Shown: piece by piece, positions 1 through 40,334 of the stretch
Numbering within the stretch: position 1 is the first letter of the stretch
How the letters are laid out: the number at the start of each line of letters is the position of its first letter
Origin: a virus
IMG/VR virus record: IMGVR_UViG_3300012532_000007
Coordinates: 1-40,334 of that record
Direction: 5' to 3' (one strand)
DNA length: 40,334 nt
Translations under genes and position numbers: made by a program
The notes under the pieces: generated by a model
The model's database searches: none
What the model saw: only the letters and a program-made list of their open reading frames with translations
What the model was told of the DNA's origin: nothing

Positions 1-84
1 GCGGTCGCCGGGAGCGACTTCAACGCGAGCAACTGCCATGCCAATGGCGGGCAGCTCTGGCTGATCGACGCAGGCGGACTGTGA
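1..84 (+). CDS. 3' end of an unidentified rightward gene (partial)
   Basis: Frame 1 is open from the first base to a TGA at 82-84 and gives 27 residues ending LWLIDAGGL. The gene starts outside the window, so its family cannot be judged. It converges on the leftward operon that ends at 192, which supports it being a real gene end. It could be a phage gene of opposite orientation or flanking host or element DNA. Confidence 0.45.
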   Translation, partial: AVAGSDFNASNCHANGGQLWLIDAGGL

Positions 85-95
85 GACCCGACCCG

Positions 96-123
96 CTCGG
101 GGGAGTCGGGCGAACGCCCCGAG
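96..123. terminator. hairpin between convergent genes, possible terminator
   Basis: CTCGGGG at 96-102 pairs with CCCCGAG at 117-123 around a 14-base loop. It lies 12 bases after the stop of the partial rightward gene and in the path of the leftward operon ending at 192. There is no T-tract, which is common in high-GC bacteria, so termination is inferred from position only. Confidence 0.35.
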
Positions 124-137
124 GCACCACAAGTTAA

Positions 138-153
138 CATAATCATTATTATG
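138..153. repeat. AT-rich perfect inverted repeat
   Basis: CATAAT and ATTATG, separated by CATT, form perfect 6-base arms. The stretch from about 131 to 160 is strikingly AT-rich for this genome. It sits in the convergent gap 85-191. It could be a protein binding site, a recombination or attachment core, or part of a terminator; the sequence alone does not decide. Confidence 0.4.
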
Positions 154-191
154 GGGTATTGCGAACGAGCCGGATGTTCCTGCCAGGCTAC

Positions 192-332
192 CTACCGCCC
201 ACCGTGCGTCGCCATGTTCGCCGCGACGACCATGACCCACGCGAGCACGGCGAGCCGCACCGGCCACCAGCACCGCGGGCGCTTGAAGACCCAGCGGGCC
301 GGACCGACCAGTACCCACCAGACGAGATCCAT
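192..332 (-). CDS. small membrane protein, 46 aa, unknown function
   Basis: The ATG at 332-330 shares one base with the TAA of the gene before it (TAATG), so this start fits the translational coupling seen across the operon. The frame is open further upstream, but that part is a shadow of the neighbouring genes. The protein is Trp-rich at the N terminus and has one hydrophobic segment at about residues 26-40 after a basic patch. It is the last gene of the leftward operon. No family recognised. Confidence 0.55.
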   Translation of the reverse strand: MDLVWWVLVGPARWVFKRPRCWWPVRLAVLAWVMVVAANMATHGGR

Positions 333-532
333 TAATGGCCGCCGACCGCAGCGGCGAACGCGGTGATGAAGCTCCGGACTGTCGGCGCGAACGTCGTGCT
401 CGCGAGCAGGAACCCCCACACGGCGCACAGCAGGAACTCGGCGGTGGTGAGCCCGTCGCCCTTGTGGCGGGTGCGCATCATGAGCAGGATCACGATGGTG
501 AGCAGGAACAGCAGGGACATGCTGACACGCAT
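332..532 (-). CDS. small membrane protein, 66 aa, unknown function
   Basis: Starts with ATG after a GAGAGG ribosome binding site in the short gap at 533-541. Two hydrophobic segments are visible, at about residues 4-18 and 30-60, with a short charged turn (RTRHKGD) between them, so it probably sits in the cell membrane as a hairpin. It follows the FtsK-like and endonuclease genes in the same operon. It could be an accessory membrane protein of that module; no family recognised. Confidence 0.6.
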   Translation of the reverse strand: MRVSMSLLFLLTIVILLMMRTRHKGDGLTTAEFLLCAVWGFLLASTTFAPTVRSFITAFAAAVGGH

Positions 533-541
533 GGTGGCCTC

Positions 542-748
542 TCAGTAGTAGAACCCGTCGTGCCAGCCGGATCCGCCATCGTTGCGTCGGCTGTCCAATA
601 GCCGCATCTCCCGTTCGGTGTGCTTGTGAGCTTCGCCTTCGGGGTCGGCGAGCATCTTGTTGTAAGAGCCCTGACCCCACTTGTCCTCGTACTCTTGGCG
701 GCTGGGGAAGTCGTCATTACCACCGAACAGATTGCTGAAAAGCCCCAT
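542..748 (-). CDS. hypothetical protein, 68 aa
   Basis: The start ATG overlaps the TGA of the endonuclease VII-like gene as TGATG, so its translation is coupled to that gene. The protein begins MGLFSNLFGG, followed by a charged, mostly polar sequence ending HDGFYY. There is no membrane segment or metal-binding motif. The frame stays open upstream, but that extension lies inside the endonuclease gene and looks like a shadow. Function unknown. Confidence 0.6.
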   Translation of the reverse strand: MGLFSNLFGGNDDFPSRQEYEDKWGQGSYNKMLADPEGEAHKHTEREMRLLDSRRNDGGSGWHDGFYY

Positions 749-1260
749 CAGGAACCTCCAATCTTGGGGACCGCCCCGGTCCCGTACGCCTTGCCGTTGC
801 CGACCGGGACCGCCGTTTTTGCAGCTCGCTTGGCCTTGCGCCGCTCGACCCGGTCCGCGTCCCGCCGGCGGCGCATCTCGTCCCGCTCTGGTGGGACGAC
901 GAACGGGCCGACCCGCCGCGCTGGCGGGTCCAGGACGTAGGCGACGCCCTGTTCGGTGAGCCGCTGATTGCAACCCGGATGCAGCAGCCCGCGGATCTCC
1001 CGGGTGGCGTGGTCGTCGTCGACCACCAGTGGTCGGCCACGCTCCGGTGGGTTGCCGCACCAGCCGCACACGCCGCCCTGTTCGGCGAGGATCGCGTTGT
1101 AGTGGGCGAGCTTCAGCCCGTAGCGGCGGCGGAGCTCCTTGTCGCGGTCGCAGGTGTAGCCGTCCCAGAGCGGAGTGCCATCAGCGGCGAGGGAGGACAC
1201 GTCCCCAGGGTCCTCCCCTACGGGGAGGGTCCCTGTCGGGGACGGGGGCGGACGGGTCAC
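748..1260 (-). CDS. recombination endonuclease VII-like protein
   Basis: 170 aa from a GTG that overlaps the FtsK-like stop as GTGA. The N-terminal 30 residues are Pro-rich. The rest matches the endonuclease VII fold of phage T4 gp49 type: a zinc pair C65-x2-C68, the acidic-His stretch DDDH at 81-84, and the second zinc/active-site end HPGCNQR around 94-100. Such enzymes cleave branched DNA (Holliday junctions, debranching before packaging). The C-terminal quarter is basic and could bind DNA. The domain call rests on motifs and spacing; the substrate is inferred. Placement next to an FtsK-like gene is unusual for a packaging nuclease. Confidence 0.8.
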   Translation of the reverse strand: MTRPPPSPTGTLPVGEDPGDVSSLAADGTPLWDGYTCDRDKELRRRYGLKLAHYNAILAEQGGVCGWCGNPPERGRPLVVDDDHATREIRGLLHPGCNQRLTEQGVAYVLDPPARRVGPFVVPPERDEMRRRRDADRVERRKAKRAAKTAVPVGNGKAYGTGAVPKIGGS

Positions 1261-2135
1261 TGGCCGACCTCGACCCGGGCCGGGGCGGGCAGCAGCCGCC
1301 AGGCGGCCTGCCGGTCGGCTTCGCTGGCGTCGGGAGCGGTCGGGTCGGCCATCCAGGGGACCTGGAAGGCGACCTCGTGACGGCCGACGCGGAGCAGCCC
1401 GCCGCCCTTGCGGAGCGGCACCCGCTCGGCGGCGGCGGGGTCGTCGAAGGCCATGCGGGCCTCCAGTCCGTCCATGCCCATCAGCCCCGCCGCGGCGATC
1501 CGGGCTTTCAGCTCCGCCTTGAGCAGCCCCGGCAGGCCGGTGTCGACCGCGCGGGCGTCGGGCCGCTGCATCGCCAGCAGCAGGTGCACGCGGGCCTCGC
1601 GGCCGCGCAGGCCGATGTCGACCAGCCGCCCGACGGTCGCGCTCCGGTCGCGGTCCGGGGCCTGCATGAGGCCGGACAGGTACTCGTCGACCCACAGGTG
1701 CAGGTACGGCGGCGGGGTCCAGGTGGCCGGCTGGCGGGTCGCGGCGGCCCGCTGCCGTGCCTGCGCGAGGCCGGCGAACCGCTCGACCATCTGCGCGTGG
1801 GCGCTGCCGACGGCCTCGACGAACTCGGTCGGGCCGTTGGCGGTGGCGACGCCGGCGAGTGCGTCGAACATCATGAACGAGTCGCCGCCTTTGCCGTCGG
1901 CGAGGACCAGCGTGACCTCGTGGCGTGCGTCGTGGCGTGCGGCCGTGCGGACCAGCGAGGTGGCCATGACGCGGAGCATGGTCGTCTTCCCGCCGCCGGT
2001 GGTGCCGATCACCAGCGCGTGCGGTACGGTCCCCCACGGCCACACGGCAGCGTGCGCACGGCCGTACGCGCTCGTCAACGGCCCCCGCTCAGGGCGGAGC
2101 GCCCACCCGCAGAAGACCCGCCGGTCATCCTGCAT
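1257..2135 (-). CDS. FtsK/SpoIIIE-like DNA translocase ATPase
   Basis: 292 aa. Walker A is GTTGGGKT at about residues 44-51. Walker B is LHLWVDEY at about 145-152, followed by a LLLAMQRPD segment typical of the FtsK/HerA fold. No membrane segment is present, so it is a soluble motor domain much shorter than chromosomal FtsK. In actinobacterial plasmids and integrative conjugative elements, FtsK-like proteins (TraB, TraSA) move double-stranded DNA between cells. The two membrane proteins encoded just upstream in the same operon, one DUF2637-like, fit that setting. A role in conjugal transfer, partition or prophage-plasmid maintenance is inferred. There is no clear winged-helix gamma domain. 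Confidence 0.75.
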   Translation of the reverse strand: MQDDRRVFCGWALRPERGPLTSAYGRAHAAVWPWGTVPHALVIGTTGGGKTTMLRVMATSLVRTAARHDARHEVTLVLADGKGGDSFMMFDALAGVATANGPTEFVEAVGSAHAQMVERFAGLAQARQRAAATRQPATWTPPPYLHLWVDEYLSGLMQAPDRDRSATVGRLVDIGLRGREARVHLLLAMQRPDARAVDTGLPGLLKAELKARIAAAGLMGMDGLEARMAFDDPAAAERVPLRKGGGLLRVGRHEVAFQVPWMADPTAPDASEADRQAAWRLLPAPARVEVGQ

Positions 2136-2143
2136 CGCGGTGC

Positions 2144-2239
2144 CTACTCTTCCTCGTCGTCGTCGGTTGTCTCCGTGCGGGCATCGTCGGCTGCGGCGAT
2201 GTCAGCCTCCCGCTGGTAGTACGCGTCCCAGTCGATCAC
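2144..2239 (-). CDS. short acidic protein, 31 aa
   Basis: GTG start preceded by a GAGAGGAG ribosome binding site 6-8 bases upstream, and stop 8 bases before the FtsK-like start. The peptide begins VIDWDAYYQRE and ends in a run of Asp and Glu. The good ribosome site and tight fit between two operon genes support it as real. It may be a small partner of the FtsK-like ATPase; no family recognised. Confidence 0.55.
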   Translation of the reverse strand: MIDWDAYYQREADIAAADDARTETTDDDEEE

Positions 2240-2260
2240 GGTCGTCTCCTCTCTCGGTGG

Positions 2261-2797
2261 TCATCCGACATCGCGCCACTCCCCGCTCGGCTCGCTGCTC
2301 GGCATCGGCGTCTCCGTGGGGAACGCGTCGTACGGCAGGCCGCCGGGGATGGCGGGGGCGCCCGCGCGGACGACGTGGACGTGCTTGCGGCGCGGTTTGA
2401 AGTGGCTGCGGCCCAGCTCGTCGGGGTCGGTGCCGAGGAAGTGGGCGACCGCGTCGGTCAGCTCCTCGAGCCAGCCGACGGTTGGGTAGCCGACCATCGG
2501 GGTCCACCGGATGACCGCGCCGCGCAGGAACACCCGGATCGGGAGCAGGAAGAACAAGGGGCGTGGCAGCAGGATGACATGGCGGGACGGGTTGGCGACC
2601 TTGATCAGCGTGGCCTGGTGCAGGCCGGTGTCACGGCCTGCGCGGCGGCGGTTCTGGCGCCGCAGCGCCTTGTAGGCGGCTGCCTGGTCGCCTTTCACGA
2701 GGTCTTTGACGTGGAGGTAGCAGGTGTGGGTGAGGGCGTGCCAGCGCAGCCCGACGACGGCGGCCCAGACAGCGATGGCGATGGTGGCCCGGTTCAT
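2261..2797 (-). CDS. membrane protein of the transfer-like operon, 178 aa
   Basis: Starts with ATG overlapping the DUF2637-like stop (ATGA). A hydrophobic stretch at residues 4-18 and a stronger one at about 74-92 are separated by a basic, Arg-rich segment (LRRQNRRRAGR). The C-terminal third is soluble and ends acidic. The family is unknown to me. Being co-translated between a DUF2637-like protein and an FtsK-like ATPase, it may belong to the same membrane complex. Confidence 0.65.
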   Translation of the reverse strand: MNRATIAIAVWAAVVGLRWHALTHTCYLHVKDLVKGDQAAAYKALRRQNRRRAGRDTGLHQATLIKVANPSRHVILLPRPLFFLLPIRVFLRGAVIRWTPMVGYPTVGWLEELTDAVAHFLGTDPDELGRSHFKPRRKHVHVVRAGAPAIPGGLPYDAFPTETPMPSSEPSGEWRDVG

Positions 2798-3480
2798 ATG
2801 GTGCTGTCCCCCTTCGGTCGGTGGCCGTTGGCGCGTGCGAAGCCGGCCGCGAGCGCCTGCACGGTGGCACGGTCGAGTGCCGGCCGGTCGGCGGGCACCT
2901 GTTCCAGGCGTGCCGGGTCACCGGTCTTCCACGCGCGGCGCACGGCCTCGCGGTCCGCGCGCGACACGGCCACGCTGGCTGGCACGTCCGGCACGGCCTC
3001 GGGTCCGGCGTGCGGTGCACGATCGTGCACGGGCGTGGGGGGCGTGCGCGCCGCCGCAGCACGCACGCCCCGCTCCCCCACCGGCCCGGCCGCACGGCGG
3101 GGGACCTCGACGACCGCGAGGGCGACCGCGAGGGCGACCGGCGGGACCGCCCGCAGCGCTGTCGGCGGCAGCGCCCACACCTGGTTACCGAACGTACACG
3201 CAAGACCGGTGCCGAGCGCGAGCCACGCGCGCCAGTCCTGCTGGTCCACGCGGACCGACAGGATCCCGACCCACAGCAGGATGTCGACCGCCAGTGCCCA
3301 TGCGCCGGCGAGCATGTGCTCGGAGACGTGGCCGTACAGGAGCTGACCGTGGATGATGTGGGCGTCCAGCGCGCGGCTGCGGAGCGCGTCGAACGACAGG
3401 GCCTGGACGACGACGACCAGCAGCCACGCGAGCGCCCGCGCCGTGGTCCGCATCGCCGTCCGAGCGGCGGTATCGGTCAT
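2794..3480 (-). CDS. DUF2637-like (SpdB-type) membrane protein
   Basis: 228 aa. Hydrophobic segments lie at about residues 15-32, 58-76, 84-98 and 108-126, followed by a long soluble basic/Pro-Ala C-terminal tail. The spacing of the segments, and a helix containing AVDILLWVGIL followed by a conserved-looking Trp/Ala/Leu helix, resemble DUF2637 proteins. These are common on Streptomyces-type plasmids and integrative elements, where related spd products help plasmid spread. The start ATG overlaps the stop of a 16-codon leader, so translation is probably coupled to it. The DUF2637 assignment is from memory of the family pattern. Confidence 0.65.
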   Translation of the reverse strand: MTDTAARTAMRTTARALAWLLVVVVQALSFDALRSRALDAHIIHGQLLYGHVSEHMLAGAWALAVDILLWVGILSVRVDQQDWRAWLALGTGLACTFGNQVWALPPTALRAVPPVALAVALAVVEVPRRAAGPVGERGVRAAAARTPPTPVHDRAPHAGPEAVPDVPASVAVSRADREAVRRAWKTGDPARLEQVPADRPALDRATVQALAAGFARANGHRPKGDSTI

Positions 3481-3527
3481 GGGCGGATCCCCTCGGCGGC
3501 GAGGAACAGGGCAAGCCAGCGGCGCAT
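3477..3527 (-). CDS. 16-aa leader peptide, leaderless start
   Basis: ATG at 3527 follows TACAGT by 6 bases, so the predicted transcript would begin at the start codon itself. The peptide starts MRRWLALFL and ends GIRP. Its TGA overlaps the ATG of the DUF2637-like gene as ATGA. Its likely job is to load ribosomes on a leaderless message and hand them to the next gene. A longer in-frame start at 3545 would lie upstream of the predicted transcript start. Confidence 0.4.
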   Translation of the reverse strand: MRRWLALFLAAEGIRP

Positions 3528-3533
3528 CCCCAG

Positions 3534-3562
3534 ACTGTATGCCATACCAGACACAGCGACAA
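3534..3562 (-). promoter_or_regulatory. leftward promoter TTGTCG-17-TACAGT
   Basis: On the minus strand, TTGTCG (3562-3557) and TACAGT (3539-3534) are separated by exactly 17 bases. TACAGT fits the actinobacterial TAnnnT -10 and lies 6 bases before the ATG of the leader peptide. It would drive the DUF2637/FtsK operon. It overlaps the opposite promoter for the HTH gene. Confidence 0.5.
3537..3547. promoter_or_regulatory. inverted repeat, candidate operator
   Basis: GTATG and CATAC are separated by one C. The repeat overlaps the -10 and spacer of the leftward promoter, a position where a bound repressor would block transcription. The HTH protein encoded beside it is the obvious candidate binder; this is inferred. 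Confidence 0.4.
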
Positions 3563-3574
3563 GCCTGTTAGGCT
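3562..3574. promoter_or_regulatory. inverted repeat over the -10 of the HTH gene
   Basis: AGCCT-GTT-AGGCT has perfect 5-base arms. It includes TAGGCT (3569-3574), a TAnnnT -10 lying 6 bases before the ATG at 3581, so the HTH gene also looks leaderless. Binding here could give autoregulation. No good -35 is seen for the rightward promoter. Confidence 0.4.
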
Positions 3575-3580
3575 CCGCGC

Positions 3581-3814
3581 ATGTCCACTCCTGACCGCGC
3601 CGCGCGGCTCGCCGAGATCAAACAGGAGCTTGCCGAGTTACGGGCGCGGCATCGGGCGGAGGAGGCACCGCTCATCGAGGAGCGGACCGCGGTCGTCCGG
3701 GAGCTGCGGGTGGCGGGCTGGTCGCTGCGCCGCATCGCCCGCGAGGCGGGTCTAGCGTTGCGGACGGTGCAGGAGATCCTGGAGGCCAACGCCCGCGACG
3801 AGCCCGGGACGTGA
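3581..3814 (+). CDS. small HTH DNA-binding protein, 77 aa
   Basis: One of only two complete rightward genes. Residues 1-40 form a charged, probably coiled helix. Residues 44-68 (GWSLRRIAREAGLALRTVQ) read as a helix-turn-helix of the resolvase/homeodomain-like type. It is divergent from the DUF2637/FtsK operon across a 50-base region with two inverted repeats, which suggests it regulates that operon and itself. It lacks any catalytic domain, so it is not a resolvase. It ends just before the bidirectional terminator. Confidence 0.75.
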   Translation: MSTPDRAARLAEIKQELAELRARHRAEEAPLIEERTAVVRELRVAGWSLRRIAREAGLALRTVQEILEANARDEPGT

Positions 3815-3818
3815 AGAA

Positions 3819-3847
3819 AGCCCCGAGGGGGGGTGTCCCTCGGGGCT
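3819..3847. terminator. bidirectional transcription terminator
   Basis: Perfect 11-base arms, AGCCCCGAGGG (3819-3829) and CCCTCGGGGCT (3837-3847), enclose a 7-base loop. On the minus strand the stem is followed by a T-rich run (TTTCTTC). It lies between the convergent ends of the rightward HTH gene and the leftward late operon and can serve both. Confidence 0.8.
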
Positions 3848-3873
3848 CCTGGCGCTCGTCGGCCCGCTACATT

Positions 3874-3884
3874 CTAGATTCTAG
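3874..3884. repeat. inverted repeat CTAGA-T-TCTAG
   Basis: Perfect 5-base arms around one T, inside a tandem ATTCTAG ATTCTAG and just after the stop of the gene ending at 3889. It is locally AT-rich. It may be a protein binding site or a recombination core; no function can be shown. Confidence 0.3.
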
Positions 3885-3888
3885 GGGT

Positions 3889-4179
3889 TCACGTCACGAC
3901 GCTCGACACGTGCACCGAGACGTAGTCGTTCGCCCAGCCCTCCCGGGGCTCGTGCCTGGGGTTCGCGTGGCCGCTGAGGATCACGTTGACCTTGCCCTTG
4001 CCGACGACGCGGGTCATGCCGCTCGACGCCGCCGCCAGTGCCGCGTCGAACTGCTCGTCCATCGCCGGGAGGACCTCGGTGTCGTCGGCGTGGCGCTGCT
4101 TGACGTCCGCGTACGCGTCGTGGGCGAGCTTCCCGAGCAGCTCGGGGTCGATGTCGTTCAGGGTGACGTTCCAGCTCAT
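3889..4179 (-). CDS. hypothetical protein, 96 aa, last gene of the late operon
   Basis: The start ATG overlaps the stop of the nuclease gene before it by four bases. The protein is soluble and slightly acidic at the N terminus. The second half has a compact, probably beta-rich region (VNVILSGHANP, then YVSVHVSSV). No catalytic motif was recognised. The terminator follows 42 bases later. Its place at the end of the lysis genes does not by itself point to lysis. Confidence 0.7.
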   Translation of the reverse strand: MSWNVTLNDIDPELLGKLAHDAYADVKQRHADDTEVLPAMDEQFDAALAAASSGMTRVVGKGKVNVILSGHANPRHEPREGWANDYVSVHVSSVVT

Positions 4180-4778
4180 GGTGCTCCTCCCCATTGTCGG
4201 ACGAACACTTCCTGGAGCGCGCGGACGTGCTCGCTGGTCTGCCCGGGCCGGCAGACCGCCCGGCGCAGGCCCGCTTCCGCGCGGTCCTTGCCCTTGGCCA
4301 TGGTCTTGTCCTCCGGCCAGAGCTGGCCGAGGGAGTTGTCCCCGCCCGCCTCGAGCGGGAGGAGGTGGTCGACGGTGCGGCCCTCCAGGTGCGCGACCCA
4401 CTTGCCGTTGACGAGCGTCGCCAGCCCGTAGCGCTTGGCGACCTCGAGCCGCCGGTCGGCCCACTGGCTGCTCGTCAGCTCCGCGCGGACCTTGCTCGCG
4501 TAGCCCGTGACGCAGATGGTGGCCGGGTCGCTGGTGCGGGTGGCGCCGGGGGTGAGGCAGGGGTCGGGCCGGTCCTGCGCGAGGTAGACCGCCGGCGCCG
4601 CGCATGCGCTGTTGGAGGCGGGGACGGGGACGTACCCGGGGGGGCGGCCGTCGTCGTGGGCGGCGACCAGCGCCAGCGGCACCCCGACCGCCACCAGGAC
4701 CGCGAGGACGAGGCCGAGCGCGGCGCGGCGGGACGCCGGGGGCCTCGGCCCGGGCCGGGCGTGCTGCGGTGGGGTCAT
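4176..4778 (-). CDS. membrane-anchored or secreted HNH-like nuclease
   Basis: 200 aa. One hydrophobic segment at about residues 19-40 follows an Arg/Pro-rich N terminus, giving a signal anchor. The outer part has paired cysteines (C59, C74, C89). It then has the core RTVDHLLPLEAGGDNSLGQL: D137-H138, Pro and Gly-Gly, N148, followed by LWPE and a KGKD near 162-165. This DHhhPLe-GG-N-LWP pattern is typical of a small HNH-like (His-Me finger) nuclease family. Lying between the lysin candidate and the operon end, it is probably exported; degrading DNA released at lysis or excluding incoming DNA are possible roles (inferred). Confidence 0.7.
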   Translation of the reverse strand: MTPPQHARPGPRPPASRRAALGLVLAVLVAVGVPLALVAAHDDGRPPGYVPVPASNSACAAPAVYLAQDRPDPCLTPGATRTSDPATICVTGYASKVRAELTSSQWADRRLEVAKRYGLATLVNGKWVAHLEGRTVDHLLPLEAGGDNSLGQLWPEDKTMAKGKDRAEAGLRRAVCRPGQTSEHVRALQEVFVRQWGGAP

Positions 4779-5674
4779 GCCGTCGGTGCCGGCTCGTCGG
4801 TGAGGCGGTGGCCGAGGGCGTCCAGGACCGCATCCACCGACAGGCCCACCACCCCGAGGCCCGCGAGCGCGTCGAGGACCCGCTGCGCCGTCTGCTGGGC
4901 CTGCTCCGGGGTCTCCGGGGCGGGCAGCGCCGCGACCGCGCCGAGCACTGCGGAGCGGACGTCCCCGATGGAAGCGGCCAGTGTGGACTGCATCCCCCGG
5001 ACGATGTTGACGAGCGCCTGGACGGTCGCGAGGATGCCCGCCTCGGTGTCCGCCCAGCTCGCCTTCCCCGCGCCGGTCCCCTCGTTCAGGACCTTCCGCA
5101 CGCGGGCTTCGATGTTGCCGAGATCGGTCGCGTCAAGCGGCATGTGCTCTCCTTTGGTGTCCCACAGCGGGGTGGCGTCGGCGACAAGGCTCGGGTCGTA
5201 GGCGCCGCCGAACGGGCCGCTCCCCGACCATTGTGTCGCGGCGCTCCCGGGGTTCAGGTGCGGGACGCCGGGGCCGCTCTCGGGCCAGTCGGCGTCCCAG
5301 TAGCCGCCCGACGGCTCCGGGTTGGCGCGCACGGTCGAGCGGGAGCCGTACAGCAGCGTCCGCCACCCGGCCGCAGTGATCACCGCGTCGAACGCACGCA
5401 CGTAGGCCGGGTCGACGCGGGTCTCGAAGTCGAGCGCGACACAGCACCCCTTGGGGGCGTGGTGGGCGAGCAGCCACGTCACGGCGAGGTTCGCGTCGAA
5501 CTGGGGGATGCCGCCCGTCGAGCGGACGAAGATCGGCAGCCTGTAGCGGGCCGGCTGGCGCGCCCACTCCGCGTCGGTCCACATGTGCGGGGTGTTGCCG
5601 CCGACGTAGCCGGCGGCGACCTCCCACGGTGGCGGCGAGGTGGGCGGCCAGGCGGCGTCCCACATCCGCCGCAT
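4775..5674 (-). CDS. GH25/DUF1906-like TIM-barrel protein, endolysin candidate
   Basis: 299 aa. The chosen ATG sits in TGATG with the upstream stop; the longer frame is a shadow. Residues 1-165 look like the glycoside-hydrolase-like barrel shared by GH25 and DUF1906 proteins. The signs are strand ends such as AAGYVGG, PIFVRSTGG, CVALDFET with acidic residues, and TLLYGS, and a late strand carrying YWDADWP. The remaining 130 residues are helical and Ala-rich and may bind wall or membrane. It lies directly after the holin-like genes, so it is the best endolysin candidate in the window. An inactive glycosidase-like structural protein is possible. Confidence 0.55.
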   Translation of the reverse strand: MRRMWDAAWPPTSPPPWEVAAGYVGGNTPHMWTDAEWARQPARYRLPIFVRSTGGIPQFDANLAVTWLLAHHAPKGCCVALDFETRVDPAYVRAFDAVITAAGWRTLLYGSRSTVRANPEPSGGYWDADWPESGPGVPHLNPGSAATQWSGSGPFGGAYDPSLVADATPLWDTKGEHMPLDATDLGNIEARVRKVLNEGTGAGKASWADTEAGILATVQALVNIVRGMQSTLAASIGDVRSAVLGAVAALPAPETPEQAQQTAQRVLDALAGLGVVGLSVDAVLDALGHRLTDEPAPTA

Positions 5675-6108
5675 CAGCGCATCCCCTTGGCCTGGGCCCG
5701 CTCCAGCTCGTGGAGCGCGTGGAGGACCTCCTGGGTGTCCGGCTTGCCGTTGCCGTTGGCGTCGACGATCTGGCCGACCGTCTGGGCGGTGCGCTGCTGG
5801 TTGCGCCGGTAGCACGCCCCGTGCGGGTCGACGCAGTCCTTGATGAGCGCGATCGACGCGCGCGCCGCGCGGCCCTGGCCGAGATCGTGGTCGATCTGCC
5901 GCTGTCCGTGGACCAGCAACAACGCGAACACGAGCCCGCCGACGACCCCGATCAGCGCCAGCGCTGTCACGCCGATGACCAGCCGCCGCAGCAGCGCGTC
6001 ATGGATCCTGGCGGCGCGGAACTCCGCCGCCAGCTCCCCGACGGTCTGGTTCAGCGCGTGCGCCTCCTTGAGGACTGCCGCCGCCTCCTGCCGCCGTTCC
6101 TCCACCAT
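5674..6108 (-). CDS. single-span membrane protein with coiled coil, holin/lysis accessory candidate
   Basis: 144 aa. An N-terminal charged helix (residues 1-40) is followed by one long hydrophobic span at about 43-66 and then a soluble tail. The tail holds two cysteines (C93, C99) and DANGNGKPD, which resembles an EF-hand-like calcium loop. It lies directly before the lysin candidate (TGATG coupling). The start overlaps the preceding reading frame by 110 bases, unusually long for this genome. A holin, antiholin or spanin-like role is inferred from context only. Confidence 0.6.
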   Translation of the reverse strand: MVEERRQEAAAVLKEAHALNQTVGELAAEFRAARIHDALLRRLVIGVTALALIGVVGGLVFALLLVHGQRQIDHDLGQGRAARASIALIKDCVDPHGACYRRNQQRTAQTVGQIVDANGNGKPDTQEVLHALHELERAQAKGMR

Positions 6109-6283
6109 TGCCCGTCCCTGCCCCCTGGTCCTGTCGTTCCAGCCGCACGGCGGCGCGCTCCAGGCGCTCCGCGACGGTCTCCAGCCGGCCGACGACCCGG
6201 CCGACGTCCACCATCCGCCGCTCCGCGGCGCGCAGCTCCTCGACGGAGCTGTCGTGGCGGTGGCGCCACCACGGCCAGGTCAT
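5999..6283 (-). CDS. small coiled-coil protein of the lysis region, 94 aa
   Basis: Starts MTWPWW. Residues 12-50 form an amphipathic Glu/Arg/Val helix likely to be a coiled coil. From about residue 58 it becomes Gly/Ala/Pro/Arg-rich, exactly where it overlaps the next gene by 110 bases, so the last third may be low-complexity sequence tolerated by the overlap. No membrane span. The first 57 codons look coding, but the true end is less certain. A frameshift joining it to the next gene cannot be excluded. Confidence 0.5.
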   Translation of the reverse strand: MTWPWWRHRHDSSVEELRAAERRMVDVGRVVGRLETVAERLERAAVRLERQDQGAGTGNGGGTAAGGGGSPQGGARAEPDRRGAGGGVPRRQDP

Positions 6284-6311
6284 CGTGCCCGCCCCCGTCG
6301 CACCGGTCGCC

Positions 6312-6602
6312 TCATCGGTCCTGCTCCCATCGCGTCGCGACGCGCTCCAGGACCTGCGTGGCGCGCGCCATCACCGGGATCGCGGTCTCCGCCATCACCT
6401 GGGACTGCCGCGCGAGCTGCTCGTCCTTGAGGCGGATGATCTCGTCCTTGCGGGTGTTCTCGGTCTCCAGGCGCTTGACCTCGCCCTCCGCCCGGAGCTT
6501 GCCGATCACGAAGAGGAAGAAGCCGATGCCGAGCGGGCCGTACGCCAGCAGCGCCGCCAGCGGGTCGGTGGGGGCCGCCTCGGCGAGCAGGGCCGCGATC
6601 AC
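6312..6602 (-). CDS. holin-like membrane protein, 96 aa
   Basis: The GTG start overlaps the upstream stop as GTGA. One hydrophobic span at about residues 14-36 (LAALLAYGPLGIGFFLFVIG) is followed by a highly charged helix of about 40 residues with heptad character (KRLETENTRKDEIIRLKDEQ). A short N-terminal span plus a charged C-terminal coiled coil is common among phage holins in this position. It is the first gene after the tail genes and heads the lysis cassette. Calling it a holin is inference. Confidence 0.65.
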   Translation of the reverse strand: MIAALLAEAAPTDPLAALLAYGPLGIGFFLFVIGKLRAEGEVKRLETENTRKDEIIRLKDEQLARQSQVMAETAIPVMARATQVLERVATRWEQDR

Positions 6603-6997
6603 GGGAGGGCGACGTGGCCGACCACGCTGAACCCGTCCTGCGGCTGCGGCGCGTGGCCGTCCGGGTACGCCGACCACCACGTCTGGTCGGGGCCGAGGCC
6701 GACCTGGCGGACCACCGTCACCATCCCGTCCAGGCCCTGCAGCAGGTCCCCGACGGCCAAGCCGAGCTGCTGCACGAACACCGGCTGCTGTCTCGGATCG
6801 GTGCTCCAGGCCCCGGTGACGGTGCCCGACGGCACGGCGATCTGGACCGAGCCGGTCTGGGTGACGGTGCCGTCGGCGGCGTTGCGGGTCAACGGCGCCA
6901 GGGTCGCCCCGCCCGCGGACTTCGCGGTGAGCTGGAACGGCAGCAGCGCGCGGTCGCCAAGGGCGAGGTCCTGGAGCTGCTTCCACCGGTCAGCCAT
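6599..6997 (-). CDS. probable minor virion protein, 132 aa
   Basis: Starts two bases after the hub-protein stop. The sequence is beta-rich with Gly/Thr turns and no membrane span. It includes SVQIAVPSGTVTGAW and ends with a hydrophobic VVGHVALP. Location between the tail hub and the lysis cassette suggests a tail tip or fibre accessory protein, or a chaperone for one. No family recognised. Confidence 0.65.
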   Translation of the reverse strand: MADRWKQLQDLALGDRALLPFQLTAKSAGGATLAPLTRNAADGTVTQTGSVQIAVPSGTVTGAWSTDPRQQPVFVQQLGLAVGDLLQGLDGMVTVVRQVGLGPDQTWWSAYPDGHAPQPQDGFSVVGHVALP

Positions 6998-6999
6998 GA

Positions 7000-9321
7000 C
7001 TATGTCGCCCTCGTGGAGATCGTCTGTGCGAGCTTGCCGTCGTCGCCCGCCGTGAAGGTAGTGTTGATCTCTGCCAGGTGGACGTCCGCGCTGACCACTA
7101 GGCCGGCCGCGTCGACGACGGTCACGCGGTCGCCGAGCTGCAATCTAGGATCGGCGACGATGCCCAGCCCCTGCAAGGTGGGTTTGCCGTCCTTCAGCAT
7201 CGCCAGCAGGTCCGTGGCCTTGAGGCCGATGCTGTCCAGGTCTTGCAGGAAGGGATTGCCGCTCTCCTCGTAGAGCTGCTCCCCGAACGCGGCGATCGAG
7301 GTCGCGTCGGAGGCTTCCAGCCGCTGGTGCTGATTGACCGACAGCACCCCGCTGGTGTCGTCGGCGGTGGCGTCGAACAGCACCAGGTCGCCGTGCAGGA
7401 CCAGCGACGGCGCCCCCGCGGTCACCCCGGTCACCCCGGTGTTGCCGACCAGCCACACCGTGAACGCGTTCGGGTTGGTCACCACGATCTTGGCGGACTG
7501 CGCGAACGGGGTGACCGCCCAGGTGAGGTTCGACACCACGCTGCCGGCCCCGTCCCGGGCGGTGGAGGCGTTGTAGCGGCTGGTGGTGACCGCGGTGTGC
7601 GAGCCGGGGGTGGTGTCGAGGTTGCCGGCCGGGGTGTCGAACTGCGCCCAGAACGTCTTTGAGCCGTTGGCGGGGACCGAGACGAGCGTGACGAGTTTCC
7701 ACACGTCCTTTGAGGCCTGCACGGTCGGTGGCGCCGCGTGGACCGCGATGTGGTTGCGGACCGAGTCGGTGCTCTCGTCGGAGCCGAGGTCGGTGATCGC
7801 ATCGGTCGCCCGCAGCGTCCGCTGCGAGACGGTCTGCGGCGCGACCGTGAAGAACGTGCGGTCCCGGAAGAACGGGGTGCCGTCCTCCAGGCAGCCGGCC
7901 GTGCCGAGCTCCGCGTCGGCGAGCTGCTGCAGGACCGTCCACGCCTGCTCGCGCATCACCGGGGTGGCGATCAGCGAGTTGCGGCCGGCCATCACCTGCG
8001 CGGCGGGCACGAACGCGTCGTTCCACGCGCCCGCGCCGTCCGGGTCGCCGGCGAAGTCCTGCGTGGTGACCTGCACCGCCTCGGTGTTGCCGTCCAGGTA
8101 GTCGCGCGCGAAGCTCGCGGCGTTGCCCTGCGCGACGTACAGACGGTCCAGCAGCTCGGCCGAGTGGTTCACGGTCGCCAGGTTGACGGGCCCGGTGGTG
8201 GCGCCGTTCTTGCGGAGCCACACGTTCATGTCGGTGGAGTTGAACTCGCAGTAGACGCCGATGTAGTACCAGGTGGCGTTGGCGAAGCCGCTCGGCCCGG
8301 CCGTGCCGGTCGAGACGTTGGTGCCGGCGCCGCCGCGGTTGACGTCGACCTGGAGCCGCCCGGTCGCGTCGACCCACGCACTCACGAACGGGGTGCTGGT
8401 GCCCTCGTGGAACGCGTGCCAGATGGCGCTGTGGTCGGTCCCGCCGATGTCATTGAACCGCCACCAGCCCTCGACCAGCAGCCGCCCGCCGGTGTTCGCC
8501 GACGCGGTGGCCGACAGGTTGTAGTAGAGCACCTGCGAGCTGGTCCCGCTGGTGGTCACGCTGGCGACCCACTTGGCCGCGGGGGTCGGGTGGGTGAACC
8601 CGTCGGGCGGGAACGCGAGCGTGGTGTAGTTCGCGCCGTAGAAGTCGTGGAGGGTGCCGACCTCCGGCCAGCCGGAGCCGTGCATCGTCGCCGACAGCTT
8701 GCAGCTCGCCCGGACCGGTGGCGACGCGTAGAAGCCGCACTGGCGCAGGACCCAGTCGGCGAGGAACGCGCCGGTCAGGCCCGGCTTGTTCGCGCCGCCC
8801 GCGACGGTCCCGTCGTCGGCGATGATCATCGGCAGGGTGACCTGGCGGGCGAGCGCCTCCCGGTTGTCGACCAGCTCGAGCGTCGCGGTCCGCTGCCCCG
8901 AGTCCACGGCGAGGCGGCGGACCCGGCCGGTGAGCAGCCGCACGTACTCGGCACCGGCGCTGGTGCGGAAGCCGACCGAGACCCTCGCGGGCGCGCCCTT
9001 GCGGTCGTAGCCGTAGATCGGCGAGGCGGTGTTGTAGGGGCTGAACCACCAGGCGGCGTGCTGGCCGGCGGCCGACTCGTCGTTGCGGGCCAGCACGACG
9101 GTGGCGCTGGCCGCCGCGATCCCGCTGAACGGGCGGGCCTGCTCGGGCAGGTCGGTCGTCAACGCCCGCGACACCCGCAGGTCGGCCACCATCGGGGTGA
9201 GGTCGTCGATCGTTCCCGGGCCGCCGTACCCGTTCCGGGCCCAGTCCACCTCGACGAGGACGACGGGGCTGCGCTCCTGCGCGAGGATCGCGGCGGCGAG
9301 GGTGCCGGAGACCGACTGCAC
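7000..9321 (-). CDS. tail hub/minor tail protein with LamG-like domain
   Basis: 773 aa from a GTG directly after the preceding TAG. The N-terminal 190 residues read like the tail baseplate-hub fold (VEVDWARNGYGG, then LTGRVRRL and LELVDNRE). The middle, about residues 215-410, looks like a concanavalin/LamG jelly roll (ATWYYIGVYCEF, then MNVWLRKNG), which often binds sugars. The C-terminal 350 residues return to a hub-like pattern, ending with RLQLGDRVTVVDAAG and HLAEINTTF. It probably forms the tail tip and may contact the host surface. Domain limits are approximate. It follows the Dit-like gene, as expected for a Tal-type protein. Confidence 0.75.
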   Translation of the reverse strand: MQSVSGTLAAAILAQERSPVVLVEVDWARNGYGGPGTIDDLTPMVADLRVSRALTTDLPEQARPFSGIAAASATVVLARNDESAAGQHAAWWFSPYNTASPIYGYDRKGAPARVSVGFRTSAGAEYVRLLTGRVRRLAVDSGQRTATLELVDNREALARQVTLPMIIADDGTVAGGANKPGLTGAFLADWVLRQCGFYASPPVRASCKLSATMHGSGWPEVGTLHDFYGANYTTLAFPPDGFTHPTPAAKWVASVTTSGTSSQVLYYNLSATASANTGGRLLVEGWWRFNDIGGTDHSAIWHAFHEGTSTPFVSAWVDATGRLQVDVNRGGAGTNVSTGTAGPSGFANATWYYIGVYCEFNSTDMNVWLRKNGATTGPVNLATVNHSAELLDRLYVAQGNAASFARDYLDGNTEAVQVTTQDFAGDPDGAGAWNDAFVPAAQVMAGRNSLIATPVMREQAWTVLQQLADAELGTAGCLEDGTPFFRDRTFFTVAPQTVSQRTLRATDAITDLGSDESTDSVRNHIAVHAAPPTVQASKDVWKLVTLVSVPANGSKTFWAQFDTPAGNLDTTPGSHTAVTTSRYNASTARDGAGSVVSNLTWAVTPFAQSAKIVVTNPNAFTVWLVGNTGVTGVTAGAPSLVLHGDLVLFDATADDTSGVLSVNQHQRLEASDATSIAAFGEQLYEESGNPFLQDLDSIGLKATDLLAMLKDGKPTLQGLGIVADPRLQLGDRVTVVDAAGLVVSADVHLAEINTTFTAGDDGKLAQTISTRAT

Positions 9322-10209
9322 CTAGACCTCCACCAGGACCATGTCGGCGTTGAACACGGCGACCGGGGCGTTGATCGGGGACGAGGGGGTGAACGAGTCG
9401 ACCACCACCAGCGGCACGCCGGTGCCCAGCGCCCACGCGGACGCCGCGGTGGCCTGCTCGAGCTGCGGGTCGTCGACCCACACCTGCCGGATCGCGCTCG
9501 GGGCGGTCGAGTCGAGCACGGCCGGGACCGCGTAGGCGGCCGTGGCGGGCGAGGTCTTGTTCGCCACCGTGAGCCGCGTCGACCAGTCCGCCGTCCCCAC
9601 TGCCGTGCCGGTGCCGAAATCGGTGGACAGCAGCGCGCCCGCAGCGTCCTTCCAGTCGAGCGCCGCGTACATCGTGATCGCCGCGTTGGCCCGCGCATAG
9701 GCGGAGAAGGTGTACACGGTGGACGGCAGGACCGCCGCCCAGGTCGCGTCCGGCGTCGTGCCGTTGGTCGGCAGCCACACCCCGCGGTCGGTCACCGACA
9801 GGGACGTGACGGTGTCCCACTTGAGCGACCGGCTGCCGGAGCGGAACTGGGTCGTGTCGGAGGTGACCGTGCCCTGCGGGGGCGCGGCGAAGCCGGTCGT
9901 GTCGTCCAGCGCGTCGGTGCCGGTCGACTGGTTGACGGTCAGCAGGTTCCGCCGGGAAGGGTCCAGGAACCGCAGCGGGCCGCCCAGCTCGTACAGGGCC
10001 TCGAGGACCGACAGCTCGTCGGCGGTGAGCCCCTTCCAGGTGAGCTTGACCTGCCGGCGGTAGCCGAGCGTGTCCCGCACGGTCCCGCCGCTGAGCAGCT
10101 CGTGGGTGCCGCCCTTGCGGACCCGCGCCGACTCGACCGGGCCTTGCAGCGGGTCAGGGAGGCGGGCGAGCGCGCCGGGCGGGCCGAGGTAGACGGTGGA
10201 GACCGCCAT
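9322..10209 (-). CDS. Dit-like distal tail protein with carbohydrate-binding-like insertion
   Basis: 295 aa. The start ATG shares a base with the tape measure stop. The N-terminal 90 residues match the pattern of distal tail proteins (RKGGTHELLSGG, then RQVKLTWKGLTADE and a LRFLDPSRRN end). Residues of about 120-270 look like a beta-sandwich (SRSLKWDTVT, VYTFSAYARAN, IRQVWVDDPQLEQ), the usual form of a carbohydrate-binding module in tail proteins. Position between the tape measure and the hub protein is the standard Dit position. The sugar-binding role is inferred. Confidence 0.75.
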   Translation of the reverse strand: MAVSTVYLGPPGALARLPDPLQGPVESARVRKGGTHELLSGGTVRDTLGYRRQVKLTWKGLTADELSVLEALYELGGPLRFLDPSRRNLLTVNQSTGTDALDDTTGFAAPPQGTVTSDTTQFRSGSRSLKWDTVTSLSVTDRGVWLPTNGTTPDATWAAVLPSTVYTFSAYARANAAITMYAALDWKDAAGALLSTDFGTGTAVGTADWSTRLTVANKTSPATAAYAVPAVLDSTAPSAIRQVWVDDPQLEQATAASAWALGTGVPLVVVDSFTPSSPINAPVAVFNADMVLVEV

Positions 10210-13118
10210 CAGGGAAGCAGCCTCGCGCGGTGGATCCTGGCTGCCTCGAGGTCGTCGATGACGGCGGCGGCGAACCGGCGCCCGTCGATCTCGAGGACGA
10301 TCTGCGTCGGCTGGCTCGCGGCACGGCCGACCGGCTCGGGGCGGCCGGTGCCGTTGTAGGCGAGCGACAGGCCCGGCGGGAGGAAGCCGCCCCGGTCGTA
10401 GCCGGACGGCCGGACCCGCGGGTCGACGGCTGCGAGGCTGCCGTAACGGTGGACCGCGTAGTTCCCGCCGGCATAGCTGTTGGCGTACGGGTTGACCGAC
10501 ACGCCGTACAGGAACGGGCCGACGTTGCGGAACCGGCCAGCGTAGGCGGCGTAGGTCCCGGCGATGACCTGCGCGCCGCCGACGCTCGGGTGACCGAGGA
10601 CCCAATTGATGTCGGTGCGGTTGATCGCCGACCACCGGCCGCCGGACTCGAACATGATCCGCCGCGCCCATGCCGCCCACTCCCCGGCACGGCCGAGGGC
10701 CGCGGCGGTCCACTGCGCGACCCGGGCGACCGTCCCCGACACGCCGGGGACCAGGCCGAGACCGACCAGCACCGACATCGCGTCGCGGCCGTGCAGCCGG
10801 CTGGAGCCGAACAGGGTCGAACGGGTCGCGTCCCCGAGCGTCGTGGCGGTGGAGCCGGGCAGCCGTGGCAGCCGGGAGGCGTCGATGAACCCGCCGGTGG
10901 CGAACCGCCGCGCGTTCAGCGCCTCCAGCGCCGGGCGGACGCCGGGCCGCGCGACCGCAGCGGCGTTGACGACGAACTCGCCGCGGGACAGCCGGCCCCA
11001 CACGTCGTCGGCGGTCGGCCCCGACCCGACCGTGACCATGCCGCCCTCGCCGAACACCGGCGCCCGGTGGGAGAAGTTCCCGGTGACCTGCTTCAACAGG
11101 ACCGCGTTGCGGTCCCAGTGGACCGTGCCCTCGACGCGGACGGGAATGTCCTTGCCGGTGAGCCGGTTCACGCGCCGCTGGATCTTGTCGAGCTGGTCGT
11201 CGACCGTCCGCTTCGCGCTGCGGACCGCCTCCTCGGCCTTGCGGAACGGGGCACCCATCGGCCCGGGGAGCTTCCCGAACAGGTGCAGGATCCCGGCGAC
11301 GACGGTCGTGGCGATGTCCCACCAGGCCCGGAAGTTGCCGATGATGAACCCGACCGCCGCGCCGATCACGGTCTTGATCGCGGCGAACGCGGCCTGCACG
11401 ATCTTCCGGAAGGTCTCCGAGTGCTTGTAGGCGTAGACGATCCCTGCGGCGAGCGCGGCGACGGCGACGATCACCAGGCCGACCGGGCTGGCGGTCAGCG
11501 CCGCGTTGACGAGCCACTGCGCCGCGGCCCACGCCTTGCTGGCGACCGCCACGACGCGCTGCGCGACCGCCTGCGCGATGGTGGCCACCCGCATCCGGAT
11601 CGTGGTGGCCAGCCCGACCTCCCCGGCGGCGTTCTCGATGCCCTGCGCGCCGGCCGCGCCGAGCCCCGACACCGTCTGCTCCCGCAGCGCGGCCGCGAGC
11701 TGCTTGGTCGCCCGCGCCCGCGCGAACGTCGCCACGACCAGCACCGGGGAGGCGAAGTCCGAGATCGTCCCGCCGAGCTGCGCGAGCGGCCCGACGATGC
11801 CCTTGACGGCGCGGAACGCCAGGAAGCCCGCCAGGATCGCCGGCAGCCACGGCAGGACGTTGTGGAGGTTGCGGGCGACCACGTCCAGGACCGGCGCCGC
11901 GATCGACAGCGAGTTGGCGAAGACCCGGCCACCGCCGCCGGCCTGCTGCAACGCGGGGCCCGCCTGGCTGGCGCCCTGGAACAGCTTGCCGAAGCTCTGC
12001 CCGATGTGCTCGAGCTCGGGGCGGAGGTTCTTCGCCCAGTCGACGACCCGCCGGCCGGTCACGCCGAACCGCTCCATCTTCCCGACGAACGAGTCGGCGC
12101 TGCTGGTGATCCCCTCGCCGGAAAACGCGGCACCGAGCGCGGTGATGCCGAACCCGAGCTCACGGGTGGAGGGCAGCAACTTGGTGAAGGAGCCGATCCA
12201 CCGTAGCAATGTCGCCTGGACGGCCGGCCCGTAGCGGGTCGCGAGCACGTTCAGGTCGGGGATGACCTTGCGACCCAGGCTGTTCTCGAACCGGTCCACC
12301 ACCGGCAGCAGCACCGAGCCGATAACGTCCTGGAGCTGGTGCCACGCGACCTGCATCCGCCCCGACGCGGTCGCCTGCGCCGCCGCACTGCCGCCGAATT
12401 CCGAGTTCAGCTCTTTCAGGATGATCTTCCGCGCCGCGAGCGCGTGGCCCGACTCGACCAGCGTCTTGATCTGGTCCTTCTGCTGCTTGGTGAACGTCAC
12501 GCCGACGCGGGACAGCGCGCCCATGCCGGCGATCGGGTCGTTGAGGGCCTTGCCGAGCTGGATGCTGGCCTGCTGCACCCCGGCGGCGCTGACCTGGCCG
12601 TGGCCGAACGCGGCGGCCATGTCCAGCACCGTCGCCGACGCCTGGTTGAAGATGTCGTTGCCCTTGCCGGTCTCGTTGCGCACGTTCTTGAACGTGAGCA
12701 GCATGTTCTGGCCGGACTGGATGACGTCCCCGTCGACGGTGGTCTTGCGCTCCAGCGCGTCGCTGAGCTTGCCGACCTGCTTCACCGACACGTTCGCCGC
12801 GCCACCGGTGGACTTGATGGCCGCCGTGGTCTGCGCGACCACTTTGAGGTGGTCGCGGTAGCCCTGCACGCTCTCCCGCAGAACCGGGGTCAGCTTGACC
12901 GCAGCGACGACCGCGAGGCCGAGGCCGCCGGCGATCCCCGCGCCGATGCCCTTGCCGACCGCGCCCAGGCCGTGGCCGAAGCTGCGGGCGAAATGGTGGG
13001 ACGCCTGCTCGCCGGCCTTGGTGATCGGCCCCTGGACCTGGCTGGCGAGGCTTCTGCCGAAGTTCGAGACGAGCTTGGGTGCAACGTCCAGGTATGCCGT
13101 TCCCGCGTCAAGCGCCAC
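10209..13118 (-). CDS. tape measure protein with C-terminal lytic transglycosylase-like domain
   Basis: 969 aa, the longest tail protein, starting at a GTG after a perfect AAGGAGGT ribosome site. It has a helical N terminus, then a conserved-looking region with TKQQKDQIKTLVESG, and hydrophobic helices at about residues 410-430, 530-560 and 575-600. Residues of about 812-900 carry the soluble lytic transglycosylase pattern, with the likely catalytic Glu in MFESGG (E824) and later NPYANSYAGGNYAV. It sets tail length (roughly 145 nm if 1.5 angstrom per residue applies) and may open cell-wall peptidoglycan during DNA entry. It follows the frameshifted chaperone, as expected. Confidence 0.9.
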   Translation of the reverse strand: MALDAGTAYLDVAPKLVSNFGRSLASQVQGPITKAGEQASHHFARSFGHGLGAVGKGIGAGIAGGLGLAVVAAVKLTPVLRESVQGYRDHLKVVAQTTAAIKSTGGAANVSVKQVGKLSDALERKTTVDGDVIQSGQNMLLTFKNVRNETGKGNDIFNQASATVLDMAAAFGHGQVSAAGVQQASIQLGKALNDPIAGMGALSRVGVTFTKQQKDQIKTLVESGHALAARKIILKELNSEFGGSAAAQATASGRMQVAWHQLQDVIGSVLLPVVDRFENSLGRKVIPDLNVLATRYGPAVQATLLRWIGSFTKLLPSTRELGFGITALGAAFSGEGITSSADSFVGKMERFGVTGRRVVDWAKNLRPELEHIGQSFGKLFQGASQAGPALQQAGGGGRVFANSLSIAAPVLDVVARNLHNVLPWLPAILAGFLAFRAVKGIVGPLAQLGGTISDFASPVLVVATFARARATKQLAAALREQTVSGLGAAGAQGIENAAGEVGLATTIRMRVATIAQAVAQRVVAVASKAWAAAQWLVNAALTASPVGLVIVAVAALAAGIVYAYKHSETFRKIVQAAFAAIKTVIGAAVGFIIGNFRAWWDIATTVVAGILHLFGKLPGPMGAPFRKAEEAVRSAKRTVDDQLDKIQRRVNRLTGKDIPVRVEGTVHWDRNAVLLKQVTGNFSHRAPVFGEGGMVTVGSGPTADDVWGRLSRGEFVVNAAAVARPGVRPALEALNARRFATGGFIDASRLPRLPGSTATTLGDATRSTLFGSSRLHGRDAMSVLVGLGLVPGVSGTVARVAQWTAAALGRAGEWAAWARRIMFESGGRWSAINRTDINWVLGHPSVGGAQVIAGTYAAYAGRFRNVGPFLYGVSVNPYANSYAGGNYAVHRYGSLAAVDPRVRPSGYDRGGFLPPGLSLAYNGTGRPEPVGRAASQPTQIVLEIDGRRFAAAVIDDLEAARIHRARLLP

Positions 13119-13121
13119 TCA

Positions 13122-13137
13122 GGATGACCTCCTTCCA
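13122..13137 (-). promoter_or_regulatory. strong ribosome binding site of the tape measure gene
   Basis: On the minus strand, GGAAGGAGGTCATC precedes the GTG at 13118. AAGGAGGT is a full match to the 16S rRNA tail with about 9 bases of spacing. It decides the GTG start and shows independent translation start here, unlike the coupled genes around it. Confidence 0.7.
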
Positions 13138-13168
13138 GCGGAAACGGCCAGCGAGGTCTACGCTCCAA

Positions 13169-13184
13169 GGTCGGATACCCGACC
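13169..13184. promoter_or_regulatory. inverted repeat upstream of the rightward membrane-protein gene
   Basis: GGTCGG and CCGACC flank ATAC. The repeat lies 17 bases before the ATG at 13201 and just ahead of a GGAAGGGA ribosome site (13186-13193). A possible -10 (TACGCT) lies at 13159-13164. It may be an operator or a hairpin in the 5' leader; no firm -35 is visible. Confidence 0.35.
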
Positions 13185-13200
13185 CGGAAGGGACCGGAAC

Positions 13201-13356
13201 ATGGGATGGCTCGTCCTGGCACTGGTCGCCGCCGTACTCATCGGCGCCATCGCCTTGGTGGTCTGGTACTGGTGGACCGTGATCACCGCCGAGGTCACCG
13301 ACACCAAGATCGAGCACACCGTCGCCAAGCGGATCGCCGAGCCGCCCGAGCACTAG
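13201..13356 (+). CDS. 51-aa membrane protein on the opposite strand within the tail operon
   Basis: ATG follows GGAAGGGA at 7 bases. The protein is MGWLVLALVA... with one strong membrane span at about residues 3-26, then a polar segment ending AEPPEH. Its TAG and the TAG of the leftward chaperone gene share the palindrome CTAG at 13353-13356, so the two genes end head-on with a 4-base overlap. A single backward gene with its own ribosome site inside a late operon is typical of a moron, often expressed from the prophage and altering the host envelope or blocking other phages. That role is inferred. Confidence 0.7.
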   Translation: MGWLVLALVAAVLIGAIALVVWYWWTVITAEVTDTKIEHTVAKRIAEPPEH

Positions 13357-14050
13357 CCCGGGCTGACGACGATCTCGGTGCCGCCACCGGTCGCGCCGAA
13401 GAAGGCGCGGACCTCCTCCCGCGCCGACATCCTCGGCGGCGCGGTCTGCCCGTTGCCCTCGGCCGCCGACGCCGGCTGGCCAGGTCGGGGGACCGGGACC
13501 GGCTCCGGGTGGGGCGGTTTGAACCCCAAGCCGCAGTGGAGCAGGCTGACGACCACCTGGAGCTGCTCGACCGTGCAGGCCAGCAGCTCCTCGGTGTCGC
13601 CCCACGGCGGCCCGCTGACCGCCCGCGCGGTCCGCGAGTCCGGGGGGAGCCCCTGGATCAGGTCGAGGAGCTCGCGGACCCCGACCGCCCGCGGCCCGAA
13701 GCACGCTTCGGCGAGACTGAGCTGGTAGTGGGACCGGAAGTCGGCGGCGAGCTCCCGTCGCCATTCCGCGATGAAGGCTGGGAGCCCGACGATTCCGGGA
13801 GTGCCAGCGCGTACATCTCCGCGATGGCGCTCAGGTCCTGGGCGTCGGGCACCGCCGCGCGCATCTGCTCCCACTCCGACGGGTCGACGAGCAGCAGCTT
13901 GACCGCCTGCACGAACTTGCCCTCGTTCAGCAACTCCGTGAACTCGAGGGGCAGTGTCGCGCGGAACCGGTAGGTCCGCCCGCCGAGCACGACCTCGTGC
14001 GGCGTCGTGTCGGCTTCGGCCCGCAGAGCGTCCAGGTCGCGTCTTCCCAT
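13353..14050 (-). CDS. tail assembly chaperone, long frameshift product (G-T type)
   Basis: The first 85 codons are shared with the short form. A -1 shift at CCCGGAA (13799-13793) then joins PESSG's position to the second frame (GIVGLPAFIAEWRREL...), adding 147 residues for 232 in all. The second frame has no start of its own near the join and carries a compact helical domain (HYQLSLAEACFG, then ELLDLIQGLPPDS). Two overlapping frames directly upstream of the tape measure gene are the hallmark of the lambda G/GT arrangement. The shift site is my reading and not a perfect X-XXY-YYZ heptamer. Confidence 0.75.
13658..14050 (-). CDS. tail assembly chaperone, short form
   Basis: 130 aa from an ATG two bases after the gp10-like gene. 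The N-terminal 85 residues contain a beta stretch (HEVVLGGRTYRFRATLPLEFTELLN) and helices typical of these chaperones, which bind the tape measure protein and recruit tail tube subunits. After about residue 85 the frame becomes Ser/Pro/Gly-rich, as expected of sequence read in the unselected frame past the shift site. Normally this form is made in excess over the fusion. Confidence 0.8.
   Translation of the reverse strand: MGRRDLDALRAEADTTPHEVVLGGRTYRFRATLPLEFTELLNEGKFVQAVKLLLVDPSEWEQMRAAVPDAQDLSAIAEMYALALPESSGSQPSSRNGDGSSPPTSGPTTSSVSPKRASGRGRSGSASSST
13793..13799 (-). other. putative -1 ribosomal frameshift site
   Basis: The minus strand reads CTC CCG GAA. Slipping back one base re-pairs the CCG tRNA on CCC and moves GAA to GGA, entering the downstream chaperone frame. 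The site lies where protein-like sequence changes from one frame to the other. It is less repetitive than the usual slippery heptamers, so the exact point is uncertain by a few codons. Confidence 0.5.
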
Positions 14051-14052
14051 CG

Positions 14053-14508
14053 TTACCTCCCGGTGATGGCGCGGCGTCCGCCGCCGAGCGCGGGGCGGCG
14101 CCGACCGCCAAGCGCGGCGCGGGCCACCGTCGCGCCGAACGCGCCGAGGACCTGGCCGCCGAGCACCCGGAAGCCGACCTGCTGCGCGGCGCGGGCGAGG
14201 ACGTGGCCGCGGCGCCGGCCGCGCTCCTGCCGTGGCGGGCGTTCCGCCCAGTGGCTCTTCCAGTCGGTGGCCACGACACGGCCGACCAGCTCGCCGTGCT
14301 CGTCGGTGCCGGACTCGCCGTGGATACCGCGCAGGTAGCCGCCGCGGCGGTAGTACTCGGCCCGGGCGATCGCCTGGGCGCGCTGCGCGATCCGGTCGGC
14401 GACCTCGCCGAGGGCGCGCTCCATCGGCCCGTGCGTGGCCTCCCGGGTGCCGAGCGCGTGGCCGGTGACCTCGGCCTCCAGGTTCGGGTTGACGCGGACG
14501 TTCGCCAC
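14053..14508 (-). CDS. HK97 gp10-like tail/neck protein
   Basis: 151 aa from a GTG preceded by GGAAGGAAG, whose binding site lies partly within the end of the inserted HNH gene. The helical N-terminal half contains RIAQRAQAIARAEYYRRGGYLRG. It is followed by LVGRVVATDWKSHWAE, which matches the beta-hairpin-plus-HWAE/HYAE signature of HK97 gp10-like proteins. The C-terminal 50 residues are Arg/Gly-rich. In most siphoviruses this gene lies before the major tail protein; here it comes after it, separated by the HNH gene. Confidence 0.65.
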   Translation of the reverse strand: MANVRVNPNLEAEVTGHALGTREATHGPMERALGEVADRIAQRAQAIARAEYYRRGGYLRGIHGESGTDEHGELVGRVVATDWKSHWAERPPRQERGRRRGHVLARAAQQVGFRVLGGQVLGAFGATVARAALGGRRRPALGGGRRAITGR

Positions 14509-14511
14509 GGA

Positions 14512-15183
14512 TCAAGGCTTCCTTCCCCAAGCTGGCCAACAGACGAGACACACCCGCGACCCGGCCCTGTTCACGTAGGTCGTCTCCGGTCGCCATGGGT
14601 GCCCGTGCTTGCAGGCCGGGCGGGCAGCGATCTTTGCCGCATTCGTCAGCGCGGCGCGGCGGCGATTCTCTTCTGTTGTCACGATCTCCAGGCAGTCCGG
14701 ATTGCAGCAATGCCGGAACTCGCACTGGTGATCCGGCTCGTGCCCTTCCGGGACCGGGCCTTTCAGCAGCTCCCACGCGAAACGATGCGCTGAGACGGTC
14801 CGGCCATCGACGGTCAACGTCCCGTACCCCGAATTGTTCGGGGGTCGTGTCCATAGCCAGTGACCATCTGGAGTCTTGCGGATGCTTGCCCAGAATCGCT
14901 TCTCAGCCGGTACGCCTCGGCCCTGGCCACGAGATTGGGCGATCAGTGGGTCTCCGTATTTCCGCCAGCGCTGCCAGCACTTGCCGCAGAGGCCCCGGCC
15001 GACGACGGTCCCATCGCAGCCTTCGACCGAACAGGTAGACCGGGAGCCGCGGTTCGCCCGCATCGGGCCACCAGCGAGCGGGTCGCCATAGCGGCGTTCG
15101 CGGTCGTAATGACGGCCGCAGAGCCCCCGGTGCTTGACTGGATGTGGACAGTCCTCGACTGAGCACGGATTCTTCGTCTCCAT
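14512..15183 (-). CDS. free-standing HNH endonuclease inserted in the tail operon
   Basis: 223 aa. Two N-terminal repeats of a zinc-binding unit (CSVEDC...GLCGRH and CSVEGC...GLCGKC, each ending RRYGDPL or RKYGDPL) precede an HNH domain. That domain includes AHRFAWEL, EPDHQC, the CCNPDCLEIVT core and EENRRRA, which is the phage HNH_3-like pattern. A final CKHGHP...CLVC pair completes it. Such enzymes are usually mobile homing-type nucleases. It splits the major tail gene from the gp10-like gene and has its own promoter-like TAGATT six bases before the ATG, supporting late insertion. Confidence 0.85.
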   Translation of the reverse strand: METKNPCSVEDCPHPVKHRGLCGRHYDRERRYGDPLAGGPMRANRGSRSTCSVEGCDGTVVGRGLCGKCWQRWRKYGDPLIAQSRGQGRGVPAEKRFWASIRKTPDGHWLWTRPPNNSGYGTLTVDGRTVSAHRFAWELLKGPVPEGHEPDHQCEFRHCCNPDCLEIVTTEENRRRAALTNAAKIAARPACKHGHPWRPETTYVNRAGSRVCLVCWPAWGRKP

Positions 15184-15189
15184 GCGAAG

Positions 15190-15195
15190 AATCTA
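15190..15195 (-). promoter_or_regulatory. leaderless-type -10 of the HNH gene
   Basis: Minus-strand TAGATT is followed by six bases and then the ATG at 15183, so transcription would start at the start codon. It lies in the AT-richer 27-base gap after the major tail gene. No convincing -35 is seen. Confidence 0.45.
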
Positions 15196-15210
15196 CCACG
15201 ACCTCACCAA

Positions 15211-15768
15211 TTAAGCGAACGCCGTGTCATTCGTATAAATGCTGCCCAGCACGGTGCCGGACGCGGGGCTCATGGCCGACAAGGTGAACGGCCACTCGAT
15301 CGCGGCGTTGCGGGTGATCGAGCTCTCTCCCGTGTCGGTGACCATGCAGCGCGGCATAACGAACCGGTAGATGAACGCGCCGTCCACCCACTCCAGCCCG
15401 TAGACCCGCTCGTCGACCGCCGGCGCGGACGAGATGTCGTACTTGTACTTCCCGGCGGCCTGGGTGACCACGCTGCCACCGCCGAAGTACAGCGGGATGA
15501 TGTCCTTGTCGGACTGGACCAGGGTGAACGCGCTGGTGAGCCCGACGCCGGTGATCAGGTACCGCACCACGGCGATCGACTGCCACACCTTCACCATCTC
15601 GGTGTCCATCGACCGGCTGATCTTCGCGCCGTCCTCGGTCGCATAGCCGATGTTGGTAAAACCGGTCCACGCCGAGGCGATGTCGACCGGCGGCGTGGTC
15701 CCGGATGGCGCGATGTAGATCGTGCCGTTGCTGCCCACGCGGATCTCCGAGGCTGCTTGCCCTGCCAT
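15211..15768 (-). CDS. major tail protein
   Basis: 185 aa. Beta-rich throughout, starting with ASEIRVGSNGTIYIAPSGTTPP and containing SAWTGFTNIGYATEDGAKISRS. This is the typical opening of siphovirus tail tube proteins, where a structural strand is followed by a GY-T-DG turn. Later strands include LVQSDKDIIPLYFGG and a VYGLEWVDGAFIYRFVMPR segment. It would polymerise as the tail tube around the tape measure protein. Size and position before the chaperone genes agree with this. Confidence 0.85.
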   Translation of the reverse strand: MAGQAASEIRVGSNGTIYIAPSGTTPPVDIASAWTGFTNIGYATEDGAKISRSMDTEMVKVWQSIAVVRYLITGVGLTSAFTLVQSDKDIIPLYFGGGSVVTQAAGKYKYDISSAPAVDERVYGLEWVDGAFIYRFVMPRCMVTDTGESSITRNAAIEWPFTLSAMSPASGTVLGSIYTNDTAFA

Positions 15769-15789
15769 CGGCGGTTCCTCCTGTTCCGG

Positions 15790-16131
15790 TCAGCTCGCTG
15801 GCAGGTGCAGCGCCGCGATGGTCAGGTTGGTCGGCGGATTGACGTCGTAGGTGATGGTGAGGGTGCCCGAGAACCAGTCGACGGGGAACGGCCCCATCAT
15901 CTGGTCGCCGGTGGTCGCCGCGATCGTGAGCGGGCCCGCGTTGTGGAGGGTGCCGCGGTTGCACGGTGCCGCCGCGGCGACGGTGACCGCGCGGGTGGCG
16001 GCGTTGGTGTTCTTGATGTGGAGATAGACGCGCCCGTCGTTGCCCGACAGCGTGTCGCCGCCGCTGGAGCCGGCCGCATAGGCTTTGGAGTCGCCGGAGC
16101 GGCTGATCTCGTAGAGGGTGAGCGCGGCCAC
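15790..16131 (-). CDS. virion-type beta protein, 113 aa
   Basis: The GTG start is directly after the TAG of the 43-aa gene. The protein is beta-rich, with GRVYLHIKNTNAATRAVTV and FSGTLTITYDVNPPTNLTIAAL, a pattern seen in small phage decoration or tail-associated proteins. No enzyme motif or membrane span. It lies immediately before the major tail gene. Its exact role in the particle cannot be told. Confidence 0.7.
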   Translation of the reverse strand: MAALTLYEISRSGDSKAYAAGSSGGDTLSGNDGRVYLHIKNTNAATRAVTVAAAAPCNRGTLHNAGPLTIAATTGDQMMGPFPVDWFSGTLTITYDVNPPTNLTIAALHLPAS

Positions 16132-16263
16132 CTAGCTCTCCTTCTTGCCACTGTCGGCTTCGGCTGTCGCCTCTGCCTCGGCCTGCTTGCGGGCCTGCTC
16201 AAGGAGCTTGTCCCGCTCCTTCTGCCCGAGCTTCTGGAGCTCTGGGTTCCACGCCTCCGTCAT
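16132..16263 (-). CDS. small charged helical protein, 43 aa
   Basis: ATG follows a strong AAAGGAG ribosome site by 5 bases. The protein MTEAWNPELQKL... is almost entirely Gln/Lys/Glu/Ala and should form one long helix. The stop TAG abuts the GTG of the next gene. A strong ribosome site and exact fit between genes support it despite its size. Function unknown; small charged helical proteins in this position may act in tail or head assembly. Confidence 0.65.
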   Translation of the reverse strand: MTEAWNPELQKLGQKERDKLLEQARKQAEAEATAEADSGKKES

Positions 16264-16275
16264 GTCGCTCCTTTC

Positions 16276-16524
16276 CTATTGCACGGCTGCGGTGGCGATG
16301 CGTTCGAGAAACTTCGCGCACTGTGCGCAGCCACGGATGTGTGCGGCGTGCGCGACGCAGACCCATGCCTCGCGGCCGAAACGGTCGAGGACGCGGTAGG
16401 CCGCCGCAGCGCCGCACTGCGCATCGATGACGGCCTGCTCGCTGTTGAGGGCCGGGTCGTTGATGTCGACAGGCAGGAACGAGCAGCCGGTACTGACCGG
16501 CGAGATCATCACGTAGTGCCGCAT
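16276..16524 (-). CDS. Cys/His-rich small protein, 82 aa
   Basis: Start chosen at the ATG preceded by GAGGGGG. It carries single cysteines at 14 and 37 and a likely metal site CVAHAAHIRGCAQC at about 56-69. It may bind zinc; the first half looks beta-rich. It lies between the tail terminator candidate and the small helical protein. No family recognised. Confidence 0.6.
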   Translation of the reverse strand: MRHYVMISPVSTGCSFLPVDINDPALNSEQAVIDAQCGAAAAYRVLDRFGREAWVCVAHAAHIRGCAQCAKFLERIATAAVQ

Positions 16525-16550
16525 AGGGAAACCCCCTCTAGCCCAGCCCG

Positions 16551-16985
16551 CTACACGACCGCCGCAGTGAGGACCTGGAGCTCGAGGACCGCGCCGACGT
16601 GGTCGATCGACGCGGCGGTGAAGCCGACCCCGTAGCCGCGCATCCCCACGACCCACGCTTTCGTCATGGGCAGGCCGAGCGGGTCGTTGGTGCCGCCGGC
16701 GCGCAGCGCGGCGCTGAGCGACCGTGGGCCGACCGCGTCGACGAGGTCGTCCAGGGCGATCTCGCCGAGCTGGGTGAGCGCGGCGGAGCAGAGCACGTCC
16801 AGGTCGAACTGCCAGACGATGTCCACGCCCGCGCCCTCGCCGCGTTCGAACGTGGCGGCGCGGGGGATCGGGACGACGGCGGGCAGGTTCGGCGAGCTGG
16901 GGACGGTGTCGTAGGCGGTGAGCCCGGGGACCTGGGCCTTAAGGGTCTGCTTGAGCGCGACCCGGATGGCGCGGAGCGTCGCCAT
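16551..16985 (-). CDS. tail terminator-like protein
   Basis: 144 aa. The start ATG shares a base with the connector stop. The layout fits tail completion/terminator proteins: an N-terminal helix (LRAIRVALKQTLKAQ), a loop with PSSPNLPAVVPIP, a beta strand stretch (DIVWQFDLDVLC), a helix, then ASIDHVGAVLELQVL. The N-terminal helix plus a P-rich loop plus beta sheet is common to lambda gpU/HK97 gp12-like proteins. It would cap the tail tube before head joining. The assignment rests mainly on position and fold pattern. Confidence 0.6.
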   Translation of the reverse strand: MATLRAIRVALKQTLKAQVPGLTAYDTVPSSPNLPAVVPIPRAATFERGEGAGVDIVWQFDLDVLCSAALTQLGEIALDDLVDAVGPRSLSAALRAGGTNDPLGLPMTKAWVVGMRGYGVGFTAASIDHVGAVLELQVLTAAVV

Positions 16986-17962
16986 CAGCGGCGGCCCCCG
17001 TGGAACAGGCTACCCCGCTGCGGCGCGTAGGTGAGCGTCCGGGCCCGCCGCTTCCGGTACACCTCGAGGAGGTCGGCGACGTCGGGGTCCTCGTAGCGGC
17101 TGATCCGCACGGGGCCGAACTCGCTGAACCCGGCGGTGAACCCGTCCGGGGACTCCTTGCGCTTGAACAGCTTCACCGCTTTCAGGACCGCGGCCTGGTT
17201 GACCTCGACGGGCACGGCGGGCCAACCGAACCGGGCGGTGACCTGGAGGCCGGCGCGCTGCGGCCACACCGGGAAGCGGCGCTCGCCGACCGCGACGACC
17301 TCCCACCACGGCCACCCGTCCAGGTCGGCGTCCAGCGGCTCGAGCTGGAAGTCGGTGCTGGTCGTCCAGGTGGTCTCGAAGACGCCGTCGCCGTCCTCGT
17401 CGGTCCTCACGACCAGCCCGGTGGTGGTGGAGATGTCAGCGACCCATGCACGCCACGGGTCGTCGGTGCGGAAGACGCGCACGGTCGGGGCGAGGTCCCG
17501 CCAGAACCGGCGGGAGCCGGGCACCCCACCGGAGCACCAGTCGTCGATGGCGCGGCTGGTCGCGTTGACGGCCCGCTGGAGCAGGGTGCCGTCGAGCGTG
17601 CCGCCGTCGTCGCGGAGCTGCCCGCGGACCTCCCCGACCGTGCAGTAGATCGTGGCCGGCGACGTCGGGGCACCGCCGACCTCGAACTGGCCCTCGCTGA
17701 CTTCGGTGAGCGCGCCCGTGACGGCGAACCGGTACAGCCAGATGCCCGGCTGGGAGCAGGCCCCGACGGCGGTGTAGACGCGGGTGGGGCCGACAGGTGT
17801 CCCCGGGGTGGTCGTGGGCGCGTCGGCGGTGCCGTCCGGGCGGGTGACGGTGGTGGTGACGGTGACGCCGGCCCAGTTGGTGAAGGCCGGGTCGTCAGCG
17901 GTCAGGGTGTAGGGCAGCTTGTAGGCGTCGCCGACGCTCAGCGGCTCCGCGCTTGCGGTCAT
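16985..17962 (-). CDS. head-tail connector protein with N-terminal Ig-like domain
   Basis: 325 aa. The first 100 residues look like an Ig-like or fibronectin-like beta-sandwich (TVTTTVTRPDGT, then CSQPGIWLYRFAVTG). The rest contains a helical adaptor of the HK97 gp6/SPP1 gp15 kind: TVGEVRGQL, LLQRAVNATSRAIDDWC and a C-terminal AAVLKAVKLFKRKE. It also has a beta part (GLQVTARFGW). It would sit under the portal and build the neck. A surface-exposed Ig-like fusion on a connector is unusual. Start overlap is ATGA. Confidence 0.7.
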   Translation of the reverse strand: MTASAEPLSVGDAYKLPYTLTADDPAFTNWAGVTVTTTVTRPDGTADAPTTTPGTPVGPTRVYTAVGACSQPGIWLYRFAVTGALTEVSEGQFEVGGAPTSPATIYCTVGEVRGQLRDDGGTLDGTLLQRAVNATSRAIDDWCSGGVPGSRRFWRDLAPTVRVFRTDDPWRAWVADISTTTGLVVRTDEDGDGVFETTWTTSTDFQLEPLDADLDGWPWWEVVAVGERRFPVWPQRAGLQVTARFGWPAVPVEVNQAAVLKAVKLFKRKESPDGFTAGFSEFGPVRISRYEDPDVADLLEVYRKRRARTLTYAPQRGSLFHGGRR

Positions 17963-18963
17963 TCCACGCCCACTTCCCCTTCCGCACTGGTGATGGTGAC
18001 GGTGCCCTGGTGTTGGCCGGCCACCAGGACGGACCCGGTCGGCCCGTCGAGTTCGGCGTCACCCGTCGTGGATGCCGCCGTGGTAGTGACGGCTTGCGCC
18101 GCGCCGCCAACGGTGACGGTGCCGGTGGCCTTGACGACTAGGGGCGGCCCGGTCGGCTGGGGCCAGGGCGGGTCGAACCGGCGGCCGTGGACGCGTGGGA
18201 GCAGTGGCGGGCGGCGGTGGGCGACGACCCGGCTGGGCAGCCAGGCGCCCGGTGCTGGCGGCGGGACGAACGGTGGCGGCGCGGCGATCCGACCGCGGCG
18301 CGGTGGGACCACCGGTGGACGTCGTCGTGCGCAGACGAACCGTGGCGGCGGCCCGGCCGTCGGTGGGACCGGCAGGAACCGGCCCGGCCGTGAGCGGGGG
18401 GCCGGGGGCGGCCGGTGGGCCTGGAGCAGCCTCGGGACGAACGCGGGCGGTGCCGGTGGGACGAACGGCCAGGGCGGGTCCCATCGGGCACCACGAGGTG
18501 TCGGTGCGGCCCATGCGGCCCGGGTCCGGATGTCCTGGACGGTCCACGGGCTCGGCGCGGGCGGCGGGACGGCTGGCGGCGCGTCCCAGCGGCTACCGCG
18601 GACCGCCGGCAGCGCACGGGACCGTGGCCGCGTGCTCTGCCATGGCGGCACCCACGGGCCCGGGGCGGGTGGTGGGACCGTGGGTGGCACGTCCCAGCGG
18701 TGGCCGCGCCGTGGTGGCGCGTAGCGGGGCCGCTGACGGGCGCTGACCCAACAGGGCACCCATGAGGGTGGCGGGGCCGCAGCGAACGGCCACGGCGGGC
18801 TCCACGACTGGCCACGCCGCACCGCGGGCGCTGGTCGCGGCCGACCGGCCTGGTGCTGCCACTGCGCCGGCCGCTCGGGTGGCGGTGGTGCCGTGAAGGG
18901 CCACGGCGGGTCCCAGCGCTGGCCCGGCCGCCAGGTCGCGCCGCGCCAACGCCGGTGCGCCAT
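17959..18963 (-). CDS. Trp/Pro/Arg repeat protein, 334 aa
   Basis: The start ATG follows the preceding gene by 23 bases and the stop overlaps the connector ATG by four bases. The first 281 residues consist of about eight degenerate repeats of 30-37 residues built on a basic Arg/Pro stretch, then RGxRWDPPWPF, then a Pro-Ala-Pro linker and often PWVP. The last 53 residues are Gly/Thr/Ala-rich and probably beta (TVTVGGAAQAVTT...TVTITSAEGE). Lying among head and neck genes, it is probably in the particle or an assembly factor. No known family recognised. The frame is supported by both gene junctions and by the protein-level repeat. Confidence 0.7.
   Translation of the reverse strand: MAHRRWRGATWRPGQRWDPPWPFTAPPPPERPAQWQHQAGRPRPAPAVRRGQSWSPPWPFAAAPPPSWVPCWVSARQRPRYAPPRRGHRWDVPPTVPPPAPGPWVPPWQSTRPRSRALPAVRGSRWDAPPAVPPPAPSPWTVQDIRTRAAWAAPTPRGARWDPPWPFVPPAPPAFVPRLLQAHRPPPAPRSRPGRFLPVPPTAGPPPRFVCARRRPPVVPPRRGRIAAPPPFVPPPAPGAWLPSRVVAHRRPPLLPRVHGRRFDPPWPQPTGPPLVVKATGTVTVGGAAQAVTTTAASTTGDAELDGPTGSVLVAGQHQGTVTITSAEGEVGVE
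18121..18963 (-). repeat. array of about eight degenerate codon repeats
   Basis: These are the repeats encoding units of 37, 37, 36, 34, 37, 30, 36 and 34 residues within the Trp/Pro protein. They are best kept around the RWDPPWP core; the sixth unit has lost most Trp residues. The period is about 105 bases. Divergence between copies argues for an old duplication held by selection on protein sequence. Confidence 0.65.
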
Positions 18964-18986
18964 GGGTTACTCCCCGAACGTGCGTA

Positions 18987-19460
18987 CTACTCCTCGATCT
19001 CCATGAACAAATCGAACACGTGCGCGGCCGGCATGAGGCCGCTGCGGTTGAGGAACGCGAACCCGTCGGTGGTCAGCTTCGCGACCTCGAACTCCTCCAG
19101 GAACTCCGCTGGGATGTCCACGCCGGACTTGGCGTTGAAGGGGATCTGGATCTGGTCCGGCGTCTGGAGCGTCGGCGGGGTCGCGAAGGTGGTGGAAAGC
19201 GTCGTCCGTGCGGTGCCGAACCGGGTCATGTTCGGGTTCAGCGTGACCGCGCCGCCAGGGGTGGTGCCGGCGTTGGTGCAGCGGGCGATCCCGAGGCGGC
19301 ACTGGAAGTCGGAGACCGCTGTCGCGGCGGTGGTGTTGCGGACGCCGACGATCACGCGGCGGAGCAGTCCACCGGAGGTGGCGGACCCCTGCCACCAGGC
19401 GAACCCGGTGTCGTTGGCGAGCGCGGCCCCTGAGGTGAGCACACCCGTGTACCGTGCCAT
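18987..19460 (-). CDS. virion-type protein, 157 aa
   Basis: Start chosen at MARYTG because AAAGGA stands 5 bases upstream; the open frame continues further but is not needed. The sequence is beta-rich with LLRRVIVGVRNTT and LQTPDQIQIPFNAKSGVDIP, and ends HVFDLFMEIEE. It resembles small capsid-associated or head-fibre proteins in texture only. It lies between two other virion-type genes. Confidence 0.65.
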   Translation of the reverse strand: MARYTGVLTSGAALANDTGFAWWQGSATSGGLLRRVIVGVRNTTAATAVSDFQCRLGIARCTNAGTTPGGAVTLNPNMTRFGTARTTLSTTFATPPTLQTPDQIQIPFNAKSGVDIPAEFLEEFEVAKLTTDGFAFLNRSGLMPAAHVFDLFMEIEE

Positions 19461-19471
19461 TTCGGTCCTTT

Positions 19472-20173
19472 CTACCAGCGCCCGGCGTACTGGCTGACGA
19501 ATGGTGGCGGCGTGGCGGCTGCGGCCACGACGAGCGGCTTGAGCGCGACGATGCACACCTGCGCGTTCTGCGCCTGGCCGACGGTGACCGCCTCACTGAC
19601 CGCCGTGGCGGCGCCCTGCAACTGGTACTGGAAGTCGGCCCACTGGTTCACCTGCGCGGCGACCGCCGACTGGGTCAGCCCGCCGTCGGTCCAGCCGCCC
19701 GCACCGGTGATCGTCTGGGTCGTGCCGCTTGGGACCTTCCCGCCCCAGCACGCCACGATCATGCAGCCGTTCACGCTCGGCGTGATCGTCGGGGACGTGT
19801 AGGAGCCGGCAGAGGTGTAGTTCAGCGGGGACTGCTGGTCGATCGTCCCGGTCGTGTCCACACCACGGAACGCGGTCGAGTGGGTGCACCAGAACCGCGC
19901 GGTGCCGAGCGTGAAGGACGGGGCCGCGTCGCCCGCGACGAAGAACCGCCAGAACACGCCGATCCTGGTGGACGTCCCGGTGACTTGGGTGAGCAGGTTC
20001 CACCCGGCCGGGGTCGTGATCGTCGTGCCGCTGCCACCCGTACCCGACCCGTAGCTGACCTCCAGGAGCACGAGGTCACCGTCGGTGATCGAGGTTGGCA
20101 GCGCCGAGGTGACGGCCGTGCCGGACGCGGTGCACTCGGTGTGGCCGTCGGTGCCGACCTTGGCGATCGCCAT
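19472..20173 (-). CDS. virion-type beta-sandwich protein, 233 aa
   Basis: Pattern of a jelly-roll virion surface protein: LPTSITDGDLVLLEVSYGS, then TPAGWNLL, RIGVFWRFFVAGDAAP and NGCMIVACWGG. This order (DGDLVLL, then TPAGW, then a strand with W-R) recurs in many phage head or tail surface proteins. It ends with a Pro-rich PPPFVSQYAGRW tail. It may decorate the capsid or form a fibre. No receptor-binding site can be assigned. Confidence 0.65.
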   Translation of the reverse strand: MAIAKVGTDGHTECTASGTAVTSALPTSITDGDLVLLEVSYGSGTGGSGTTITTPAGWNLLTQVTGTSTRIGVFWRFFVAGDAAPSFTLGTARFWCTHSTAFRGVDTTGTIDQQSPLNYTSAGSYTSPTITPSVNGCMIVACWGGKVPSGTTQTITGAGGWTDGGLTQSAVAAQVNQWADFQYQLQGAATAVSEAVTVGQAQNAQVCIVALKPLVVAAAATPPPFVSQYAGRW

Positions 20174-20189
20174 GCGCGGCTATCGCGGG

Positions 20190-20450
20190 TCAGGTGCCGG
20201 GCTGGCCGCAGTTGTGGAGGACGGTCCGGCCGTCCGGGGAAGTGTCGGGGTTCTGCTCGATCGCGACGAGCACGCCAGCCGGGTGCTCGCTGGCCTGCTG
20301 GTTGCCGGTCCACTCGCTGATCGTGTCCGGGTCGGTCGAGTCGCAGACGGTGTCGCAGTGGACGCACATGGTGACGCTGCGGCCCTCGTAGGTGCCGTCG
20401 TTGTAGGTCGGCACGTCGTTCCAGCCGAGCTGGTCGAACGGGGTTGCCAT
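20190..20450 (-). CDS. small protein with CxxC motif, 86 aa
   Basis: ATG follows a GAGGAG-like site (GGCGAGGAGCCGCA) at about 6 bases. It contains VTMCVHCDTVC (a possible zinc or disulphide site), a further Cys near the end (HNCGQ) and many Asp/Thr residues. The central TISEWTGNQQASEHP is polar. Function unknown. Its position among virion genes suggests a minor structural or assembly protein. Confidence 0.65.
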   Translation of the reverse strand: MATPFDQLGWNDVPTYNDGTYEGRSVTMCVHCDTVCDSTDPDTISEWTGNQQASEHPAGVLVAIEQNPDTSPDGRTVLHNCGQPGT

Positions 20451-20524
20451 TGCGGCTCCTCGCCTTGCTCACGGGACGGTCACGGGTCCGCATCGTCGGC
20501 CGTCCGGGCGGGTACGGTGCGGGT

Positions 20525-20588
20525 GGTTCCCGGCCAGCGGGCCGCTCTCCAGTGGGGGCTGGATCGAGCGCCCGCCGGCCGGGGAACC
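20525..20588. other. long imperfect hairpin in the 148-base gap 20451-20598
   Basis: GGTTCCCGGCCAGCGGGC at 20525-20542 pairs with GCCCGCCGGCCGGGGAACC at 20570-20588, with one bulge and one mismatch. The loop itself holds a smaller TCCAG/CTGGA stem. It is the largest non-coding gap of the head region. It may be an attenuator that sets the ratio of capsid to downstream messages, or an mRNA processing site. There is no T-tract. Confidence 0.5.
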
Positions 20589-20598
20589 GGTCAGGGGC

Positions 20599-20895
20599 CT
20601 ATCTTCCGGACGGCTCGCCGTTCGGCTGGCCGAGCGCCGCGCGGAGCTGCTCCAGGTCAGGTCGGGGGACGACCAGCTCCGCCGGCCACCCCTGCAAATG
20701 CCGCTGGAGGAGCTCGGCAATGGCCTGGGTGAACCTCCGGTCGGAGAAGAACGTCCCCCGCCCCGCCGGGGTGGTCCAGTCCCAGCGGAGCAGGTGCTGG
20801 GTCGGCTGGCCCGGCGCGCTCGCCGTGACCAGGTCCACCGTCACCTGGGTCGGCAGCGGCTGCGGGACGACCTGCGGGGTCGGCTGCGGGGTCAT
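20599..20895 (-). CDS. hypothetical head-region protein, 98 aa
   Basis: Begins with a Pro/Gln-rich MTPQPTPQVV stretch. A compact domain follows with VTVDLVTASAP, HLLRWDWTTPAGRGTFF and a helix FTQAIAELLQRHLQGW, and the protein ends polar. Start chosen at the ATG 15 bases after the preceding stop, with GGAGG upstream (GTAGGAGGCCGCTCCGAG). It is not recognised; position after the capsid gene suggests a head accessory protein. Confidence 0.65.
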   Translation of the reverse strand: MTPQPTPQVVPQPLPTQVTVDLVTASAPGQPTQHLLRWDWTTPAGRGTFFSDRRFTQAIAELLQRHLQGWPAELVVPRPDLEQLRAALGQPNGEPSGR

Positions 20896-20909
20896 CTCGG
20901 AGCGGCCTC

Positions 20910-21179
20910 CTACGCGATCCAGAGGGAACCGGTCACCCCGACGGCGCAGGCCACGTGCAGGCCGACCGCGGCGCGCAGCCCGGTCGGGACGACCACGGTC
21001 GCCGCGAGCTGACCGGCGACCGTGTCGAACGTGGCGAGCACCGTCCCGGACGCGGCCGTGTTGTCGTAGACGGTCACGGTCGCCGCGCTGGCGGTCCGCA
21101 GGCTGAACCCGCGCAGCTCGCACGTGCCGGCGAACGCGGTCCCGGCCGCAGCGACCGGGACCGGCGAGGCCATCGCCAT
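20910..21179 (-). CDS. small capsid-associated beta protein, 89 aa
   Basis: The start ATG shares a base with the capsid stop; a second Met two codons later is an alternative. The sequence is a run of strands (CELRGFSLRTASAATVTVYDN, then TVLATFDTVAGQLAATVVVP), typical of small phage beta-sandwich proteins. Directly after the major capsid gene, a capsid decoration protein is plausible. The role is inferred. Confidence 0.65.
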   Translation of the reverse strand: MAMASPVPVAAAGTAFAGTCELRGFSLRTASAATVTVYDNTAASGTVLATFDTVAGQLAATVVVPTGLRAAVGLHVACAVGVTGSLWIA

Positions 21180-22729
21180 CAGGCGAGCTGCCCGACGCGC
21201 TGGAACCCACGGAAGTCCAGGACCGCACCCGAGTAGATGTGGCGGATCTTGTACTTGATGACGTCGTTGGAGAACACCGAGCCCTGCGACGGGTCCGACT
21301 GGGTGAACAGCTCGGGGGTGTCGCGGCCCTGGTAGAACCCGAGCTCGATGGTGGGGCAGAGAGCCGGGTCGGCGACGACGTACCACTTCACCAGGCCGGC
21401 GCCGGTGACCGGGAAGTAGTCCACCACGACGTAGTCCATGTTCGAATGGATGTTCGGCGTGTCGGAGGGGCCGGCGGCGGTGGCGGGCACCGCGACGACC
21501 GACTTGGTGAGCTGGTAGGCGATCTCCTCGATCGACGGGGGCACGACCAGCGTGCGGGGGACCAGCGAGAGGATGTCGGAGGTGTCGCCGTAGGCGGTCT
21601 GCGCTCGCATCAGCGCCCGCGTCGCCGACAGGTTCGACTGGGACAGCGGCACCGGCCCGGCGGTCTCGTTGTTGTGGCCGGCGACGAACAGCGCGGTCGC
21701 GTCGTAGATGTTGGCGTTGGCGCGCAGGAAGTCCCACACGAACCGGTACAGGGTCTGCGCGGCGGCGAGGCCGAGCTTGACAGGGATCTTGGAGATCGCG
21801 CGGACGTCGTCGTTGGCGACCATCTCGAGGGTGAGGTCCTCGGTGCCGCCCCGCTTGGTCGGCGTGTAGGTGACCTCCTCGTTGGTCGGGCTGGTCAGCG
21901 CGGTGTACGCGGCGCCCTGCGCGACCGTCGGCAGTGTGCCGTACCCGCCGATCCGGTCGATGCGAACGGTGCGGAAGTCGTTGACGGGCGGCATGGAGGA
22001 GACGATCTGCCGCCAGGTTTGGAGGCTCGGCTGGCCGTACTCGGCGACCATCCGCCGGGTGATCGAGTCGCCCAGCACCAGGTTCCAGGACGACGAGGTC
22101 AACGACTCCTGCGCACGCACGCCGCTGTCGAACGGGCCGACGCTCTCGGCCATGATGGTGCGGTTGAAGTCCTCGTCCCAGTTCTTCGGCTGGCGGCCGG
22201 TGACGTCGACGAACGCCTGCCGGAACGACCGGTAGCCCTCCGAGTACTTGCCCTCGAAGAACTTGTCGAGCGCCTGGAGCTTCTTGTCGAACGACTCGGT
22301 GCCGACGACCGCCCCGCCGATCCGTGGGGTGAGCGAGCCGGCCTCGAACACCGCGATGCCCTCTTTGATGTTCGCGATCCGGCTGTCGACGTCGGCCTCG
22401 GTGAGCTGCTCGGGCAGCGACTCGCGGATCCGGTCGAAGGACTGCATGGGCAGGCCCGCGGCGAGGATCTTGTCGCGGATCAGCGTCCGCGCGAGCCACG
22501 TCTCCCGGCCGATCGGCTGCGACGCCTGCTGGGTGCCGCCGCGGAGCGCACCGAGCGCGCCGCCCGCCTCGGTCGCGGGCGCGCCGCCGTTCCCGCCGCC
22601 GTTGCCGTTCCCGGCTGGCGCGCCGGCCGGGACGAGGGCCTCCAGGAGCGCCGTGCGCCGCTGGGTGACCTGCTCGTCGGTCGCGCCGGCGGGCAGGCCG
22701 AGCGCCTCACGGAGCTGCTGTGGGGTCAT
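21179..22729 (-). CDS. major capsid protein from internal in-frame start, 516 aa
   Basis: Inside the polyprotein, the minus strand has AAGGAGGACGC immediately before an in-frame ATG at 22729 (residue 494, MTPQQLREAL). This is a near-perfect ribosome binding site in a place that would give scaffold-plus-capsid without the protease. A separate capsid form made in excess over the protease fusion would solve the stoichiometry problem, as in lambda C/Nu3 nesting. The SD match is visible; use of the start is inferred. Confidence 0.55.
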   Translation of the reverse strand: MTPQQLREALGLPAGATDEQVTQRRTALLEALVPAGAPAGNGNGGGNGGAPATEAGGALGALRGGTQQASQPIGRETWLARTLIRDKILAAGLPMQSFDRIRESLPEQLTEADVDSRIANIKEGIAVFEAGSLTPRIGGAVVGTESFDKKLQALDKFFEGKYSEGYRSFRQAFVDVTGRQPKNWDEDFNRTIMAESVGPFDSGVRAQESLTSSSWNLVLGDSITRRMVAEYGQPSLQTWRQIVSSMPPVNDFRTVRIDRIGGYGTLPTVAQGAAYTALTSPTNEEVTYTPTKRGGTEDLTLEMVANDDVRAISKIPVKLGLAAAQTLYRFVWDFLRANANIYDATALFVAGHNNETAGPVPLSQSNLSATRALMRAQTAYGDTSDILSLVPRTLVVPPSIEEIAYQLTKSVVAVPATAAGPSDTPNIHSNMDYVVVDYFPVTGAGLVKWYVVADPALCPTIELGFYQGRDTPELFTQSDPSQGSVFSNDVIKYKIRHIYSGAVLDFRGFQRVGQLA

Positions 22730-24208
22730 GCGTCCTCCTTGGGGCGCTTCGGGGGCGGCCTCGCTGCCCTCCTGCTGGGGTGGGTCCTCGCCGCCGGCGA
22801 CCATCCGCACGGCTGGCCCATTGCTGTCGGTCCCGGCGTCGTCCTGGCCAGCGATCATGTGGTCGGCCTGGCCACCAGCTGCCGGGTGGGCGACCACGTC
22901 GGAGGAGTTGACCTTGGTGATCGCGGTGGCCTCCTGGAGCCGCTGGCCGCCCTCCACGACCGGCTTGTAGGTGCCGTACACGTCGTGGGAGATCCCCACC
23001 ACCGGTGGCAGACCCTGTTCCTGCGCGGCCAGGCTGGCGTCCAACGCCTCGGCGGCGTGGGTCGCGCCGGGGAACAGGTGCAGGTCCCCTTCGATGCCCT
23101 CGCTGGTAGCCTGCACGTCACGGTAGTAGCCGATCAGGCCCTGGATAGTGCTGGACGCCATCTCCTGGTCGCTGCGGTGGTGGTCGAACGCCTTGGCGCC
23201 CTCGTACAGCGGCGCGGCGGCGCGCATCACCGCCTCCGGGTAGCGGCGACCGTTCTTGGAGTCCCCGTAGGCGATGATCCGCACCCCGAATACCCGTCCG
23301 CCGGTGGCGTCGGTGCCCTTGGCCTCGATCGCACGGCTGACGATCCGGTCCCGTTCCTGGGGTGGGGCGTCCGCTCCTTCCCCTGCGGACGCCGTCGCCG
23401 CGGGGGCGGGCGCGTAGGTCCGCACCACCTGGGACGGCTCCCCGACGGTCACCTCCCCGGCCTCGTCGATGGTGTAGGACCGCTGCCACAGCGCCTGGTC
23501 GTTCGGGTCGTCGCCCGACACGGCGTAGACGACCGTCTGCTCGGTCATGTCCGCGACGTAGCAGTAGCAGTACAGGTCCCCGCGGGCCTCCCGCTCGGCG
23601 GTCTGGACCTCCTCGCGGACCAGCTCGCGGATGTCGTCGAACGACCGGGACCCGTCGATCATCGCCTCCGAGGTCGAGCCGGCGATGGTGATGTTGAACT
23701 TGCCCGCGGCGGTCTTGATGCGGCCCTTGATGAGCTTGAGCTGGCTTGCGGTGTAGCCCTTCTGGTTCTTCGGCACGTTGATGTACGACCAGGCGGCGCG
23801 GACCCGCTTGGCGGTGTTCAGCGGGTAGCGGGCGACCGGGGTGAGGCCCGTGTCGGATGCCTGCTGCCCGGCGCCGTCCAGATAGCCCGGGTCGGCGTGT
23901 TCCACGTCCCCGTAGGGCTTGGTGGCGCCTTGCTTGGGCGCCGCCTCGGCCGCCTGCTCGGTACCGGCCGCTTCGGTGTCCGTGGCTGGGGCCTCGGGCG
24001 CGTCGACCGACTCGGTGGCCCGCACCGGCACCGACCCCTCGCCGGGCTGGAAGCGGTGGCCGCAGGCCGGGCAGGTCACCGTGTCCGCGCCCTCCGCCCG
24101 GCCGAGCGCCTCGGCTGGCGGCTGCTGGCCGCGGAACCCGGCGTTGGCGGCCTCCTGCACGCACCTCGGGCAGTCCGGGAGGTAGTCAGGATGGGTGTGG
24201 TCGCTCAT
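21179..24208 (-). CDS. prohead protease-scaffold-major capsid polyprotein, 1009 aa
   Basis: Several parts are joined in one frame. A zinc ribbon comes first (C13, C16, C46, C49). A short helical domain follows at about 125-170 (YPLNTAKRVRAAW...LKLIKGRIKTAA), then a small beta domain with LYCYCYVAD at about 200-270. Next is a protease-like domain at about 305-450, with NGRRYPEAV, KAFDHH and GISHD as likely His/Ser active-site elements. An acidic Glu/Gln/Gly linker leads to the HK97-fold capsid at about 560-1009 (DIRTVRIDRIG-like strand, ending RHIYSGAVLDFRGFQRVG). Most siphoviruses encode protease and capsid separately. Cleavage within the linker during head maturation is expected. Confidence 0.8.
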   Translation of the reverse strand: MSDHTHPDYLPDCPRCVQEAANAGFRGQQPPAEALGRAEGADTVTCPACGHRFQPGEGSVPVRATESVDAPEAPATDTEAAGTEQAAEAAPKQGATKPYGDVEHADPGYLDGAGQQASDTGLTPVARYPLNTAKRVRAAWSYINVPKNQKGYTASQLKLIKGRIKTAAGKFNITIAGSTSEAMIDGSRSFDDIRELVREEVQTAEREARGDLYCYCYVADMTEQTVVYAVSGDDPNDQALWQRSYTIDEAGEVTVGEPSQVVRTYAPAPAATASAGEGADAPPQERDRIVSRAIEAKGTDATGGRVFGVRIIAYGDSKNGRRYPEAVMRAAAPLYEGAKAFDHHRSDQEMASSTIQGLIGYYRDVQATSEGIEGDLHLFPGATHAAEALDASLAAQEQGLPPVVGISHDVYGTYKPVVEGGQRLQEATAITKVNSSDVVAHPAAGGQADHMIAGQDDAGTDSNGPAVRMVAGGEDPPQQEGSEAAPEAPQGGRMTPQQLREALGLPAGATDEQVTQRRTALLEALVPAGAPAGNGNGGGNGGAPATEAGGALGALRGGTQQASQPIGRETWLARTLIRDKILAAGLPMQSFDRIRESLPEQLTEADVDSRIANIKEGIAVFEAGSLTPRIGGAVVGTESFDKKLQALDKFFEGKYSEGYRSFRQAFVDVTGRQPKNWDEDFNRTIMAESVGPFDSGVRAQESLTSSSWNLVLGDSITRRMVAEYGQPSLQTWRQIVSSMPPVNDFRTVRIDRIGGYGTLPTVAQGAAYTALTSPTNEEVTYTPTKRGGTEDLTLEMVANDDVRAISKIPVKLGLAAAQTLYRFVWDFLRANANIYDATALFVAGHNNETAGPVPLSQSNLSATRALMRAQTAYGDTSDILSLVPRTLVVPPSIEEIAYQLTKSVVAVPATAAGPSDTPNIHSNMDYVVVDYFPVTGAGLVKWYVVADPALCPTIELGFYQGRDTPELFTQSDPSQGSVFSNDVIKYKIRHIYSGAVLDFRGFQRVGQLA

Positions 24209-24519
24209 CCATTCGCCGCCTTCCTGCCCCTGGCCGCCGCCTTCGGCTCCGCCTTGGGTTCCGCCTCGGCCGGGACCTGCTCCAGGGGGTACATGCCGCC
24301 GCCACCGACCGGGACGACGGTGCCCCGGCCGCTGGCGTGCACGATCAGGTCCCCGTCGGGGTGGACGCGGACCTCGGCGATGTCGGCCTCGGCGATGTCG
24401 AGGAGCTTCGCCATCTCGGCCTTCGACCGCCGCTCCGCGGCCACGTCGTCGGGCACGTGGTAGCTGCCGTCGCCGGCGATGCCGCGGCGGACCGCCTCGG
24501 CCTGCTCCGAGCGGGTCAT
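24205..24519 (-). CDS. hypothetical protein between portal and capsid genes, 104 aa
   Basis: Coupled to the polyprotein by ATGA. Helical N-terminal part (EQAEAVRRG, then RRSKAEMAKLLDIAEADIAEV), followed by a beta hairpin (VRVHPDGDLIVHASGRG) and a Lys/Ala/Glu-rich tail. It may be a scaffold or head accessory factor. No family recognised. Confidence 0.7.
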   Translation of the reverse strand: MTRSEQAEAVRRGIAGDGSYHVPDDVAAERRSKAEMAKLLDIAEADIAEVRVHPDGDLIVHASGRGTVVPVGGGGMYPLEQVPAEAEPKAEPKAAARGRKAANG

Positions 24520-24530
24520 GCGTTACCTCC

Positions 24531-25970
24531 TCATGGAGTCACGGCGCGCAGCTTCTGCTGCTTCGTGGCCGCGTCGTCGACTGCGGTGGCCACGTCATCC
24601 GGGTTGGCGGTCGGCGCATCAAGTTCGGCGTTGTACGGAATCCCCACGTAGTCCTCCCACGCCTTCCGGGCAGCGGCCTTGGCGGCCTCGACCGACAGCG
24701 CACCGATACCGACGAGCTTCTCCAGCCCGGTCGACAGGTTCAGCAGCACCTGCGCGGTGATCTGCGCGTCCGCCGCGGCGATCTCCGGGCCGGTCACCAG
24801 GACCGTCTGCGCCGCCGGGACCTCCCGCTGCTGCCCGGTCCGCTCGTCGACCGCGGTCACCGTCGGTGCCAGCCGCTTCGCGGCGACGGCCTGGTCGACC
24901 GCGAAGCGGGCCAGCTCGGTCTGGTAGCCGAGCCACATCTTCTGCACCCCGCCGACGCGGCGGCGGACCGGCTCCGCCATCGTCAGGCTGGTCGCCCGGT
25001 TGGCGTCCTCCGGCTCCGCCAGCCACGTCTTCGCCAGCCCCGCGCCGCCGGCGACCATCGTGAGGACGTTCTTGCCGGCGATGGAGTCCTCCTCCGCGCC
25101 GGTCTGGGCCTGCTTCGGCTCCCACTTCACGCTCTCGTTGTGGACCTCCACCGACCCGGACGGGGGGATCGCGTTCGAGCCGCGCTGCGCGAGGAACGCG
25201 TCGATGTCGCCCTGGCCGCCTTTGACGGTCACGTCCCACACCAGGTAGCGCATGAGCGCGGTCCGATCGATCAGGTTCGACAGCACGGTGTCGTAGCTGT
25301 CGAGCCAGTCCAGGACCGGCATGAGGAACGGCATGCCGCGCCTGTCGGACAGCAGCGTCTTGAACGGCGTCCACCACATCGCCTCGCCGGCGCGCAGGCC
25401 GGTCTCGTCGTCGACCTGGGCGACCTGGAGCCGCAGGTCCTGCCCGTCGGGGCCGCCCCACCGGTACAGGACCCGGTCCGGCCACAGCGGGTTGCCCGCG
25501 ACCAGGGTCACGTCGGTGACCCACGACGGGTCGACCGGGGCGACCCGGACCACCCCGGAGACCGGGCCCTGCATGAGCTCGATCAGCGTCTCACCGTTCA
25601 GGAGCTGGTCGCGGAGCCACAGCTCCTGCTGGCCCAGGCAGTTGCGCGGGTCGGTCCAGAACGCCTCCGCGACCCGGCGGACGTCCGGGTTGCTCGCCTG
25701 CAAGCTGACGCCGGAGTCGCCGACGCAGAAGCTGGTGTAGGTGTCGACGATCGCGCGGGCCATCGGGTTGGACCGGTACGCGGCCACCGAGTAGGCGCGG
25801 GCCTTCTCCTGCGTCCAGTACGGGACCTCCCGGCCGACGGTCCCGGCCGGCCGCCAGCCGCGGTCCCCGTCGACCGGGTCGGTGGCGCCCGTGGTGGGCA
25901 GCGCGCCGGTCGCCACGAGCTGCTGGGGGGTCGCCTCCGTCGCCCGCGACGGCCAGAACCAGCTCCTCAC
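24531..25970 (-). CDS. portal protein
   Basis: 479 aa if started at the GTG that overlaps the previous stop as GTGA (VRSWFW...); an ATG 18 bases further upstream would overlap the preceding gene by 22 bases. It shows the portal pattern: WTQEKARAYSVAAYRSNPMARAIVDTYTSFCVG at the wing start, ELWLRDQLLNGETLIEL, WTPFKTLLSDRRGMPFLMPVLDWL, and a Gln/Ala-rich C-terminal helix region. It forms the dodecameric ring that joins packaging motor, head and tail. Position between terminase and capsid agrees. Confidence 0.9.
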   Translation of the reverse strand: MRSWFWPSRATEATPQQLVATGALPTTGATDPVDGDRGWRPAGTVGREVPYWTQEKARAYSVAAYRSNPMARAIVDTYTSFCVGDSGVSLQASNPDVRRVAEAFWTDPRNCLGQQELWLRDQLLNGETLIELMQGPVSGVVRVAPVDPSWVTDVTLVAGNPLWPDRVLYRWGGPDGQDLRLQVAQVDDETGLRAGEAMWWTPFKTLLSDRRGMPFLMPVLDWLDSYDTVLSNLIDRTALMRYLVWDVTVKGGQGDIDAFLAQRGSNAIPPSGSVEVHNESVKWEPKQAQTGAEEDSIAGKNVLTMVAGGAGLAKTWLAEPEDANRATSLTMAEPVRRRVGGVQKMWLGYQTELARFAVDQAVAAKRLAPTVTAVDERTGQQREVPAAQTVLVTGPEIAAADAQITAQVLLNLSTGLEKLVGIGALSVEAAKAAARKAWEDYVGIPYNAELDAPTANPDDVATAVDDAATKQQKLRAVTP

Positions 25971-26065
25971 CGGGACGCCCACCACCATCCAAGGGCGAGC
26001 AGCAGCACGATCCCGACGAGATCGGCGGCGAGCAGCCAGACCAGGACCTTCTGCCGACCGTTCAC
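25967..26065 (-). CDS. 32-aa membrane peptide
   Basis: GTG start overlaps the preceding stop (GTGA) and the stop overlaps the portal GTG (GTGA). The peptide VNGRQKVLVW... is a single membrane helix from about residue 7 to 29, ending WWWASR. Exact double coupling supports it. Its role between terminase and portal is unknown. Confidence 0.55.
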   Translation of the reverse strand: MNGRQKVLVWLLAADLVGIVLLLALGWWWASR

Positions 26066-26364
26066 GGCCTGCTCCCGGCGAGACGGATCGCGAACCCGGG
26101 GATGCCGAGGCCGAAGTCGGGGTCGCTGGACGCCGGCCGGATCGGCGCGCGAAGGGTCGCCTCGTCGGGCGAGACCATCGGCTGGCGTGGCGACATGCCG
26201 GCGACGCAGCCGACGAACCGGAACGGCTCGTCGCACTGCGCGCAGCGGATCGTCATCTCCGCCGAGTAGCCGGCCACCGGTCCGTCCTCGACACTCGTGA
26301 GCCGGTTGACCTCGACGCAGGCAACGAAGTCCTCGTGCGGGCACGCCCGGTCCGGGTCGGTCAC
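26062..26364 (-). CDS. conserved-looking zinc-ribbon phage protein, 100 aa
   Basis: GTG start overlaps the previous stop as GTGA. The motif TIRCAQCDEPFRFVGC at about 38-53 provides CxxC and a third Cys. It is followed by AGMSPRQPMVSPDEATLRAP and an end rich in Asp/Gly/Pro (DPDFGLGIPGF). This ordered pattern recurs in unnamed phage proteins that I recall lying near head genes. Zinc binding is likely; function is unknown. Confidence 0.65.
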   Translation of the reverse strand: MTDPDRACPHEDFVACVEVNRLTSVEDGPVAGYSAEMTIRCAQCDEPFRFVGCVAGMSPRQPMVSPDEATLRAPIRPASSDPDFGLGIPGFAIRLAGSRP

Positions 26365-26612
26365 GCCGCCCTCCGCGCCTGCTCCGCCCCGGCCCGCCCA
26401 GTAGCCGCGGGCTTGGCCGCCGGCCGCTCGGCCGTGCCGTTGACCATCACGTACGACACGCCGACCAGGACCGCACTGCCCAACAGCAGCGACCACCACG
26501 CGTTGCCGGTCAGCCCGCCGACCGCCACGACCACGCCCACCCAGCCGGCCAGGCCGAGGAGGTTCGCGACCAGCTCGCCCGGCAGCCTCGGCAGCGGAAC
26601 CCGGATGTACAC
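26361..26612 (-). CDS. two-span membrane protein, 83 aa
   Basis: GTG start preceded by GGGGAGG. Hydrophobic segments at about residues 15-34 and 38-56 are followed by a basic/Ala-rich tail. It lies between the large terminase and the zinc-ribbon gene. Together with the 32-aa peptide it makes a small membrane pair within the head genes, which is unusual. Immunity or a superinfection role is possible; no family recognised. Confidence 0.6.
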   Translation of the reverse strand: MYIRVPLPRLPGELVANLLGLAGWVGVVVAVGGLTGNAWWSLLLGSAVLVGVSYVMVNGTAERPAAKPAATGRAGAEQARRAA

Positions 26613-26626
26613 GTCTGACCTCCCCG

Positions 26627-28345
26627 TCAGAGCTCGAGCCGCTGGGTCGGACGCCACAGCCCGGCCCGCTCCACCGTCACCTGCGACCTCGCCGTCGCCG
26701 GCGGCGGGTCGGTGTTGAACAGGCCAGCCGCAAGGGCGTCGTTGCGGGCCGCCACGGCGAGCGTGTCCGCCATCGCCGCGTCGATCTTGCGGGGCGAGTT
26801 CGGCTCGTCCTTGCACATCACGTACATGGCCTGCCCGTTCTCGTCCTTCATGCGGGTCTGCCGCTTGTGCGCGTTCGCCCAGTGCCGGGCGGCGACTGGG
26901 TCACCGTCGTTGGTGACCTCCCGGTTGGCGATCGCCGTCTTGATCGTCTTGAGTTCCCGGGCGATCCTGGCTTCCTGGTTGGTCCAGAACTCCACGACCT
27001 TGTCGTCGCCGTGGCGGCCCGCCCAGGTCGCCACCCACGAACCCCACCAGGCCGGGTCGTAGTAGCCGCGGACCACCTGGAACCGGTGGTGGGCCGCGTC
27101 GACCGCCGCGTCGACCTCGAGCTCGGGGACCTTCCACTCCGCGACCGGGCGGCCCTGGGAGTCAAGCGGCCGCTCCCAGATCCCGATCGTGAACAGGTGC
27201 CCCCCGCGGGTACAGCCTCGCAGCGCCGTCGCGTCCCGCCGCAAGCTACCGTCGAACCCGAGCGCGATCGGGGTCCCGTCCGGTACGACCGCCCCCGCGT
27301 CCGCGCACGCTGGCCACTGCCTGGGGTCGTCGAGGAACTTCCCCGCCAGTGGCACGGCCAGGTTGAAGAAGTACCGCCGGGAGTCCTGCCGGTCGTTGCG
27401 CGGGTCGTAGAACTCCGTGACCAGCCGGTCCATGTCCATCACCTGGGCGAAATCGCCGTAGGCTTCCCTGAACGCGAGCCGGACCGCGGCCTCGCTGTCC
27501 TCGTCGACCCCATCGGGGGCCCGCCGGTGGTCGAACAGTAGCCGCGCGGCCGAGCGGAGCTTGCCCTGTCGGATCAGCTTGGCCAGCGCATGGGTCGCCT
27601 CGGCGACGCTGCCCTCCCCCGGCGCGTACATCGTCGAGGTCTCCAGCGACCACGGCTCGGCGGCCTTGCGCTTGGCGAGGTTGCGCCGCACCGTCGCGTA
27701 CATGTTGACCAGCTCCGCAAGCCGGTACAGGTGCGTCTCGTCGAAGACGACGAAGGTCTCCCGGCCACCGTCCTTCGCGCTGCTCGAGGCGGTCGATGGG
27801 CGGATCTCCCACGACCCTGGGCGACCACCCGGCAGGTAGGTGCGGGTCAGGCCAGCGTCCAGACCCGGCACGTCCGCCAGCGGTCCCTCGGTCAGGTTGT
27901 AGTAGACCGCGTCGTAGACGTTCCCGGTCTGCCCCTCCTCAGTGGCCAGGCAGCGCACGAACGGCGCGCGGACTGGCTGGCCCATCGGCTCGCCCCGCAC
28001 GTACCGGTAGGCGAAGTCGCGCCAGCGGTAGACCTCGCCGCCCTCGGCGAAACCAGCGAACCGGCACGGCCCCCAACCCTCGAACAGCCCGAACCGTGCC
28101 GCCGTGCCGCTCTTGTCGCGGCCCTTCGGCCGGGAGAAGAACGCCGAGTCGTACAACCGTCGGCCCACCTGGTTGAGCGCGTAGCAGTCGACGACGAATC
28201 CGGCGAGCTCGTCATCGTGCAGGACCGGCTCGCCCTCGACATCGCCCGGGCCATGGACGCAGAAGTGCTCCATCCACTTCAGTGCCAGCCACCCCAGCGA
28301 CCGCGCCCGGTCGTGGCCGGGCGCGCGGACCAGCTCGCGGGGCAT
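26627..28345 (-). CDS. terL: large terminase subunit
   Basis: 572 aa. N-terminal ATPase domain with a Walker-A-like SRPKGRDKSG at 71-80, as in many terminases that lack the classic GxxxxGK form, and Walker B FVVFDETH at 198-205. The nuclease domain begins near 360 with ALGFDGSLRRDAT (D364 as first metal ligand). Further acidic residues follow (YYDPAWWGSW, and KIDAAMADTLA near the C terminus). It drives DNA into the prohead and cuts at the end. Its start shares a base with the small terminase stop. Confidence 0.92.
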   Translation of the reverse strand: MPRELVRAPGHDRARSLGWLALKWMEHFCVHGPGDVEGEPVLHDDELAGFVVDCYALNQVGRRLYDSAFFSRPKGRDKSGTAARFGLFEGWGPCRFAGFAEGGEVYRWRDFAYRYVRGEPMGQPVRAPFVRCLATEEGQTGNVYDAVYYNLTEGPLADVPGLDAGLTRTYLPGGRPGSWEIRPSTASSSAKDGGRETFVVFDETHLYRLAELVNMYATVRRNLAKRKAAEPWSLETSTMYAPGEGSVAEATHALAKLIRQGKLRSAARLLFDHRRAPDGVDEDSEAAVRLAFREAYGDFAQVMDMDRLVTEFYDPRNDRQDSRRYFFNLAVPLAGKFLDDPRQWPACADAGAVVPDGTPIALGFDGSLRRDATALRGCTRGGHLFTIGIWERPLDSQGRPVAEWKVPELEVDAAVDAAHHRFQVVRGYYDPAWWGSWVATWAGRHGDDKVVEFWTNQEARIARELKTIKTAIANREVTNDGDPVAARHWANAHKRQTRMKDENGQAMYVMCKDEPNSPRKIDAAMADTLAVAARNDALAAGLFNTDPPPATARSQVTVERAGLWRPTQRLEL

Positions 28346-28782
28346 CAGCCCTCGGCGTCACCGAGCAGCCGCCGTCGCCGGTCGTCCAGCGACGCCACAT
28401 TCCCACCCTCCGCTGCCGCATCCGTCGGCAACTCCTCGACGATCTGCCACAGCAGCATCCGCATCGCCTTCGGCGTCAACCCGAGGCGGTCCTCGAGCGA
28501 GGTCGTCTGCGCGGCAATCGCCGCGGTCGCGCCGGGTCGCTCCGCGCGCACCATGAGCCGGCAGTAGCGCGCGACCGTCCTCGTCCAGCCGAGCCGCTCC
28601 CACGCGACCGCCTGCGGGGTCCGCCACAACTGCGCCCACGCCTCCCGCTCCGCCCCCGTGTGCCGCCCGGGCAGCGGCCACGGCGGCGGATCCCCCTGTC
28701 GGCCAGCAGCGGGCAGCAGCAGCGGCCCCGTGCGGGGATTGCGCCGCCGTGGCGCGAAGCTCGGTGGCTGCGACTGGGCCAT
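28345..28782 (-). CDS. small terminase subunit-like protein
   Basis: 145 aa from the ATG after AAAGGTGG; a longer frame upstream covers non-coding sequence. A Pro/Arg-rich N terminus leads to a helical core. The core includes AWAQLWRTPQAVAWERLGW, TVARYCRLMVR, and SLEDRLGLTPKAMRMLLWQIVEEL, a pattern typical of actinophage small terminases (P27-like texture). It would recognise the packaging site and stimulate the large subunit. Position directly before the large subunit supports the call. Confidence 0.75.
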   Translation of the reverse strand: MAQSQPPSFAPRRRNPRTGPLLLPAAGRQGDPPPWPLPGRHTGAEREAWAQLWRTPQAVAWERLGWTRTVARYCRLMVRAERPGATAAIAAQTTSLEDRLGLTPKAMRMLLWQIVEELPTDAAAEGGNVASLDDRRRRLLGDAEG

Positions 28783-28857
28783 ACGCTCACCACCTTTCGC
28801 CCGGGACGTGGAGGCCGTACAGACCGCGAGGGGGATCGCGCGGGGTGATGGCGGTCG

Positions 28858-28884
28858 ACCCGCCAGGGACTTTGGGTGGCGGGT
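28858..28884. terminator. perfect hairpin after the HNH gene
   Basis: ACCCGCCA (28858-28865) and TGGCGGGT (28877-28884) are perfect 8-base arms with an 11-base loop. It lies in the 119-base gap between the HNH stop and the small terminase start, the place for an HNH terminator. No T-tract is present. It could also be a packaging-site element, since cos or pac sites often lie beside the small terminase gene. Confidence 0.45.
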
Positions 28885-28901
28885 ATGCGTCACTTGTCGG
28901 A

Positions 28902-29624
28902 TTACCCGATCAACCGCAGTTGCTCGCCGCTCTCAATGCCACCATCGCGCTTGAGGCTGTTGCAGAGGAAGTGCGCGAGCTGGACGTTGGCCTTGACGAA
29001 GCCACCACCCAAGGACATCGGGATGATGCAGTCGAGGCTGGCGCACATGAGATGCGGATACTTCAGCTTGCGACTGACCCTCCTTCGGCAAAGCTGACAA
29101 CGCCAGCCATCCCGCTCGTAAATCTCCTGCGGATTGATGGGCTCGTACGCCACGCCGAGGCGCCGCGCTCGTTCCCTATGATCCCCACTGCGCCCGTGCT
29201 GCCGACCGATCCACCGAACGGAGCATCGGCGAGAACAGAAGCGCCGCAGCCTCCCGCTCTGCTGCTGTAGGCTCCGCTCGTTGGCTACAAAGGCTCGGCT
29301 GCACTCTGGGCAGGTGCGGTAGATGGCGGTACGGATCGCCGCTTGCTGTTGATGCTTTGCATTTAGCTTGGCGAGGGCAAACCGCTTCCCGCATTCCTTA
29401 TTGCACGCTCGCTGCTTCTCTCGCCTGGCCACAAAGAGCACGCCGCACTGGACACAATCGCAGTAGAAGATCCTGCTGGCCTGCGGTGCCTTGCGATTCC
29501 TACCCTTGCGGTACTGCAACTCTAGCCCGCACGCTCGACCGCAGGTCCGCTGATCCCGGTAGGTCGGCCGGTACTCACGCCCACAGACTTCGCAGTGGCG
29601 CGGCTTCCTGCTTGGCTTCCCCAT
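28902..29624 (-). CDS. HNH endonuclease with multiple zinc knuckles
   Basis: 240 aa. At least three N-terminal Cys pairs form ribbon modules (CEVCGREY...CGRAC, CVQCGVLF...CNKEC, CPECSRAF...CSRRC). A C-terminal HNH nuclease domain follows, with YERDGWRCQLC, an LDCIIPMSLGG core in place of the usual LDHIIP (the central His appears as Cys), and NVQLAHFLCN. That H-to-C change may reduce activity. The gene has its own GATAAT promoter element and a following hairpin. It is mobile in appearance, and is inserted just ahead of the terminase genes. Confidence 0.8.
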   Translation of the reverse strand: MGKPSRKPRHCEVCGREYRPTYRDQRTCGRACGLELQYRKGRNRKAPQASRIFYCDCVQCGVLFVARREKQRACNKECGKRFALAKLNAKHQQQAAIRTAIYRTCPECSRAFVANERSLQQQSGRLRRFCSRRCSVRWIGRQHGRSGDHRERARRLGVAYEPINPQEIYERDGWRCQLCRRRVSRKLKYPHLMCASLDCIIPMSLGGGFVKANVQLAHFLCNSLKRDGGIESGEQLRLIG

Positions 29625-29631
29625 GCCGACT

Positions 29632-29637
29632 ATTATC
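29632..29637 (-). promoter_or_regulatory. leaderless-type -10 of the second HNH gene
   Basis: Minus-strand GATAAT (five of six matches to TATAAT) stands seven bases before the ATG at 29624, so the message would start at or next to the start codon. No strong -35 is visible. Confidence 0.5.
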
Positions 29638-29660
29638 GCAGGTCAGCCGGACGATTCAGC

Positions 29661-30017
29661 TCAGCTCGGCTTGCCGATCGCCGAGTTGCGCGACCTGCAC
29701 AGCACTCGGAGCGGTCCGTGGCCTGGTCCGGTGACGTGGTGCGCGGTGAGGTCGCGGCTGGGGTGCGGCGGGTGGTCGGGGCCGTCGCCGGGGCACCACC
29801 AGCCGTGGGCGGCGACGTGGGCGGCGACGGCGTGGGCGCGGCGTGCGGTCTCGGCGGGGTCGTGGAGGTCGGGGCGGCGGGCGTTGTGGGCCCGGTCGTG
29901 GCGGCGCTGGCAGGGTCGGCAGCGTGCTGCCTGCTTGGCGCCTGGCCTGGCGCGGACGAGCTGGCGGGTCGGGCAGGGTTGGCCGGGGGCGGGGCCGGGA
30001 CAGAGGCGGGTGGTCAT
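29661..30017 (-). CDS. small HNH endonuclease near the terminase genes, 118 aa
   Basis: Starts MTTRLCPG; an in-frame ATG at 30053 would lie upstream of the likely transcript start. It carries two Cys pairs (CPGPAPGQPC and CRPCQRRHDRAHNARR), an Asp/His/Pro stretch and an HNH-like end LTAHHVTG...LRVLCRSRN. The layout matches the short zinc-ribbon HNH proteins of actinophages. In several phages an HNH protein beside the terminase helps DNA cleavage at packaging; this is the better candidate for that than its neighbour. Confidence 0.65.
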   Translation of the reverse strand: MTTRLCPGPAPGQPCPTRQLVRARPGAKQAARCRPCQRRHDRAHNARRPDLHDPAETARRAHAVAAHVAAHGWWCPGDGPDHPPHPSRDLTAHHVTGPGHGPLRVLCRSRNSAIGKPS

Positions 30018-30044
30018 GCGGGGGACGGCGAGGCCGAGTACTGG

Positions 30045-30073
30045 ACCATCCACAGTAAATCATGCCATGTCAA
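30045..30073 (-). promoter_or_regulatory. promoter TTGACA-17-GATGGT
   Basis: A perfect -35 TTGACA (30073-30068) is followed after 17 bases by GATGGT (30050-30045), which keeps the key A2 and T6. It would start transcription near 30038, upstream of the HNH ATG at 30017, and may also feed the terminase genes. Confidence 0.45.
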
Positions 30074-30134
30074 GCGTCCGTACTCGTTGACCTGCGGGTG
30101 TCTGGTTTGTGCTCGTGGCGGGAATGGGGACGTG

Positions 30135-30572
30135 TCATACGGTTCCGGTCAGGATGCGCAAGCGGCCGTCAGGGGTGCGGATGCCGCGTTGGATCTCGCG
30201 GGCGAGGTTCGGGTCGGTGCGGGCGCTGTCGAGGGACGCGAGGTGGCTGGCGATCCGGTCGCAGCGGCGCTCCAGGGCGCGGCGTTCGCGGTCCCACGCG
30301 GCGCGGTGGGCGTCGAGGGCAGGGTCGGCGCCGAGGCGGAGGAGGGCGGCGGGGGTGGGGTCGGCGTGGCCGGTCGGGTGCCCGCCGCCGGTGCCGGGTG
30401 TACGGCAGGGGCCGAAGGCGGCGACGACGGCGGCGTAGCGGGTCTGCTCGCGCAGGTCGCGCAGGAGCGCGTCGTAGCGCCACCAGGCGTGGGTGTAGCC
30501 GGCGACGATGGCGTCGATGGTGCCGGCGACGTGGTGGAGCTGGCTGGCGACGTACGGGTCGGTGGTGGGCAC
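30135..30572 (-). CDS. helical hypothetical protein, 145 aa
   Basis: GTG start with GGGGAGG five bases upstream, right after the repeat cluster region. Mostly helical: QLHHVAGTIDAIVAGYTHAWWRYDALLRDL, then a Gly/Pro/Thr middle, then a charged helix (RERRALERRCDRIASHLASL). No enzyme motif. It is the first gene after the replication block and could be a replication or packaging accessory; unrecognised. Confidence 0.65.
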   Translation of the reverse strand: MPTTDPYVASQLHHVAGTIDAIVAGYTHAWWRYDALLRDLREQTRYAAVVAAFGPCRTPGTGGGHPTGHADPTPAALLRLGADPALDAHRAAWDRERRALERRCDRIASHLASLDSARTDPNLAREIQRGIRTPDGRLRILTGTV

Positions 30573-30651
30573 GTGGGCCTCCCCGGGTCGGACCGGCTGG
30601 GGCGATGGTAGCTGGGCGAGGGGCGGGTCGGTGGTTTCCCTGAAGGTCGTC

Positions 30652-30755
30652 TGCGACAGTGCGACAGGTGCGACAGGCGATCTCGGGTTTTTTGCCTTGC
30701 GCGCGCGCGTGTGAGAAAACCCCTACTTTGCTGTCGCAGCCTGTCGCATGTCGCA
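30652..30755. repeat. symmetrical cluster of TGCGACAG repeats, candidate replication origin or terminator
   Basis: Three direct copies of TGCGACAG start at 30652, 30660 and 30669. Three inverted copies start at 30731 (CTGTCGCA), 30741 (CTGTCGCA) and 30749 (TGTCGCA). Between them lie a GGGTTTT/AAAACCC hairpin (about 30685-30723) and an alternating GCGCGCGCGCGTGTG tract. The cluster begins two bases after the stop of the D5-type helicase gene. Iterons beside a primase-helicase pair suggest an origin; a long cruciform terminator is the alternative. Confidence 0.65.
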
Positions 30756-30756
30756 C

Positions 30757-32127
30757 TCACAGCGGTACGTTGTCGTCTTTGGGCGGTCGGTCGCTTCCCA
30801 ACCCGATTCCGAGCCAGGTCCGTTTGTTGCTGTGCCCGGTCCTTGTGCTGTCAAAGCCGCGATCCTTGAGCAGCTTGCCGAATTCCTGCTGGGAGATCCG
30901 TTGGCCGGTGAACTCCATGTAGGCGTCGGCAAGGTCGGACGCATACGCGTATTCGTGGTCGCCGAGGACGCAGCACTGGTCGACGAACTCGACGAGCGGG
31001 TCTTCCTCCCGCCGATAGCCTTCGGTCGCGTCGGTCACCGCGGCGGGCGGGTCGAGTCCTTGCTGCTGCCACGCGAGGCATCCCTGGACGGCCCACTGGA
31101 GGATGCCGGGCAGCTCCTGTTCGAGCCGCGCGGTCAGGTGCTTGTCCCGTTCGCCTTCGGGGATCGTGACCGTGAACGGCACGAGCCGGATCCGCGACCA
31201 GATCCCTTCGTCGGTGCCGTCGATTCTTGGCTTGTGATTGGTGGCGAGCCAGATCTTCGCGACAGGCTGGAACTCGAAGAACTCGCCGTGGAGGAAGCGG
31301 GCGCTGATCGGGTCGCCGCCGGTGAGCTGCTTGACTAGCTCCTCGTCGAGGCGCTGGCCCTGGCGGGTCTCGATCGCGGTGGCGAAGCGGGCGCCGGCCA
31401 GCCGGGCGAGGTCGTTGGGGATCTGGTCGCCGCGCCGGCGGAGCAGCGTGTCGCGGGGGAGCTGCTGCGCGTAGTCGCCGAGTAGTTTGCGGACGGTGGT
31501 GAGGAACACTGTTTTGCCGTTGCGGCCGGTGCCGTAGCAGATGAACAGGCAGTGCTCGCTGATGTCGCCGGTCAGGGAGTAGCCGACGGCCCGCTGCACG
31601 AAGCCGATGAGGGCCTGGTCGCCGTCGAAGATGCGTTTCAGGAACGCGTCCCAGCGTGGGCAGGTGGTGGCCGGGTCGTAGGTGCCGCCGATGAGCTTGG
31701 TCATGTAGTCCCCGCGGTCGGGGTCTCGGAGCTTGCCGGTGCGCAGGTCAAGGGTGCCGTCGCCGCTGGCGGCGAGCCAAAGGTCGGCGTCGAGCTCTTG
31801 GGGCAGGACCACGACGGCGGCCTCGCTGGTGGCCAGCGACAGCGCCGCGCGGATGCGGCTGTCCGCTTCGCTTTTGACGGCCCAGGCGGCGAGCGCTTTG
31901 CGGGTCGTCTCGTCCTCGGCCTCGGCGGCTTCGGCATAGATGGCGCGGACGGTGAGCTTGGCTGCCCGCGTTGGGCCGCCGGAGTCGTCGAGGCGCCACC
32001 GTTGCCCGTCCCAGCAGTACCATTTGCGGAACGGGTGGCAGTAGCGCAGGTCCTGGCCGTGCAGGTGGACAAGGCGTTCGGCGTTGCCGTAGTCGGTGCG
32101 CATATAGCCCCGACGTTCGGCGGTCAC
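30757..32127 (-). CDS. D5-type phage/plasmid primase-helicase
   Basis: 456 aa from a GTG overlapping the primase stop as GTGA. The N-terminal 160 residues are of the D5_N kind (LRYCHPFRKWYCWDG, then a helical region and LDLRTGKLRDPDRGD). The SF3-type helicase core follows with Walker A GTGRNGKT at 199-206. Downstream are RFATAIETRQG, LTGGDPISARFLHGEFFEF and LATNHKPRIDGTDEGIWSRI, the classical D5/P4-alpha motifs, then a C-terminal winged-helix-like part. It unwinds DNA at the origin with the Prim-Pol protein encoded just before. The repeat cluster directly follows. Confidence 0.9.
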   Translation of the reverse strand: MTAERRGYMRTDYGNAERLVHLHGQDLRYCHPFRKWYCWDGQRWRLDDSGGPTRAAKLTVRAIYAEAAEAEDETTRKALAAWAVKSEADSRIRAALSLATSEAAVVVLPQELDADLWLAASGDGTLDLRTGKLRDPDRGDYMTKLIGGTYDPATTCPRWDAFLKRIFDGDQALIGFVQRAVGYSLTGDISEHCLFICYGTGRNGKTVFLTTVRKLLGDYAQQLPRDTLLRRRGDQIPNDLARLAGARFATAIETRQGQRLDEELVKQLTGGDPISARFLHGEFFEFQPVAKIWLATNHKPRIDGTDEGIWSRIRLVPFTVTIPEGERDKHLTARLEQELPGILQWAVQGCLAWQQQGLDPPAAVTDATEGYRREEDPLVEFVDQCCVLGDHEYAYASDLADAYMEFTGQRISQQEFGKLLKDRGFDSTRTGHSNKRTWLGIGLGSDRPPKDDNVPL

Positions 32128-33053
32128 GTGGGGTTCCTCGGGTGCTGGCGCCCCCAGGCGAACTGGTCGTCGACGATCTTGCGGGCTTCGGTTTCGGGTA
32201 GTCCCATGACGAGGCCGGCTTCGACGAGGGTGTCGCGGACCTGGTCGGCTTCGGTGTCGCCGATCAAGTGCAGGAGCGTCCCGATTCGGCTGGCGCTTTT
32301 GGTGAGCTCGACGTGTCGCTGTCCTGCGGGCACTTGGACGAGCTGCGCGCATTCGCGGTTGACTGCCTGCTCGACATAGTGCTGTCCCGGTTGGGGCCGG
32401 CCTTGGAACGGCAACGGTGCCCGCCGCCGTCGGGGTGCGGGGGGTGGCGGCTCGGTCGGTTTGGTGAGCAGCTCGACGAGCCATGCGGGCGGCGGCTGGA
32501 TCTTCCTTGTCCCCTCGGCCCACTGGTAGGATTTGCCGCTGATATGCACTGATGGTGGCGCGACGATGTAGCCGTTGCGTCCGCGGATGTCGATGCCGGC
32601 ACCGAGCTTGCCTGCCGAATTGTTGATCACCGTGTCCTTCGGCCAGGAGAACAATAGGTGGACGCCGTCTCCTCCGGTTGCGGATTCCCGTGTAAGAGGA
32701 AAAGCGTCGTTCTGGGCTTCGAGACGGGCGTAAGAATGGAACCCGGATTTGTCATGGTCAATGTCGATGACGAGGAGGTTCGACTCCGGGCCGGTTCGGA
32801 CGCCGATATTCGCGTCGGGGAAGCGCTGCCACCATTGGCGGATCAGGTCGGGGTCGCACGTTGCGTCGTGCAGCCCATGTGGTACGAGCAGGGCGATTGG
32901 GTGTTTGGCTGGGCTGGCGCAGTCATGGCCGCACGAGCAGTGCTGGTAGTTGCACGGGTGGTGGAGTGGGAGCACGAGCCAGCCGTAGTTGGCGTAGTTG
33001 AGTGCCATCTCCAGGACGGTCCGCGAGGTGTGCCGAGCGTCACGGCTTGGCAC
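32124..33053 (-). CDS. bifunctional primase-polymerase (AEP Prim-Pol)
   Basis: 309 aa from GTG at 33053, with GAGG upstream and a 14-base overlap with the previous gene; the next Met is 15 codons later. AEP motifs: LLVIDIDHDKSG (D97, D99), SATGGDGVHLLFSW (H132), and GIDIRGRNGYIVAPPSVH (D155). A short Cys/His cluster (CNYQHCSCGHDC, about 34-45) sits before motif I. The last 100 residues are helical and may couple to the helicase. It makes primers and short DNA at the origin. The family is common on actinobacterial plasmids and phages. Confidence 0.9.
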   Translation of the reverse strand: MPSRDARHTSRTVLEMALNYANYGWLVLPLHHPCNYQHCSCGHDCASPAKHPIALLVPHGLHDATCDPDLIRQWWQRFPDANIGVRTGPESNLLVIDIDHDKSGFHSYARLEAQNDAFPLTRESATGGDGVHLLFSWPKDTVINNSAGKLGAGIDIRGRNGYIVAPPSVHISGKSYQWAEGTRKIQPPPAWLVELLTKPTEPPPPAPRRRRAPLPFQGRPQPGQHYVEQAVNRECAQLVQVPAGQRHVELTKSASRIGTLLHLIGDTEADQVRDTLVEAGLVMGLPETEARKIVDDQFAWGRQHPRNPT

Positions 33054-33297
33054 GGGCGCCTCGGGGACCGGCCGAGGTGGCGAGCACGGCCTTGGCGTAC
33101 CCGCGCATGGTGGCGACGACCTGGTGGGCGGTGACCTTGCGGTGGCCCGGCCCGGCCCATTCGAGGCGGCACGTGTGGGCGGGGCAGTGGACCCAGCCGA
33201 GCGTGCAGTCGAGGCAGGCGCCGCCGGCCTCCAGGACGTGGGTCCACCAGCCGCAGCGGGGGCACTGCCGCAGCGCGCCGGCGGCGGTCACGGTCAC
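33040..33297 (-). CDS. small zinc-ribbon protein, 85 aa
   Basis: GTG start overlaps the methylase stop (GTGA). It holds CPRCGWW at 12-18, CLDC at 28-31, and CPAHTC at 38-43, so probably two zinc sites. The second half is a short helix plus a basic tail. It is one of several small zinc proteins in this replication block and may bind DNA or a protein partner. Function unknown. Confidence 0.65.
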   Translation of the reverse strand: MTVTAAGALRQCPRCGWWTHVLEAGGACLDCTLGWVHCPAHTCRLEWAGPGHRKVTAHQVVATMRGYAKAVLATSAGPRGARAKP

Positions 33298-34781
33298 GGG
33301 GACGCCCCGAACAGCAGGCTCGTCTGCCCGGCGGGCGCGGGTTTGGCCGGCTTGGGCCGGGGCGCGGCGGTCAGGGCCGCGCCGCTGGCCTTCCACGCGG
33401 GCACGTGGAAGACACGGCAGCGGGCCAAGCGGCAGTAGTCCCATGACAGGTCGACGCCGATCCCAATCCGACCCAGCGAACGCGAAACACCGATGGTTGT
33501 TCCTGTCCCTGAAAACGGGTCGAGCACCACGGCGGGGCGGGTCGGCGGCGGGGTCCAGGCGTCGAGGTGCCACTCCCGCCACGGGCCGGTCCTCGGACGG
33601 GCGTGCAGCTCGGTCGAGTAGCCCGTGCGGGGATAGCCGCTGCCATTGATGCCCTCGCCGTCGCGGTCGCTGTAGTGCTCGCCGCTGCCACCGCCGGAGC
33701 CGGGGTGGTCGGTGTAGGGGCAGCAGGCGCAGGCGTAGCCGAGGACCGTGGCCTCAGCCACCATGCGGACCTCACGCCCCGGAGACTCGAATCGCCGCTC
33801 GATCGACTGCGGCCCGTTCGTGGTCCGACCCTGCGCGTCGTAGGTCCGCTCGACCACCGGGAAGCGGCCCTGCCCGCACGCAAGGCAGACACCGGGCGGC
33901 GACCAGCCCCGGACGATCCGCTCGGGTAGCGACGGGGGGAACGCCGCGTAGTGGCTGACCTCGGGCCGGATGCTGGGACGGCCGCGGCGGGTGCCGATGA
34001 TCCGCGCCCACGTCGCGGCGGCCTCGTAGGTGGGGAACCACTGGACGGTCCGGCCGCCGAGCACGCCCCGCCACGGCGGCAGGCGCAACGGCTCCGAGGC
34101 GATGCGCCAGACCGACCCGGGGAGCTTCCCGAGCGGGTTGAGCGAGGCAAACGAGTCGTTCTTCTGCGGTCGGCCTTGACTGCCGTTGCCCCATGCCTTG
34201 CGGGTCTCGGCCCATTCGGGGTCGATCTCTCGGCCCCAGGTGTGGGGCTCGCGCAACTCGTCGAGGGCGGCGTAGTAGTCGCCCTGTCTGGTCAGGTGGT
34301 AGACGTACTCGTGCCCGCTGCGGGTGCGGTCGTCCACGCTCTCGGGCAGCGGGTTGGCCTTCCACCAGATTTGGTCGCGGCGGCAGATCAGGCCGAGCTG
34401 GTCGACGCAGGCGATGGCGTAGCGTTCCGGCAGCAGCATGAGGGACTTGGCGCGTGCCCCAGGAGGACCGCCGTGGCCGTTCTGCCGACCAGGTGACTTC
34501 GGGTCGCTCCCGCCCCATCCTTCTGCGTACTTGTCCGCGAGGTTCACCCAGATGGAGCCGGTGGGCTTGAGGACGCGGGCCATCTCGGCGGTGCAGGCGA
34601 CCAGCGCGTCGAGCCAGTCGCGCCAGTGCGCCTCCGAGCCGATCTCGCCGGGACCCGCGCCGTAGGAGCGGAGCGAGAAGTACGGCGGGCTCGTGACGAC
34701 CAAATCCACGCTGGCGTCCCGCAGCGGCAGGCGGCGGGCGTCGGCGCGCAGGACGACCGCTCGGCCGGCGGGTGCGGTCAC
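33294..34781 (-). CDS. DNA methyltransferase, SPPY-type (N4-C or N6-A), class beta order
   Basis: 495 aa from GTG overlapping the previous stop. The catalytic motif TSPPYFSL lies at 30-37 and the AdoMet-binding motif DPFSGTGTT near the C terminus at 421-429, followed by GIGVDLSWDYCRLA. This order is the beta class. Between them are a recognisable target region and a Cys cluster (CLACGQG, CACC near 330-360) that may bind zinc. No matching restriction enzyme gene is seen, so it is more likely to protect phage DNA or mark it than to be part of a complete restriction system. Confidence 0.85.
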   Translation of the reverse strand: MTAPAGRAVVLRADARRLPLRDASVDLVVTSPPYFSLRSYGAGPGEIGSEAHWRDWLDALVACTAEMARVLKPTGSIWVNLADKYAEGWGGSDPKSPGRQNGHGGPPGARAKSLMLLPERYAIACVDQLGLICRRDQIWWKANPLPESVDDRTRSGHEYVYHLTRQGDYYAALDELREPHTWGREIDPEWAETRKAWGNGSQGRPQKNDSFASLNPLGKLPGSVWRIASEPLRLPPWRGVLGGRTVQWFPTYEAAATWARIIGTRRGRPSIRPEVSHYAAFPPSLPERIVRGWSPPGVCLACGQGRFPVVERTYDAQGRTTNGPQSIERRFESPGREVRMVAEATVLGYACACCPYTDHPGSGGGSGEHYSDRDGEGINGSGYPRTGYSTELHARPRTGPWREWHLDAWTPPPTRPAVVLDPFSGTGTTIGVSRSLGRIGIGVDLSWDYCRLARCRVFHVPAWKASGAALTAAPRPKPAKPAPAGQTSLLFGASP

Positions 34782-35011
34782 GGCTCGCCGTCCGGGAGGG
34801 CGAGCCGTTCGGCGAGCAGCGCGAGCACGCGGGGGCCGCACACGCTGCACCGCGGCGCCGGGAGCGGCTCGGCGAGGGCGACGTGCGCGGCGAGCTCGCG
34901 GTACTGCCGGCCGCACTCGGTCCGGGGGGCGCCGACGCGCAGGAGGTGCCAGAGGCGGTGGTGGGGGCTGACGCGGACCAGCCGCCACGCGGGCGCGGCG
35001 GGGGCTGTCAT
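34778..35011 (-). CDS. small Cys-containing protein, 77 aa
   Basis: ATGA coupling to the gene before and GTGA coupling to the methylase. It has single Cys at about 34 and a CSVCG at about 55-59, and reads LVRVSPHHRLWHLLRVGAPRTECGRQYRELAAHV, a pattern met in short phage zinc-binding proteins. Function unknown. Confidence 0.6.
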   Translation of the reverse strand: MTAPAAPAWRLVRVSPHHRLWHLLRVGAPRTECGRQYRELAAHVALAEPLPAPRCSVCGPRVLALLAERLALPDGEP

Positions 35012-35349
35012 CGTGGCTCGCCCGGGCAGGGCCGTCCCGCGACTGCTGGCGTGTGGACCTGCTCGCACACGTAGCAGCCGACCGGTGTCACGTACGCCAG
35101 GCTCTCCCGGTCGAGCAGCAGCATCTCGTCGTGTGGGTTGGCCCGGTTGCGGTCGATGGCGTCGGCGGTGGTGCGGAAGGTGGCGATGACGATCCAGACG
35201 TGTTCGCCGGGGGCGTGGTCGTCCAGCCTGGTCCCCTCGAAGACGCGTGGCACCTCGTCGGGGTGGACCTGGTAGGCCACGCCGGCGGCCTCGCGCTCGG
35301 CGAGCCGCTGGCGGCGTTTGCGCTGCCGCGCGCTGCCGGGGTCGCCCAT
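35008..35349 (-). CDS. hypothetical protein, 113 aa
   Basis: Start ATG shares a base with the preceding stop. Basic N-terminal helix (GSARQRKRRQRLAEREAAG), then a beta-rich part HVWIVIATFRTTADAI and a CYVCEQVHTPAVAG Cys pair near the end. It may bind nucleic acid through the basic helix. Unrecognised. Confidence 0.65.
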   Translation of the reverse strand: MGDPGSARQRKRRQRLAEREAAGVAYQVHPDEVPRVFEGTRLDDHAPGEHVWIVIATFRTTADAIDRNRANPHDEMLLLDRESLAYVTPVGCYVCEQVHTPAVAGRPCPGEPR

Positions 35350-35714
35350 CAGAACGGTGTCCCCTCGCCCTCGCTGTCCCGGGCGATGGCGCCCTGGCCG
35401 AGCAGGCGGCGCGCGCTCCACGCTTCCACCGGCAGCGGCGGGGCGTACATGCGGGCGGCCAGCCGGGCGGTCTCCTCGTCGACGCGCTCCTTGGAGTAGA
35501 CCGCGTTGGGGTGGTAGTCGACGGTGCGGGCCTGGCGGCCGGGGGCGGCGGGGACGTGGAGGCGGTAGACGGCGACGCCGGCCTCCTCGACGACGGTCAA
35601 ATAGCCGGCGGCGCGGGCGTGACCAAAGAGGTCGAGGACGTGCCACTGGCCGCCGGGGGGCAGCGTCGGGGCGGCGAGCGTGACCGTCGGCTGGTCGGTG
35701 ACGGGTTCGGCCAT
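35349..35714 (-). CDS. hypothetical protein, 121 aa
   Basis: ATG with AAAGGAG 9 bases upstream, one of the few strong ribosome sites in this block, so it may be translated independently. The central region has QWHVLDLFGHARAAGYLTVVEEAG and VYRLHVPAAPGRQARTVDYHP, suggesting an alpha/beta fold. No catalytic motif recognised. Confidence 0.7.
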   Translation of the reverse strand: MAEPVTDQPTVTLAAPTLPPGGQWHVLDLFGHARAAGYLTVVEEAGVAVYRLHVPAAPGRQARTVDYHPNAVYSKERVDEETARLAARMYAPPLPVEAWSARRLLGQGAIARDSEGEGTPF

Positions 35715-35729
35715 CGGGTGGCTCCTTTG

Positions 35730-35987
35730 CTAGAGGACGTTGTTGGCGACGTGGACGACACGCACCGACTGGTCGGGTCGCTGTTCGGGCGGTGGGACGG
35801 CACGGTGGTCGCGGTCGGGGGGGTGGGCGGCTTCGAGCTGGTCGTGCTCGTCGGCGGTGTGGAGGAGGGCCTTGGCGCACAGCGGGCAGACGGGGACCTG
35901 CCGGGTGCCGTCGGGGGCGAGGCAGTCGCGGACGTGCCGGGTCGTGCCCGGCCAGTCGCCGCGCCGCTCCGGCACCGGGACGGTCAC
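35730..35987 (-). CDS. small zinc-ribbon-like protein, 85 aa
   Basis: GTG start overlaps the previous stop as GTGA. It contains RHVRDCLAPDGT, then CPLCAKAL at about 34-41, and a polar, Asp/Pro/Arg-rich tail. The single Cys plus CxxC could hold a zinc with His residues nearby. Unrecognised; belongs to the series of tiny zinc proteins. Confidence 0.55.
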   Translation of the reverse strand: MTVPVPERRGDWPGTTRHVRDCLAPDGTRQVPVCPLCAKALLHTADEHDQLEAAHPPDRDHRAVPPPEQRPDQSVRVVHVANNVL

Positions 35988-36214
35988 CGGTGCCGCCCTT
36001 TCCACTCGGCCGCGGCCGGGCAGGTGGCGAAGTGGGAGGTGTAGACGTCGACGACGCGGGCGCGCTGCTCGACCTCGTCGCCGACGGGCACCTGCTCGAG
36101 GACGACGCGTTTCTCCGGGCGGAGGTCGAGCGGGAGGAGCTTGGTGGAGGTCGCGCTGCGCACCCAGCGGATCTCCGCCTTGCAGGAGCGGCACCGGTCG
36201 GCCCGGAAGGTCAC
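35984..36214 (-). CDS. small zinc-binding protein, 76 aa
   Basis: GTG start overlaps the VRR-NUC stop. It begins VTFRADRCRSCKAEIRW (CxxC), with HFATCPAAAEW near the C terminus giving His and Cys for a zinc site. The middle contains TSTKLLPLDLRP, a form found in phage zinc-ribbon proteins that contain a 'C-x2-C-x-I-x-W' start. Function unknown. Confidence 0.65.
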   Translation of the reverse strand: MTFRADRCRSCKAEIRWVRSATSTKLLPLDLRPEKRVVLEQVPVGDEVEQRARVVDVYTSHFATCPAAAEWKGRHR

Positions 36215-36564
36215 CGGGCCTCGCCGTCCTCGCGGAGCAGCCTGCTTTTGAGGGCGACCTGCACCTCGGGCCAGTCGCTGGGCCGCCACACGTGGGCTTC
36301 GGCGCTGGCCCGCTCCAGCGCCAGCCACCATCGGGCCTGGTCGTCGGTGAGTCGACCGTGCTCCCGTTTGACCTCGACGAAGACGATGCGGTCCCGCACG
36401 AGGCACAGGTCAGGGAAGCCCGGCTGGCTGCGCCGCGAGTCGTAGGTGTGGTAGACGAGCCAGCCGAGCGTCTCCGCAAGGTCGGTGATGGTGCGCTGCC
36501 ACTGCGCCTCGGTCATGGCCAGGTCGAGTTGCTGCCGGGCACTGGCCTGCCCGCTGGCGCTCAC
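36211..36564 (-). CDS. VRR-NUC domain nuclease
   Basis: 117 aa from GTG overlapping the previous stop. Core motifs: GFPDLCLV (49-56, D52), VFVEVKREHG (E64, K66) and LTDDQARWW (Q76), the PD-(D/E)xK pattern of virus-type replication-repair nucleases. The N-terminal helix WQRTITDLAETLGWLVYHTYD is also typical. It may cleave branched DNA or flaps during recombination, acting beside the Rad52-like protein and the RecB-like nuclease. Confidence 0.85.
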   Translation of the reverse strand: MSASGQASARQQLDLAMTEAQWQRTITDLAETLGWLVYHTYDSRRSQPGFPDLCLVRDRIVFVEVKREHGRLTDDQARWWLALERASAEAHVWRPSDWPEVQVALKSRLLREDGEAR

Positions 36565-36914
36565 CGCGCGCCCCGGTAGCCGTAGACCTCGTGGGGGGCG
36601 TCGCAGGCGGGGCACCAGGCGACGCCGGTGACGGCGAGACGGGCTGGTGCCAGCGCCGTGGCGACCTCCTGCACGAACGCCTCGCGCTGCTCGACCTCGG
36701 CGCGCGGCATAAACGGGTCCACGGAGGTCACTGCCGAGTGGGGTCGGCTGCCGGCTCGGCGGCGTGGGCCGCCGTTGTCGGCCCGCCAGCACGCCAGTGT
36801 GCAGTACAGCGCCTGCCAGCCCTCCCGCGCGGGTGTGAACGGCTCGTCGCAGTTCAGGCAGGCCCGCTCGCCGGCGGGTGCCGCAGGGGGGTCGACGGCA
36901 CCGGGCCTACCCAT
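36561..36914 (-). CDS. zinc-ribbon protein, 117 aa
   Basis: ATG with 8-base overlap with the preceding gene. CLNCDEPFTPAREGWQALYCTLAC at about 19-42 gives four cysteines in C-x2-C...C-x3-C spacing, close to zinc-knuckle forms of HNH accessory proteins. CPACDAPHE near the C terminus adds another pair. No nuclease core is visible. Function unknown. Confidence 0.65.
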   Translation of the reverse strand: MGRPGAVDPPAAPAGERACLNCDEPFTPAREGWQALYCTLACWRADNGGPRRRAGSRPHSAVTSVDPFMPRAEVEQREAFVQEVATALAPARLAVTGVAWCPACDAPHEVYGYRGAR

Positions 36915-37161
36915 CGCTGGCCGCCTGCCCCGCGCCGCTGGTGGACGTGCGCCACCAGACCTGCTTCCAGCCGTTCAGCACGACCCGTTCGACGCGGCCG
37001 GCCTTGGCGAGCCGGTCCAGGCGCCGCCAGGTGACGGCGTCCGGCGGCCACGCCATCGGACCAGCCTGCTGCGCGACCTGCCGGGTGGACAGGGGGAACC
37101 CGTGGGCGTCGCGGAGCACCGCGAGGAGCTGGTCGTCGAGGGCGACCGTGGCCGCCGTCAC
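36907..37161 (-). CDS. winged-helix-like DNA-binding protein, 84 aa
   Basis: ATGA coupling at its start. The reading is a compact helix-turn-helix with wing: LLAVLRDAHGFPLSTRQVAQQAG, then AVTWRRLDRLAKAGRVERVVLNGWKQVWWRTS. The second part resembles the recognition helix plus beta wing of MarR/ArsR-like domains. It may regulate this operon or act at the origin. No ligand domain. Confidence 0.65.
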   Translation of the reverse strand: MTAATVALDDQLLAVLRDAHGFPLSTRQVAQQAGPMAWPPDAVTWRRLDRLAKAGRVERVVLNGWKQVWWRTSTSGAGQAASDG

Positions 37162-37322
37162 CGTCGACCGCCCGTGACGGCGTGGGCGGGCTGCGGCGCC
37201 TGGACCGACGTGGGGTCGGCGGCGGCACCGAGCACGGCCAGGCCGACGGCGAGCGCGACCGCCGCCGCCAGTAGCAGCGCGTCCACTTGCCGCGCCCGCG
37301 TGGGGCGGGGGCGGCTACCCAT
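37158..37322 (-). CDS. single-span membrane protein, 54 aa
   Basis: ATG overlaps the preceding stop by 8 bases. A basic N terminus (MGSRPRPTRARQ) precedes one Ala/Val/Leu span at about residues 14-34 and a short outside tail. Function unknown; small and isolated in a DNA-replication block. Confidence 0.55.
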   Translation of the reverse strand: MGSRPRPTRARQVDALLLAAAVALAVGLAVLGAAADPTSVQAPQPAHAVTGGRR

Positions 37323-37584
37323 TGGGGCTCCCCTCCCCCCGCTCCTGCTGCTGGGCGCGCGCGTCGAGCCCGTCGAGCCGGTCGAGCGCGTCGCGGGCCA
37401 TGTCCATGGCGTGCTGGTGCGCGCGGTTGAGCAGCTCGATGCGCTCCTGCATGGCGGGGAGGCGGTCCAGCGCGTCCGCGCCGGCTCGGAGGGCCGCGCG
37501 GAGGTCCGGGTAGAGGGTGGCACCGTGCAGCTGCTCGTACTGCCGCAGCACGGCCGCCTGGGCCGGGCCCATCGGCTCAGCCAC
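37315..37584 (-). CDS. helical hypothetical protein, 89 aa
   Basis: GTG overlaps the preceding stop by 8 bases; an in-frame ATG four codons on is an alternative. Nearly all helix: AAVLRQYEQLHGATLYPDLRAALRAGADALDRLPAMQERIELLNRAHQ, likely a coiled coil. Unrecognised. Confidence 0.6.
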   Translation of the reverse strand: MAEPMGPAQAAVLRQYEQLHGATLYPDLRAALRAGADALDRLPAMQERIELLNRAHQHAMDMARDALDRLDGLDARAQQQERGEGSPNG

Positions 37585-38377
37585 CGTCCTCACCGTCCTC
37601 CGCGTCGTCGTACGGCCTGGTCGCCTCGCGGATGAGCGCGAGATCCCGGCGGGCCCGCTCGTCGCGCTCGGCGGCGGCGGCGTGGCTGGACGGGTCCAGC
37701 ATCGAGGCGACCACGGTGCTGTCGGCCAGGCGCAGGGCCGCCAGTAGCCGCCCGACCTCCACCCGGGCCGCGTCCCGGTCGGCGCACGCCTGCTCACAGT
37801 TCCGGTCGGCCTGGTCGAGGCGGCGGCGGGTCTCGTCCAGCTCGGCCCGCAGCGACGCGGCGTCCCAGCCGTCCGGCGGACCGGTGAGATCGGCTGGTGG
37901 GCCGGCCACGTCGTCCATCTCGCCGGTGCGTTCTGGTCGTACGGTGCCGCGCCGTTCGAGAGGCGCCAGGCGCCCGTCGGCCAGCGCGCGGGCCGCGGGT
38001 GCCCACAGTGGTTCCCGCGCGGACCCGGCCAGCCGCCGGAGGGCCGCCAGGTGGGCGGTGGTCGGCTGGGCCCGTCCGGCGCTCCAGGCGTACAGCGACC
38101 GCCGGTCCACCCCGACCGCGCGAGCGATCTGGGCGCGGGTCCAGCCGAGCCCGCGGAGGTGCTGGACGGCCTGCTGGACGGCCCGGGCGAGGTCGAGGGG
38201 TGGGCTGGCCACGGCAGTGGGGATGGCCGTGGCCGGCTCGGTCACATGGGTGCCGACACCTCCCGGGGCGTCCTGGATCGGTTCGAACGCGGTGCAGGGG
38301 CAGCGGCCGTGCTCCCGGCAGCCGCCGAGCTCGGTGTGCGAGATACGGATGTGGCCGCAGCCCGAGCAGCGGTTCAT
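37577..38377 (-). CDS. zinc ribbon-HTH-coiled-coil protein, 266 aa
   Basis: Start chosen at the ATGA overlap with the Rad52-like gene. Residues 1-33 form a ribbon (CSGCGHIRISH...CREHGRCPC). At about 65-120 there is an XRE/sigma-like helix-turn-helix (RAQIARAVGVDRRSLYAWSAGRAQP). From about 165 onward there is a Glu/Arg/Ala coiled coil. The combination suggests a DNA-binding protein that dimerises and recruits a partner, perhaps a replication initiator or regulator. The fusion order is visible; the role is inferred. Confidence 0.65.
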   Translation of the reverse strand: MNRCSGCGHIRISHTELGGCREHGRCPCTAFEPIQDAPGGVGTHVTEPATAIPTAVASPPLDLARAVQQAVQHLRGLGWTRAQIARAVGVDRRSLYAWSAGRAQPTTAHLAALRRLAGSAREPLWAPAARALADGRLAPLERRGTVRPERTGEMDDVAGPPADLTGPPDGWDAASLRAELDETRRRLDQADRNCEQACADRDAARVEVGRLLAALRLADSTVVASMLDPSSHAAAAERDERARRDLALIREATRPYDDAEDGEDGG

Positions 38378-39408
38378 GCGGCGGCTCCCTGGTCGTGGTG
38401 GTCGAGCAGCCACGCCTTTGCCAGGTCGAAGTCGTCGCCGGCGAGCTGCTTGACCGCGCCGGCGTCGGCGAGCTCCGCGAACGGCTGGGCGGGCAGCTTG
38501 TCCTTGTGGTCGGGTGGGAGCTGGCCAGCGCGTTTCAGCCGCAGCCAGCAGTTGGTCAGGCTTCGCCCGAGCGCTGCGGCGAGCTCCTCCATCGTGGCCG
38601 CCCGGTCGGCGGGGTGGCCGTTACTGGTGGCCCCAGCCGCCGCCGGGGGGGCCGGAGCGGCGGCTGGGGCGGCTCCCGCCGTCGCCGCGGGCGCGGGCGG
38701 TTCGGCGGGAGGGTCCTCGGCGGCCTTGGTCTTGCGCCTGCTGGTCTTGCGCGTGGCGGGCGCGGGGTCCGGGCCGGCAGCCACCTTCCCCGGCACTGCC
38801 GGCCCGGACGTCTCGGGGGCGGGGTCCGGGGCGGGGGTGGCAGAACCCGGTTCCGCGTCACCACTGGTGGCCACCGCGCGGGCGGGTGTCTCCGCCCCGG
38901 ATTTCTCGGCCTGCCCGTCCCGTCCCGTGACGGGCAGCCACTTGTCGAGCACGTAGTCGCTCTCGGCCCACAGGTGCAGGCCGAGGCCCAGCCGCATCGC
39001 GCACCGCTTCAACCCGTCGCTGGCTGCGGCCTTGGCGCGCTTGCCGTCGTTGTTCCAGTTGTGCGGGTCCTCGACGTCGCCGATCTCGGTGATCCTGCAT
39101 GTGTCCCCGTCGACGGTGGCGGTGAGCTGGCAGCGCGCACCGACGACCACGCCGCGGAGCGCCGGCGTGCCCTGCTTGGCCCGGTCGCTGTGGCCCTGCG
39201 GGTTGGGTGGCACCTCGACGACGTCGCCGCGGATCAGCTCGACGACTTCGAAATCGAACGGGCCCACGATGTACAGCAGGAGCTGCTCGACGGCGTCATG
39301 AGGGACGTAGAACTCGCGGCGGCCGTTCCCGACGTCGATTTGTTTGACGAACCGGTCGGGGACACGGTTGACGAGCTTGGCGAGCTGTGCACGGTCGGTG
39401 GTGGTCAT
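38374..39408 (-). CDS. Rad52-like single-strand annealing protein
   Basis: 344 aa, ATG with GGAGG 9 bases upstream. The N-terminal 150 residues match the Rad52/Sak family pattern: YVPHDAVEQLLLYIVGPFDFEV, RGVVVGARCQLTATVDG, and WNNDGKRAKAAASDGLKRCAMRLGLG, the last being the conserved helix of this fold. A long Ala/Pro/Glu linker (about 165-275) joins it to a small helical C-terminal domain. Annealing proteins pair with an exonuclease; the RecB-like gene just upstream is the likely partner. The long low-complexity linker is unusual. Confidence 0.8.
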   Translation of the reverse strand: MTTTDRAQLAKLVNRVPDRFVKQIDVGNGRREFYVPHDAVEQLLLYIVGPFDFEVVELIRGDVVEVPPNPQGHSDRAKQGTPALRGVVVGARCQLTATVDGDTCRITEIGDVEDPHNWNNDGKRAKAAASDGLKRCAMRLGLGLHLWAESDYVLDKWLPVTGRDGQAEKSGAETPARAVATSGDAEPGSATPAPDPAPETSGPAVPGKVAAGPDPAPATRKTSRRKTKAAEDPPAEPPAPAATAGAAPAAAPAPPAAAGATSNGHPADRAATMEELAAALGRSLTNCWLRLKRAGQLPPDHKDKLPAQPFAELADAGAVKQLAGDDFDLAKAWLLDHHDQGAAA

Positions 39409-39413
39409 GGGGA

Positions 39414-39866
39414 TCAGCCTCCAGCGCCGGCGCGCAGATTGAGGAACAGCCGCGTGTCCGGCCCGCCCCGGTGGAGGTTCAGCTCCTCCAGCGTCTTGGA
39501 GCCGTACGGGTCGAGCCACACCCCGGCGACGTCCCGGACCTCCCAATCGGTGGCGGGGCGGCCAGTGTGGTTGCCCTTGGCGAGCGCTGCGGCGACGAGC
39601 TGATCCAGCGTCGCGGTCGGTGTCGTGGGGAGCTCGTAGGTCCAGCCGTTCACCACGGCCTCGACCGTGATCTGTTGGTCGGCAGGCGGCGTGACCTCCT
39701 CGAGTTCGTCAGCGAGGCCACGAAGCCGCGAGCGGAGCTGCCCGAGCTGGCCAGCATTGAGGTGCTCGGTCAGTCGCGGGTCGCCGGGTGGATAGAGCAG
39801 GTCGGCGGCGAGCCGCACCAGCTCGTGATCGTCTTCTGGGACCTTTTGGATTGGCGTGTCGGTCAC
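39414..39866 (-). CDS. ubiquitin-like beta-grasp protein ending in Gly-Gly
   Basis: 150 aa from GTG overlapping the nuclease stop. Residues 1-65 are polar and helical. Residues of about 66-150 read as a beta-grasp fold: ITVEAVVNGWTYELP (two strands), ATLDQLVAAALAKG (helix), ATDWEVRDVAGVWLDP, KTLEELNLHRGGPDTRLFL, ending NLRAGAGG. This order closely resembles prokaryotic ubiquitin-like proteins of the DUF2604 kind, which end in Gly-Gly. The GG terminus is the attachment end in such proteins. No E1, E2 or JAB protein is visible in the window, so use as a conjugating tag is unproved. Confidence 0.65.
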   Translation of the reverse strand: MTDTPIQKVPEDDHELVRLAADLLYPPGDPRLTEHLNAGQLGQLRSRLRGLADELEEVTPPADQQITVEAVVNGWTYELPTTPTATLDQLVAAALAKGNHTGRPATDWEVRDVAGVWLDPYGSKTLEELNLHRGGPDTRLFLNLRAGAGG

Positions 39867-40334
39867 GGTGCTGCCTCCGGTTGTTCGATGGCTTCGAGCG
39901 GCTGGAACTGGACGCCGTTGCCGGCCGGGTCGAAGCAGAGCGTGGTGTACGCACAGATCCCGCAGCTCGAGAACGTGCGGACCGGTGGCCCTTCGATCAG
40001 GTCGCGCGCCCACCGGCACGTCGCCACCAGCTCCACGTCCCACATCGGCTTGACCGGGTACGTCTCCGTCGACGGCCCCTTGTCCAAATCGATGAAGCGG
40101 ACGAGGTCGGGGCGCTGGCCGACGACCTCCTCGACGCCGCGGGCATAGGCGGCGGCCTGCACCCACCGCTCCTGCTTGTTCCAGTTGCCCGAGCCGCTCT
40201 TGTAGTCCACCACCACCAGCGCGTCCCGGGTGGGGTCGAGGTCGATGCGGTCGACGCGGCCGCCGAGCGCGAACAGGCCCCGGTCCAGGAGGACCTCGAA
40301 GCGGCGCTCGCAGTGCAGCACCTCCGGCCGGTCC
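39863..40334 (-). CDS. RecB/Cas4-like PD-(D/E)xK nuclease (partial, 5' end outside)
   Basis: The frame is open to the window edge and encodes the C-terminal 156 residues. It carries GGRVDRIDLDPTRDALVVVDYKSG, the Asp and the D-Y-K catalytic pair of the PD-(D/E)xK fold, with QAAAYA as the motif that usually follows. Further on FSSCGICAYTTLC provides three Cys of a likely iron-sulfur cluster, as in Cas4 and AddB-type nucleases. It is coupled to the ubiquitin-like gene by GTGA. It probably resects DNA ends for the Rad52-like protein. Confidence 0.8.
   Translation of the reverse strand, partial: DRPEVLHCERRFEVLLDRGLFALGGRVDRIDLDPTRDALVVVDYKSGSGNWNKQERWVQAAAYARGVEEVVGQRPDLVRFIDLDKGPSTETYPVKPMWDVELVATCRWARDLIEGPPVRTFSSCGICAYTTLCFDPAGNGVQFQPLEAIEQPEAAP

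Follow-up and report, generated by a model that had tools for sequence, protein, structure and literature searches.

Bil is a bacterial ISG15-like antiphage system, one of several in bacteria that are related to the ubiquitin/ISG15 pathway. Its components are the ubiquitin-like protein (Ubl) BilA, the E2 BilB, the JAB protein BilC and the E1 BilD. The tail of BilA, like that of ubiquitin, is gripped by the E1 and by the JAB protease. PMC11364771 and PMC12948488, citing Hor 2024, describe the system as conjugating its Ubl to the phage tail fibre and spoiling assembly. Iyer et al. (2006; PMC1779556) described the NGR234-type class of DUF2604 operons, class 6c, in which the NGR234 megaplasmid encodes E1-like, JAB, metal-binding and uncharacterised proteins. 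Ubiquitin-like folds are also known from viruses. In phage lambda, gpI (TAPI) has a Ub-like domain and a C-terminal structural domain, and is encoded in the tail module with the JAB/NlpC partner gpK (PMC1779556, PMC12908700). Giant viruses and baculoviruses carry beta-grasp modifiers that are homologues of eukaryotic ubiquitin.

The DNA analysed here, referred to as the window, spans all 40,334 bases of its IMG/VR record, which therefore offers no sequence to the right of 40334; the contig itself is incomplete and is cut inside a nuclease gene. Terminase, portal, capsid/protease and tape measure genes identify it as a genuine tailed phage, further genes encode FtsK-like, Prim-Pol, D5 helicase, N4/N6 methylase and VRR-NUC proteins, and the terminase is nearest to those of actinophages, e.g., Streptomyces phage Samy (48% identity). 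We show that the contig is from an actinophage-type siphophage, in which a Ubl gene has been added between two otherwise overlapping early genes. This gene occupies positions 39414–39866 on the minus strand, starts with GTG and encodes 150 aa ending in ...TRLFLNLRAGAGG. An initial annotation had placed a gene here, leaving the strand unstated, and had singled out the segments NGWTYELP, ATDWEVRD and the C-terminal LFLNLRAGAGG; the gene is real, and its product contains all three.

Pfam DUF2604 (PF10790) matches residues 63–150 of the phage Ubl over profile positions 3–85 of 85, with an E value of 1.3e-12 and a score of 48.4 bits. This score exceeds the gathering cut-off of 25 bits across the domain, so that the gene is not a chance open reading frame and the DUF2604 membership proposed in the initial annotation is confirmed. 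A profile built from 15 DUF2604 sequences matches PDB chains deposited as Ubl(BilA) (8tyx and 8tyz; E 2e-44) and the BilA of Methylobacterium brachiatum (8u38; E 1e-20), and the phage Ubl as a single query also matches 8u38 over residues 59–150 (E 6e-6). DUF2604 thus corresponds to BilA, the Ubl that the Bil antiphage system uses as its modifier. The BilA model of PADLOC matches neither the phage Ubl nor three DUF2604 proteins encoded in complete cellular bil operons, and NCBIfam likewise has no name for the phage Ubl or for cellular BilA.

The AlphaFold2 model of the phage Ubl contains strands at residues 66–72 and 75–81, a helix at 87–97, and strands at 108–111 and 139–144, with pLDDT mostly 80–90 in the domain core. 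Its best PDB matches by Foldseek are 8tyx (E 9e-7), a bacterial (Bil) Ubl–deubiquitinase complex, and 8tyz (E 3e-6), an E1–E2–Ubl complex, with TM values of 0.83–0.84 by target length, and ubiquitin itself ranked below both. The strand-strand-helix-strand-strand beta-grasp order that had been read from the C-terminal part thus holds in the model and in the fold search. The beta-grasp domain, which includes the mature C-terminal Gly, is encoded at 39417–39680. Residues 1–62 (39681–39866) form an N-terminal extension modelled with low confidence (pLDDT about 42–65) as a two-helix hairpin (residues 11–24 and 38–56), and no homologue of this leader was found among the fetched loci. A second Ubl domain in the leader was considered and rejected, the model placing two helices there instead, though at low confidence. 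Taken together, the data show that the product of the phage gene is a ubiquitin-like modifier of the BilA (DUF2604) family with a short helical leader fused to it.

Cellular DUF2604 loci, 52 of which came from a scan of GTDB genomes and two more from a phylum survey, provide the reference for comparison. The phage Ubl has plasmid matches in Rhizobium etli p42a and Sinorhizobium fredii NGR234, and in both the DUF2604 gene heads an operon with metal-binding, Mov34/JAB and E1-like proteins. Homologues of BilB, BilC and BilD follow DUF2604 in 55 of the 56 fetched cellular loci, with the proteins of L007, whose neighbouring genes PADLOC names BilB, BilC and BilD, as the reference; cellular DUF2604 genes therefore do stand with E1, E2 and JAB genes, as the initial annotation had stated for the family. 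The one exception is L043 of Mesorhizobium YC-39 (8001–8327), which has BilA and BilB without BilC or BilD in the locus; its damaged tail (KVGIVGA) belongs to a bil operon that is apparently decaying.

We note several differences between the phage Ubl and its relatives. First, the phage Ubl and the BilA of Bil share the same Pfam family over the whole domain, the same fold, and the tail motif L[FYV]L.[LP][KR]AGxxG with a terminal Gly, whereas the phage Ubl is encoded by a virus without BilB, BilC or BilD, has a helical leader rather than a second Ubl or a short tail, and carries two small insertions as well as a diverged QPPENWE motif (RPATDWE). Second, the NGR234 and R. etli genes matched by the phage Ubl are of the class 6c type, whereas the enzymes that accompany DUF2604 in that class are all missing from the window. 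Third, lambda gpI also has a phage-encoded Ub-like domain; however, the phage Ubl is encoded in a recombination module on a contig without a JAB gene, and its sequence stops at Gly; it is therefore not a gpI/TAPI-type tail-assembly Ubl. With the ubiquitins of giant viruses and baculoviruses the phage Ubl has in common a virus-borne beta-grasp modifier fold, the similarity being one of fold only, at low sequence identity.

The enzymes of the pathway were sought on the phage side as well. ThiF (E1) and Prok-JAB profiles have no match in the window or in L056 and L057, two phage contigs related to it, although control genomes were positive, and Pfam scans of about 30 window genes revealed no E2-like gene. 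No BilB, BilC or BilD homologue is present on the incomplete phage contig, and the gene is thus not linked there to a BilABCD system. Because the contig ends prematurely, partner enzymes may lie beyond its ends. The phage might accordingly possess a Bil system of its own, directed against rival phages, with BilB, BilC and BilD in the unsequenced part of its genome. The break inside the nuclease gene agrees with this idea. However, BilA stands directly before BilB, BilC and BilD in the cellular loci (55 of 56), whereas here a Rad52-like gene comes next; in L056 and L057, only small genes lie upstream of the nuclease; and tblastn of GenBank phages with BilD (E1) gave no match. We regard a complete phage Bil system as improbable.

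No match was obtained either when 50,697 GenBank phage records were searched by tblastn with the window protein and cellular BilA. Protein and alignment scans of IMG/VR revealed no other viral DUF2604, and DNA scans for the tail pattern, the first of which recovers the window gene as a control, gave only two false positives, both structural proteins. The phage Ubl is a singleton among the viral sequences searched. The family, fold and operon have been described before; a BilA that is carried by a phage and separated from its enzymes is absent from the collections searched, and it was not found in the open-access papers searched, though the wider literature may have it.

The gene is inserted tightly into the recombination module. 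Upstream lies a RecB-like PD-(D/E)XK nuclease gene (39863–40334, minus strand; PF12705, E 5.7e-11), of which the C-terminal 156 aa remain before the contig end, and which overlaps the start of the Ubl gene by 4 nt (GTGA). Downstream, a gene for a 344-aa Rad52-like single-strand annealing protein (38374–39408, minus strand) starts 5 nt past the Ubl stop. The neighbours named in the initial annotation are therefore in place, the Rad52-like one being only weakly assigned (PF04098, E 0.004, below the cut-off; the PHROG single-strand annealing protein phrog_3290, E 0.007). Relatives found via the Rad52-like protein comprise the phage contigs L056 and L057 and actinobacterial loci, including the prophage-like locus L077, which has an adjacent nuclease. 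The window nuclease is 71–78% identical to its counterparts in L056 and L057, and the Rad52-like protein is 65–68% identical to those of L057 and L056. In all three of L056, L057 and L077, the nuclease and Rad52-like genes overlap by 4 nt with no gene between them (GTGA in L056, ATGA in L057 and L077), and no DUF2604 was found anywhere on the two phage contigs; the early module of the window and its relatives is otherwise collinear. Based on these direct overlaps, the phage Ubl gene is an addition between two core genes rather than a conserved component of the recombination operon.

The junctions show how the addition is arranged. The sequence GGAGGCAGCA, with its SD-like GGAGG (39874–39878, minus strand, in the window), stands before the Rad52-like gene in both L056 and L057, whereas in the window it is the Ubl gene that the junction sequence GGAGGCAGCACCGTGACC opens. 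The Rad52-like gene of the window uses a new ATG, and the SD-like GGAGG 9 nt before it (39418–39422) coincides with the C-terminal Gly-Gly codons of the Ubl gene, GGA GGC (39417–39422, minus strand). At 39417–39422, one stretch of DNA may thus serve both the end of the tag and the translation of the Rad52-like gene.

The functional coupling to the recombination nuclease proposed in the initial annotation gains no support from this comparison, since three relatives with the nuclease/Rad52-like pair have no Ubl between the two. The pair thus works without the Ubl, and an obligate role as recombination partner is ruled out. A non-covalent role could still be envisaged, in which the Ubl serves the nuclease and Rad52-like protein as adaptor or regulator, or binds BilC or another host protein unconjugated. 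Its tightly spaced place between the two genes of the recombination operon speaks for such a role, but the three relatives without a Ubl speak against it, and it would leave the retention of the tail unexplained; we consider it quite unlikely.

The tail is the part of the phage Ubl that most resembles cellular BilA. The terminal Gly is kept in 26 of 26 distinct cellular DUF2604 sequences and aligns with Gly150 of the phage Ubl, whereas the penultimate residue is Ala in 20 sequences (rhizobial type), Gly in five (L004, L006, L007, L064 and L065, four of them from Actinomycetota and L006 being an unplaced MAG) and Val in L043. The expectation that relatives keep a Gly-Gly end thus stands for the last Gly but fails for the penultimate one, the rhizobial sequences having Ala-Gly. 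Six of the 26 cellular sequences stop exactly at the conserved Gly, the others having one or two further residues; the phage Ubl stops there, as L064 does (...SLRAGAGG), and trimming by BilC would therefore not be needed. Identity to cellular BilA is 50–83% over the last 12 residues, compared with 22–36% over the rest of the domain. The phage Ubl retains 19 of 30 family-conserved columns but 13 of 23 in the core, where the losses are concentrated (the QPPENWE motif included), and all conserved tail columns are retained except for the conservative K145R. Since the codons for Gly-Gly also supply an SD-like site, retention of Gly-Gly is not purely evidence for conjugation; the upstream LFLNLRAG stretch is not under this constraint.

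The branch of the phage Ubl is the longest of the tree (2.93); its neighbours are the actinobacterial L004 and L007 and the unplaced L006, but the placement is unsure because of long branches. A long branch with a conserved tail implies prolonged selection on the phage Ubl, and this bears on the idea that the gene is a passenger, i.e., a recently captured neutral or non-functional fragment of a host bil operon. Its singleton status would suit a passenger, as would a GC3 slightly below that of its neighbours (0.83 vs. 0.89 and 0.93), whereas the intact frame, the SD-like site and the 4-nt overlap, in addition to the implied selection, make this origin improbable.

A lone copy of BilA without its enzymes suggests that the virus turns or jams the Bil defence. 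We tentatively favour the reading that the phage Ubl is a counter-defence mimic of BilA, which vies with the host's own BilA for access to the Bil enzymes; a more specific form, that a captured antiphage modifier was reshaped into a decoy substrate poisoning the host Bil cascade, is possible and is put forward with greater reserve. The initial annotation had mentioned the jamming of a host ubiquitin-like defence, which here would be Bil. Made early together with the recombination genes, the phage Ubl would be taken by host BilD, and perhaps by BilB, instead of host BilA. Owing to its altered core or its helical leader, the chain might then stall or a harmless tag be attached, and host BilA would fail to reach the phage tail fibre. 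Since Bil tags the tail fibre and spoils assembly, interference would be the likeliest benefit to the phage. A kept tail with the rest changed can be explained if the protein is still accepted by the Bil enzymes as a substrate but has a different effect. Uptake by the enzymes via the kept tail is the better-supported step that we infer, and the stalling is speculation.

In every BilA the tail is the best conserved part, and that the phage Ubl retains it is compatible with any role in conjugation and not with a decoy alone. The host Bil system, or a related E1/E2, could put the phage Ubl on a host or phage protein to the benefit of the phage, with the helical leader choosing the target. The kept and already mature tail, the presence of a leader and a phage contig without enzymes of its own fit such a transfer, but the host Bil enzymes would have to accept the diverged core described above; we judge it unlikely. 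Among the alternatives we rank this transfer first, followed by the non-covalent role, a Bil system of the phage's own and the passenger. Three points speak against the favoured mimic. The phage Ubl stands alone, and there is no second viral sequence from which selection could be read; the host may well be without Bil, given that DUF2604 is rare in Actinomycetota (3 of 396 sampled genomes, the query genome among the three); and Bil enzymes could be encoded in the part of the phage genome that is missing.

No phage counter-measure against Bil was found in the open-access papers searched. A phage carrying the Bil tag without its enzymes is a candidate for a substrate-mimic inhibitor, or for a virus redirecting the tag, and either role is testable directly by expression of one small gene. 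The decoy reading, if true, would make the phage Ubl an anti-Bil protein derived from the very tag that the defence uses.

Further observations concern the cellular loci and the phage module. In R. etli p42a (L002, 7622–8252), genes for TIR-domain and caspase-family proteins follow the bil operon, possibly as a defence island or an effector add-on. In Methylobacterium sp. GXS13 (L041, 7047–8255), a 402-codon open frame has the DUF2604 domain at its end, as would be expected of a multi-Ubl BilA (cf. PDB 8u38), and a weak partial DUF2604 match inside a 639-codon frame of L066 is comparable. In the phage module, the slot after the Rad52-like gene varies, holding an HTH protein with weak Pfam matches in the window (37577–38413), and, both read by eye, a DnaQ-like exonuclease in L056 (5116–5793) and a HAD-like phosphatase in L057 (after 4455), which looks like accessory-gene turnover in the module. 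The best conserved gene of the module common to the window, L056 and L057 is that of an 84-aa protein without a Pfam match (36907–37161 in the window), which is about 82–84% identical in L056 and L057.
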